Shown here: positions 1-47,852 of the stretch, piece after piece
Numbering within the stretch: the first letter of the stretch is position 1
Layout of the letters: the number at the start of each line of letters is the position of its first letter
Source of the DNA: Verrucomicrobiales bacterium
GTDB taxonomy: Bacteria; Verrucomicrobiota; Verrucomicrobiia; Limisphaerales; CANJXF01
NCBI GenBank assembly: GCA_947478865.1
Contig: CANJXF010000031.1
Location: 1-47,852 of the forward strand
Direction: 5' to 3'
DNA length: 47,852 bases
Translations under genes and position numbers: made by a program
Notes under the pieces: generated by a model
The model's input: only the letters and a program-made list of their open reading frames with translations
The model's database searches: none
Told to the model about the DNA's origin: nothing

Positions 1-146
1 TGGCGAGTGTGTCCGGCATGGAAAGGCCCGTGCCGTCCACCACCTTGACGCGGCGGCCCAGCCAGAGTTCGGGCGTCGTGATGCGGGCGGAGAGTTTGTC
101 AGCCAGCGTTTGGTGCAGTTCGGTCAGCCGCGCCAACGGCAGCCGG
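1..146 (-). mobile_element. IS4-type transposase fragment (partial, runs off the left edge)
   Basis: On the minus strand the frame reads RLPLARLTELHQTLADKLSA and then GRRVKVVDGTGLSMPDT. This matches the segment around the first catalytic Asp (the VVDGT block) of IS4-family DDE transposases common in Planctomycetes and Verrucomicrobia. The N-terminal part is missing: transposase similarity starts at about 146, exactly where the aminotransferase gene loses its own similarity. No terminal inverted repeat is visible at the junction, so this is not a simple intact insertion. The reading frame stays open to base 1, so the rest lies outside the window. Confidence 0.72.
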
Positions 147-675
147 TGAAGCACGACAGCAACTCGTGTTTGCCGGTCACCGCGCGCAACACGCGCATCC
201 CCGCCTCGACCGCTGCAGTGCCGCAATCGTAGAATTGGAAGCCGTTCAGGTCGCCGGGCAACACCTCGGCAAGCTTTTCACACAACAAAGTCTTGATCGG
301 CGTGGTGAAATCGTGGCAGTTCATCAAATGCGCCGAGTGCTTCTGCACCGCTTCGGTGATTTTCGGGTGGCAGTGCCCGAGCGTGGCAACGTAAATGCCG
401 GAGCTGAAATCAATGTAATGATTTCCGTCCACGTCACGCAGTGTACAACCGTGGCCGGACTCAAACGCGACCGGGAAGAGTTTCACCTGGCTGCTCAGGC
501 CCTTGAAGTATTTTGTGCAACGCGCGTGCCACTCGTTGGACTTCGGCCCGGGCACCGTTTTGGTTACGATCTTCGGATATTCCCGCAGGTCCATAGGGTA
601 GCGTGACGGATCGTATCGGCCCGGCCTGGTCGCGGATTTCTTGTGACTGGATGCTTTGAGGATGGCGGTGGTCAT
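124..675 (-). pseudogene. Class III PLP-dependent aminotransferase, truncated by transposase sequence
   Basis: The first 177 residues resemble the N-terminal third of glutamate-1-semialdehyde-type or omega aminotransferases: LRDVDGNHYIDFSSGIYVATLGHCHPKI around residues 77-105 and the FYDCGTAAVEAGMRVLRAVTGKHE segment before the PLP site. An intact family member would have over 400 residues, including the PLP-binding Lys, which is absent here. After SCFT the frame enters IS4-type transposase sequence and stops six codons later. The ATG overlaps the stop of the upstream deoR-type gene by 4 bases (675/672), so both were one operon. The substrate is unknown; NagA/NagB next door suggests an amino-sugar or keto-sugar transamination. 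It is very probably inactive as it stands. Confidence 0.8.
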
Positions 676-1463
676 TTTGAATTTACTGAAGGTGTGGCTG
701 CAAACACCATCTCTGCACCTGTTCGACGGAGGATGGAGCGATCTTTGCGGCTCACTTCATTATCTGTGATCATCGTTACCCCCGGGCCAAGCCGGCCAAC
801 TGCGGCGAGGCCGCGCTTGCCGAACTTGGAACTGTCCATGACGACGATCACACGGTTGGCTTGCTTCTGGGCGGCACGTGACAACAGCGCCGTGCGGGCG
901 TCCGCGCCGTAAAACTCGCCCCGGCCGACGTCAAGCGCGTCGCCGCCTACGATCGCGACGTCGAGGCGGTACTGTTGTATTTGAGCAAGCGCCATCTCGC
1001 CCGCAAGGTCGGGGTTCTTATGGGCCATGACGCCGCCGTAAACTGTGATCGTGATACCGGCACGGCCGAAAAGCTCCATTGCGATGCGCAAGTTGTTCGT
1101 GAACACTTGCAAGGCGAGGTCCGGCGGCAGGGTGCGGGCAACCTGTAAGGTGGTCGTACCCGTGTCCAAATAGACCGTCTCGTCGCGCTTGAGTCTACGG
1201 ATGGCCTCGCCTGCGATGGCCATCTTGTGCTCCTGACGGAGACGTTGCTTTACGGGGAACGAAAGCTCGGCAACAAATGGCGAGTGCAGCACGCAGCCGC
1301 CGTGGGTGCGGGTAAGCAACCCCGCCTCTTCGAGCACGATGAGATCGCGGCGGATGGTCATGGCGGCGACGTTCATCTGCTCGACCAAGCGCGTGACGCT
1401 CAACCTCCCTTGGGTGGTCAGGAGGCTTCGAATCTTTTCCTGTCGTTCACTTAAGTTTAACAT
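672..1463 (-). CDS. DeoR/GlpR-family transcriptional regulator
   Basis: A 263-residue protein. Residues 1-60 form a winged helix-turn-helix typical of DeoR (SERQEKIRSLLTTQGRLSV, then MTIRRDLIVLEEAGLLTRTHGG). Residues 75-250 are the sugar-phosphate sensing domain, with the LDTGTTTLQVARTLP motif near residue 100 and IVGGDALDVGRGEFYG near residue 170. Family members are repressors released by a sugar phosphate. The gene diverges from nagA with only 68 bases between them and overlaps the aminotransferase start by 4 bases. A 12-bp direct repeat in the intergenic region is the likely operator. Most likely it controls amino-sugar use and itself. Confidence 0.93.
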   Translation of the reverse strand: MLNLSERQEKIRSLLTTQGRLSVTRLVEQMNVAAMTIRRDLIVLEEAGLLTRTHGGCVLHSPFVAELSFPVKQRLRQEHKMAIAGEAIRRLKRDETVYLDTGTTTLQVARTLPPDLALQVFTNNLRIAMELFGRAGITITVYGGVMAHKNPDLAGEMALAQIQQYRLDVAIVGGDALDVGRGEFYGADARTALLSRAAQKQANRVIVVMDSSKFGKRGLAAVGRLGPGVTMITDNEVSRKDRSILRRTGAEMVFAATPSVNSK

Positions 1464-1477
1464 TGCGCTTGCAAGGT

Positions 1478-1511
1478 ATGTGCGAAACGAACATTATGCA
1501 TGTGCGAAACG
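1478..1511. promoter_or_regulatory. Direct repeat, candidate DeoR operator between deoR and nagA
   Basis: The 12-mer ATGTGCGAAACG occurs at 1478-1489 and again at 1500-1511. The 22-base phase is about two helical turns, inside the 68-base divergent gap. Direct repeats containing a TTCG/CGAA core are known for DeoR-family operators. Binding by this DeoR protein is an inference. Confidence 0.55.
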
Positions 1512-1531
1512 CCTGACAAGCTGAATTTGAT

Positions 1532-2716
1532 ATGGCCACGCAACTCATCACGAACGTCCGAATTGTCGAACCTGGTACGCGCATTTGCCCGGGCCAGCTT
1601 CTCATTCATGGAGGGCGGATTGCTGCCGTTGGCCCCACGATTGCGGAGTCCCCGCCTGACACGACCGTGGTGGATGGCCACGGTGGCTTGCTGACGCCGG
1701 GGCTGATTGATGTACATACGCACGGCATCCGGAAATTCCACTATAACTACGACACACCACCCGAAGATTTTGCCGCCGCGGCCCGCGTGCTCGGCCAATA
1801 CGGCACGACCTGCGTATTCCCGACGCTGGTTCCGCGAGACGAGCCGAGTTTTGTCGCCAAGCTCCGCCGGTTGCCGGCGGCGCTGCCTCGCGGCAAAGGC
1901 GCTTGCATGCCGGGTATCCACCTGGAAGGGCCGTTTGTGGCACTCAGCGGTGCGGCGTGCGCGACAATGCCGGGCGACTTGCAATTGCTCGATGATTTGC
2001 TGGCCGCCTGTGAGAATCGCGTCGCCATCATGTCCATCAGCCCCGATCAAAAAAATATACTGCCGGTGATCGAACGATTGCGGGAGCGCGGCATCGTGCC
2101 ATTCATGACGCACACGCGCGCCAGCGTCGAGCAAACTCAGGCGGCCATCGAAGCCGGCGCGGTGCATGCGACGCATTTTTATGACGTGTTCCCCATGCCG
2201 GAAGAGACTGAACCCGGTGCGCGGCCCGTTGGTGCTGTCGAGACGATCCTAGCCGATCGGCGAGTGAGCGTGGATTTCATTTGCGACGGCGTTCACGTGC
2301 ATCCGATGGCTATTCGCGCCGCCGTGGCGGCCAAAGGCCCACAAGGCGTGATCCTCATCACCGACTCGAACATCGGCGCGGGCTTGCCGCCGGGCGAGTA
2401 TGACACGCCGTGGGGTTACAAAGTGCGCGTGCGCCCCGGCGACGCGGCACGTCATGTGACCAAGAATTTCCTTGCCGGCAGCGCGCTGACGATGGACGTG
2501 GGAATGAAGAATCTTTTCCGCTGGCTCGACCTGCCGCCCGAACAAGTCTGGGCAATGGGCACGCTCAATCCTGCGCGCGTGCTTGGCCTGACGAACAAAG
2601 GTCGGATCGCAGTAGGCGCCGACGCGGACTTGGTGTTGTGGAGCACCGATTTAAAGCCAGTCAAAACATGGGTTGATGGAGAATGTATCTATGAACGTGA
2701 AAAAAACGGTGTTTAA
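1532..2716 (+). CDS. nagA: N-acetylglucosamine-6-phosphate deacetylase
   Basis: A 394-residue amidohydrolase-superfamily protein that removes acetate from GlcNAc-6-phosphate in the cytoplasm. Visible family signatures are the metal-site HTHG (His62, His64), HLEGPF with Glu132, a THTRAS block (His194), HATHFYDVFP (His215), the DGVHVHP substrate loop (about 252-258) and the catalytic Asp in ITDSN (Asp278). Length is normal for NagA (about 380-400). THFYD replaces the usual THLFNAM, and the TDA of most NagAs is TDS, so it belongs to a divergent subfamily. It is divergent from deoR and its 3' end overlaps the next gene, so the two are co-transcribed. Confidence 0.9.
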   Translation: MATQLITNVRIVEPGTRICPGQLLIHGGRIAAVGPTIAESPPDTTVVDGHGGLLTPGLIDVHTHGIRKFHYNYDTPPEDFAAAARVLGQYGTTCVFPTLVPRDEPSFVAKLRRLPAALPRGKGACMPGIHLEGPFVALSGAACATMPGDLQLLDDLLAACENRVAIMSISPDQKNILPVIERLRERGIVPFMTHTRASVEQTQAAIEAGAVHATHFYDVFPMPEETEPGARPVGAVETILADRRVSVDFICDGVHVHPMAIRAAVAAKGPQGVILITDSNIGAGLPPGEYDTPWGYKVRVRPGDAARHVTKNFLAGSALTMDVGMKNLFRWLDLPPEQVWAMGTLNPARVLGLTNKGRIAVGADADLVLWSTDLKPVKTWVDGECIYEREKNGV

Positions 2717-3635
2717 GTTCAGTCCCGCGGAGTTGGTTCCGTTCCGGGATCGTGCGGTCATCGAGCGGGTACGTCGAATCAAGAAAGAGCACATCGCCAA
2801 GCATCCGAACCCTGAATTTAGAATCGCGATCATCAAAGATTCTGAGATCGAGTTCTTGTGGTTGGCGGATTTATTTCATCGCATCAAGACCGCCGCCGAC
2901 GAGCGCCGGCGCCTCGTGATGATCATGCCGAACCCCTGGCCCGCTTACAGCCGTGTCGCTCACCTGATCAACAAGTTTCGCGTGGATTGCCGACATCTCT
3001 ACACGTTCAACATGGACGAGTACGCGAACGAGCATGGCGAGATTGCGCCCGAGACGTGGGAGCTCGGTTTCCTGCACTCGTTCAAGAAACATTTCTACAT
3101 GAACATTGATCCGAAGCTGCGACCGCCGGAGAACCAGATCCAGGGCCCGACCACCAGGAACATCAAAGACTATGGCAAAATGATCGCTGACTTGGGTGGC
3201 GCCGACATCTGCTACAGCGGGCCGGGCTGGACAGGCCATCTCGCGTTCATCGAGCCCGACGCGCCCGAGTTTGCGGGCAACCTAGAAGAATGGAAGCAAA
3301 TGGGCCCGCGGGTTTGCACCCTCAGTCCATTCACGATTGCACAAAACTCACTACACGGCAGTTTCGGCATGAGCGGGGACCTTGCCGCCGTGCCGCCGAA
3401 GGCCGCAACCATCGGCCCCGCCGAGGTGATCGCCGCCAAGCACCGCATCGACATGCATGCCATCACCGTGGACGGTTCGTTCGCTTCCTGGCAGCGGCTC
3501 ACAACGCGGCTTGTGCTCCACGGGCCAGTGACGCCCCTCATCCCTGAATCAATTCTGCAGACGTTACGCACGGACGTCTGGGTGAGCGAAAGCATCGCCG
3601 AAGATATCGAACCGCGTTGGGATAAAGGGTACTGA
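2691..3635 (+). CDS. NagB-like glucosamine-6-phosphate deaminase/isomerase homologue (atypical active site)
   Basis: The protein has 314 residues from the ATG at 2691. That start is preferred over TTG 2673 and ATG 2676 because GGAG lies at 2678-2681, nine bases upstream; it overlaps nagA by 26 bases. The NagB/6-phosphogluconolactonase fold is suggested by TFNMDEY (Asp109, the equivalent of E. coli NagB Asp72) and by GPGWTGHLAFIEP (His183, Glu188). Two things are odd. The position of catalytic Asp141 is Thr181 (WTGH instead of DGH), and the phosphate-binding TGSTP loop is replaced by MPNPWPAYSRVA (79-90). A standard deaminase reaction is therefore uncertain. Its operon position after nagA still points to an amino-sugar phosphate or related substrate. 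Confidence 0.82.
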   Translation: MNVKKTVFKFSPAELVPFRDRAVIERVRRIKKEHIAKHPNPEFRIAIIKDSEIEFLWLADLFHRIKTAADERRRLVMIMPNPWPAYSRVAHLINKFRVDCRHLYTFNMDEYANEHGEIAPETWELGFLHSFKKHFYMNIDPKLRPPENQIQGPTTRNIKDYGKMIADLGGADICYSGPGWTGHLAFIEPDAPEFAGNLEEWKQMGPRVCTLSPFTIAQNSLHGSFGMSGDLAAVPPKAATIGPAEVIAAKHRIDMHAITVDGSFASWQRLTTRLVLHGPVTPLIPESILQTLRTDVWVSESIAEDIEPRWDKGY

Positions 3636-3735
3636 GCTTGTGGTTCGAAGCGAAAGCAGGTCAGAGCTGGCGTAACATCTTGCGTGACGACCGACCCGCC
3701 AAGTCTCTCAGACCGGGCGAAAGCGTACGTCGGGT

Positions 3736-4317
3736 TCAGCTTCCGGGTTTCGAGCAGTCGGCTTTTGAGGATTTATCGTCGGAGTCGTTAGCCCGCTTGT
3801 AAGTATCCATTGGTTTACCAGAAGGTTTCCAATCCGGCCTCAACCGGACGTCCTCATGTCCCGCGAGCTGCCCTGGTGCCGAGGCGCTCGTCATGTCAGT
3901 TTCTTTGCGTATCTCCCACCAACACTGGCCCCGGTGATTATGCTGGTGGTCCACGACGAATTTGCCACGCTTCAACAGCGGTCCGGTCCAGCCCATGCAA
4001 TGGTCGCAGTAATCACGATACTGTTCCAGCCCGTTGCGGATCAGAAAACCCTTGGACGGGCACTCGTGCATGTCGATGCGAAACACTTTGTCGGTTGCGG
4101 TGGTGAAATATTCCGCCGCCTCTTCGGCGAGGGTGTGCCCCCAGTATTCCTGCATGCCTTTGAAGCCCTTCTTCAGGATCAATTCGCTGGCATGGGTCTG
4201 CGCGTCCTGGTGGATGGCTTCGTCCCAGTAGGCGCGAACGAGCGAATCGCCGCCCCGCTGGCGCAGCCACTCGAAGGTCCACTCGTAATGGCCACAGAAA
4301 TCGTAAACTCCTAGCAT
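3736..4317 (-). CDS. Cys-rich protein, possibly of the L-2-amino-thiazoline-4-carboxylate hydrolase-like group (second of a pair)
   Basis: The start is set at the ATG at 4317 (MLGVYDFCGHYEW), which overlaps the stop of the upstream gene by 7 bases; this gives 193 residues. The core contains HECPSKGFL, then YCDHCMGW and HNHRGQCWWEI: a CP motif, a CxxC pair and a final GxC. The partner gene upstream has the same order (VCPAIKHL, FCEHC, NGTCRQTF), so the two look like diverged paralogues. The pattern reminds me of ATC-hydrolase-like proteins, but I cannot confirm that. The last 50 residues are hydrophilic (DDKSSKADCSKPGS). Probably cytoplasmic; function unknown. Confidence 0.7.
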   Translation of the reverse strand: MLGVYDFCGHYEWTFEWLRQRGGDSLVRAYWDEAIHQDAQTHASELILKKGFKGMQEYWGHTLAEEAAEYFTTATDKVFRIDMHECPSKGFLIRNGLEQYRDYCDHCMGWTGPLLKRGKFVVDHQHNHRGQCWWEIRKETDMTSASAPGQLAGHEDVRLRPDWKPSGKPMDTYKRANDSDDKSSKADCSKPGS

Positions 4318-4844
4318 GACGCCTCCTTGATCTTCGCCAGATTCTGGTCCGGAAGGTTTGAGTCCCGTCGGCAGAACGTCTGCCGACAAGTGCCGTTGCC
4401 TCCCTCGATCCGGACGGTTAACCCTGCGGGCACCGCCGTCGCCTCGCCCACGAAGTAACAGTGCTCACAGAACCGGGGGATGATCTCCCGCCCATGCTCG
4501 CGCAGATGCTTGATGGCCGGACAGACGGTTACGTCCAGAATTACGCAGTCGCTGGATAGCTTCACCTCAACCTGTGCTCCCGGCTCGGCTTTGAAAAATG
4601 CTTCCCAATACGCCGCCACTCCCGGCAGCCCTCGCTTGGTCCACGCCGCTGAGACGGGGGCAAAATAGCGTGTTCCCAGATCGGCCCAATATTGCCGGAG
4701 CCCCTCCGCGCCGTATTTGTTTAGGATGAAACGGAAAGTGGCGTTGATTGCAAGATAGAAGTCGGGCGCGCCCACGGGCTTGCTGTCCCGATATGGCAGA
4801 ATTTGCTCTTTCAAGTCATTCATATCCGGCGCTCCCTCGTTCAT
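4311..4844 (-). CDS. Cys-rich protein, possibly of the L-2-amino-thiazoline-4-carboxylate hydrolase-like group (first of a pair)
   Basis: The ATG at 4844 is chosen because GGAGG lies six bases upstream (complement of 4851-4855); the frame is open further upstream without a better site. It gives 177 residues. Features are a helical N-terminal half (FRFILNKYGAEGLRQYWADLG, VAAYWEAFF) and a C-terminal Cys part with VTVCPAIKHLREHG, RFCEHCYFVGEA and GGNGTCRQTF. The same CP/CxxC/GxC order occurs in the next gene, with which it overlaps by 7 bases. Such tandem pairs may form a heterodimer, which is an inference. They follow transport and glycosidase genes on the same strand. Confidence 0.7.
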   Translation of the reverse strand: MNEGAPDMNDLKEQILPYRDSKPVGAPDFYLAINATFRFILNKYGAEGLRQYWADLGTRYFAPVSAAWTKRGLPGVAAYWEAFFKAEPGAQVEVKLSSDCVILDVTVCPAIKHLREHGREIIPRFCEHCYFVGEATAVPAGLTVRIEGGNGTCRQTFCRRDSNLPDQNLAKIKEASC

Positions 4845-5043
4845 AGCCATCCTCCGCCAAAACTTTTTTACCCCCGTCAACTCCAGCAGACCCAAAAAGT
4901 TGGACTTCGAACCATTCAGACACGATGAGCGCTTGGTGGGGAAACTTGAATCGAGCACAAGGTGCGCATAACGAAATCGGCGATGCGAGAACCAGTCTGC
5001 GAGTCCTTAAACAATAACTCATAGGCGAAGCGTGATCTGTTTC

Positions 5044-5655
5044 TTACGGCAAACGCGAGGCCTCCCGCGGAGTAAACAGCTCAAATCCACCGTCAAATGT
5101 TTGCGCTGGCTGGAAATCCTTGCCTGTTTGAGAAGCAAACCGGGGCAGGATCGCAATTTGAATGATGTCATCCTGCAGCAGGCGTTTTAATCCAGGCTCG
5201 TAGGGAGAGACGACGATGATTTTGGCCTTGAAATCCTTAAAGCCACCCGGCCTCTGCTTGGGGCCGGTCGGGAATCCGACCACGGAAACTATAGCATCGG
5301 CGTTCTTCTGGTTTTCAACGGCGGCGAGAAACGCCTGGGGCCGGGCCAGACCGACTTTTTCCATCTCCACTTTTTCCATCGCCGCGACCGTGATCCCCGT
5401 TTTTTTGAGCGAATCCATAAAAACTTTCATTTCTATATCCAGATAGGGAATCGGAAAAGCGCCGAATTCCCGGTTGATAATGACGGCAATCTGTCCTTTG
5501 TTACCCAGTAGTTTTGCGGTCTCCTCCGCCATTTTTTTGCCCAGAGTGATGTAGGGCTGCCGATCCGGCTCCGGCATTCCTTTGAAGGTGGTGAAGTAAA
5601 TGGACGCCAGGGCAATGATCGTCAATGCCACGAGGATTATGGGTTTCTTTTTCAT
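5044..5655 (-). CDS. Membrane-anchored or secreted protein of unknown function
   Basis: A 203-residue protein. MKKKPIILVALTIIALASIYFTTF is a signal anchor. The rest is predicted periplasmic alpha/beta sequence: KKMAEETAKLLGNKGQIAVI (about 40-60), FMDSLKKTGITVAA, and DAIVSVVGFPTGP. The alternation of helices and hydrophobic strands resembles half of a periplasmic sugar-binding protein (Peripla_BP type), but it is too short for a full one. It lies downstream of a sodium symporter gene and a 55-residue gene on the same strand, so a role in sensing or uptake of the same substrate is possible. I do not recognise the family. Confidence 0.65.
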   Translation of the reverse strand: MKKKPIILVALTIIALASIYFTTFKGMPEPDRQPYITLGKKMAEETAKLLGNKGQIAVIINREFGAFPIPYLDIEMKVFMDSLKKTGITVAAMEKVEMEKVGLARPQAFLAAVENQKNADAIVSVVGFPTGPKQRPGGFKDFKAKIIVVSPYEPGLKRLLQDDIIQIAILPRFASQTGKDFQPAQTFDGGFELFTPREASRLP

Positions 5656-5668
5656 GATACATTGGGCA

Positions 5669-5836
5669 TCAAGCTGAATTTGGGTTTAGGTCAGGCAATT
5701 GAAACAGATTCTTCGAAGAAATCACCCCCGGTTTAAAATACGTGCCTTCCTGCAATGCCATGGGCAGGGTTGGCTGGGCCGCCCGCAGAAAGCCTTCCGA
5801 CCAGGTTGGGATGAAACTGCTCTCTGAGGGCTTCAT
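5669..5836 (-). CDS. Small 55-residue protein translationally coupled to the symporter gene
   Basis: The ATG at 5836-5834 overlaps the TGA of the symporter gene in the classic ATGA arrangement. The frame then stays open for 55 codons (MKPSESSFIPTWSEGFLRAA, then QPTLPMALQEGTYFKPGVIS, ending NPNSA). No membrane segment or Cys motif is visible. The perfect stop/start overlap and the fact that it fills an otherwise empty 177-base gap support a real gene. No family recognised; it might be a symporter accessory peptide. Confidence 0.55.
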   Translation of the reverse strand: MKPSESSFIPTWSEGFLRAAQPTLPMALQEGTYFKPGVISSKNLFQLPDLNPNSA

Positions 5837-7377
5837 AATTGTTTTTGATTCAAGATGGCCTGATCGAGCGAAGACGCTTCTGCCGCCGGAGTGGTCCCCC
5901 TCTCCCTAAATATGGTAAGCGTCCTGGCTTTGGCAATCTGTCCGGCGTCCGCCGGCCAGATCGCCGAGACCAGCAAGCCTGTTGTAAAGGTGGTAACAGT
6001 GCCAAGGAGCGTGAGCCAGAGCATCTCCAATGGAGTCGCAAAGCCGGCGCCAAAAGCAACAAAAACGCCCGCCAGACATCCGATGAACGCTGACAATGGT
6101 GTGGGCCTGGAGCTAAGCATGCCCAACAAAAATGTGCCGAGCATGGCCCCCATGAACAGGCTTCCACCTTTGATCGCAGCCAGCAGCACGGAACTATTGA
6201 TATGCACTGCGAGCAAAGCGGTGGAAATGGCCAGCACCCCCCATCCCGTGGTCCAACGCCGGCTCAAACGGACGTAGTGTTCCTCCGTTTCGCGGGGTTT
6301 CCAGCGTTTATAAAAATCGTTGATGGTGACGGCCGCCAGGGAGTTCAGCACGGAACTGAGCGTGCTCATGGCCGCTGCATATATGGCCGCCACCATTAAA
6401 CCAGGGAGTCCGGCCGGCAGGTAGCGCACGATGTAGTATGGAAAAATTTGATCGGAAGAAAGGCCCGGCGGAAAAGAAGTGCGATGGTCCTGGAGGAAAA
6501 GATAAAGCAGCGTCCCAATGACAAAGAAGATCAAGTTGACCGGCACCAGATACAGCGCATTCAGGTAAAGTGACTTTTGGGCCTGTTTCAGCGAACTGCT
6601 GGATAGGTAGCGTTGCACCAGAACCTGATCCGCGCCGTAAAAAGCCAGCGTGTAGAACAGCCCGCCAATGGTGGAACTCCAGAACGTTAGTTTAACCCAG
6701 GAAAATTCGAAATCGAAAACGTTGAATTTGTGGTCGGCGGAGGCCCGGGCCACCCAATCGCCCACGCCCCCCGGCAATTGCCCGGCCAACATGCACGCAG
6801 CCAATAACGCCCCACCAAACAGCACGACGGCTTGAACAATGTCGGTCCAGACGACCGCGCTCATTCCTCCCAGGGAGGTGTAGATGAGGGTGAGAATCCC
6901 GCTGATGACAATGCAGCCCGTGATGTTCCAGCCGGTGACGGCCGACAGGGCAATGGCGGGCGCATAAATCGCCACCCCGGCCAGCAAACCCCGCAGCATC
7001 AAGAAAAGCACGCTGCAAAGTATCGAAACCCGGGCGTCGAACCGCTTCTCAAGGTATTCGTAGGCCGAGGTCAGCTTGAGGTTCCAGAAGAAGGGGACAA
7101 ATACTCTGGCTACGATCACGGCGGCGGGGACCGCTACCAGGCCAGCCATGAGTGTGGACCAATCTCGCTCGACGACAACCCCGGGTTGTCCAATGAAAGT
7201 AATGGCGCTAACGCCAGTGGCTAAAATTGAAAGGCTCATGGCCAGGGAGCCAAATCGCTGGCCTCCCAGAAAAAACTCCTTGGTGGATGTCTGCCGGGTG
7301 GAGAAGTAAAAACCAATGGCGACCATTCCCACCAGGTAGGCCGCCACAATGAGCCAGTCAAGAACGGAAAAAATCAC
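5833..7377 (-). CDS. Sodium:solute symporter (SSS family)
   Basis: A 514-residue inner-membrane protein with about 13 hydrophobic segments. The N-terminus is typical of the SSS family: DWLIVAAYLVGMVAIGFYFS, the TKEFFLGGQRFG loop, then AMSLSILATGVSAITFIGQPG. The sodium-site region around ASTLSSVLNSLAAVTINDFY (here AAAMSTLSSVLNSLAAVTINDFYKRW) is intact near residue 350. Family members co-transport sugars, sialic acid, proline or pantothenate with sodium. It sits 22 bases after a secreted putative glycosidase gene on the same strand, so a sugar, amino sugar or sugar acid is the most likely substrate. Confidence 0.93.
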   Translation of the reverse strand: MIFSVLDWLIVAAYLVGMVAIGFYFSTRQTSTKEFFLGGQRFGSLAMSLSILATGVSAITFIGQPGVVVERDWSTLMAGLVAVPAAVIVARVFVPFFWNLKLTSAYEYLEKRFDARVSILCSVLFLMLRGLLAGVAIYAPAIALSAVTGWNITGCIVISGILTLIYTSLGGMSAVVWTDIVQAVVLFGGALLAACMLAGQLPGGVGDWVARASADHKFNVFDFEFSWVKLTFWSSTIGGLFYTLAFYGADQVLVQRYLSSSSLKQAQKSLYLNALYLVPVNLIFFVIGTLLYLFLQDHRTSFPPGLSSDQIFPYYIVRYLPAGLPGLMVAAIYAAAMSTLSSVLNSLAAVTINDFYKRWKPRETEEHYVRLSRRWTTGWGVLAISTALLAVHINSSVLLAAIKGGSLFMGAMLGTFLLGMLSSRPTPLSAFIGCLAGVFVAFGAGFATPLEMLWLTLLGTVTTFTTGLLVSAIWPADAGQIAKARTLTIFRERGTTPAAEASSLDQAILNQKQL

Positions 7378-7399
7378 AAATAGTAATTGGGCCAGGATG

Positions 7400-9943
7400 T
7401 CATTTGCCTTTTGCGCCGGTTGCGATGATTTCCCTGCTGAGATTTTTCAGATCTTCAAATTGGGCCCACTGCTTGAGCGCGCGTTCATCACCCAACAGAT
7501 TTAAGCAGCCGGTGCCGGCCCAATTGTTGAAAATATAGATTCCATCAACCCCCATGTTGTACAGTTCCAATGCCCGATGCCGATAGCTGTCGGCGTCGTG
7601 AACGGTGCTTGTCCCCGGCTTTATCCCCCTGGCAATTTGCTCGTCGGTCAATTCCGTGTTCGCTGTCTGCCCGAGGGTGGCCTCAATATTCCCATAGACT
7701 TTAATTCCCGACCCTGCCGCCATGGCAACCCAGGGGCGCGCATCGTAGGGGCGATCCAAGCCGGGAAAACCGGGTATCAAGACATCGACCAGTTTCTCTG
7801 AAACCCAGGTTTGTGGATCAAAGCCATAGTGACGATAACCCGTGGCCGGCAGGCGAACAGAAATTTTTACCGGCCGATCCAGACGCTTCGCGATTTCGCT
7901 GATTTTCCCTTTCACTCCCCGCATAAACCTATTCATGGTTTCACATCGGAGGCGAACCCATCGCTCGTCCTCATCCGGAAGCTTGCGGGGATCCTGACCG
8001 TACATTCTCACGTATTCTTCAACCAAAGGGGCCTCATACCCCAAAACATCCGGGTAGCGGCAAAAGTCAAGGTTGACCCCGGCACAACCCATTTCGGCCA
8101 TTTCGCCCAGGACTCCTATGCGCTGGTCACGGACAGGTTCGTGGGCAAAACTCATTTCGCACAAGGTGCTTCCCTTCTTGTTCTTGATGCGAAATTCAGG
8201 ATGATTCTTCCAAAGTTCGCCGTTGAAAATGGGGCCATAATCGTCGGGATAATAGGCGCTCATGCGCAAAGATCCCCAGACCGGGATGCCAATTTCCTTT
8301 CCCCGGGCAGCCAGGGTGGGAAACATCGGCATGCCCTGTTTCTCAAACGCTTTAAAATTCTCAGTGGCAATGCGGTCAAACTCACGAGGCCACTTTGTCG
8401 CACCGGTGCCAAACCATTCTGCATATTTGCTCGGGTAGGAAACGGCTCCCGACACCAGCGCACAAAAATCAAGCCAGGCCGCGTCGGTATTACGGTAGCG
8501 TTCAACTTGGGAAAGCAGATTTCCCCGATTCAAGCTTGCCGATCCGAAATCACTGAATCCATCGTTGTTATAAATGACCCGGCGGTTCTCACCGGGTGTT
8601 GATTGATAGAGCGCCAATTCTTTTTGATTGGAATCCAGGCATTGAATTGCGACAAAGGTCAGACTAGCCGGGCCGCTGCCAAGCGATACCGAAAGCGATC
8701 CGGCTGAGAAATCGCCAATCCCTCCCAGAACTTCCTGCACCTGATCTCCAGATCCGCCGATGGCCTGAATGGAATGAATACGGCCGTTCCATTTCGTGCT
8801 GACCTCCGCCGCCGGCAAGCCCACTCCCAGATAGACCGCGCACGTCCCGGCGACGGGTACCGCCAACAAGAGCGGTTGGTTCGTCTTGACCTCAATTCCT
8901 GAAAAGATTTCCGCAGGCTTTGGGAGAAGCGAATAGGAAAAACGATCGAGCTTCTGTCCAGGCGGACACACCCGGTCTACCTGCCGCACGATGACCGCTT
9001 CTCCCGGCTGGAGGGATTTAATATCGTTCTCCTCCCGGATTTTGGAAACTACCTGGATTCGCCGGGTTGCCGCATCCGCTTCCAATCCCTGGCGAATGAG
9101 GGTTGCTACCAGCGTAAAAGGACCGGGCCGCAAGGACCTCGGCGTCCACCTAAAGGATTTCCATTGGTTCATTTCTGCAACCCGAATCGACGAATCCACC
9201 ACGTTTTCTTTTTCATCCAATATCTCGAGACGAAGTTGGACAAAGGGTTTTACTGAAGCCGGACCATTAATCTGGTACGCTCCTTTAATTGCGTTGCGGT
9301 CCTGGAAACGCGCCGCCTGAAGATGGGCAAACTCCAGCCGTTCATCGGGATCGCTGCTGCTCTGCAGCGAGATCATATCTTGCAAATTGTGGATGCCGAA
9401 CCCGTAATCCGCTCCGAAGGCAGTCGTATGAATTTTTATGTAGCGGGCATAAAAGCCAAGGCCCTTCAACCGCAGGGTCCAAAGTGCTTCGGGGCGTTTG
9501 GATTGGACCAGTTGAAATTGCACCGGCTTTTCCCACTTGTGGTAATGCCGGTTATCGAAACTCAAATAGATGAAAACATTGTCCGGAGTCAGTAATGGCC
9601 TGGTTTGGCTGGGGAGATCAGCCCGCAGAACTATTTCATCAATGCGATACGGACGTTTTAGGGCGACCACCAAACTCCTCCGGTCGGCGTCAAGGGCGAA
9701 CGAATCGTTCCAGCCAAACGCCCCAGCGGAGATCCGCTCCGGATCATCATCCATATCAATGTAGGCCACGCCAGCTTTCGGCACTTCAAACGTCTCCCCT
9801 GCCATTCCGAAATACGGCGCGCTCCAGGCCAACAGTCCAGCCACCATCATCTCCCGGGCGGAGATGGCTTGAAAAATCCGCCGCGTAACCACGCCCGGGC
9901 GGCTCAGACCTTTCTGCTTGTTTGTAATTTCTTGAGCTTTCAT
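7400..9943 (-). CDS. Secreted putative glycoside hydrolase with N-terminal galactose-binding-like domain
   Basis: Read from the ATG at 9943 (MKAQEITNKQ), 847 residues; an in-frame ATG at 9994 would add 17 residues. A possible Tat-like or Sec signal lies at about residues 18-50 (VTRRIFQ, then a hydrophobic stretch ending FGMAGETF). Residues 60-200 look like a discoidin/galactose-binding fold (YRIDEIVLRADLP, VFIYLSFDNRHYHKW). The C-terminal 350 residues resemble a TIM-barrel glycosidase-like protein: GIPVWGSLRMSAYYPDDYG, AGVNLDFCRYP, DVLIPGFPGLDRPYD and GIYIFNNWAGTG. NLDFCRYP is a good place for a catalytic acid. No GH number can be assigned by eye. First gene of the symporter operon. Confidence 0.75.
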   Translation of the reverse strand: MKAQEITNKQKGLSRPGVVTRRIFQAISAREMMVAGLLAWSAPYFGMAGETFEVPKAGVAYIDMDDDPERISAGAFGWNDSFALDADRRSLVVALKRPYRIDEIVLRADLPSQTRPLLTPDNVFIYLSFDNRHYHKWEKPVQFQLVQSKRPEALWTLRLKGLGFYARYIKIHTTAFGADYGFGIHNLQDMISLQSSSDPDERLEFAHLQAARFQDRNAIKGAYQINGPASVKPFVQLRLEILDEKENVVDSSIRVAEMNQWKSFRWTPRSLRPGPFTLVATLIRQGLEADAATRRIQVVSKIREENDIKSLQPGEAVIVRQVDRVCPPGQKLDRFSYSLLPKPAEIFSGIEVKTNQPLLLAVPVAGTCAVYLGVGLPAAEVSTKWNGRIHSIQAIGGSGDQVQEVLGGIGDFSAGSLSVSLGSGPASLTFVAIQCLDSNQKELALYQSTPGENRRVIYNNDGFSDFGSASLNRGNLLSQVERYRNTDAAWLDFCALVSGAVSYPSKYAEWFGTGATKWPREFDRIATENFKAFEKQGMPMFPTLAARGKEIGIPVWGSLRMSAYYPDDYGPIFNGELWKNHPEFRIKNKKGSTLCEMSFAHEPVRDQRIGVLGEMAEMGCAGVNLDFCRYPDVLGYEAPLVEEYVRMYGQDPRKLPDEDERWVRLRCETMNRFMRGVKGKISEIAKRLDRPVKISVRLPATGYRHYGFDPQTWVSEKLVDVLIPGFPGLDRPYDARPWVAMAAGSGIKVYGNIEATLGQTANTELTDEQIARGIKPGTSTVHDADSYRHRALELYNMGVDGIYIFNNWAGTGCLNLLGDERALKQWAQFEDLKNLSREIIATGAKGK

Positions 9944-10080
9944 CCTGACCCGGGCTTTGTGCATCGATATGCACTGAAACCGGAACGACGGCATTTACGT
10001 TTGACGGACTCTCCCAACATTCTTGCCCAAGGAATGGAGGACCTCAGAACCTCCCTTGTCATGATTGTATATTCTCTTAA

Positions 10081-10649
10081 TCAAGATTCGGGAGTCTCCC
10101 GATCCTTGATATGTCTTACGATTATTGCCAAGACTCGATAAAAGTTCTGACCGCCGGTTGGTGCCACATCGTAAGGACTAATAGCGGCTGGAGTAATATC
10201 TGCGTAGAGGCCCAGCCACATTGGTGGAGGATTGCAGTGCGCCACCGCCTTCAGTTCGTAAACATAAGGTCCCGTCTCAATGAAAAGGCCTGCTGGCCAA
10301 CTGAACTGAGAGGTATCCTCTAAGATTCTCATTCTTGTCTCTATCGTGCTTCGAGAAGCTGTAGCTCCGTCCCTATTCGTGTTTCCAAGCAATCCACCAC
10401 CGCCCGGCATAATAACGCACGCTGACGACGTGTGACTCGATATGAGATAGTCATGTTGGTAGCGACGCTACCCGGAGCGTCAGGAAAAGTTCCCACACTG
10501 GTTCCGACAGCAAACGAAGGAATCGCACTGAAAGGGTTGACGCCCCCTTCCTACGTCCATGTCCAGAGAACGCCGTCAATGTTGGTATACCAGCATCCTT
10601 GCACCACCGATGGGAAGGCAAAGCGGACCAGAAGGGCGAGGATCCACAT
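10081..10649 (-). pseudogene. Decayed small secreted-protein gene
   Basis: From the ATG at 10649 the frame gives a signal-like start (MWILALLVRFAFPSVVQG) and CWYTNIDGVLWTWT, then an in-frame TAG (10553-10551). It continues as EGGVNPFSAIPSFAVGTSVG to about 10435. Sense then shifts to the frame ending at 10081, where NWRDGA-like sequence, FSWPAGLFIETGPYVYELK, MWLGLYAD and YDVAPTGGQNFYRVLAIIV look coding. One stop plus one frameshift explain the pieces, about 190 residues in all. The family is not recognised. Apart from this the 9944-10749 gap holds a 15-bp palindrome at 10088-10102 and nothing else I can identify. Confidence 0.4.
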
Positions 10650-10749
10650 CGCGTGTTTGAGACTAATGATATTTTTTCCATGATTCTACATAGGTTTTTA
10701 AATAGGTTGTTACTGCGTTAATTCTGCGATTATATTTTTCTTGTTATTG

Positions 10750-11508
10750 TTATTTAGGCCCCCTGTCTGCGGTGGCATTCGGTGCGGAGTTCGGCTTGGC
10801 CCTGATTCCAGCAAGCTGGAGGACTTCCTGTTCCTTGGACAAAAGAATGTGGTCGCGAAGGGTCTTTTCTGCGCGATCAGGGTCGCCACTACCCAGAGCC
10901 CGCACCACCTCCAGATGTTGCGGAATATGATCCCCATGCGTCGCCGGCATGTTCAGCCTCACCCCCATTTGAAAACAGCAGCGAACCAGATCTTGAACCG
11001 CTAGGATGCGGGGGAGGACCAGATTGCCGCTCAAACGCGCAATTTCCGCGTGAAATTCAGCCTCCATTTTCACGACTTCCCCCCAGTCCGGCGATGCGGA
11101 AGCCGCTAGGTTGGGCAACAATTCGTCCATCTCTTTTGCCATTTCTTCCAAGCGGGCGAGTTCGGGCGGCGTGATCCGTTCGCAAGCAAGGCGGCTCGCC
11201 AAACCTTCCAGAACGGCACGAACATCAAGAAGTTGACAATATTCTTCCAAACCAATTTTGCGAACGAAGGTTCCGGAGCGATGAACCCGGCTGAGAATTC
11301 CCGCCGAAACCAGTCGTTCAAAAGCGATGCGCACCGGAGCACGGCCCATCTTCATCTTTTTAGCCACGGATTCCTCCCCAAGTTTCTGGGAGGGCCGCAG
11401 CGTGCCGTTGCGGACTTGAGCGATAACCTCGGCGGCACAACGATCTGCTTGGGAACCCAGTTTCAAATTCTTTGGCTGCGTAAATTTTGAAATCTTTCCT
11501 GAAATCAT
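10750..11508 (-). CDS. GntR-family transcriptional regulator, FCD subfamily
   Basis: The ATG at 11508 is taken; a GTG at 11532 would add eight residues, and neither has a clear ribosome site. The winged helix spans about residues 20-85 (IAQVRNGTLRPSQKLGEES, GRAPVRIAFERLVSAGILSR, RSGTFVRK). The all-helical FCD ligand domain follows, with the expected metal His residues in EFHAEIARLSGN, HIPQHLEVVRALG and TLRDHILLSKEQ. FCD regulators usually respond to organic acids or sugar acids. It is divergent from an HpcH/HpaI aldolase, with an inverted repeat in the gap. A C-terminal fragment of a close paralogue lies at 18246. Confidence 0.92.
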   Translation of the reverse strand: MISGKISKFTQPKNLKLGSQADRCAAEVIAQVRNGTLRPSQKLGEESVAKKMKMGRAPVRIAFERLVSAGILSRVHRSGTFVRKIGLEEYCQLLDVRAVLEGLASRLACERITPPELARLEEMAKEMDELLPNLAASASPDWGEVVKMEAEFHAEIARLSGNLVLPRILAVQDLVRCCFQMGVRLNMPATHGDHIPQHLEVVRALGSGDPDRAEKTLRDHILLSKEQEVLQLAGIRAKPNSAPNATADRGPK

Positions 11509-11511
11509 TTC

Positions 11512-11541
11512 TTGACAATTACTAAATTCCACACCTACTAG
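11512..11541 (+). promoter_or_regulatory. Candidate promoter of the aldolase gene
   Basis: A consensus TTGACA at 11512-11517 is followed after 18 bases by TACTAG (11536-11541), a weak -10. The -10 overlaps the inverted repeat at 11538-11549, a repressor-type arrangement. On the minus strand a TTGACT within the same repeat (11547-11542) could serve as the -35 of the GntR gene. Confidence 0.4.
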
Positions 11542-11549
11542 TCAACTAC
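11538..11549. promoter_or_regulatory. Inverted repeat, candidate GntR operator (site a)
   Basis: CTAGTCAACTAC has arms TAGT and ACTA separated by two bases. It resembles the TNGT-N-ACNA pattern of FCD-type GntR operators, except for one base less in the spacer. It lies in the gap between the GntR gene and the aldolase gene, where autoregulation would be expected. Related sites are at 12409, 19431, 19816 and 46214. Confidence 0.5.
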
Positions 11550-11576
11550 TTTTATTTGAACAGCTCAAACTAAATT

Positions 11577-12392
11577 ATGAAACACTCCAAAGTCCTTGCG
11601 AAAATTCGAGCCGGAGAAGTTGCCCGGATTTGCGCGTTGGGACATTTCCTTCCTTTTTTTCCAAAACTTGCGGCTCATTTTGGCTACGATGGCGTCTGGG
11701 TGGATGCAGAACATCGGGCTTTCGATTCGCGCGAGGCCCAGGCGCTGCTGGCTTTCCACCACAACGCGGATATTGACTGCATTTGGCGACCGCCCACCAC
11801 GGAAAAAACTGCGCTCTACCGCCTCCTGGAGGATGGTGCTACAGGGCTGATGATTCCTCATGTTTCAACTGCAGAACAGGCAAAGACCTTGGTTGCGGCG
11901 GTCAAGTTCCCGCCGCTCGGGGAGCGCGGCTTGGATGGCGCAGGTTTGGATGCTGACTTCATGACGCATGCCAGCCCCTCCTTCCCCGAGCACGCCAATC
12001 GAGAGACGCTGCTTGTGGTGCAGATCGAAACGCCGGTGGCGGTGGCAAATGCTAGTGCCATCGCAGCAATCCCCGGTGTGGACGTGCTTTTCATCGGCCC
12101 GGGGGACCTTTCCTTGCGTCTGGGATGTTGTCCTGCTCCGAGTGATCCGCAAATGATGAGCGTGCACAAGAAAGTCGCGCAGGCGGCTGAAATGCATGGC
12201 AAGGCATGGGGGCGACCAGTGGGTAGCATTGCAGAGGCTCAATCAATCCAAGAGTTGGGAGCTCGTTTCATCGTCCTCGGAGACGATTTCGGCGCAATCT
12301 ACTCACACCTCGCAAGCACGTCGGCGGATCTTGAAGCGGCATTTGGCGTCTCCTCCATCGTCCCGAACGAGGCAAGTCTGGTCACCCCGTAA
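11577..12392 (+). CDS. HpcH/HpaI-family aldolase
   Basis: A 271-residue class II (metal-dependent) aldolase that reversibly cleaves 2-keto-3-deoxy sugar acids or related hydroxy-keto acids to pyruvate and an aldehyde. Visible motifs are WVDAEH (Glu45, His46), IWRPP (Arg71, pyruvate binding), QIETPVAVAN (Glu151, metal) and FIGPGDLSLRLG (Asp177, metal). Length is normal (about 255-275). The divergent GntR/FCD regulator next door commonly senses sugar acids, so a sugar-acid catabolic step is likely. The natural substrate cannot be read from the sequence. Confidence 0.9.
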   Translation: MKHSKVLAKIRAGEVARICALGHFLPFFPKLAAHFGYDGVWVDAEHRAFDSREAQALLAFHHNADIDCIWRPPTTEKTALYRLLEDGATGLMIPHVSTAEQAKTLVAAVKFPPLGERGLDGAGLDADFMTHASPSFPEHANRETLLVVQIETPVAVANASAIAAIPGVDVLFIGPGDLSLRLGCCPAPSDPQMMSVHKKVAQAAEMHGKAWGRPVGSIAEAQSIQELGARFIVLGDDFGAIYSHLASTSADLEAAFGVSSIVPNEASLVTP

Positions 12393-12401
12393 ACAATTAG
12401 C

Positions 12402-12430
12402 CTAATTTCTAGTAGTACCACGAATATATG
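12402..12430 (+). promoter_or_regulatory. Candidate promoter and inverted repeat (site b) before pseudopilin gene
   Basis: CTAGTAGTACCAC at 12409-12421 fits the TAGT-N3-ACNA form. It is followed by gaa and a good -10, TATATG (12425-12430). The hexamer one base before the repeat (12402-12407, CTAATT) is a poor -35. Spacing matches the promoters at 19809 and 46233. The pseudopilin gene starts 110 bases downstream of the -10. Confidence 0.42.
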
Positions 12431-12540
12431 AATCCTAAGACCCACGGCTAACGCGAATCAACCCAAAGGTGCGGTGGCGAACGTTTTTGTCGCCACATGA
12501 CCTTTGAGCGCAATGATGGGCAGAAATGAATTACTAGCTT

Positions 12541-13212
12541 ATGAAAATGTATCTGAAAAGTCTCGGGCGAGCGATCAGCCGCGGCTTCACCTTGATTGAG
12601 TTGCTGGTCGTCATTGCGATCATTGCCATCCTGGCTTCATTGCTCTTACCGACCCTTTCAAAGGCCAAGACTAAAGCCGTGGCCATTTCTTGCTTGAGCA
12701 ACATGAAGCAGATTGGACTCGGGCACATCATGTACATCGATGACAACAATCAAAAAGTCGTTGACTACGCGGGTGCCTATCCTCAAACCAACTGGATGTT
12801 CAAGATCAACCGATACATCCAGAACGAGAAGGTGTATAAGTGTCCCGGCGATCCGTCCTTACGCCCCCCCCAACTGCGGACTTACCGCATCACCACCCAA
12901 AAGTCGATAGCTACGGCGGATAACGATGGTAGATTTCTTGCGGACCAACGTGCATCAGTAGTTAAACATCCGACTTCCGCGATATTTGTAGTTGATGTGG
13001 CTTATAATGGCCCTGGTTTATTGCCAATGTGGATCAATGACACGATTATCTGGGACAGCTATTATGATGCTCTGCTACCGCCAAATGATCCGCGTGTGAC
13101 TTACCCTCGTCCGCATTATCTCGGCAAAGCCTTGAACGTGTTGTTTTTTGATGGGCACGTGGCCAGAACCAAGTATCCAATTACAGCTTTGTCCTGGCAA
13201 TGGGATCTATGA
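12541..13212 (+). CDS. Pseudopilin-like protein with H-X9-DG C-terminal motif
   Basis: A 223-residue protein. A type IV prepilin-type leader of 15 residues ends in Gly before [17 protein letters not shown] (Phe16, Glu20), so this copy keeps the canonical G|F peptidase site. The body has [18 protein letters not shown] and [11 protein letters not shown], and the C-terminus carries [13 protein letters not shown], the H-X9-DG hallmark of Planctomycetes/Verrucomicrobia prepilin-like proteins. It is probably inserted in the inner membrane and part of a type II/IV-like pseudopilus or a cell-surface fibre. It stands alone before a dimethylformamidase-like gene (270 bases downstream), an order repeated at 24132-26614. 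Confidence 0.9.
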
Positions 13213-13481
13213 TTCCAGTCATGGTCATTGCTCGCCGGGTATGAAACATCCTTACCTCTTCCCTCACACATTGGTGCTGGACTATCCCAATGGATTGGTG
13301 TTGATTATTGTGCGATGACGGATGAAAAAAAAGCGCTGTTATGGAATAAGCGTTTCGGCAACGGACACTCCTGCGTGGGGCATGTTTCTCTTGAAAACGC
13401 CGTTTGCTTGCCCGGAAAACCGATTGCCCGGTTGGTAGCTCCTTAAAATGTCCGGCAGTTAAATTCCAATCCATTCCAAGC

Positions 13482-15080
13482 ATGAAACCAGCCAGGCAAA
13501 ATCTTCCGCGCGCGAAAAAAATCAACGACTCCGGCATCACCCGCCGGGATTTGCTCAAGGGCATGGCCGGGTTGGGAGCGATCACCGCGCTCTCGAGTTG
13601 CTCCTCCATCGGCAAAGATTCCCGCGACCAAACCCGGTCTTCGATTCCAGGCCAAAGCGATTTGATTCGTCGTGAAAACGAAAAGCCCGGCACAAACGAC
13701 TGGCTTCTACAAAACACGCGCATCGACCCGGCCACGAAGTATCGTTGTCCGTGGATTGAAGGTTACTGTTCACGCACCAGCGTGCGCGCGGGAGAGAGCA
13801 TCAGCTTTCATGTCAGCACGAACCCGTGTGCGCCATTCAAACTCGACATTTATCGCATGGGTTATTACGGCGGAAAAGGCGGCAGGCAGGTCAAGAGCCT
13901 CGGACCTTTCCAAGGTGAAATTCAACCAGACCCGCCCATTGGGAAGAATCGGTTGCGCGATTGTCAGTGGCAGCCCTGCGCCACCATCAGAATTCCACGC
14001 GATTGGGTGAGCGGCGTCTATCTCGGCAAACTCACCACGGAACGCGAGCGCTTGCAAAGCTACGTGATTTTTATTGTCCGCGACGACCGGCGCGCGGATT
14101 TTATTTTCCAATGCTCCGACACGACCTGGCAGGCTTACAATCGCTGGCCGGATCAATTCTCGCTCTATGATGACGGCAAGAATGAATGGTATTGCGGCCC
14201 GGGCGTGGACGTTAGCTTCAACCGGCCTTATGGAAAATACTGCCAGATTCTCGACGCGCCGCTTTCGACTGGTTCCGGTGAATGGTTTCTCTGGGAGTTC
14301 CCCCTCGCTTATTGGTTGGAGGCGCAAGGCCATGACGTCACTTACATTTCCAACTTCGACACCCATTCCGATCCCCATGGGCTGCGAAGGGCCAAGGGCT
14401 TTCTCTCCGTGGGCCACGACGAGTATTATTCACTGGAAATGTATCAAAACCTTCGCGGGGCAATTGCGAGCGGGCTGAACGTTGCTTTTCTTTCCGGGAA
14501 TACCATCTGCGGACGGATCGATCCGCGCCCGGGCCCGACGGGCGTTCCGAATCGCATCTACGGTCGCACTGATTATTTCGGGCCGCGCGATGAGGCGATG
14601 ATCAAACGGTTTCCCACCATGGCGAAGTTTCCCTACCACAGCCCGAACGAAGCCCTGGTGCTGGGTGCGCGCAGCAATGTGGCGCCTTGCACCGGCGGGG
14701 CGGATTGGATTTGCACGATTCCCGACCACTGGCTTTATCAAGGCACTGAAATGAAGCTGGGCGATCGCATCCCCGGTTTGGTTGGTTGGGAATATCACGG
14801 TGAGCCAGCTGCCATCCCCGGCCTGGTCGTCGTCGCGACGGGGGCGACTCAAGACGACCCCGGCAAATTAAACGGCGGGGTGTATGCCGCCACGGTTTAT
14901 CCCGGCCCGAAAGGCAACTTTGTTTTCAATGCGACCACCTGCTGGTGGGCCGATGGTCTCGCCGAACCGCCGGGTTACGTGCGTCCCTCGGTTTATACCA
15001 CGCCCCAGGGGCCCGACCGCCGCGTCCAACAAATCACGGCCAACGTGCTCGACCGGATGCGTGCCGGCCACATCCTTTAG
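13482..15080 (+). CDS. Tat-exported N,N-dimethylformamidase large-subunit-like protein (copy 1)
   Basis: The ATG at 13482 (MKPARQNLPR) is preferred because it places a Tat motif, ITRRDLLKGMAGLGAITALSSC, at residues 20-41; the Cys could also be a lipobox. The protein has 532 residues. Similarity to the C-terminal domain of N,N-dimethylformamidase is suggested by CPWIEGYCSRTS, FKLDIYRMGYYGGKGGR, VSGVYLGKLT, QCSDTTWQAYNRWP and LSVGHDEYYS (about residue 310). DMFase uses a mononuclear iron with Tyr/Glu ligands, and the HDEYY block may hold them; that is an inference. The real substrate could be any N-acyl or amide compound. The dehydrogenase/cytochrome gene begins 34 bases later. Confidence 0.78.
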   Translation: MKPARQNLPRAKKINDSGITRRDLLKGMAGLGAITALSSCSSIGKDSRDQTRSSIPGQSDLIRRENEKPGTNDWLLQNTRIDPATKYRCPWIEGYCSRTSVRAGESISFHVSTNPCAPFKLDIYRMGYYGGKGGRQVKSLGPFQGEIQPDPPIGKNRLRDCQWQPCATIRIPRDWVSGVYLGKLTTERERLQSYVIFIVRDDRRADFIFQCSDTTWQAYNRWPDQFSLYDDGKNEWYCGPGVDVSFNRPYGKYCQILDAPLSTGSGEWFLWEFPLAYWLEAQGHDVTYISNFDTHSDPHGLRRAKGFLSVGHDEYYSLEMYQNLRGAIASGLNVAFLSGNTICGRIDPRPGPTGVPNRIYGRTDYFGPRDEAMIKRFPTMAKFPYHSPNEALVLGARSNVAPCTGGADWICTIPDHWLYQGTEMKLGDRIPGLVGWEYHGEPAAIPGLVVVATGATQDDPGKLNGGVYAATVYPGPKGNFVFNATTCWWADGLAEPPGYVRPSVYTTPQGPDRRVQQITANVLDRMRAGHIL

Positions 15081-15114
15081 CCCTACACTGAACAATCCAA
15101 TTGCCGAGATACCA

Positions 15115-18100
15115 ATGATTATGAACTTTCCTGGCTCCAGCTTACTCCAAGTGGGTAAGCGCCTTGTTCGACTTTGTTTCTGCCTGAATATCCCCCTGGG
15201 TGTTATGCCCTTGGCATTGGTTACTTTTCTCGCCCAAGCCGAGCCGCCGGAATTGAATCCGGAAAAGGACTTGCCGCGCCTTCCCGCCGTGGAACCGGCC
15301 AGGGCGTTGCAAACGTTTCAGGTGAAGAAAGGTTTCCGCATTGATCTCGCGGCGGCGGAGCCCTTGGTCAAGGATCCCATTGCCCTGTCGTTTGATGAAA
15401 ACGGTCGCATGTTCGTCGTGGAAATGGGTGATTATTCGGAACGACGAGACGAACATCTTGGCCGGATAAGTCTGTTGGAGGATACAGATGGCGACGGTCA
15501 TTTCGATAAATCATCGGTTTACGCAGAAAACCTCTCCTGGCCAACCGGCGTTATCTGTTACGACGGCGGAATCTTTGTCATTGCCACGCCGGACATTATT
15601 TATTTCAAGGACACCAACGGGGACAACAAGGCGGATGTGCGACAAGTGCTTTACACTGGTTACGGAAGCGGCATGGAGAAGTTGAATGTTCAAGGGCTTT
15701 GCAACGGTTTTAATTGGGGCTTGGACAACCGCATTCATGGAGCCACCGCGCCGGACGGCGGGGTGGTGACCAATGTGGCGCTAGCTTCGGAAAAGCCGCT
15801 CAATTTGAATGGTCGCAATTTTTCGTTCGACCCGCGCACATTGAAGATGCGCGCAGAAAGCGGGGGCGGCCAATATGGAATGAGCTTTGATAGCCTTGGG
15901 CGCAAGTTTGTTTGCAGCAATAGCGACCATCTTATGGCTTTCATCTATGACGGCCGTTACGCCAGGCGCAATCCGCTCTTCGCCATGCCGGACCCGCTGG
16001 CTTCCATTGCGGTGGATGGCGGGGCAGCGGAGGTCTATCGGATCAGCCCGGAAGAACCGTGGCGGGTGATTCGCACGAAGTGGCGCGTCACCGGTGTTTC
16101 AGAAGGCCTGATTGAGGGCGGTGGTCGTTCGGCGGGTTATTTCACGGGGGCGAGCGGAGTCACGATTTATCGCGGAAGCGCCTTTCCTGAAGATTTCCGC
16201 GACAACGCCTTCACTGGCGACGTGGGCGGAAATCTGGTGCACCGGAAAATGATTTACCAGGATGGAGTGGCCCTGAAGGCGCAGCGCCCGGCGGACGAGC
16301 AAAAATTCGAATTTCTGGCTTCAAAGGACACTTGGTTTCGCCCGGTGCAGTTTGCAAACGCGCCGGACGGAACCCTCTACGTGATTGATATGTATCGCGA
16401 AACAATCGAGCATCCCTGGTCGCTGCCCGAGCAGATGAAAAAACATCTGGACCTGAACAGCGGCAATGATCGCGGCCGCATTTATCGAATTCTCCCCGAG
16501 TCATTCAGCCAGCCGAAGTTGCCCCGGCTTGGGAAGGCTTCAACCCAACAACTCGTCGCGACGCTCGAAAACCCCAACGGCTGGCATCGTGACACGGCCG
16601 CGCGTCTGCTTTTCCAGCGCCAGGATAAATCGGCCATCGCCCCGCTCAAAAAGCTTGCCTCCCATTCGACATCGCCCCTAGGAAGGATTCACGCGTTGCA
16701 CAGTCTCGAAGGTTTGTCCGCGTTGTCTGAGGAGGATGTCCTGGCCGCCATGAAAGATGCCGAGCCCACCGTGCGCGAACATGCCATCGAGTTGTCGGAA
16801 ATTTTTTTGCACGAATCGGTTGTTTCCCAAAAGCTCTGGGAGAAATACCAGGAGCTGACCCGGGACCCTTCCATCCGCGTTCGTTTTCAGCTCGCTTTCA
16901 CCCTCGGAGAAGTCAGGCAGGCTGGCAAAGTTCGCGCGCTCCGGGATATCGTTGAGCGGGACATGGCCGATTCGTGGATGCAGGCTGCCGTGCTGTCATC
17001 ACTGGCGGATGGAGCAGGAGAAATGTTGGGCCTTCTCGCCGGAGCGGACAACGTGGCCCCCGGCAAGAGCCGAGAGGAGTTTTTGCGCAAGCTGGTGGTC
17101 TTGATTGGGGCCAGAAACGATGCCCGGGAAGTGGCCCAGGTTCTTGACCTTCTCAAGTCCGCCAGCAATCCCACGGTCTCCTTTGTGCTGGCGCGTGCAT
17201 TGGGTGACGGATTGCAACGCGCTGGAAGTTCGCTGGCAAAGGTCGGCGACATGAAAATGGTTTTCGCACAAGCCCTGCAAACAGCGGCGAATGATCACCT
17301 CGAAGAATCTTCCCGCCTTCAGGCAATTCCGCTGCTTGGAATGACCAGTTACGCCGAATCGAGAGCCACCCTGCTGAACTTACTTGATCAGACCCAATCT
17401 CAGGGGATTCAACTCGCTGCCATTTCCACCCTCGGGCGTTTCACCGAAGCTGAAGTCGGCCCCGCTTTGCTAAAGTATTGGAGCACCCAAACGCCACGCT
17501 TGCGGAGTGAAACGCTGACGGTGCTGCTGGCCCGCCCGGAACGTGCGACCGCGCTGCTCCAGGCGATCGAACAAGGCACCGTTCGTTCATCTGATTTGGC
17601 CACGGCACAAATCACTTTCCTCAAAAATCATCGCGATGAAGCAATCCGCAACCAGACTGCAAGAATGTTCGCCACCGCCAAGCCGAGCCAGCGCCAGGAC
17701 GCCATCAGGTTATTCCAGCCGGCTCTGGTTCTCCCGGGCAATTCCGACCACGGAAAAAAGCTTTATCTGGAGCGGTGCTCTTCCTGCCATCGGTTGGATA
17801 AAGAAGGTTACGCGCTCGGGCCGGATCTGGTGACGGTGAAAAATTCCGGCAAGGAAAAAATGCTGATGAGCATCCTCGATCCCAATAGTGAAGTTGCCCC
17901 CGCTTTTAGAGCGTTCGAAATTGAAACCACCAGTGGCGAAAGCTACATTGGCCTGGTGGCGAACGAAACTGCTACAAGTGTCGCGCTGCGGCAGGCTTTC
18001 GGAAAGGAAACTGTCATCCTGCGACCGCAAATCAGGAAAATTCAGAGCCAGGGAACATCCCTCATGCCCGAAGGGCTGGAAACCGGACTCAATCACCAGG

Positions 18101-18135
18101 ACATGGCCGATTTGCTCCAATACATTTCCAATTAG
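15115..18135 (+). CDS. Secreted PVC-type dehydrogenase with HEAT repeats and cytochrome c domain (copy 1)
   Basis: 1006 residues from the ATG at 15115; the frame is open further upstream, overlapping the previous gene. A signal peptide ends near TFLAQAEPP (about residue 40). Residues 60-470 form a PQQ/sorbosone-dehydrogenase-like beta propeller of the Pirellula/Verrucomicrobium membrane-bound dehydrogenase type, with LLEDTDGDGHFDKS and FKDTNGDNKADVRQVLY. Residues about 500-870 are HEAT-like helical repeats. The C-terminal 120 residues are the heme domain, with CSSCH at 888-892 and the GPDL and SLMPEGLETGLN motifs. It should oxidise a sugar or alcohol in the periplasm and pass electrons through its own heme c. 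Confidence 0.88.
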   Translation: MIMNFPGSSLLQVGKRLVRLCFCLNIPLGVMPLALVTFLAQAEPPELNPEKDLPRLPAVEPARALQTFQVKKGFRIDLAAAEPLVKDPIALSFDENGRMFVVEMGDYSERRDEHLGRISLLEDTDGDGHFDKSSVYAENLSWPTGVICYDGGIFVIATPDIIYFKDTNGDNKADVRQVLYTGYGSGMEKLNVQGLCNGFNWGLDNRIHGATAPDGGVVTNVALASEKPLNLNGRNFSFDPRTLKMRAESGGGQYGMSFDSLGRKFVCSNSDHLMAFIYDGRYARRNPLFAMPDPLASIAVDGGAAEVYRISPEEPWRVIRTKWRVTGVSEGLIEGGGRSAGYFTGASGVTIYRGSAFPEDFRDNAFTGDVGGNLVHRKMIYQDGVALKAQRPADEQKFEFLASKDTWFRPVQFANAPDGTLYVIDMYRETIEHPWSLPEQMKKHLDLNSGNDRGRIYRILPESFSQPKLPRLGKASTQQLVATLENPNGWHRDTAARLLFQRQDKSAIAPLKKLASHSTSPLGRIHALHSLEGLSALSEEDVLAAMKDAEPTVREHAIELSEIFLHESVVSQKLWEKYQELTRDPSIRVRFQLAFTLGEVRQAGKVRALRDIVERDMADSWMQAAVLSSLADGAGEMLGLLAGADNVAPGKSREEFLRKLVVLIGARNDAREVAQVLDLLKSASNPTVSFVLARALGDGLQRAGSSLAKVGDMKMVFAQALQTAANDHLEESSRLQAIPLLGMTSYAESRATLLNLLDQTQSQGIQLAAISTLGRFTEAEVGPALLKYWSTQTPRLRSETLTVLLARPERATALLQAIEQGTVRSSDLATAQITFLKNHRDEAIRNQTARMFATAKPSQRQDAIRLFQPALVLPGNSDHGKKLYLERCSSCHRLDKEGYALGPDLVTVKNSGKEKMLMSILDPNSEVAPAFRAFEIETTSGESYIGLVANETATSVALRQAFGKETVILRPQIRKIQSQGTSLMPEGLETGLNHQDMADLLQYISN

Positions 18136-18245
18136 CGACCACCAGCCGGATTCCCAACCCAAGGCACGCCTGCGATTAGCCTGAACTATTCAGTGCAATG
18201 AAACGCTCTCCCTCACCCAGCCCAGACCCAGAAACTCATTAGAAA

Positions 18246-18420
18246 CACATCCCGCAACATCGAGAGGTGGTGCGAGCTTTGGGAAGCGGCGATCCTAATC
18301 TTGCAGAGCAAACTCTTCGTGACCACATCATGATCGCCAAAGAACAAAGAATCCTCAATCTTTCCGGTCTCAGATTCAAGCCATCCTCGGGATCCAATTC
18401 CGCAGTATCAGTCCGAGTCC
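18246..18420 (+). pseudogene. C-terminal fragment of a GntR/FCD regulator
   Basis: The plus frame reads HIPQHREVVRALGSGDPNLA and then EQTLRDHIMIAKEQRILNLS. This matches residues about 190-235 of the GntR protein at 10750-11508 (HIPQHLEVVRALGSGDPDRA, EKTLRDHILLSKEQ) almost position by position. The similarity starts abruptly at 18246; no DNA-binding domain lies upstream, where the end of the dehydrogenase gene is found. The ligand His residues are kept. The open frame runs on to 18581 but is not similar after about 18420. It is the tail of a deleted paralogue. Confidence 0.78.
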
Positions 18421-18589
18421 GCAGCCGCTCCTCCCAAATCCAAAAAGAAGTAATCGAAGGGGTGGAGACCGAAATTGCTCTCCGTGGGCTCACCGGCTTA
18501 ATCTTTTTGGATTGGTGCCGAGGGCGCGGCAACCCCGGCATCTTTCTCAGTCGGGGCTACTTCTCGCGGTCGAAGGTATAACCGGCCGA

Positions 18590-19302
18590 AACATCAACTG
18601 AAGGCCCTTGGTGAGCAGGATGTGGGTAAACGCCGCAGGCCGTCGGCAAAGGTGATGTTCGCTGATCGATGTATTTCGAGTTGACGGTATTCTTCCAACG
18701 GTGCCGCCGTGCCAGTCCAAGGCGGAAAGAAACAGCCTACTTCACCAATTGTTACCATGCGCGAGGGGTTGCGAAGGCTGAACCTTTGCAGCTTTCCCCG
18801 TTGGCCTGGCCCAAACCCAGCGTCCGGAGCGCGGCATCCGTGTGACAATTATTGGGGAAAGATGAGCCGCGTTCATTGTAGCTGCTTTTCGTCCGGATTT
18901 CGCTCGGACATCGCGCCACCGGCACCTCGCTGGTTGGTCCGTAAGAACCCAGATACGAATTCAGACACCGGCGGGCGGCGTCCAGTGGCGCGTAACGGCT
19001 CAGACTTCCGGCCTTGCCCACCCACGCGAATGCGTCCCCGCCACCAACCCATCGCTGCCAATGATTATCCGTGGCGGAAAGCGGTCGTCCGCATCGTTCC
19101 ATTACGATACCGAGGCGAGACCGATTTGCTTGAGATTGTTGATACGGCCAAGGCCTTTTCCTTTTCCTTCGCCTTGGCCAAGGCGGGCAAGAGCATTCCG
19201 GCCAGGATCGCGATGATGGCGATAACCAAGCAACCCGATCAGCGTAAAGGCCTTTTTGGCCGGATATGACTCTCTCCGAGAAGTCTTGCTCTGATAAATC
19301 AT
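18590..19302 (-). pseudogene. Frameshifted H-X9-DG pseudopilin-like gene
   Basis: From the ATG at 19302 the sequence reads MIYQSKTSRRESYPAKKAFT and LIGLLGY. It then loses two bases so that [20 protein letters not shown] continues in another frame, shifts again to give INNLKQIGLASVS, and again to give DNHWQRWVGGGDAFAWVGKA, YLGSYGPTSEVPVARCPSE and SSFPNNCHTDAALRTLGLGQ. The next pieces are MVTIGEVGCFFPPWTGTAAP and HRSANITFADG (the H-X9-DG region, with DG kept). A last shift leads to AAFTHILLTKGLQ. At least four frameshifts make it nonfunctional. The Glu of FTLIE is Gly (FTLIG). Its promoter still carries the shared inverted repeat. Confidence 0.82.
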
Positions 19303-19808
19303 ACGCTCAGGTGTTGTGATTCTGCAGTGTTTAACGGAGTTGATCCGTCGGCCCGAAAACAGAAAGCACTCACTATTGCGGCCTTGATTTCTTGACACGC
19401 TATCATGGATTGATGCGCGCGATGCTGAATCTAGTAATACTAAGAAGCAACCGGTGTTTTTGATTTTCTCACGCCTGACCGGCGAGCAGCGGGCCGGAGG
19501 ATCGTTGGATCGGACTCTCCCAAGACTGCCTGACCTGACGTGGTATCCCCGTTTGCGGTTGCGCCAGAGATGCAGTTACCAGGCATTCAACCCAAATGCC
19601 TGCCAGAATTGCTCCCGGCCAGATAAAATAAACAAAGCGGGAAATTCGGCACGAAGTGACTGCCTGTCTGCATCACAACCGCCTACGGGTCGTGACCCGA
19701 ATATGCGGGTGCGCCGACTGCAAGGCAGACTCACAACATCTTTTCTACTCATTGACCGATGATTATCGCGGTGCTGGGAAAGCGATCTTGAGCAGAAAAA
19801 CTTTACAG
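19303..19808. other. Non-coding stretch between a pseudogene and the pseudopilin cluster
   Basis: Apart from the upstream region of the minus-strand pseudogene (inverted repeat at 19431-19443) I see no recognisable gene, RNA or repeat here. Short open frames exist but show no family features. The sequence may be further decayed coding DNA. Confidence 0.4.
19431..19450 (-). promoter_or_regulatory. Inverted repeat (site c) and -35-like element before the pseudopilin pseudogene
   Basis: CTAGTAATACTAA (plus strand, 19431-19443) has arms TAGT and ACTA with a three-base spacer. On the minus strand it follows TTGCTT (19450-19445) by one base, the same layout as at 46233 and 19809. The -10 position (about 19427-19421) is no longer TATAAT-like, consistent with a decaying promoter. 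Confidence 0.45.
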
Positions 19809-19836
19809 TTGACTCCTAGTCTACTACACTTAAACT
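19809..19836 (+). promoter_or_regulatory. Promoter of the pseudopilin cluster with inverted repeat (site d) in its spacer
   Basis: The -35 TTGACT (19809-19814) and -10-like TAAACT (19831-19836) are 16 bases apart. The spacer holds CTAGTCTACTAC (19816-19827), arms TAGT and ACTA with two bases between. A protein bound there would block RNA polymerase. The first gene of the six-gene cluster starts about 160 bases downstream. Confidence 0.5.
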
Positions 19837-19996
19837 TTGTTGAATAAGCCGATGAATACGCGATTGGGATCAAAGCCGTGTTCTTGAGTGTTTCAGCTTT
19901 ACGGGAGTAACGACTCGCGGCAGCAATCTGGCTTGCCTGGTTCAAGTGTCGATGGCAACATTTTGTCACCCACCAGAAGTTCGGACTGAAAGTCAT

Positions 19997-20812
19997 ATGT
20001 TTATGCCGCGAAATCAAAAACCTGAAGGAAGGATCCGAAAGTCTTGCCGAGCGTTCACTCTGATCGAATTGCTAGTGGTCATTGCCATCATCGCAATCCT
20101 CGCCGGGCTCCTTTTGCCGGCGTTGAGCAAAGCCAAAGCCAAAGCCCTGGCGATCAAATGTGCTTCAAATATGAAAAACTGGGGCTTCGCCACGGTCATG
20201 TATCTGGGCGACTATGCCGATCGATTGCCGCCCTTCGGAGATTTGTCCTCAGATTATACGGCGGACTTTTGGCACGCAAAGCTGGCGCCCTATGTGGCTT
20301 TGCGGACGCAACCGGGGACCAATTTCGGCAGCACCGTGGCTTTCACAAGCCAACTGCGGATGTGCCCGGGAGGGAGTTACGCAGCGCCGCCGTTCTGGAA
20401 GGCTTCATGGCCTACAACCGACTGGAACTGCTGGATTGGCGCGAACTTCGGCGCTTATGGCAAACCGTTAAGCGCCCCCTTTTATTACACCGATAGCACG
20501 CCGACTTTAAAAGCTTCCCGCATCAAGAAACCCTCCGACGCGATGCTGTTCATGGACACGATTACGCATTACGTTTACTCGCCGGCGGACGTGAATTACC
20601 AGTTCACGCTCGATCTGGACAAAAACGGCGTAAAGGACACCATGCCCCAATACGACTATGCCCCCTACAACTGGGGCCGCCCAACCGCTCACGGCAGCGG
20701 TGCTAATGTCACACTTTTGGACGGGCATGTGGAGCGGGTTGCGTTCAAGAAACTTTGGCAAATCAACGCTTCCGGGAAGGTTACGCATTCTTTTTGGTAT
20801 ATGGATGATTGA
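19997..20812 (+). CDS. Pseudopilin-like protein with H-X9-DG motif (cluster gene 1)
   Basis: ATG 19997 or 20003 gives a short basic leader ([16 protein letters not shown]) before [19 protein letters not shown]; a GTG at 19946 would make the leader unusually long. About 271 residues. The body has [20 protein letters not shown] and [14 protein letters not shown], a DLDKNGVKD stretch that may bind calcium, and the C-terminal [20 protein letters not shown] (H-X9-DG). It ends in HSFWYMDD. It is the closest relative of the next gene, so the pair arose by recent tandem duplication. The TGA overlaps the next ATG by one base. Confidence 0.9.
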
Positions 20813-21636
20813 TGTTCCCGGAAACCTGTCAAACGCCAATGCAACAAAGCGCCAGTCCTGTCGCCGGCAGGACCCGACTGGCCTTCACTTTGATCGAATT
20901 GCTGGTGGTGATCGCCATCATCGCGATCCTCGCCGGCCTGCTGTTACCGGCCTTGAGCAAAGCCAAATCGAAAGCGCAACAGGTCAAATGCGCCTCGAAC
21001 ATGAGAAACTGGGCGTTCGCCATGAGGATGTACCTGGATGATAACAAGGATAATCTTCCATATTTTGGTCCCGGATTTGCCAGTCAGGCCACAGAGCCAT
21101 ACGTGTTTGAGACCCTCGCACCTTATGTGGCAAAGAAAACCACCGCAGTTAATGATTCCACCGTTCAGACTGCTGAGATCCGCAAGTGCGCGGGCGGCGG
21201 CTACAACGCGCCTCCTTTTAAAAAAGGGAGTTGGAATCCGGCCGATTGGAATTGCTGGATCGGTGTCCCCTTCGGCACGCCCGGCAATCCCCTCAACGGC
21301 GCTTTCTACTATGCGAACAATGGAAATGCCGTCAGCCCGCCCTTGAAAGCCACGCGGATCAAGAAACCGAATGACGCGATGATGTTCATCGATGTCGACA
21401 CTTACTATGTTTACTCGCCGTTGCTAAGACCGTTCACGTTCGATTCAGATGGCGACAGAATAGGCGACTCCGATCCCGACTACGCGCCCTATAGTCATGC
21501 GCGGCCCACGGTTCACAACAATGGCGCGAACGTCACCTTGCTGGATGGCCACGTCGAGCGGGTGACTTTCAAAAAACTTTGGCAGATCAAGACCGGTGGC
21601 CTGCCGGTGCATTCGTTCTGGTACTTGGACGATTGA
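20812..21636 (+). CDS. Pseudopilin-like protein with H-X9-DG motif (cluster gene 2)
   Basis: 274 residues from the ATG at 20812, whose A is the last base of the previous stop codon (TGATG), so translation is coupled. The leader ends [21 protein letters not shown]. It shares with gene 1 the blocks [54 protein letters not shown] and HSFWYLDD. Between them lies [14 protein letters not shown], an acidic repeat of the calcium-binding thrombospondin-3/EF-hand kind, clearer here than in gene 1. Calcium-dependent folding is known for some pseudopilins; applying it here is an inference. Confidence 0.9.
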
Positions 21637-21678
21637 GTTTTTATAAACATTGATTGCTGGCAATCCATAAGAAAAATC

Positions 21679-22440
21679 ATGAAAAAAACCGATGAGCCGT
21701 TGGCCGGAAGCACCCGTCGAGCCTTTACCCTGATCGAGTTGCTGGTGGTCATTGCCATCATTGCGATTCTGGCCGGCTTGCTTTTGCCAGCCCTGTCGAA
21801 AGCGAAGGAGAGAGCCCGGCGAACCCAGTGCGCCAGCAACCAGCATCAGATCGGACTTGGTTGGATCATGTATGTGGGAGACAACAACGACTGGTATCCC
21901 ATCATCCGGGGTTGGGGCGCGACTGGCGGCCAAAAAGGGAACTATTCACTCGATGGCGGGGTCGCTGCGAGCTTTGGTGTCGCGACAGATCGGACCAACC
22001 GGCCGCTGAACCAATACGTGAGCGCGGTTCAAGCCTGGCATTGTCCCTCAGACAAGGGCGATGCCAACTATGGCGCCAAGAACTGCTTCCTCGAATATGG
22101 TAATAGTTACGCCACGCAGCATCATTATGACTCCTGGCGCACGGCTCACATCACGGCTGACTCCTTGCCGGGATATGCGGGAGTGGCTGGTGTTCCAATC
22201 AAAGGCAGCCAGGTGGCCCGCAGCCCGGTCAATAAGATCATCCAGGGGGATTGGGAATGGGAGAACAACAATTACAACGTCAATGACCCGAAATCCTGGT
22301 GGCACAACTACAAGGGGGAACGACGGCAGAATATGCTTTTCGGCGATGGCCACGTTGTCTTTTACCGGTTGCCGAACGAAATTGTTGGTTGGGGCGGCGG
22401 GAACGGGCCTCCTCCAGACCCCAATTATCTGTGGTGGTGA
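21679..22440 (+). CDS. Pseudopilin-like protein with H-X9-DG-type C-terminus (cluster gene 3)
   Basis: 253 residues. The leader [20 protein letters not shown] is followed by the hydrophobic helix and [20 protein letters not shown]. The C-terminal block is [20 protein letters not shown], in which the first His of H-X9-DG is not clearly in place although DGHV is. It is rich in Trp, Tyr and Asn and ends in a Gly/Pro tail ([15 protein letters not shown]). The body is not closely related to genes 1 and 2, which argues for different partners or cargo. Confidence 0.88.
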
Positions 22441-22446
22441 ACCTAT

Positions 22447-23229
22447 ATGAAATCCTCCGCAGCCAAGGTCTTCGTCCATCGGATGGCTTTCAACGAATGC
22501 TCCACATTCAGTCACTGTCCGCGAGTCATCTCAACCCGCGTGCGGGCCTTTACCTTGATTGAATTACTGGTGGTGATCGCCATCATCGCGATCCTTGCAG
22601 CGATGCTCTTGCCCGCGCTGAGCCGGGCGAAGGAGAAAGGCAAAGCCATCAACTGCCTGAGCAACATGCGCCAGATCGGCCTCGCGTTCAAATTTTATAC
22701 CGACGATCACGAGGGCGTTTTTGTACAACTGGCGCGAGATGGAGCCGCACCGACGAACGCCCTTTTGCCCAGCAGCGTGACCTGGTGGCCGGACTTGCTG
22801 GCGGCCTCGTTGGGAAGCCGGAACCTCCAGATTTTCACCTGTCCCAGCGTGACCGCCACCAACGGATTTGGCATCGCGATGAATCATCCTGAACTGGGCC
22901 AATTCCTCACCTACGGCACCAGCATCAAGGAGAGTCAGGTCAAGAACCCCGCGGCGACCGTGGTGTTTGGTGATGCCCAGATCATTCGCAATCCGACTGA
23001 ACGCGACCCAGACAAATGGGTTCCGAAGGGCATCGTGGGAGAATTTGTCTTTCGGACCCCCAATAACGAGCCGTGGTATTCCACCCAGGATCCCGTCCGT
23101 GTCTACAACCGCCACAAAGGCCGGGCTAACGTGGCCCATATTGATGGCCACGCCGAAGCGGTCCGAACCAGCGCCATTGGCTTTCAATACCCGGAAGGCC
23201 ACGTCTTGGCGTTGTGGGACAAGAAGTGA
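22447..23229 (+). CDS. Pseudopilin-like protein with H-X9-DG motif (cluster gene 4)
   Basis: 260 residues, ATG six bases after the previous stop. The N-terminal extension before [20 protein letters not shown] is about 35 residues, longer than usual; an internal start (ATG 22480) may be used. The body has [20 protein letters not shown] and [12 protein letters not shown], and the C-terminal [20 protein letters not shown] is a full H-X9-DG. Its TGA overlaps the next ATG by one base. Confidence 0.88.
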
Positions 23230-24125
23230 TGAGTTCAATTTCTCACAACTTTGACTCGCCTTTGGAGGCGAACAAAACATTTACGCGTGTGCTCGCTCAG
23301 GACGGACAATTCGACGCAAATGACGACGATCGAGGGATCTTCAGGTGGGTATGGCCCATGCGAAGTCTCAGCAAGAATCCCGATCCACCATTGGCTCAAA
23401 CCCACGGCCGGGCATTTACTTTGATTGAATTGCTGGTGGTGATTGCCATCATCGCAATCTTGGCCGCCCTGCTTTTGCCCGCGCTTGCTGGAGCCAAAGA
23501 GAAGTCCCTCCGAATTCAATGTGTCAACAACAACAAGCAACTCGGCCTAGCCATGCAGATGTATGCCCTCGACAATGATGATTGGATGCCCTGGCCTAAC
23601 TGGGACCATTACTACGGGCCAGGCTGGCTTTACCTGCCCACGGAAAACCGTGCCCCCGATCCGCTCAAGACTAATGAATTCAAATTTATCGAGGCCGGTT
23701 TGTTCTGGCAATATGTCAGGACGCCCAAGGTTTACAACTGTCCGCTCGACAACCCCAGCCACGTCTCTTGGCAAAACCGCCGACAGCGCATCTCCAGCTA
23801 TGTCATGAATGGTGCCGTGTGCGCCTATGGTCGCAAGACCAAATCTCCCACTTACAAGCTCTCGGCCTTCAATCCCGCTGCGTACGTCATGTGGGAGCCG
23901 GAAATGCACAACTACGGAGGCGTCTGGGGATCCAATGCGGCGTTCGATGCCAGTCAAGAGCCGTTCTATCCCCTTGGCATTGGTCGTCGCCACAAAAAGG
24001 GTGCGGTGATCGCTGGCTTCAGCGGTCAGGTGCATTTCATCAAGCACGAGGTTTTCGACCATGAGCAACAATACACCCAACCGGGGCTGCTCTGGTGTGT
24101 GCCAGACAGCAGAAACGGCCAATAG
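23229..24125 (+). CDS. Pseudopilin-like protein with degenerate H-X9-DG motif (cluster gene 5)
   Basis: ATG 23229 overlaps the previous stop (TGATG). It gives 298 residues with a leader of about 60 residues before [23 protein letters not shown] 23358 (MRSLSKNPD) would give a normal short leader and is a real alternative. The body has [20 protein letters not shown] and a Trp/Tyr-rich segment ([15 protein letters not shown]). At the C-terminus [20 protein letters not shown] shows Ser-Gly where DG is expected, so the motif is degenerate. Confidence 0.85.
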
Positions 24126-24131
24126 GAAGTA

Positions 24132-24974
24132 ATGGCAATGCGAGATTACGATTCAAAAGTTGTTTATCGAACGGCCTTGGCCGCTGGTTCAGGTGAAGCC
24201 GCGGTTCGTTCTCTGAAATGTCCACTGGTCCGGCCGCAAACCCTGATATTCAGTCGAAGTGAAAATAAGGCAGCCAGTGCCTTCACTCTGATTGAACTTC
24301 TTGTGGTCATTGCCATCATTGCGATCCTCGCAGCGATGCTCTTGCCCGCGCTGAGCAAAGCCAAAAAGCGAGCGCTCCGGATCCAGTGCGTTTCCAACCT
24401 CAAGCAGCAGGGAATCGCCTTTGCGCTTTACATCGACGACCATCAGCAAAAGTTCCCTTCGGCAAGCGATGTGGTCGCCACCTATGATGTTTGGGGTGGC
24501 AAGCAAGGCGTTGAATACCAGGGTCAAAGTCGTTTGCTTAACCCTTATGTCGGCAAATCGGGTTTGGTAAACACCAACGGAAATGGCGTCGAGCGTGTAT
24601 TCCTGTGTCCGGCGGACAACGGCACCAGTGGCGGAGTGCGGAACTACATCCGCAAGCCGAGAGCCTTCGACAGTCTGGGTTGGAGCTATCTTTATAACTG
24701 CAGTGCCAACAACAACGATCCCGTCAAAGGGCTGTTCGGCAAAAAGACCAGCCAGATCAAGAACCCTTCCAAGGTCATTTTAGTGAACGATCTTTCCTTC
24801 AACCTTTATTTCGTCAATGAAAATGTTTTTCATGAGGCTTATTGGCATGATCAGAAACGACTCGGATACGGCAACGTGGAATTCGTGGACACCCACGTCG
24901 AGTATTTGCAGTCCACCTACAACAAGCCGGATTTTCAGCGCGGCGCGACCTGGTCCTTTATTTATGATAATTGA
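24132..24974 (+). CDS. Pseudopilin-like protein with degenerate DG motif (cluster gene 6)
   Basis: 280 residues, starting six bases after gene 5. The stretch before [20 protein letters not shown] is about 50 residues, so an internal start is possible. The body has [40 protein letters not shown] and [17 protein letters not shown]. The C-terminal [16 protein letters not shown] has DT instead of DG. It is followed after 59 bases by the second dimethylformamidase-like gene, as the pseudopilin gene at 12541 is followed by copy 1. Confidence 0.87.
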
Positions 24975-25033
24975 CTCTCGTTCTGCGGGTGCTCGGAGGC
25001 TTGAGAAATCAAGACGAATAGTAACAACATTTT

Positions 25034-26614
25034 ATGAGTATTGAAAAATCAACCGGAAGCGCAAAAACTAGCCGGCAGGGAAACGAAGCCTTTAACAACA
25101 CCCGCCGCCAGTTCTTGAAGGGTGGTGCTGCACTGCTCGCTGGCGCGGCGGTCCAACCCGCCACCCTCGTCGAGGCTGCGGCTGCCCGGTCCCGTTCCTT
25201 GATCAAACATGAAAATGAGAAACCCGGCGCGCGCGACTGGCAATTGACTCGCATACGCTTGGACAAAGACGGTTTCCGCTCCCCTTGGATCGAAGGCTAC
25301 TGCTCCCGCCAAAGTTTGCTGGCCGGCGAAACGGTGGACATCATGGTTTCCGCGGCTCCCGCCCGGAAATTTCATCTGGAGATATTCCGCCTCGGCTACT
25401 ACGACGGACGCGGGGCCCGCTTGATGGCCGACCTGGGTATCCTTTCCGCCAAGACCCAGCCAACGCCAGCGCCCGGTGACAAGAACATTCACGAATGCCG
25501 CTGGGAGACGACGACGCAACTAAAGATTCCGACCGATTGGCCAAGCGGGGTTTATCTCGGCCGCATGACAACGATTCCTGAAACGGCAAAGGAAGCTTAT
25601 TGGCAGAGTTACGTCATTTTCATTGTCCGGGATGAGCGTCCGGCGGACATCTTGTTCCAGTGCTCGGACAACACGTGGCAGGCTTACAACCGTTGGCCAA
25701 ACAAATACTCGATCTACACGCACCCGAAAGGGGGACAGGGTCCGTGGGCTGATGTGAGCTTCGACCGCCCTTATGGCCGCGAGGCGCAGTACGAAGCCAT
25801 CGTGAACGACCCGCTCACCGTCGGCGCGGGCGAGTTTCTGCCGTTTGAATTTCCACTCGCCTACTGGCTGGAACAGCACGGGTATGACGTAAGCTATTGT
25901 GCGAACAGCGACATGCTCACGCCCGATCGCGGCCTGAAGTGCAAGGCGTTCCTCAGCGTTGGCCACGACGAATACTGGGACATCCGTCAGTTCCGCAGCG
26001 TGGAAAAAATGCGCGATGCCGGCGTGAACCTGCTTTTTCTCTCCGGCAACGCCGTTTGCTGGGTCACACCTTTTCGTTCCAGTTGGGACGGTCGGCCCAA
26101 CCGCATCATATTTCGCGGCGGCCCCTATGGCGCGGATAATGATTACGCCAAGGGTCGCCAGAAGGATAACGGGCCGTTTCCAGAGCACGGGCCCGACGAA
26201 GGACTGCTCATGGGCGCACGCAACGTCGATCCCGTCAACGGTGGCGGCGATTGGATTTGCACCAAACCGGACCACTGGATTTTTGCCGGCACCGGCATGA
26301 AGAAAGGTGATTGCATTCCCGGCCTCATTGGCTGGGAGTATCACGGGCAGCCCGCCAACATTCCCGGTTTGGAAGTGGTCGGCGCCGGCACCGCCTGGGT
26401 GGTCGGCGATCAGCCGCAACAATGGGCGTCCACAATTTATCCTGGGCCGAAGGGCAATTTCATCTTCAACGCCGCAACCATTTTCTGGGCCCAAGGCTTG
26501 TCTCATCCTCCGGGACACATGTTGCCTTGGTCGCACTGGTCCCGACCGCACGGCCCCGATGAACGAGTCCAACGAATCACTCACAATCTGATCCGGCGTG
26601 CGCTTCGGAAATGA
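25034..26614 (+). CDS. Tat-exported N,N-dimethylformamidase large-subunit-like protein (copy 2)
   Basis: 526 residues with a Tat signal at about 20-55 (NTRRQFLKGGAALLAGAAVQ). It is collinear with the protein at 13482-15080: SPWIEGYCSRQS, FHLEIFRLGYYDGRGAR, PSGVYLGRMT, QSYVIFIVRDERPADILFQC, TWQAYNRWP and LSVGHDEYWD (about residue 310), and further PDHWIFAGTGMKKGD, IPGLIGWEYHG and YPGPKGNFIFNAAT. Both copies keep the GHDEY block that may carry the metal ligands. It ends in THNLIRRALRK; the same 3' end is repeated as a fragment at 33120. It closes the pseudopilin cluster on the plus strand. The substrate is unknown. Confidence 0.78.
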   Translation: MSIEKSTGSAKTSRQGNEAFNNTRRQFLKGGAALLAGAAVQPATLVEAAAARSRSLIKHENEKPGARDWQLTRIRLDKDGFRSPWIEGYCSRQSLLAGETVDIMVSAAPARKFHLEIFRLGYYDGRGARLMADLGILSAKTQPTPAPGDKNIHECRWETTTQLKIPTDWPSGVYLGRMTTIPETAKEAYWQSYVIFIVRDERPADILFQCSDNTWQAYNRWPNKYSIYTHPKGGQGPWADVSFDRPYGREAQYEAIVNDPLTVGAGEFLPFEFPLAYWLEQHGYDVSYCANSDMLTPDRGLKCKAFLSVGHDEYWDIRQFRSVEKMRDAGVNLLFLSGNAVCWVTPFRSSWDGRPNRIIFRGGPYGADNDYAKGRQKDNGPFPEHGPDEGLLMGARNVDPVNGGGDWICTKPDHWIFAGTGMKKGDCIPGLIGWEYHGQPANIPGLEVVGAGTAWVVGDQPQQWASTIYPGPKGNFIFNAATIFWAQGLSHPPGHMLPWSHWSRPHGPDERVQRITHNLIRRALRK

Positions 26615-26667
26615 CGATGCCGAACGACAGGCACGGATGTTCAGCGGGAAGTCGCCACCATCGAACA
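26551..26667. repeat. Duplicated sequence, copy A (3' end of dimethylformamidase-like gene plus flank)
   Basis: The last 64 bases of the gene and about 50 bases of flank are repeated at 33120-33234 with scattered differences. The best-kept part is GGCACGGATGTTCAGCGGGA. In both places a ceramidase-like gene on the opposite strand follows. Confidence 0.75.
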
Positions 26668-27056
26668 TTGCCTTTGCGGCCACAACGTCTGGTTGGGCGC
26701 GCTGCGAAAGCATCGATCCAGGCCCGGCACCGGGATCACTCCGCCTCCATCCGCTGCAATCCCGGCGACAATCGCCGCGCGTCCACCGGCGCGCTCTGGA
26801 GATGCAACCGCCAATGTATCAATGACGTATTTTGCACCATGCAGATAGCAGACGGAACCATAGAAATCCATGACTGATGCCGTGTGTTCACGGAACATTC
26901 CTTCTTGTCGGTGTTTATGCGAGAAACTTGAGCCAGGCCATTCTTTGCTTCAATCGGCCGTGCTGGCGGTTCCCCCCGGGCGATTGAGTGCAGGTCTCGA
27001 ACAGGTCTGCGCTAAACCACGACCTCCAATGTCCGAAGCGCCGGGGTTTATGGAAT
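26668..27056. other. Intergenic stretch between convergent genes
   Basis: After the repeat copy A I see no gene I can support. A minus-strand open frame at 26641-26898 has no family features and overlaps the repeat. There is no clear terminator hairpin with a T-run. Decayed coding sequence is possible. Confidence 0.4.
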
Positions 27057-28577
27057 TCATTTACTCCTCGGTTTCTTATCCTTGTCAATCCGCTTGAGCA
27101 GCGACACCACGCTGTCACGGATCTTCGGTTCGGCGCCAATTTCCAGGTAGCTGGAGCGCGCGCGCCATGTCGTGTAGCCTCCGAGTTCAAACTGGTCTGG
27201 GGGCGGGAGGTATCCGTTGCAGCCGTTTGCGAGTTCAATCACCATCGTGAGCGAGAACGGACTTGCCTGTTTGATCGCCAGCCCGGTGCTGCCGTAGGTT
27301 TCGCAGGGCGTCGTGCCGATGGCGAAGTCGCCAATGCGCAACGCCTGAAGCTTGATCTCTTTCCTCGTCGGCCAATCGGCCATCTTCACCGTTTCGCGAG
27401 CGTAATTTTCCTCCCAGGTCCGGATCGGTCGATCGCCCACATTCTTTGCCAGATAATCGCGGGCCGCCGCCACGTCTTTGCGGGAGGGCCGGCGCACCTT
27501 GAATGCACGCTTTTGCTCGACCATCGCCAACGGCACCCACTCCTGGTAGCGCGCGGCCTTCAACGCCTCGAGTGCTGCATCGGCCACGGCGCGCGCGACC
27601 ATGAAACGATCATTCTTCCAATTGGGCTTGGTGAAATCCACGCAGTTGGCATCGCCGCTCGTGCCGTTGCTCATGAGTGCGACGAACGGCTTGCCTTCCT
27701 CCACACCGAGTTCTTTCGCCATGACGCGGCAGAACTCGCCGAAATAATCCGCCGACAATCCCGCCTCGGAAACGCCCGCGTAATGCGTTGAATAATTGGC
27801 GAGCAACCCCAGTGGCTTGCCGTCGGCGGTTTGCACGGAAAGCACTGTGACGGCGGTGTCCACCGGGCCGGTCTGGCGAATCTTGTTCGTGTTGCCGAAG
27901 CCGGGATTCATCATCGCGAGGTTCGTGGCCTGGCCGGTGAAAGCGACTGGCGGATTCTGCGCGGTACCCGGCTGCATGATCCAACGCCGGCAATGCACGA
28001 ACTGCGGACACTCGCCCTTGCCCCATCCCACCCGCGCCGGCACGCGATTGCGCCACGCCTCGATGATCGCCTGGGCAATGCGCGGAATCAGAAACTCCAC
28101 GTAATCCGGTTCCGCGTCGTTCCCGTGGCAACTGTAGGCCGCCGGCGCAGTGTGCGTGTGCGTCGAGGAAATTAACATCCTCTCGATCGGAATTCCGGTA
28201 ACGCGCCGCGCCGCCGCCTTTGCTGCGTCAATCGCTTCGCGGTCCACCATGCAACTGTCCACCACCGCAATTGCGACCTGCTTCCGGCCGTCATCCAGCA
28301 CCAGCGCGCGGACGTTGAGCGGATCGATGGCTTTGTTCGCAACCGTGATTACGAGATTGCCGGCGGTGCGAATCGGGAAGTTGGTCGGGGTGATGTCCAC
28401 CATCGCCGCGCCGGCGCGGAAATCGGCCGATGCTGCGTGGCCGGGTGGTGAAGCACTGATCATCGCGCCAACAATAAAAAGATAGGCCGCGAAATCCAAA
28501 CATCCCACGATCGTCCACTTCCTCGTTATCGGCCTCGCCTTCAACTTCGTTGGGGATTTCGAGGCGTCATGAAACAT
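27057..28577 (-). CDS. Secreted neutral/alkaline ceramidase-like protein (copy 1)
   Basis: 506 residues with a hydrophobic export segment at about 25-50 (IVGCLDFAAYLFIVGAMISA). The N-terminal ceramidase-type domain is shown by AAMVDITPTNFPIRTAG, the metal-site ISSTHTHTAPAAYSCHG (about 136-152) and LANYSTHYAGVSEAGLSADY (about 260-280). True neutral ceramidases cleave the N-acyl bond of ceramide with a zinc site. The Verrucomicrobia relatives are shorter, lack the C-terminal Ig-like domain and have no proven substrate. It lies 12 bases after the dehydrogenase/cytochrome gene, so both are probably one operon. Confidence 0.85.
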   Translation of the reverse strand: MFHDASKSPTKLKARPITRKWTIVGCLDFAAYLFIVGAMISASPPGHAASADFRAGAAMVDITPTNFPIRTAGNLVITVANKAIDPLNVRALVLDDGRKQVAIAVVDSCMVDREAIDAAKAAARRVTGIPIERMLISSTHTHTAPAAYSCHGNDAEPDYVEFLIPRIAQAIIEAWRNRVPARVGWGKGECPQFVHCRRWIMQPGTAQNPPVAFTGQATNLAMMNPGFGNTNKIRQTGPVDTAVTVLSVQTADGKPLGLLANYSTHYAGVSEAGLSADYFGEFCRVMAKELGVEEGKPFVALMSNGTSGDANCVDFTKPNWKNDRFMVARAVADAALEALKAARYQEWVPLAMVEQKRAFKVRRPSRKDVAAARDYLAKNVGDRPIRTWEENYARETVKMADWPTRKEIKLQALRIGDFAIGTTPCETYGSTGLAIKQASPFSLTMVIELANGCNGYLPPPDQFELGGYTTWRARSSYLEIGAEPKIRDSVVSLLKRIDKDKKPRSK

Positions 28578-28589
28578 TTGGAATTTATT

Positions 28590-31500
28590 TTATTCTCCTT
28601 TCAAACACGCCAGCAGATCGGCCAGCTCCTGTTGACTCATCGCCGCTTCCAATCCTTCCGGCATCAACGACGTCTGACCCACGGTCAACCGGCCAATGGC
28701 AGTGCGGGGGATGGTTTCCTCGATGCCCTGGGCCTGGCGCAGCGAGACGCTGGCGGATGATTCACCGATGATCAAGCCGGTCAGTTCGCGGCCGTCTTTG
28801 CATTCGATCGTGCAGGCGTTGAAGCCGGCCATGACCTCGTAGTTCGGATGGACGATGTGCAGCAGAATGCTCTCTTTCGGCTGATTGCGCATGCCCAGCA
28901 AGTCCGGGCCGACGTTGTGGCCCTCGCGGTCCATCCGATGGCAAGATGCGCAATGGGTCGCAAACGTCTTGTGTCCGTTGGCTGGATTGCCGGCAAGGAC
29001 GAGAACGGCGCGCGCCTTCTCGTAAGCCTTCATGCGATCCCCGGTTTCGGCGGCGACAAAAAGTTGCTGCGCGAGTTCGCTGATCGCGGCATCGCTGTGC
29101 TTGCGCAACGTTTCACGCTGGGCGCCGCTGAGAACATTTTCCGGAAGCTGCCTCGCTTCGATGGCGGCCAGCAACACCCGGATGTGGCGCGGCTGAGAGA
29201 GCAGTGACCCGAGGACCACCCCGCGCGTGTTCGGAGGCAGTGCATTCCATCGACTCGGGGCGAGCAGTTCCCTCGCCGCAGAGTTGCCCGGCAAGCCGAG
29301 CAGCGAACGGATGGCCGCCAGTTGCAGTTCTGAAGGCTCCGTGGCGACCAGCAGCGGCAGCAACGCGGCACTGGCTTGGGCGTGCTCCGCGTTCACGAGG
29401 AAACCAACGGCCGCCTTGCGGGTGGCGATGGGTTCCGCCGGCGATGCCGCCAATCTCGCCGCTTCGACCGTAAAACGCGGCAGCAATTCAACCGGCAACA
29501 CCGCAGACCGGCCGCGCGACCGCAACGACTCCGTCAGGCCGTCGAGCGCAGCAATGAGCCACGGGGAAGGCAATGCGTTGGCAGGGAAGAACTCCGGCAG
29601 TTCGCCCGTTTCGGCGCCGAGCACATGGCCAAGGTCGGCCCAAAATTCCACCGGTGCCGGATCGATCATCCGCTGCGCGAGGTAACGGGCGAGTTGCAAT
29701 GCCTGCTGCTCACCGGGCTGCAGCCCGCTGAGGATCGCGGCGCGCATCCAACGGTTCGTGCCGTCGCTGGCCGCGAGCCGAGCCAGCGCTGAGGGCCAGT
29801 TTTTGACGCGCGATTCGGGCGGCCCCTGGTTGAAACCGAGCACGAACCAGAACCGGGCGCGCGGATTGGGATCGGCGGCGAACACTGGTATCAATCCTTC
29901 GGGAAAACCGGTCACGCCCCGCCGCCGCTCCGTCTGGATGCGCCAGGCGTTCTCGCGAAGAACTGGATCGGCGGCGAGCAACGACACTCGCAAAGCGCGA
30001 TCAAGAAGCGCAGGAGCCGATCCCCTCTCCACTTCGGACGGGGAGAGGGGGTGGCTGCCGCCATCTTCGCTGGCCGTGAGAATTGCCAAAGTTCGCAACG
30101 CGTGCAGGCGACGGAGCCCGTCGGTGGGCTTTGGGTCGGCGGGCATTGCGCGCCATCCAGTGGTCAGCAAAAGTTCGTTGCGGCGCTTGAGTTCAGAGTC
30201 GGTGGGCGGTTTGAATTGCCTGGCGAGCAGCGGGAGCGCCCTGGGATCCTGCCGTTCGATGAGCAGCCGTTGCGCGGTCTCGCGCTGCCACGCATTGGGT
30301 TGGCCGAGGGCTTGGACGAGCTCCGCCGTGGAGACGCGCGCCGGGAATATTCGCTTTGCACTGTGCGGTTTGAACTCGTTTCCAGTCACCTTCCAGATTC
30401 GCCCCAGGCTGCGACCGCTTGTGAAATCAGTCCGCTTGCGTATCTCGACGGGAAGATACTCGGGATGCTCGATGGTCTTGCGATACATGTCGCAAACGTA
30501 AAGCGCGCCGTCCGGGCCGGTGGCGAGAAAAACCGGGCGAAACCAGTTGTCCGACGAGGCGAGAAATTCGCGACCCTCGTTGGCCATGTGCGAGGCGAAG
30601 GTAGGTCCGACGGGCGTGAGTTTGTCGCGATGAACCAGATTGGCCGTCGGATCGCACGCGAATGCATCGCCCTGATACTCAGCCGGCAACGCGTCTCCGC
30701 GATAGATGTGAACCGCGCAGGCGGCCGAAAACGTGCCCGCGTGCGAGTCAGCGGTGGTGAGGTTGTCGCTGATCGGATAAAGGCGCGCGGCGAAATTCTG
30801 ATTCGCTCCGCCGATGAGGTCGGTGACCATCGCTTCCGGCACATTCTGAACCGTCCCAGCCAGTGAATAGTTTGGATTCCTTGCAAGGTAACGCGGCGCA
30901 ATGACCGTGTGCTGAATATGCACACGGTTCATGCAGTGGAAACGGTTCCCCGCATCGTCGAACGTCTGCCCGAACTGCCCGCGTCCCCCGACCGGTTCGA
31001 TTTCGAGCGTGAACGGATTGAAGCGCGCGTCGGCTCCGATCTCGACAGCGGGCCGTTCGGGATGCTCGGGGGACGTGATCTTGCTCGCCCGGGTCAATCC
31101 GCTGGTGAGGTAAATCCAGCCGTCCGGTCCGAGGGTCGGATGGCTGACGCGCAACTGCGTGGTGCTGTTGGAGACGAAGCCGGTGAGCAAGACGCGCCGC
31201 ACATCGGCGCGCCCGTCGCCATCAGTGTCTTTCAGGAAGAGAACGTCCGGTGCGCAGGTGACAATGAGGCCGCCGTTCCAAGGCGCGAGGCCGTTTGGAA
31301 AAGTGAGGCCGTCCGCGAACACCGTCCGATGATCCATGCGCCCGTCGCCATCGGTGTCGTCCAGACGGGCGATGGTACCGGCGGGCGGCAGGCCGGGGCC
31401 CGGGCCGGTGGGATAGCCGCGGTTCTCGGCGACGAACAAGTGACCCCCGGCGTCCCATGCCATCGCGCACGGCTGGAAGACGAGCGGTTCGGCGGCGAAG

Positions 31501-31691
31501 AGTTCGACGTGCAAACCGGGATCGTGCTGGAACGCTGCGAGCGCCTGTTCCGGAGTCGAGGGGCTTTCCAATCCGCGAGCGGAGAGAGCGAGGCCAGTCA
31601 AGGCAACCGCCAGGTTGAGACGCGCCGCCCGCCGGAACGCAGGAAACCAGGATGGTTGGGACGGATTTAGTTTCGACGAAATTCGAGTCAT
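28590..31691 (-). CDS. Secreted PVC-type dehydrogenase with HEAT repeats and cytochrome c domain (copy 2)
   Basis: 1033 residues with a signal peptide (LNLAVALTGLALSARGLESP, about 25-44). The propeller has MAWDAGGHLFVAENRGYPTG, the acidic RLDDTDGDGRMDHRT and FLKDTDGDGRADVRRVLLTG, and further VCDMYRKTIEHPEYLP. A long HEAT-like helical region spans about 450-880. The heme domain carries CASCH at 914-918, GPDLLG and TSLMPEGLEAAMSQQELADL. Same architecture as the protein at 15115-18135 but a diverged paralogue. It probably delivers electrons from periplasmic sugar oxidation. It is the first gene of an operon with the ceramidase-like gene. Confidence 0.88.
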   Translation of the reverse strand: MTRISSKLNPSQPSWFPAFRRAARLNLAVALTGLALSARGLESPSTPEQALAAFQHDPGLHVELFAAEPLVFQPCAMAWDAGGHLFVAENRGYPTGPGPGLPPAGTIARLDDTDGDGRMDHRTVFADGLTFPNGLAPWNGGLIVTCAPDVLFLKDTDGDGRADVRRVLLTGFVSNSTTQLRVSHPTLGPDGWIYLTSGLTRASKITSPEHPERPAVEIGADARFNPFTLEIEPVGGRGQFGQTFDDAGNRFHCMNRVHIQHTVIAPRYLARNPNYSLAGTVQNVPEAMVTDLIGGANQNFAARLYPISDNLTTADSHAGTFSAACAVHIYRGDALPAEYQGDAFACDPTANLVHRDKLTPVGPTFASHMANEGREFLASSDNWFRPVFLATGPDGALYVCDMYRKTIEHPEYLPVEIRKRTDFTSGRSLGRIWKVTGNEFKPHSAKRIFPARVSTAELVQALGQPNAWQRETAQRLLIERQDPRALPLLARQFKPPTDSELKRRNELLLTTGWRAMPADPKPTDGLRRLHALRTLAILTASEDGGSHPLSPSEVERGSAPALLDRALRVSLLAADPVLRENAWRIQTERRRGVTGFPEGLIPVFAADPNPRARFWFVLGFNQGPPESRVKNWPSALARLAASDGTNRWMRAAILSGLQPGEQQALQLARYLAQRMIDPAPVEFWADLGHVLGAETGELPEFFPANALPSPWLIAALDGLTESLRSRGRSAVLPVELLPRFTVEAARLAASPAEPIATRKAAVGFLVNAEHAQASAALLPLLVATEPSELQLAAIRSLLGLPGNSAARELLAPSRWNALPPNTRGVVLGSLLSQPRHIRVLLAAIEARQLPENVLSGAQRETLRKHSDAAISELAQQLFVAAETGDRMKAYEKARAVLVLAGNPANGHKTFATHCASCHRMDREGHNVGPDLLGMRNQPKESILLHIVHPNYEVMAGFNACTIECKDGRELTGLIIGESSASVSLRQAQGIEETIPRTAIGRLTVGQTSLMPEGLEAAMSQQELADLLACLKGE

Positions 31692-31760
31692 GGTTGTTTT
31701 TAATGTGGTCGGGACGCGCTGACACTAAACCGGAACGCAGAGTGTCGCCAGACTTTTTCA

Positions 31761-31779
31761 GCTTGTTCGCGCGACAAGC
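31761..31779. promoter_or_regulatory. Inverted repeat in divergent promoter region
   Basis: GCTTGT and ACAAGC flank a TCGCGCG centre, between the minus-strand dehydrogenase gene (start 31691) and the plus-strand oxidoreductase gene (start 31953). It could be an operator for one or both, or a chance palindrome; no regulator gene is adjacent. Confidence 0.3.
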
Positions 31780-31952
31780 CTGAGGATTCCCAAGTGAAAC
31801 GGGAGAGTGTTCGAAAGTTTTCAGGTTTTGGGGACAAAACCGCTGGTTGTTTGACACTTTCTCCACTTGCCATCGTTTTCGAATTCGGCAAAATGCGTCC
31901 AATGAACACCACCCAGCGAATACGGATTGCCACACCTTTCAGCCAACACCCA

Positions 31953-32963
31953 ATGAGATGCTTATTTATCATTCCGCTCCTTGCCATATCGATGGCCGTC
32001 CATGCCGAAGACCTGAAGCCGTTGCGAGCAGGCATGATCGGGCTTGATACCTCCCATGTCATCGAGTTCGTGAACACGTTGAACAACGGGACCAGGAAAC
32101 CTGAAGACCAGGCCAAATTCGCTGGAGTGAGGGTTGTGGCGGCGTATCCCCGGGGCAGCAAGGATATCGTAAGCAGCACGAAGCGCGTGCCGGAATACAC
32201 CGCGAAAGTGGAGGCGATGGGTGTCGAGATCGTGGATTCCATCGAAGAACTAATAAAGCGCGTGGACGTTGTCTTCCTCGAATCCAACGACGGCCGGGTG
32301 CATTGGGAGCAGCTCCAACCCGTGCTCGCGGCGCGCAAGCCGGTGTTCATTGACAAGCCGATTGCCGGCAACCTAGCGGATACCGTGCGCATTCTCGACG
32401 CAGCCAAACGATCAAAAGTGCCGCTCTTTTGCGCGTCATCCCTCCGCTTTGGCAAAATGACCCAAGCCGTCCGCAATGGGGCCATTGGCAAAGTGAAGCG
32501 GGCCGAAACCTTCAGCCCGGCGGAGTTGGAACCAACGCATGTTGACCTTTATTGGTATGGCGTGCATGGCTGCGAATCGCTGTTCACCGTGATGGGCACC
32601 GGCTGCAAATCGGTAAAACGCGGGAAAACCACGGATGGCAAAATCGAGGTGACGGGCACATGGAAAGGCGGCCGGACGGGCATTTTCCGCGAGGCCAACG
32701 ACACGGATCGCAAGGGTTACGGTGGCAAGGCGGTGGGCGAGAAAGGCGAGTCCGCCGTTGGCAGTTACGATGGCTACGATCCGTTACTGGTTGAGATCAT
32801 CAAAATGTTCCGGGGCGGTCCTGTGCCGGTGAGCGCAGGCGAAATGCTGGAGCTTTACGCGTTCATGGCCGCTGCCGATGAGAGCAAACGGCGCGGCGGC
32901 GCGGAAGTGACCCTGAAGGAAGTGCTCGACCGGGCCCGCGCCGAAGTGGCCGCCAAACCTTGA
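31953..32963 (+). CDS. Secreted Gfo/Idh/MocA-family oxidoreductase-like protein
   Basis: ATG 31953 (MRCLFIIPLLAISMAVHAED) gives a clean Sec signal peptide; ATG 31902 is an alternative. About 336 residues. The Rossmann-type start is LRAGMIGLDTSHVIEF rather than GxGxxG, so the nucleotide loop is altered. The family landmark EKP appears as IDKPIAGNLADTVRILDAAK (about 135-155). The C-terminal domain has THVDLYWYGVHGCESLFTVM, the place of the usual catalytic His. Secreted members of this family occur widely in Verrucomicrobia and Planctomycetes; nucleotide-bound forms are exported by Tat, but this one has a Sec-like signal. Substrate unknown. Confidence 0.78.
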   Translation: MRCLFIIPLLAISMAVHAEDLKPLRAGMIGLDTSHVIEFVNTLNNGTRKPEDQAKFAGVRVVAAYPRGSKDIVSSTKRVPEYTAKVEAMGVEIVDSIEELIKRVDVVFLESNDGRVHWEQLQPVLAARKPVFIDKPIAGNLADTVRILDAAKRSKVPLFCASSLRFGKMTQAVRNGAIGKVKRAETFSPAELEPTHVDLYWYGVHGCESLFTVMGTGCKSVKRGKTTDGKIEVTGTWKGGRTGIFREANDTDRKGYGGKAVGEKGESAVGSYDGYDPLLVEIIKMFRGGPVPVSAGEMLELYAFMAAADESKRRGGAEVTLKEVLDRARAEVAAKP

Positions 32964-33036
32964 TGGATCGCCAAGCGCCGACCCGCCGGATTCGCTAATC
33001 CGACCGAGGTTTGATAAACTTCGAATTCCAACACAG

Positions 33037-33140
33037 TTAAGATCCTGCAGTTGCAGGCGCGTCTTCGAGCGGCAAGGCCTTTCCGTAAAGTTCGGTGGCT
33101 CTGCCTTTGTCACGTTAGCTCCGGCCGCAAGGCTCCGATG
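33037..33140 (-). pseudogene. Fragment of a ceramidase-like gene
   Basis: The minus strand reads ANVTKAE, then with a two-base loss TELYGKALPLEDA, followed by a stop. This matches NVSQGKSTELYGKALCLEDA of the intact gene at 33305-34702 (34495-34560), and the DNA is clearly similar over about 65 bases. The fragment begins where the dimethylformamidase-like scrap at 33120 ends, so two broken genes meet here. Confidence 0.65.
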
Positions 33141-33234
33141 AACTATTCCAACAAATCACTCATAAGATCCGGCGTGCACTCCGGGAGTGACAACGCGAAA
33201 CGGCAGGCACGGATGTTCAGCGGGAGGGCACCAC
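33120..33234. repeat. Duplicated sequence, copy B (3' scrap of a dimethylformamidase-like gene)
   Basis: The plus frame reads LRPQGSDELFQQITHKIRRA and ends LRE-stop at about 33190. This equals the end of copy 2 (SRPHGPDERVQRITHNLIRR, ALRK). The following 45 bases repeat the flank of copy 2, including GGCACGGATGTTCAGCGGGA. Only about 22 codons remain, so a third dimethylformamidase-like gene once lay here. From 33235 to 33304 nothing else is visible. Confidence 0.75.
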
Positions 33235-33304
33235 CAAACCGGCGTCTCCGCAAAGTGGTTTTCAGATTTCAGGAAAAGCTGCGCCAGCCCCGCCACGCGC
33301 AAGG

Positions 33305-34702
33305 TCACTTGTTTGCGGTTGGGCGTGGCCGCAGCCCGTCATTCAATTCATGTATCTTGGCAATGATTCGTTCCTCCAGACTCGGCGCCCAAGGGCCGGG
33401 ATGAACTTCACTGAAGATCATTGACGAACACGGCTCGTAACCGCCTTCACGCAACAAGCGCCTGCTTGGAATATACCCCATGACGTCATTGCAATAGCCG
33501 GCCACCCACACCGCCGGGCCCGCGAGTTCCTTCTTGAGCCGCAGCGCATAGTCCACCACCGTTTCGCCGGCCAATCCCACGAGAGTCAGATCGTCTCCGA
33601 ATTGCACGACTTGTGCCGGAAAGGGATAATTCCCCGGCAACTTTCCGTCCCGGCTGAGCTGGTCAAGAAACCGGCGGGCATAACGGGCTTCGTATTTGTC
33701 CGACGATTTCAGTTTCGCCTCGTAATCTGTCCGTGACGGCGGGCCGTCGTAATTGAGTTCCACTTCCGCGTAGGCCGATCTCAGTGGGCCTGGCAAAGGA
33801 CGCGGTCGTGTTTGGAGCGCGGCCTCCACCGCCGTAGCAAGCGTGCGCCCGTGAAGCTGTGCCAGTTCCGAGGTGTTGCGCGGATACGGATTCTGGTCCC
33901 CGCCGCAACCCATCATGAACAATGCGGTCACGCCGGGATGGCTCAGTTCAAAATCCCTCTGCGCGTAACCGGCATAGTCACCGCAGAACTGGTAAAAATC
34001 CACGGTCGTGTTGTGACAGGCATAACCGAAAAGAACGGCCCGGAGCTTGCCGTCGACTCCATCCACGCGCAGTACAGGAACATCCTGATCCACGAAGCCA
34101 TCCGGGTTCGGGAAGTTATCGTAACTCCCGCCACGCAGCGTTCGCCGGTTCATGGCGAATCCACACCGGGCATGTTGATAACTTAGTTTGGCTGGAGCGA
34201 AGCTGGCGAGACCGCGGCGCACCAGCTCAATTAATTTCTCTTGAAGCTCACGGCCATAGTCTTCAGCGGACTTCGCCCCGGCGCGGGCTGGGTTTCCAAA
34301 CATTGGCCACGGCAAAGGGCCGTCTCCGAGCGTGAACTCCGGGCCGCTGTGGGTATGGGAGCAGTTCATCAGCAATGCTTCGCGGGGTAGGTTGTGCTCC
34401 TTCCGCAGGGCGGCCTCGACGCCGTTTCGCAGTGCGCGTGGTACACTGATGAGATCCAGGGTTATGATTACCAGTCGGGTGCCTTGCGCGTCTTCAAGGC
34501 ACAGGGCCTTGCCGTAAAGTTCGGTGGATTTTCCCTGGGACACATTTGTCCGCGCCGCGAAACCAGCCATCCACATTGGTTGGTCGGGGGTGAGAATTAC
34601 CGTGGCGACCCCAGCTTTCCATGCCGGAGTAATTGTTGCTGCGCTCAGAGGTCCGGCCACCAGTAACGTTAGCAGGGTGATTATGGTGCATTTTGTTTTC
34701 AT
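33305..34702 (-). CDS. Secreted neutral/alkaline ceramidase-like protein (copy 2)
   Basis: 465 residues with a Sec signal peptide (MKTKCTIITLLTLLVAGPLS, cleaved near SAA). Landmarks are WKAGVATVILTPDQPMWMAG, LLMNCSHTHSGPEFTLGDGP (metal His pair about residue 117), VLFGYACHNTTVDFYQFCGD (about 220) and FMMGCGGDQNPYPRN. The C-terminal part has VGLAGETVVDYALRLKKELA and VAGYCNDVMGYIPSRRLLRE, a conserved block of this family. It is the last gene of a minus-strand run, 224 bases after the next ceramidase-like gene. Substrate unproven. Confidence 0.86.
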   Translation of the reverse strand: MKTKCTIITLLTLLVAGPLSAATITPAWKAGVATVILTPDQPMWMAGFAARTNVSQGKSTELYGKALCLEDAQGTRLVIITLDLISVPRALRNGVEAALRKEHNLPREALLMNCSHTHSGPEFTLGDGPLPWPMFGNPARAGAKSAEDYGRELQEKLIELVRRGLASFAPAKLSYQHARCGFAMNRRTLRGGSYDNFPNPDGFVDQDVPVLRVDGVDGKLRAVLFGYACHNTTVDFYQFCGDYAGYAQRDFELSHPGVTALFMMGCGGDQNPYPRNTSELAQLHGRTLATAVEAALQTRPRPLPGPLRSAYAEVELNYDGPPSRTDYEAKLKSSDKYEARYARRFLDQLSRDGKLPGNYPFPAQVVQFGDDLTLVGLAGETVVDYALRLKKELAGPAVWVAGYCNDVMGYIPSRRLLREGGYEPCSSMIFSEVHPGPWAPSLEERIIAKIHELNDGLRPRPTANK

Positions 34703-34900
34703 CAGAGTTGAATAGGTGTGTCAGGGAATCCAAATAATTGCAAGCTTAGGCGTCCCCTTCAACGGGAACAAAGAGCCGTTTACGCCGCCTCGGATTCACC
34801 CATTTCCCCACCGCCGTGGCAAAGCCGGAGTTATGGTGTTTCTACATCTCGGCCAATGAGGAATAGGCTGAAAAACACTCAGCTCTCGCGCCCGGTCAGA

Positions 34901-34916
34901 GTGCTCCCGTGAGCAC
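34901..34916. terminator. Short hairpin downstream of a ceramidase-like gene
   Basis: GTGCTC-CCGT-GAGCAC is a perfect six-base stem with a four-base loop, 11 bases past the stop of the minus-strand gene ending at 34927. No T-run follows, so it would be a weak or Rho-assisted terminator at best. Confidence 0.3.
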
Positions 34917-34926
34917 GAGGCTGAGG

Positions 34927-36327
34927 TCAGATTGTTAACAATGCGCGCATGCCGCGCGTCAGGATGTCGTCCACGGCGAGCGCGCAGTTCGCGACGCTGA
35001 CCTCATAGCCCCCTTGGGGATAGGCTTCCTTCACCGGCATGTACCAGGGTCCGCCGTCGCCGTAGGCGGCGGTGGCGACAAACCGGTCGCGGCCCAACTG
35101 CTGGGCGCGGAGTTGGTATTCGACAAAAGCCTCGGCGGGCAAATGCAGGATGGAGAGGGCGTTGACATGCAGGGCGCTGAGGACAATTGGGGTGCCATTT
35201 GCCACGCGCTGCATCCAGCCAAGCGTCATGGCGGGACGGATCCGATCCGCCGGTGCGTTTTTCTTGTTCGCCACCATTTCGCGAAGTTTGTCCGCGACGA
35301 ACACGGGATTGGTCGGCGGCAGGATTTCATGTGTGTTCCAAAGCACTTTGCCAATGGCGGTCCGCGACAGCGATTTTTCGGACGCAACGATGCCCTCGTA
35401 AATCCGCTGGGTTAGCTGGAGGCGCGCTTCGGGCGAACCATCGTTGTATTTTCCCGCGGCGATATTGCCGGCGGCCCCGGTGAAGTAGAGGTGTGAGCAA
35501 CCGGGCTCATCCTTCTGACGCTGCTTGCGCGCGAGGCCGACGAAATCACTGCTCACATGCCCTTGGCCGTAATGGCTCATCGGATGCGTGGCATAGTAAT
35601 GGCAGGCCAGGATCTTCTCGCTACCGTCGTAAAACGCAATCGTTTTGAGCCGCGGATCGATCAGCCCTTCCGGCAGTGCGATCAGTTCCGCATCGCGGCA
35701 GGAACTCCCGCGCATTTGCCGGACTTTGCCATCGGAGCCGAGTGCGACGCGTCGGTTCGAGGCAACTTTTTCCACCCGGCCCTCGCCATGAGCGACGTGA
35801 GTAACGGGGCGGGCTTTTGGCAGGGCGGTCTTGACTGCGGTGCGGGCGCGGTCGAGACATCGGTTGAAAAATTCCACCTCGACCACCCGCAACCCATCCT
35901 GCTGTGCTGCCACGAGTTTCTCCGCATGAAGGCAGACAAACGGGGCATCGTGTTGATGCACGCATTGCACCGCCACTCGTTCAGGTGTGGTGCCTGCGGC
36001 TTCCGCCAGGGCGGTACGCCACGCGACGTGCGCATCATTGAGAATGCCGGTCCAATCCACCGCGCAAATGACGATGGGTTTTCCAACTCCGAGCAGCACA
36101 AAACCAATGGCCTCAAGCTCGTCTTCGCAATCCACGACTGGCTTGATCCAGCCTCCGCAGAGAGGGTGGCCGACGGGCGGTGTCACATCAAACCGGAACC
36201 GGGCGATGCGCAAAGGCGGCATCCTGTCCGCCCCGCGCGCCATCGGGGTCAAGGCAGCGGCGCCAGCCCATAACGAAGACTTCAGGAAATCTCGACGGGT
36301 GATGGGGGAGTTTTCTTTTCGCTTCAT
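34927..36327 (-). CDS. Tat-exported ceramidase-like protein (copy 3)
   Basis: 466 residues with a textbook Tat signal (SPITRRDFLKSSLWAGAAAL, residues 7-26). The ceramidase-type N-domain is more diverged than in the two other copies: IARFRFDVTPPVGHPLCGGW, VAVQCVHQHDAPFVCLHAEK (metal His pair about residue 125), CHYYATHPMSHYGQGHVSSD (about 245-264) and SHLYFTGAAGNIAAGKYNDG. The Tat route implies folding, perhaps with metal, before export. It lies 43 bases after the sialidase-like gene on the same strand. Confidence 0.8.
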   Translation of the reverse strand: MKRKENSPITRRDFLKSSLWAGAAALTPMARGADRMPPLRIARFRFDVTPPVGHPLCGGWIKPVVDCEDELEAIGFVLLGVGKPIVICAVDWTGILNDAHVAWRTALAEAAGTTPERVAVQCVHQHDAPFVCLHAEKLVAAQQDGLRVVEVEFFNRCLDRARTAVKTALPKARPVTHVAHGEGRVEKVASNRRVALGSDGKVRQMRGSSCRDAELIALPEGLIDPRLKTIAFYDGSEKILACHYYATHPMSHYGQGHVSSDFVGLARKQRQKDEPGCSHLYFTGAAGNIAAGKYNDGSPEARLQLTQRIYEGIVASEKSLSRTAIGKVLWNTHEILPPTNPVFVADKLREMVANKKNAPADRIRPAMTLGWMQRVANGTPIVLSALHVNALSILHLPAEAFVEYQLRAQQLGRDRFVATAAYGDGGPWYMPVKEAYPQGGYEVSVANCALAVDDILTRGMRALLTI

Positions 36328-36370
36328 TTCGGTGATTCCAGTTTCATGCCTTTCGACCGCGGGTCGGACT

Positions 36371-37663
36371 TTACTTCGTGTTCAGCTGCGGCAACGGTTC
36401 GACCAGTCGGTTGGGCTTGGTCCAGATCACACGGGCAACGAAGGTCGCTCCCTCCGCCCCGCACGCACGCGAGTCTTTCATGAACATGCCTTCCGAGACG
36501 GTAATCCACGACTCCGATTCGCTGATGGCCGTGGCTCCGAAGTTGCCGAGCTCCGCGCCGCGTTCCGGCACCACGACCTTTTCCGTTCGGCGGATCACTT
36601 GCAGCGTCGCCGGGTTCACTTGCGCCATGAAAAGCGGGGCGCGGTGGCGCATGATGTGGTCGTTGTTCGCCCCGCGCCGCGTGTAGATCAGGAAAAGTCC
36701 GTCGCTGTGCGCGAGCCAATGCTGTTGGGTGTTGTAGCTTCCCAATTCGGTGCCGTCGTCGAAAAGCCAGGGCTTTGGCTCGGCGAACTGCAAACCGTCG
36801 CTGCTCACACTCACGTAACCCCGCTCGTCGTTCCGGAGCGTGAGGAAGTAACGCCCGTGAAACGCGATCAACGATGGTTCGTAAAGCCCGCGGGCGAGGT
36901 TCAATTTTAAGACCGAGCCGTGTCGCACATAGGTCAGCCTCGTGCCGTCAAAGCGGCATTCGGCGACGGTCGTGCTGAAAGGTTCGCGGGAGTCGCGTCC
37001 GATGTAGAGCGGCACCAGCAGTTGGCCGTCGGGCTGCACGAGCCATTGCGAACAGGCATTGCGTGCGAAATTGAACACTTCATCCGGCGGCAATTCGAGC
37101 ACCTGCCAAGGCGACCACCGATCTGTTTTCGAATCGAAAACCGCATAGACCGTCTGGTGCGCGCGGGTCACATCGTCGAGTTGTTCGCCTTTCGGGCTGT
37201 AACGGACCTGGCAGCCGATCGCGAGGAGTTTCCCCTTCGGCGCGTGCCAGCCGGGCGTGACATCGGCGACGCTGATGGTGACGCCATTGGAATGCTTCTG
37301 CCAATCCAGCTCTGGAGGCAGCAAAGGCCCGGTCCACGGCCCATCCGGTTGCGCCCTCCGCATCACGTGGAGACCGGAGTAGTAGTCGGAGATTTTCAGG
37401 TGCTTCTGAATCGTCATCACCACCGCCGGCCCGGCCCGGCCAGTAATGGGAATGGCGGCCGCGCGCGGATGAAACCACAGGAACTGGCCATCGTCGTGTT
37501 TCATCACGGTTTCCAGTTTCACGGTATAATCCGGTGCTGAAGATTCCGCTGCTCGCGCGACAATTCCCGGAGCCTCGGCGCCGTTCACGGCACAGTTGGC
37601 CAAGACAAACAAGCTGCCGATTACCGCAAGCAACAACCGGAAACAGGCCAGGTGGATTTTCAT
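36371..37663 (-). CDS. Secreted sialidase-like (BNR/five- or six-bladed propeller) protein
   Basis: 430 residues with a signal peptide (LLLAVIGSLFVLANCAVNG). Blades are suggested by HPRAAAIPITGRAGPAVVMT, GLHVMRRAQPDGPWTGP, LYEPSLIAFHGRYFLTLRND and GYVSVSSDGLQFAEPKPWLF, and SDGLFLIYTRRGANNDHIMR near residue 320. The YTRRGANND block and the YEPSL block resemble exo-alpha-sialidase-like families. A complete Asp-box (SxDxGxTW) and an Arg triad cannot be confirmed by eye. It could act on sialic acid or other glycosides. It is the second gene of a run from DUF1080 to the ceramidase-like genes. Confidence 0.75.
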   Translation of the reverse strand: MKIHLACFRLLLAVIGSLFVLANCAVNGAEAPGIVARAAESSAPDYTVKLETVMKHDDGQFLWFHPRAAAIPITGRAGPAVVMTIQKHLKISDYYSGLHVMRRAQPDGPWTGPLLPPELDWQKHSNGVTISVADVTPGWHAPKGKLLAIGCQVRYSPKGEQLDDVTRAHQTVYAVFDSKTDRWSPWQVLELPPDEVFNFARNACSQWLVQPDGQLLVPLYIGRDSREPFSTTVAECRFDGTRLTYVRHGSVLKLNLARGLYEPSLIAFHGRYFLTLRNDERGYVSVSSDGLQFAEPKPWLFDDGTELGSYNTQQHWLAHSDGLFLIYTRRGANNDHIMRHRAPLFMAQVNPATLQVIRRTEKVVVPERGAELGNFGATAISESESWITVSEGMFMKDSRACGAEGATFVARVIWTKPNRLVEPLPQLNTK

Positions 37664-37696
37664 GAAAGACGCATCGGCACAGGAGCGCGCTTGTCG

Positions 37697-38560
37697 TTAC
37701 TTCGGGTCCGGCAAGGGATGAAGTTCGATGCGGCGGAAGAAAATCTCCGCGCCCTCGGATTGGAAGATGAGCTGGCCCGATTTTTGGCTGAGCTGGGTGG
37801 CTTGATTCACCCGTTTGCCATTCACGAAGTAATCGAGCGTGTCACCGGCACACACGGCTTCGATATGCGTCCACTCCCCACCGGGACTCTCCACGTCCTG
37901 TTTGCCGCGATAGCCAAGCTTGTCGGCCCAGTCCGGATCACGCCCCCACCAATTGACGCGGCCGGTTTCAAATACTTTGGCCGTGCCCGTGGCGTCCCAG
38001 CACGGCTCTCCGTCGCGGTCCTTCACCACGGTGGCGGTGGCGAAGTATTTCTGGACTGTTCCGTCCGGTTCATAGCCGCCGAGCACCAGCAGATCGCCGA
38101 CCCCGCCTTCGATGATCTGGAACTCGTAGGAGCGCATCCAGGGGCCGTTGAAAGTCTTGGAGAAATAATTCCCGTCGCGGCCCTGACAATGGAGAAGTAC
38201 GCCGCTGTCCTTGGTGGCATTGGTGCGGTTGCCCCAAGTGGCAAGCCCCCAGCGGAATTCCGCCACCAGCCGGTAGTTCGCAAACCGTTGCTTCGTGTAC
38301 AGCCCGCCGAGGAATTGCCCGCTGATGTGAATGGCGGGTGCGCCGTCCACCTGGTCCACGACCCCGAAGACCCGGTGGGGATCCTCCCGGTGAAAATCCA
38401 CAAGCCAGGAGTAGAACGACGACAGATCCCGCCCGTTGAAGAGCCGAATGACCTCTCGGGGCACGATGACCTCAGCGTCGCTGCTGGCAGAACCCGGCTC
38501 CGCCGCGAAGGTCGAGAGAGCAAAACACGTGAGGCACAGGAGGGCAATGAACTTTCGCAT
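37697..38560 (-). CDS. Secreted DUF1080 (3-keto-disaccharide hydrolase-like) protein
   Basis: 287 residues with a signal peptide (MRKFIALLCLTCFALSTFAA). The concanavalin-like DUF1080 domain is marked by EVIRLFNGRDLSSFYSWL, FANYRLVAEFRWG, KDSGVLLHCQGRDGNYFSKT, WMRSYEFQIIEGGVGDLLVL and, near the end, EGAEIFFRRIELHPLP. DUF1080 proteins have been linked to hydrolysis of 3-keto-glycosides produced by Gfo/Idh/MocA-type oxidoreductases; one of these lies at 31953. First gene of a minus-strand run ending at 33305. Confidence 0.9.
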   Translation of the reverse strand: MRKFIALLCLTCFALSTFAAEPGSASSDAEVIVPREVIRLFNGRDLSSFYSWLVDFHREDPHRVFGVVDQVDGAPAIHISGQFLGGLYTKQRFANYRLVAEFRWGLATWGNRTNATKDSGVLLHCQGRDGNYFSKTFNGPWMRSYEFQIIEGGVGDLLVLGGYEPDGTVQKYFATATVVKDRDGEPCWDATGTAKVFETGRVNWWGRDPDWADKLGYRGKQDVESPGGEWTHIEAVCAGDTLDYFVNGKRVNQATQLSQKSGQLIFQSEGAEIFFRRIELHPLPDPK

Positions 38561-38779
38561 GGTTGCAATGATTGGAGTTTTCTTTTTGGGATGCTCCGCG
38601 GCGGGCGGAGAAATTCATCTCATCAGTTTTTCGCAGGCAGATTATGTCTTCCCAATTCCGCCGTCAACCGCGAAGAACTCTCGGCCCTTCGCAGTCATGT
38701 CCCGGGTTCGCCATGAGAAAAATGATCCTCGCGAAAGTGGCCCATTGACAGCGTTCACAGTCGGCCAAATACTGCTTGA

Positions 38780-40879
38780 ATGAACCGTGCCCGCGAGGCC
38801 AACCGGAAAAGTGAATCGCACTCGACAGGGGATGGGGCAAGAAATCTTTCACCTCAGGTCACATGCCAGGGCAATGGTTGTGTGCTCTTGCCAAGTGTCC
38901 GGCTCCTCCCGCTGTTAGTCGTTCTCGCCGTGCTGGCAACTGATCCGTGTTGTGGCTCAGACACGAATGCGGGTGGAAGTGCAGCCATGAAGACTGCAAA
39001 GGTGGCGGCGCGGACCGGAAAACTGTGTTTCGTCGAGCAGCGCTCACCCGCCGGTGTATCGGCCCGCATCCTCGATGGGGAACAACCAATCTTCGAAGGC
39101 ATCGCCCAAGGGACCAGCTTGCTCCTCGTCCAGCCGACGGGCCGGGAGGCGATCAGCTTTCAGGAATCCCAGTGGAAGGATGGGCAACTGGTCCTGACCG
39201 GAGGCAGGACCAACGGCCTCGTGTTTTCGGAATCCTTCCGCATTGTTACCTCTGACTTGATCGAACGCACAGTCTCCGTCACCGCCACGACGGATCAGCG
39301 GTATTTTGTTGATCTGGGCTGGTCGGTAGCGGTTGATGGTGGCTTTTATTCCTTCATCGGCAAGGAGGAGACCACGAAAACTTACACGCCGACCTGCGCC
39401 GGACCGGAGTTCGGCGGCGGTTCGTACCAGACGTTTCCGTTTTTGGGCTGCCGCGCCGGTAACACCCTTTACGGGATCGTTGGCGATTCTCCTGGGCTGT
39501 GGGAAAATCGGTGCTTCTTCCGCTTTGATGTCGAGAAGCGCGTGATGTCCCTTGCCAACGGTGATGGCAGCGCCCGCCGCGTCATCTCGATCCCGCGGGA
39601 ACTGGATGCCACCACCGTTTACCGGGCCGCCTTCGATGGCTGGCAACACATCGAGAGCGGGCAGACGCAGACTTGGAAAACCTGGATCTTCGCCTCGCCG
39701 GTGAAATCCCTTTACGATGTCCAACTCGCCGCGCATCTGGCGCTCGCCAATGCGAAAGGCTTCAACCAGTCGGGCCTCGAAGCCATCCTGCGCAACACTT
39801 CGTATTTGCTGTTGCGACGTAACCTGCTGCGGCCCGAGAGCGATCACCTGTTCATCTCCGGCGTCGGCTACGGTTGGAAGCAGTGGGTGAGTGATGGTTT
39901 CTGGATGAGCCGCGGTCTGGACGACCCGGGTTACGACGCCCAAGCACATGCCGCCGTTTTTTTCGAGCGCATCAATTATGAGGACAACGCCCACTACTAT
40001 CTGATCTGGTCAGCGCTCGTGAAGCGCGCCGGTGGCGAGTTGGATACGCGCACGGTCGGCCGGGCCTACCGTTTCATCCGGGAGCACGAATGCGATGGGC
40101 TCTTCATTCCGCCGCGGATCATCCCGGACAAGCCGATCATGAAAACGTACCACGATCAGCTTCCATATGATGACGATGATGCACCATCTTCCAACCAGGG
40201 GTTCCATTGTGGCGCGCTGCTCGCCGCCAAGGAACTCGGGTTTCCCGTGACCGATGCCGACATTGACCGCGCCATTGCGGGCTACCGGCGCATGTTCAAC
40301 GAGTCGGGCAGCTATTTCGCCACCAGCCTGAAGCAACAAAATCACGTCGGCCAAGACGCTCTTTATGGCGAGGCGCTTACCTTCGCGGTTTTCGGGCGGC
40401 GACTGTTGCCGGACGACATGGTGCGCCGTCACCTGGAAACCTCGGTTCGGATCCAAACGCCCTACGGGATGCGGGTCATCTCGAACCCGGACGGCAGCCT
40501 GCTGGAGGGCCACAGCGGCACCTACGTGTTCGGCGGCTCCTGGTTTCTCAATGACGGGGCGAACTATCTGGACGGCTTGATCCACGGCATGGATTCGAAG
40601 TGGGTGGACGAGCGTCTGCTCTGGCGGCTCGGCAAGGAACTTATCTACATGCCGGCATTCCATGAGTCACTCAACACTGTCAAAGGCCTGCCGCACGGAC
40701 ATCATTTGTACAGCTGGAACTCGGGATTCTGGTGGCTGCGTCGCGAGGTTCGCAAACAGTTAAAACTGTCCGGGACGGATCCACTGGAAGCCCAACTCGA
40801 TTCAGAACTCGGCGTGGTTCGCCATAACGGATTTCTGCAGCTCCAACCGGAAACGGCCCGCTTGCGGCCAAAGGAGTAA
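38780..40879 (+). CDS. Secreted protein with predicted alpha/alpha barrel, possible glycosidase or lyase
   Basis: Up to 699 residues; the first 30 residues look non-natural for a signal, and a start nearer the hydrophobic stretch (LLPLLVVLAVLATDPCCG, about 42-60) is likely. Residues 70-300 look beta-rich (GKLCFVEQRSPAGVSARILD, FGGGSYQTFPFLGCRAGNTL). Residues 310-690 are helical with QWVSDGFWMSRGLDDPGYD, HYYLIWSALVKRAGGELDTR, SSNQGFHCGALLAAKELGFP and LYSWNSGFWWLRREV. This resembles six-hairpin glycosidases. No family or catalytic pair can be named. Confidence 0.65.
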   Translation: MNRAREANRKSESHSTGDGARNLSPQVTCQGNGCVLLPSVRLLPLLVVLAVLATDPCCGSDTNAGGSAAMKTAKVAARTGKLCFVEQRSPAGVSARILDGEQPIFEGIAQGTSLLLVQPTGREAISFQESQWKDGQLVLTGGRTNGLVFSESFRIVTSDLIERTVSVTATTDQRYFVDLGWSVAVDGGFYSFIGKEETTKTYTPTCAGPEFGGGSYQTFPFLGCRAGNTLYGIVGDSPGLWENRCFFRFDVEKRVMSLANGDGSARRVISIPRELDATTVYRAAFDGWQHIESGQTQTWKTWIFASPVKSLYDVQLAAHLALANAKGFNQSGLEAILRNTSYLLLRRNLLRPESDHLFISGVGYGWKQWVSDGFWMSRGLDDPGYDAQAHAAVFFERINYEDNAHYYLIWSALVKRAGGELDTRTVGRAYRFIREHECDGLFIPPRIIPDKPIMKTYHDQLPYDDDDAPSSNQGFHCGALLAAKELGFPVTDADIDRAIAGYRRMFNESGSYFATSLKQQNHVGQDALYGEALTFAVFGRRLLPDDMVRRHLETSVRIQTPYGMRVISNPDGSLLEGHSGTYVFGGSWFLNDGANYLDGLIHGMDSKWVDERLLWRLGKELIYMPAFHESLNTVKGLPHGHHLYSWNSGFWWLRREVRKQLKLSGTDPLEAQLDSELGVVRHNGFLQLQPETARLRPKE

Positions 40880-40980
40880 GTCCTCAACGAGGAGCAATTC
40901 ACGCCAAAACCATCAGTGTAAAATGCAAAGTTTACGCGGCTGGCAGATGAACCCAGTGTCGCGGAGATGTTGTTGATAAC

Positions 40981-42210
40981 ATGAACGGAAGCACTACGCT
41001 GAAATGTATGAAAAGTTCAACTCAACCGGGGCGTTTTTTCCGCATCCTAGCCGTCGGAATGCTGCTGGCCATTAATCTTCTGTCGGGGTCCGCGCAAGAA
41101 TTGCCCGGAGCGAAGACGCAAGTCGAGGCGCGCGGAATTTGGATTCACCCGGAATCTCAATTCAGCGCCGATCCTGAAAAAGGCCGGCAAGAAGTGCGCG
41201 AATTTGTGCGACGCTTCGCCCAGGCCAATTTCAACCTCATTTTGCCGTGGATACGCAGCGTCTATGTTGCCGCGCTCACGGACGAGAATTACCGGAAGTC
41301 CGTTCCCATCGCGGGGTGGGATGCGCTGGGTGAACTCGTGAAAGTTGCACACGAAAGCAACGTTCAGGTTCAGGTTTGGTATTCCTTCACTGATTATCAC
41401 TCACCGGACAGTCCGGACTTCAACCCGAAACTCGGCGGCAATCCCGCGTGGGCCGCGCGCCGGATTGACGAACTGGTGTCCGATAAAACCACTGGAAAAG
41501 TCATCCCGCGTCGGATGAGTGATGTCTGCCCCCTGCACCCGGAAGCGCGAAAGTGGCAGTTGCGCCAGATCGAAACATTGCTTGACCGGTATCCCGCCCT
41601 TGACGGCATTCACATAGAAGAACCGGGCTATGGCACCAAGGGCAACTGCGTGTGCGATCTGTGCCTGGAGTTGTTCAAGAAGATGTACGGCTATCCCGAA
41701 ACCAACTCGGTGGATGGTGTGGAGGCCGAGGACCTGAAGTGCCTCGGCACAACCGATTTCATGCGCCAGTTGGGCGAATTGCTGAACCAACGAAATCCAA
41801 AACTCGTGCTCTCGGCCAACGGCGGCTACTCCTGGCGGGGCGACCGGCGACAGGGCCGGGACTGGGCCCGTTGGGCACACCTGGGCTGGTTGGATTACTA
41901 CGCGGCGCAAGTTTATACCGGCAACCTGAACGATTTTTCATCGCGTGTGCAGACCGTTTGCCGGGATCTCAAACCGGACTGTGCGGTTCTGATCGGCATC
42001 GGCATTGATTGGAGCGGTGGCGGCACAAATACTCTGGAGACCGTGCTCCAAGAAATCGAAACGTCCCGCAAGCTAGGTGCGGATGGGGTTGCGCTGTTTC
42101 ATGGCCGCGCCATAACGGATGCGCATCTCGCCTCCCTGAAGGCAGGTCCATTTCGTGAGCCGGCACGACTGCCGGAACGGTACCGGACTTTGTTGCAGCG
42201 GCGCAATTGA
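40981..42210 (+). CDS. Secreted glycosidase-like family 10 (GHL10-type) protein
   Basis: 409 residues; the signal peptide is RFFRILAVGMLLAINLLSGS, so ATG 40981 or 41008. The TIM-barrel family is suggested by VEARGIWIHPESQF at the mature N-terminus, QANFNLILPWIRSVYVAALT, ALGELVKVAHESNVQVQVWY, VCPLHPEARKWQLRQIETLL, YPALDGIHIEEPGYG (Glu pair after the fourth strand) and WLDYYAAQVYTGNLNDF. A CVCDLC motif follows the IEEPGYG loop and may hold a metal. The actual sugar is unknown. Confidence 0.78.
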   Translation: MNGSTTLKCMKSSTQPGRFFRILAVGMLLAINLLSGSAQELPGAKTQVEARGIWIHPESQFSADPEKGRQEVREFVRRFAQANFNLILPWIRSVYVAALTDENYRKSVPIAGWDALGELVKVAHESNVQVQVWYSFTDYHSPDSPDFNPKLGGNPAWAARRIDELVSDKTTGKVIPRRMSDVCPLHPEARKWQLRQIETLLDRYPALDGIHIEEPGYGTKGNCVCDLCLELFKKMYGYPETNSVDGVEAEDLKCLGTTDFMRQLGELLNQRNPKLVLSANGGYSWRGDRRQGRDWARWAHLGWLDYYAAQVYTGNLNDFSSRVQTVCRDLKPDCAVLIGIGIDWSGGGTNTLETVLQEIETSRKLGADGVALFHGRAITDAHLASLKAGPFREPARLPERYRTLLQRRN

Positions 42211-42323
42211 ACCTGCGCCCAGGAGAGAAACTCGGTCAGACGTCGGAACTGGCCACGACCACGTGTTCACATCGGTTCGCCGGGGTCAAATTCATCAAGG
42301 ATTTGCCTTTCCCGCGGAATGCG

Positions 42324-43109
42324 CTAATCCGGCCTCGTTATTGCGTAATCCTGGTTGCGCAAATGGTTCGGTGCCGGTTTCAGGATCTTGGACGCCACGT
42401 GACCGTCCACAAAGGCGAGGTTGGCTTCGTATTTGAGGGGATCGTGCATCTGCACATAAGCCAGGTGCTGCAAGTTGTAAGTAAAATACTCCGCGTAGGA
42501 GACGGTGAAGTCGCCGACCATCACGAGTTGAGAAACTTCGCGCAGACCCTCGGGCCGGCGGTTCCAAAGCACCTCCGTCGTCTGATACTCGAACGCCGTG
42601 CTGGTTCCTTTCGCATCCAGTATCGCGACTTGATAGGCATAGCTGCTGCCATAAACCTTGTAGAAATTACCCTTGATCGTGTTCGGAAGTCCGGAGCCGG
42701 CGCGATAGCCTTTGTCCAATGGGCATTCGGCCACGAACTCACCCGTGTAACGCGTCAACAACCTTTCTGTATGGCCGTTGGTGCCGTTGTAGGTTTCCTT
42801 TCCGCCCCAGACATAGTAGCGGCAATTCTGATACAGACTGTCCTCAGGCACGGGTTTGTTGTTCTTATTGTATTGTGGCAGGCGCCCATTGTTGTCCGGC
42901 ACGTAAACCATGATGCCCAGTGCGATCTGACGGAGGTTGGAAGTGCACTTAACCTTCTGTGCTTTCTGTTTTGCGCGGCTCAAGGCGGGCAGCAACATCC
43001 CCGCCAGGATCGCAATGATGGCGATTACCACCAGCAGCTCGATCAGCGTGAAGGCCCGGTAAGGCTTCCATGCCCTGAGGCTGTATATCGGGTGTTGTTG
43101 CATGAGCAA
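42324..43109 (-). CDS. Pseudopilin-like protein with DG motif
   Basis: 261 residues (a second ATG at 43103 gives 259). The leader [16 protein letters not shown] precedes [19 protein letters not shown]; then [20 protein letters not shown]. The C-terminal block is [20 protein letters not shown], with DGHV kept. It stands on the minus strand after the 600-residue secreted protein and is separated from it by a strong terminator, so it has its own promoter. The shared inverted repeat is not seen upstream. Confidence 0.88.
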
Positions 43110-43153
43110 TCAGGTTCGGTACGATTGGCAGCCAAGCGACATCTTAAAGAAAA

Positions 43154-43180
43154 CACCCAAACCTCAGCGAGGTTTGGGTG
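43154..43180 (-). terminator. Rho-independent terminator of the 600-residue secreted protein gene
   Basis: CACCCAAACCTC-AGC-GAGGTTTGGGTG forms a perfect 12-base stem with a three-base loop. On the minus strand it is followed by TTTTCTTTAAG. It lies 22 bases past the stop codon at 43203. Confidence 0.85.
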
Positions 43181-43202
43181 TCTAATTTGTTTGCCGATAA
43201 TG

Positions 43203-45005
43203 CTATTTTATCAGTTGAAAGAACCGATTGGCTGACCCAATAGGTTGCGTTACTTGATAACCTGCCCCATTTCCGGTGCTCACCGGAGCAGGGCTGTTGG
43301 TTTCCCAGTTCGGGTCATTCAAGTTGCCTTTTGATCGGAGGGTGAAGTAACCCGCCGCCGTTGCAGGCCAAGCCAGGATCGCGTTGCCACCTGACCGCGC
43401 AACAGAGAGTCGGGGCGGTGTGGCTGAACCCGTTGTTTCAAACATTCGAACGGCGATAGTACTGGGTGCGAATGTGCTATTGTAGGCGCCCCAGGCCACT
43501 GCGATCAGGTTGTTGCGCCAGGCCACTTTTGGCCGCACACCGCCCTTGGTGTCAGTCAAGGGATTGTCTCTCTCACTGATATAGAAGGCCGGGCCCATCG
43601 CGTCGCCATTTTTCTCAAACATGCGCCCCATGATGACGCGATTGGTATGTCCATTTAATATGGCCGGAACGCGATCGTCCATCACCACAATTACCCGGCC
43701 GTCCGGAGCAATGGCGGCATCCACTTGCTCGGCGTAATTCGTTTGCCCCCCAACGTCGGCGACGGGCCGATGGTACCGCACCGAGCCATCGGCGTTATAC
43801 ACCGTAACGTAAACCGGCCCCAAGACTCCTTCCTGATCTCCGATGCAAGCGTTGACGAAAGCATCGACGCCATTGCCACCGAACCCGATGGAATCTCCAC
43901 GACCCCCATTTCCGCCGGTCGGATAGTTGTATACTCCTGGGATTCCACTATTGAAAAACGCACCGACCGCGTCGGATTGGTTAATGTCGCCGCTCGTCGG
44001 ATTGCCGTCGTTATCAAAAAGACGAATGGTTCCCGAGGTTCTGCCCGAGCCGTCATGACGCGGCCGATAAGAAAAGCGGATCGCAAACCCATTGGAAATT
44101 ACACCCACGCCCTGGCCAAAGAGTTCCGTTCGATCCAAGGTCTCGCTGACCAGAGAAGTCGCTTTCACGACCACTCCCGCCGGAGTGACCACCCGATAGA
44201 CCACATGCCGGTTCGGTAAAGAGGAACCAAATTGATCAACAAAATTCTGGTCCTGCCGCGATTCACTGGCAATCACGATGTTCCCATTGGCAAGATAGCC
44301 AATGCCGTGAAGGAACACGTTGCCCGTGGGTTCGGCGTCCGCGTCGCTCATCCCGGTCACAATGCCCAGTCCGGGAGTGCCATCGTTGTTCAGTAATTGC
44401 ACCGCAGGAAAACCACTGTTGCCTGAAGCCGGGGTAATCGGATTTCCGCCCGAGGACAAGTCTGTGTTAATACCCAACAGGGCCGGAATTTCAAGACCCA
44501 GACGATCCCCACGAGCCCCAAACAGCAAGCCATTGCCAAAAAGGTTGGCTCGAATCCTCGGAGTCGCGCTCGCGTTGCCCGGGGTCGAAGTGCCATCCGG
44601 CCGGAAAAAGGCCAGCCAGTTGTTGGTCAATTGCGTGGGGCCGAACGCGCCGCTCTTATTCGTAATCACCGTTTGTGGGATCAAATTGACCCCGTCGGAA
44701 TTTAACAGCGTCCACACGCTGTTCATCGACACGAAGTTCGTGCTGGCTGCGCCGGGATCACTCCAGGTTACCGCCACCTTGTTATCCGCCGTAATATCCA
44801 CCCACTTGGTCAGATGCAACGTTGACGCTAAACCGTAGTTGTAGCTGAGGTTCGAGTTGACATCGACGGTTCCAGTCCGCGGGAACAATCCGACCGCTTC
44901 AGGGTTTACGACCGTCATGTTTGTGTCTGCGTACACAGCCGTGGCCGCCACGAGGCAGCCCACCGCCAGGTAGCGAGCGAGGGTAATTCTTACATTATGT
45001 TTCAT
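43203..45005 (-). CDS. Large secreted protein with C-terminal Verrucomicrobia-type domain
   Basis: The ATG at 45005 (MKHNVRITLARYLAVGCLVA) is chosen because it begins a Sec signal peptide ending VYADT; the frame is open 38 codons further. 600 residues, rich in Gly, Asn and Thr and low in Cys. The middle looks like a beta-propeller (VFLHGIGYLANGNIVIASES, DAAIAPDGRVIVVMDDRVPA, GGVRPKVAWRNNLIAVAWGA). The last 70 residues, LSVARSGGNAILAWPATAAG, FTLRSKGNLNDPNWETNSPA and SANRFFQLIK, form a domain seen at the end of many Verrucomicrobia exported proteins. Possibly an exported surface protein; function unknown. Confidence 0.75.
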   Translation of the reverse strand: MKHNVRITLARYLAVGCLVAATAVYADTNMTVVNPEAVGLFPRTGTVDVNSNLSYNYGLASTLHLTKWVDITADNKVAVTWSDPGAASTNFVSMNSVWTLLNSDGVNLIPQTVITNKSGAFGPTQLTNNWLAFFRPDGTSTPGNASATPRIRANLFGNGLLFGARGDRLGLEIPALLGINTDLSSGGNPITPASGNSGFPAVQLLNNDGTPGLGIVTGMSDADAEPTGNVFLHGIGYLANGNIVIASESRQDQNFVDQFGSSLPNRHVVYRVVTPAGVVVKATSLVSETLDRTELFGQGVGVISNGFAIRFSYRPRHDGSGRTSGTIRLFDNDGNPTSGDINQSDAVGAFFNSGIPGVYNYPTGGNGGRGDSIGFGGNGVDAFVNACIGDQEGVLGPVYVTVYNADGSVRYHRPVADVGGQTNYAEQVDAAIAPDGRVIVVMDDRVPAILNGHTNRVIMGRMFEKNGDAMGPAFYISERDNPLTDTKGGVRPKVAWRNNLIAVAWGAYNSTFAPSTIAVRMFETTGSATPPRLSVARSGGNAILAWPATAAGYFTLRSKGNLNDPNWETNSPAPVSTGNGAGYQVTQPIGSANRFFQLIK

Positions 45006-45470
45006 AGGGTTATTTTTGGTTGAGTTTTGATGATGGGGAACCGCGTTTAGGAAATTTTTCTTCTGATGTCTGCTTATGGAAGACGCTAGTCTCCTAGTCG
45101 CATTCCTTGGCGTCAACATAATTTATTGTTCTTTCTATTCCGAATTTAAGTGATCAGGCAAAATGCTCTGGCTGAGTCTAAAATGAGCCGCCCTTGAAAA
45201 CGCCAACTACTTAACGGCATCGTCTTCAAAAGGATTACACGCCCATTAAATTTCGAAGAAATGTGATCTTTGCGGAGAATCCCATCCAACGGAGTCATCC
45301 AGATGCTTAATGGCCTAGAAACCCGGCCAAGCAAGATAACGAAGTCAGAGGCTCTCCACCCCACTGGGCTGAACAACCCAGTCTGTCGCGTTTCAGATTT
45401 TCGCATATTCACTAATCATGGTTTAATGACAAAACGAATCCACACTGTAGTCGATCAAATTACATTACCA
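45006..45470. other. Intergenic stretch upstream of the secreted-protein gene
   Basis: A direct repeat CTAGTC-TC-CTAGTC (45086-45099) lies 81 bases before the start, with a TTGACG (45117-45112 on the minus strand) that could be a -35; no good -10 is spaced from it. ACTGGGTT-GTTC-AGCCCAGT at about 45363-45384 could be a hairpin. No gene is visible. Confidence 0.35.
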
Positions 45471-46154
45471 TCACGGCACTTGAGTCATGGTCTTAGTTCG
45501 CAAGTAAAGCACATGCCCATCGACGTAAAGCACGTTGCGGCCAGTGTTATGCACGGGCTTGGGAGTCGGAGAACCCTCGTAGTTCCACGCATCGACGTCC
45601 TCCATGGCCCAAACCGTCGAAAGCGGTCCAAATTGGGCTTGGACCTGCGAAAGCGTGAGCGGTTTCTTGTAGTAGGGCGGTTTGGGATCGTAGACATAGC
45701 CGAATACGGGATAATAGCCGTTGGAAACTGTCCCCCAATTTTGAACGTATGAACCGCGGTTATTGAGATTCTTATAGTCCTGCGCCCAGGTGTTGGCCAT
45801 GCACATAAAGACTTTTTCAAAATTATTCGAAGCCGCAGTGATCAGATACGGCGCGAGATAAATCGCCATCGTATACGGGTTCTCCGACCCAACAACTCCA
45901 ACCGTGCTCTGCAACCCCCAGACCGGCCCGGGCAGCGTGTCTCGGTTATCATTGGCGTACATCGTGATCGCCAACCCGATCTGCCGAAAGTTGTTCAGAC
46001 ATTGTATGCTCAATGCCTTTTGTTTCGCTCTAGCCAGCGCGGGGAGCAATAGCCCAGCCAGAATGGCAATAATCGCGATGACCACCAGCAACTCAATCAG
46101 CGTAAAGGCCGCCCCCCTCAGCGCCGGCTTGAAATTTTTCCAAAGCGTTTTCAT
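45471..46154 (-). CDS. Pseudopilin-like protein with H-X9-DG motif
   Basis: 227 residues. The leader [15 protein letters not shown] precedes [19 protein letters not shown], so the residue before Phe is Ala. Then [20 protein letters not shown] and [13 protein letters not shown]. The C-terminal [20 protein letters not shown] is a full H-X9-DG. The gene has the best promoter in the window, with the shared inverted repeat between -35 and -10. It is on the minus strand upstream of the 600-residue secreted protein gene. Confidence 0.9.
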
Positions 46155-46203
46155 ACCTTAAAAATTCATTGAATAGCGTTAAGTCAGCGGTGGAATTTCA
46201 ATC

Positions 46204-46233
46204 ATTCTAAATACTAGTAGTACTAGCGGTCAA
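46204..46233 (-). promoter_or_regulatory. Promoter with inverted repeat (site e) in its spacer
   Basis: On the minus strand TTGACC (46233-46228) and TAGAAT (46209-46204) are 18 bases apart. The spacer contains CTAGTACTACTAG (46226-46214), whose five-base arms CTAGT and ACTAG are perfect. The -35, one base, repeat order is the same as at 19809 and 19450. The gene starts 50 bases downstream. Confidence 0.6.
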
Positions 46234-46562
46234 CAGAATTGTCTTAAAAAATCTTTATATCAAATTTGACACAAATTAAGTGCTGCCGGCACTGGGAATC
46301 GGACGAAGGGTCTGCGGATATGCTGACTCGCATTCATGGTTTTCATCCAGAACATATGCGGGTGTCTCGGTCAAGGTGCTTACGCTGAAACACTGAAGCA
46401 ATTAACCGCGGAGCAGAGAGCCCCAATCGTAGAAACCGATCCGGCAACGGCAGCGTCACAAAGCGAATTCTGGTGGAAACTAGATGCTGAGAGACAACGA
46501 TTGCTTTCAGTTCACCATTTTGCAGGCAAGTCAGTCTGTGTCCGATTGCCTAAAAAAAGAAA
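46234..46562. other. Intergenic stretch
   Basis: AT-rich and then mixed sequence with a plus-strand open frame of 82 codons (46336-46584) that has no family features and runs into the tRNA fragment. I do not support a gene here. Confidence 0.4.
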
Positions 46563-46586
46563 TGGTCGGAGCGGTGAGATTTGAAC
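46563..46586 (-). other. tRNA 3'-end fragment (CCA, acceptor strand, T-loop), probably from tRNA-Pro
   Basis: The minus strand reads GTTCAAATCTCAC and then CGCTCCGACCA: T-loop TTCAAAT, 3' half of the T-stem, seven-base acceptor strand CGCTCCG, discriminator A and CCA. A CGGAGCG partner and the rest of the cloverleaf are absent at higher coordinates, and the 5' half of the T-stem does not pair. It is therefore only the 3' end. tRNA 3' ends are common attachment sites of integrases, so this may be an att remnant. Confidence 0.55.
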
Positions 46587-46721
46587 ATGGTCGGGCATGT
46601 TTTCAAAAAGCCCTTAAATGGCATAGTAATCAATGTTTTCAACGGTTTTATGGCTTTTGTCTTTAAAATTCAAATGAAAGAAAAAGCAACTAAACGCAAA
46701 AAAGTTGTTAAGAATTGTTAA
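46587..46721. other. AT-rich non-coding stretch
   Basis: It lies between the tRNA fragment and the left end of the IS5-type element. No gene or hairpin is recognised. Confidence 0.4.
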
Positions 46722-47588
46722 GAGCCTGTTTGGAAACTCAATTCTTAATTCATCGATGAAGCATGAGGCGGCACATGCAGATAGACGAAGGATTCGGCGA
46801 CTTGGGCTTTGCGCTCGTAATCGCGGCTCAAACGCCCGGAGCGGCCCAGCCAGCCGAAGGTGCGTTCGACCACCCAGCGCCGTGGCAACACGGCAAAGCC
46901 GCGGGCGGTGTCGCTGCGGCGGACGATCTCCAGCGCGCGCCGGCTCACCCGGCCCACCCAATGCACCAGTTGGCCGGCGTAGCCTCCGTCGGCCCACAGG
47001 TGGCGCAACCGGCCATATACGGCAAACGCTTTGGTCAGCAGTTGGCGGGCGCCGTCGCGATCCTGGATATTGGCGGGCAACACGCTGACCATCAGAAGCA
47101 GACCCAGTGTGTCCACCAAAATGTGTCGCTTGCACCCGTTGATCTTCTTGCCTGCGTCGTAGCCGCACTCCCCGCAGGTCTCGCTGCCCTTGACGCTTTA
47201 ACTGTCCACAATACCGGCCGTGGGCTGGCGTTTGCGCCCTTCCAAAAATCGGATGTGGTCGCGCAGATGCGAGTGGAGGCCTTCGATCCGTTGCGTCCGC
47301 TCCCATTGGCGAAAGTAGTCGTAAACCGTCTGCCGGGGCGGCAGGTCTTTGGGCAGGTTGCGCCACTGGCAGCCCGTGCGCAGCAAATAGAAAATGGCGT
47401 TGAGCAAATCCCGATAGGAGTGTTTGCGGGGCCGCCCGGTGGCCGCAGGCTTGGGGAAACAATAGCCAATCAAACTCCATACCATGTCCGTCAGGTCAGT
47501 GATCTAACGCATCCCCAGCTGAAACGGAATCCCTCACAAACGTATAATATCGTTAACGGAAAATATTCACCACTTTCCAAACAGACAC
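46722..47588 (-). mobile_element. IS5-family insertion sequence, 867 bp
   Basis: The ends are GAGCCTGTTTGGAAA (46722-46736) and, inverted, GTGTCTGTTTGGAAA (47588-47574), 13 of 15 matching. The element length fits IS5-family groups with 850-900 bp. A target-site duplication is not evident. It contains the disrupted transposase gene. Confidence 0.75.
46745..47485 (-). pseudogene. IS5-family transposase with a premature stop codon
   Basis: The frame from ATG 47485 encodes a DUF4096-type N-terminus (FPKPAATGRPRKHSYRDLLN, AIFYLLRTGCQWRNLPKDLP, TVYDYFRQW) up to QPTAGIVDS. A TAA (47200-47198) interrupts it where relatives have Gln. The same frame goes on with SVKGSETCGECGYDAGKKIN, GCKRHILVDTLGLLL, ADGGYAGQLVHW (second Asp) and FAVLPRRWVVERTFGWLGRS (Glu region) to 46745. 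A single CAA-to-TAA change explains it, since no frameshift is needed. A programmed -1 frameshift is not indicated. The catalytic DDE residues are otherwise present. Confidence 0.85.
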
Positions 47589-47688
47589 TGAATGGTCAGG
47601 AGTCATAGGAGCGCAGGTGAAGATGAAAACACGCATGCGGTCGATCCCCGACCCCCTTTCTGACCGCTCTGCGGCATCAGGACAGCCT

Positions 47689-47850
47689 TCAGTTACTGCT
47701 GGGCTGGCCAAAATCCACCTGCACTTCCTGTCCCGCAGCGCATTCCATCCGCCGAAAGGGCAAAGGCATCCTGGAGGCGAGCCGACGCACAAAACGCTTC
47801 ACCGACTGATAACTGCCAGTGAACTGCTCTTCCGTGATGAGATCCTGATA
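47689..47850 (-). mobile_element. istA: IS21-type istA transposase fragment (runs off the right edge)
   Basis: The minus frame reads YQDLITEEQFTGSYQSVKRF, VRRLASRMPLPFRRMECAAG and QEVQVDFGQ, then PSSN and a stop. This matches IstA around its first catalytic Asp (QVDFG). Real IstA continues for some 250 residues more, so this copy is truncated just after the Asp. The N-terminal part lies beyond the window. Bases 47589-47688 carry nothing I recognise. Confidence 0.75.
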
Positions 47851-47852
47851 AA

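Follow-up and report, generated by a model that had tools for sequence, protein, structure and literature searches.

The question raised by this locus is whether a tRNA 3' end that stands alone near the end of a contig marks one border of an integrated element, and what became of the other border. Partial tRNA copies left by insertions of this kind are described as widespread in PMC9897764, which places the island PYG1 of Pyrococcus yayanosii between a partial and a complete tRNA-Gln. The window, by which we mean the whole stretch of 47,852 nucleotides that was analysed, is the entire contig C31. It belongs to a draft genome with 114 contigs, a total length of 4,400,143 bases, and a completeness of 97.3%. 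This genome is the only member of its genus and family in the genome collection compared. To the right of the tRNA tail the contig continues for 1,266 bases and stops beyond an insertion sequence. At a probability of roughly 80%, we consider that an integrative element once sat in the tRNA-Pro(GGG) gene and that the tail is its far-end attachment site, whose partner end has been lost or moved.

Identity of the tRNA tail

The tail occupies positions 46563-46586 on the minus strand, runs from G53 to the CCA end, and reads GTTCAAATCTCACCGCTCCGACCA. Read from 46586 to 46563, it comprises a G, which we take to be position 53 by the tRNA numbering convention, the T-loop, the 3' half of the T-stem (CTCAC), the 3' strand of the acceptor stem (CGCTCCG), and ACCA. 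ARAGORN detected no tRNA and Rfam gave no match in the whole window, and the window therefore holds no cloverleaf. Neither program found remains of a D-arm or an anticodon arm 5' of the T-loop, where the DNA instead resembles the ends of integrated elements. The junction showed no foldable structure (z -0.48), and no second copy of the tail was present inside the window as another border.

A chance origin of the 24-mer was ruled out with two controls. Shuffled versions of the window gave an expectation of 0.00 matches, and the reversed pattern was found in none of 320 genomes of the order, compared with 248 of 320 for the pattern itself at up to two mismatches. The exact 24-mer occurred in nine public genome records. 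In eight of these it forms the end of a called tRNA-Pro, one of them a Pedosphaera tRNA-Pro(TGG), and in the ninth the record is cut by the contig start. When the 44 distinct tRNAs of the own genome were compared, the best match was tRNA-Pro(GGG) with 22 of 24 positions, followed by tRNA-Pro(TGG), tRNA-Pro(CGG), and one tRNA-Met with 19 of 24 each. Because of the eight public records and the 22/24 match, the 24-mer is assigned as a tRNA-Pro tail that is not letter for letter that of the own tRNA-Pro(GGG). The exact sequence was found in no other genome of the order among the matches listed and on no contig of the viral collection. The original prediction of a lone tRNA-Pro 3' end without a cloverleaf was borne out by the T-loop, half T-stem, acceptor strand, and CCA, by both negative tRNA searches, and by the match to tRNA-Pro(GGG).

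The own tRNA-Pro genes and the search for a partner end

The genome carries one gene each for tRNA-Pro(GGG), tRNA-Pro(TGG), and tRNA-Pro(CGG). At up to three mismatches, the only other copy of the 24-mer in the genome is the tail of the intact tRNA-Pro(GGG) gene on contig C80, again at 22/24. Both differences are acceptor bases, and identity runs six bases past the CCA: TTTCTT at 46557-46562 (minus strand) is the same as the bases directly after the intact gene. This agreement adds little, because tRNA-Thr(CGT) is also followed by TTTCTT. Beyond TTTCTT the left flank of the tail showed no continuity with the DNA after the C80 tRNA; a direct junction of C80 to the left flank was considered and rejected on the poor local alignment past this point. 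Contig C80 continues for 15.5 kb past its tRNA, with reading frames that look chromosomal (named by inspection and not by family search). When positions 46560-47852 were searched against the own genome, nothing besides the C80 tail was found.

According to the original prediction, an intact tRNA with identical 3' 24 bases and an adjacent integrase gene would bound a genomic island together with the tail. The C80 gene was the closest tRNA obtained, and no integrase lies beside it or beside either of the other two tRNA-Pro genes. No integrase-family (PF00589) matches were detected on contigs C31, C80, C9, and C68; the nine matches in the genome are on C6, C69, C3, C24, C44, C15, C50, C93, and C21. 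An island between two copies is thus not supported: there is no identical partner and no integrase, and the contig ends to the right, so that a bounded island on that side cannot be shown. Since no intact tail is identical and the near-identical one has no integrase beside it, we describe the feature as an orphan scar rather than a bounded island. The integrase on C93 was considered as the lost end and rejected, as it has no adjacent tRNA in 12 kb and only 31% identity to the integrase of the related genome G241. In a control on orphan tails of other own tRNAs, 40 of 65 candidates were scored, and the window copy was not among them.

Neighborhood of the tail in the window

All features flanking the tail lie on the minus strand. 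On its right is an element-side end of about 132-134 nt (46587-46720), whose 80 nt nearest the tail resemble element ends in genomes G241, G240, and G219. Within it, the 10-bp direct repeat TTGAAAACAT is found at 46633-46642 (copy one) and 46597-46606 (copy two); these repeats are possible integrase arm sites. Reading frames and family matches define an IS5-type insertion sequence at 46719-47591, with approximate ends placed at imperfect inverted repeats. Its transposase is carried on two reading frames separated by an in-frame stop and matches DUF4096 and DDE_Tnp_1 in Pfam. Both halves also match NF033580, each under the whole-protein cut-off because the stop splits the transposase. No clear target duplication was seen flanking the insertion sequence. 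A further reading frame at 47711-47852, cut by the contig end and first labelled IS21, encodes 47 amino acids with no Pfam or NCBIfam match. Of the two insertion sequence fragments that the tail had been said to border, the IS5-type one was verified and the IS21 label was not. To the left, on the proposed chromosome side, the nearest clear gene is prepilin-like (45471-46154; N_methyl and DUF1559 domains).

The inner part of the tail is flanked by the eight bases ATGGTCGG, present at 46562-46569 and again at 46587-46594. The element side therefore also ends in a short piece that resembles a tRNA-Pro end (CCGACCAT). At the equivalent place, G219 has CCCGACC.

The likeness of the element side to ends in relatives was assessed by several alignments. 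In a blast search of 46160-46725 over 320 genomes, most matches consisted of the tRNA tail alone, and E-values are not decisive because such tail-only matches score as well as the relevant ones. Two matches extended 72 nt into the element side, on contig C45 of G241 (73% over 99 nt) and contig C64 of G240 (72% over 99 nt). With 80-nt alignments anchored at the junction and shuffles that preserve base content only, z values were 6.6 to 7.0 for G241, 6.2 to 6.3 for G240, and 6.2 for G219; 0 of 1000 shuffles reached the score in each case. Anchored controls gave z values of -1.3 to 3.6 for 16 ends of other kinds and -0.4 to 3.4 for seven other loci, with 2.8 for G235. Free local alignment of the element side was weaker (z 5.6 for G241, 3.2 for G240, and 1.5 for G219; controls reached 4.0). 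In genome G201, a 27-nt piece of this DNA lies ahead of an ordinary reading frame, with no tRNA tail beside it. Judged from these alignments, the likeness to the G241, G240, and G219 ends appears real and of moderate strength. Two of the similar ends, those of G241 and G219, are paired with an intact tRNA-Pro(GGG).

Orphan tails and islands in related genomes

Tails without their tRNA occur in many genomes of the order and are of two lengths, starting either in the anticodon loop or, like the window copy, at the T-loop only. The places of integration within tRNA genes are reportedly the subject of Williams 2002. Two T-loop-only tail patterns were found in 13 of 320 and 11 of 320 genomes; these sets overlap, and the own genome is in both. 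Nine same-contig pairs of an intact tRNA-Pro and an orphan tail were obtained from the stretches fetched, a sample that is not a census. The two members of a pair always share a strand and are separated by 1.8 to 60.7 kb, and in all nine pairs their last 11 tRNA bases are identical. A tyrosine integrase follows the intact tRNA directly in six of the nine (G040, G054, G088, G072, and G241 twice), and none was found beside the tRNA in the remaining three (G016, G060, and G219). Together with the resemblance of the element side to three element ends, these paired copies and their integrases sustain the earlier proposal that the tail is a far-end copy of the kind left by integrative elements.

One of these pairs is on contig C45 of G241. 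There, tRNA-Pro(GGG) at 88863-88940 (minus strand) has an integrase directly downstream at 87498-88802 (minus strand), and a T-loop-only copy lies at 28184 on the same strand, 60,679 bases from the tRNA. The 60.7-kb interval holds type I restriction genes, a GmrSD-type gene, and a BT4734-like domain. This island shares with the window the T-loop-only tail and a similar element-side end; it has both ends and the integrase, whereas only one end is seen in the window. The G219 tail and its partner tRNA-Pro(GGG) span 15.9 kb, an interval with regulator and RND efflux genes and no integrase, and in G240 the tail is unpaired on its contig. Around the tRNA-Pro genes of relatives, the only neighbors shared were one generic prepilin match (locus L119) and generic matches to C80.

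In 10 of the 13 T-loop-only genomes (loci L103-L110, L112, and L113; eight families), a conserved end of about 110 nt with TTAG or similar before the T-loop was recognized by eye. Pairs of this type with an integrase are present in G072 (38.6 kb apart) and on contig C11 of G241 (19.9 kb apart). The window end showed no likeness to TTAG-type T-loop ends or to anticodon-loop ends (controls, z -1.3 to 3.6). Just past the far-end tail of a 10.5-kb island in G088, a second integrase starts (L086, positions 1-443); this arrangement points to a tandem of two elements at a single tRNA-Pro. Several contigs of relatives, at L085 (contig C515 of G013), L089, and L090 (G084), stop no more than a few dozen bases from a tRNA-Pro tail. 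Contig ends near these tails are expected if the assembler breaks at such repeated sequences.

Origin of the orphan tail

It was observed directly that the tail copy exists, how it is oriented, that it is unique in the genome, and that its element side resembles ends in relatives. From this we infer an insertion together with its direction, its age, and the fate of its other end. An element with a copy of the tRNA-Pro tail would have crossed over in the T-loop/T-stem of tRNA-Pro(GGG) through a tyrosine recombinase. At the integrase end, the tRNA gene would have been made whole by the copy that the element brought in, and the original tail would have been pushed to the opposite border, 46563-46586. 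On this view the DNA from 46587 rightward belongs to the element and that on the left to the chromosome. Since then this tail may have drifted by two bases from the present tRNA, the IS5-type sequence would have inserted into the adjoining element DNA, and the end with the integrase would have been lost, either deleted or carried elsewhere. Several findings count against this reading: none of the own tRNA-Pro genes has an integrase beside it, the tail has two acceptor mismatches where nine of nine pairs in relatives agree over the last 11 bases, the left flank lacks continuity with the DNA after the C80 tRNA, the tRNA-Pro genes of relatives share only generic neighbors, free local alignment of the element side is weaker, and the 27-nt piece in G201 stands without a tRNA tail. 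An integrase-less relic has precedent, since three of the nine pairs lack the integrase. The two changed acceptor bases would be compatible with drift, either of the free relic alone or of both copies starting from CGCCCCG, an acceptor form common in the order.

The mismatches could also mean that the tail came with the element as its attachment sequence, either into a secondary site outside tRNA genes or from a host whose tRNA-Pro differs, so that the left flank never lay beside a tRNA gene. We regard this as unlikely. It would account for an acceptor strand, CGCTCCG, that differs from the own tRNA-Pro(GGG) but has exact matches among the tRNA-Pro genes of other lineages, the Pedosphaera tRNA-Pro(TGG) being one, and for a left flank that is not continuous with the DNA downstream of the C80 gene. 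However, all nine pairs in relatives match the host tRNA tail at the last 11 bases, the six bases past the CCA are the same as on C80, and a free relic can acquire two substitutions without a foreign source. Very improbable, in our estimate, is simple decay of a tRNA-Pro gene by deletion of its 5' two-thirds, with no integrative element involved. A lone tail with two acceptor changes could look like this, but the T-loop-only element ends of relatives are likewise broken at G53, the DNA beyond G53 resembles such ends, and the genome retains one gene for each of the three tRNA-Pro species. A similarly slight probability is given to C31 being a foreign contig misplaced in this genome, with the partner tRNA in another organism. 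The exact 24-mer is indeed on no other own contig and in no other genome of the order among the matches listed. The tetranucleotide correlation of the three contig thirds with pooled own stretches (0.92 to 0.96) nevertheless falls within the range of own stretches (0.90 to 0.97), a weak test because relatives overlap the own range.

The proposed far-end site of an element once in tRNA-Pro(GGG) can be compared with known systems. The far-end sites of tRNA-targeted islands such as PYG1, as described in PMC9897764, likewise carry an orphan partial tRNA copy without the rest of the gene. The window differs from islands of that type in that no intact partner with an adjacent integrase was found, and in the two mismatches between its copy and the own tRNA. 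Prophage 04 of Pseudomonas fluorescens Pf-5, described in PMC2647930 as a defective prophage remnant in tRNA-Pro, is also a decayed element at a tRNA-Pro gene; there, in contrast to the window, the integrase gene still adjoins the tRNA, and the bacterium is unrelated. Among literature titles, none was found on a Verrucomicrobia tRNA-Pro genomic island or integrase; absence from print is not claimed.

Tail scars like the window copy are an ordinary, well-known kind of feature, and in annotation such tails should be treated as scars and not as genes. Here the tail would delimit foreign DNA on one side, in an uncultured lineage for which the collection compared contains no second member of the family. 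Across the order, tRNA-Pro is a repeated entry point: elements with different ends have used two places within it, the anticodon loop and the T-loop. More speculatively, the window, G219, G240, and G241 (four genomes in two families) might share an undescribed element lineage of the order whose entry point is the T-loop of tRNA-Pro(GGG) and whose far-end arm has been kept; in the window the scar would have outlived its island and then been moved off its tRNA gene by chromosome rearrangement. We hold this extended scenario to be doubtful; if it is true, the pair of scar and tRNA could date a chromosome rearrangement.

Two further layouts were noted among the integrase genes of the own genome. 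On contig C15 (L149, 2972-4667), a tyrosine integrase starts about 65 nt after the 3' end of a tmRNA (tag ANEELALAA), so the genome also has an integrase at tmRNA. Orphan 5' halves of tRNAs are less usual than 3' tails. On contig C50 (L147, approximately 4100-5356), a 5' half of tRNA-Thr(TGT) of about 42 nt lies directly before an integrase gene, and the intact tRNA-Thr(TGT) of the same genome is located on contig C34.
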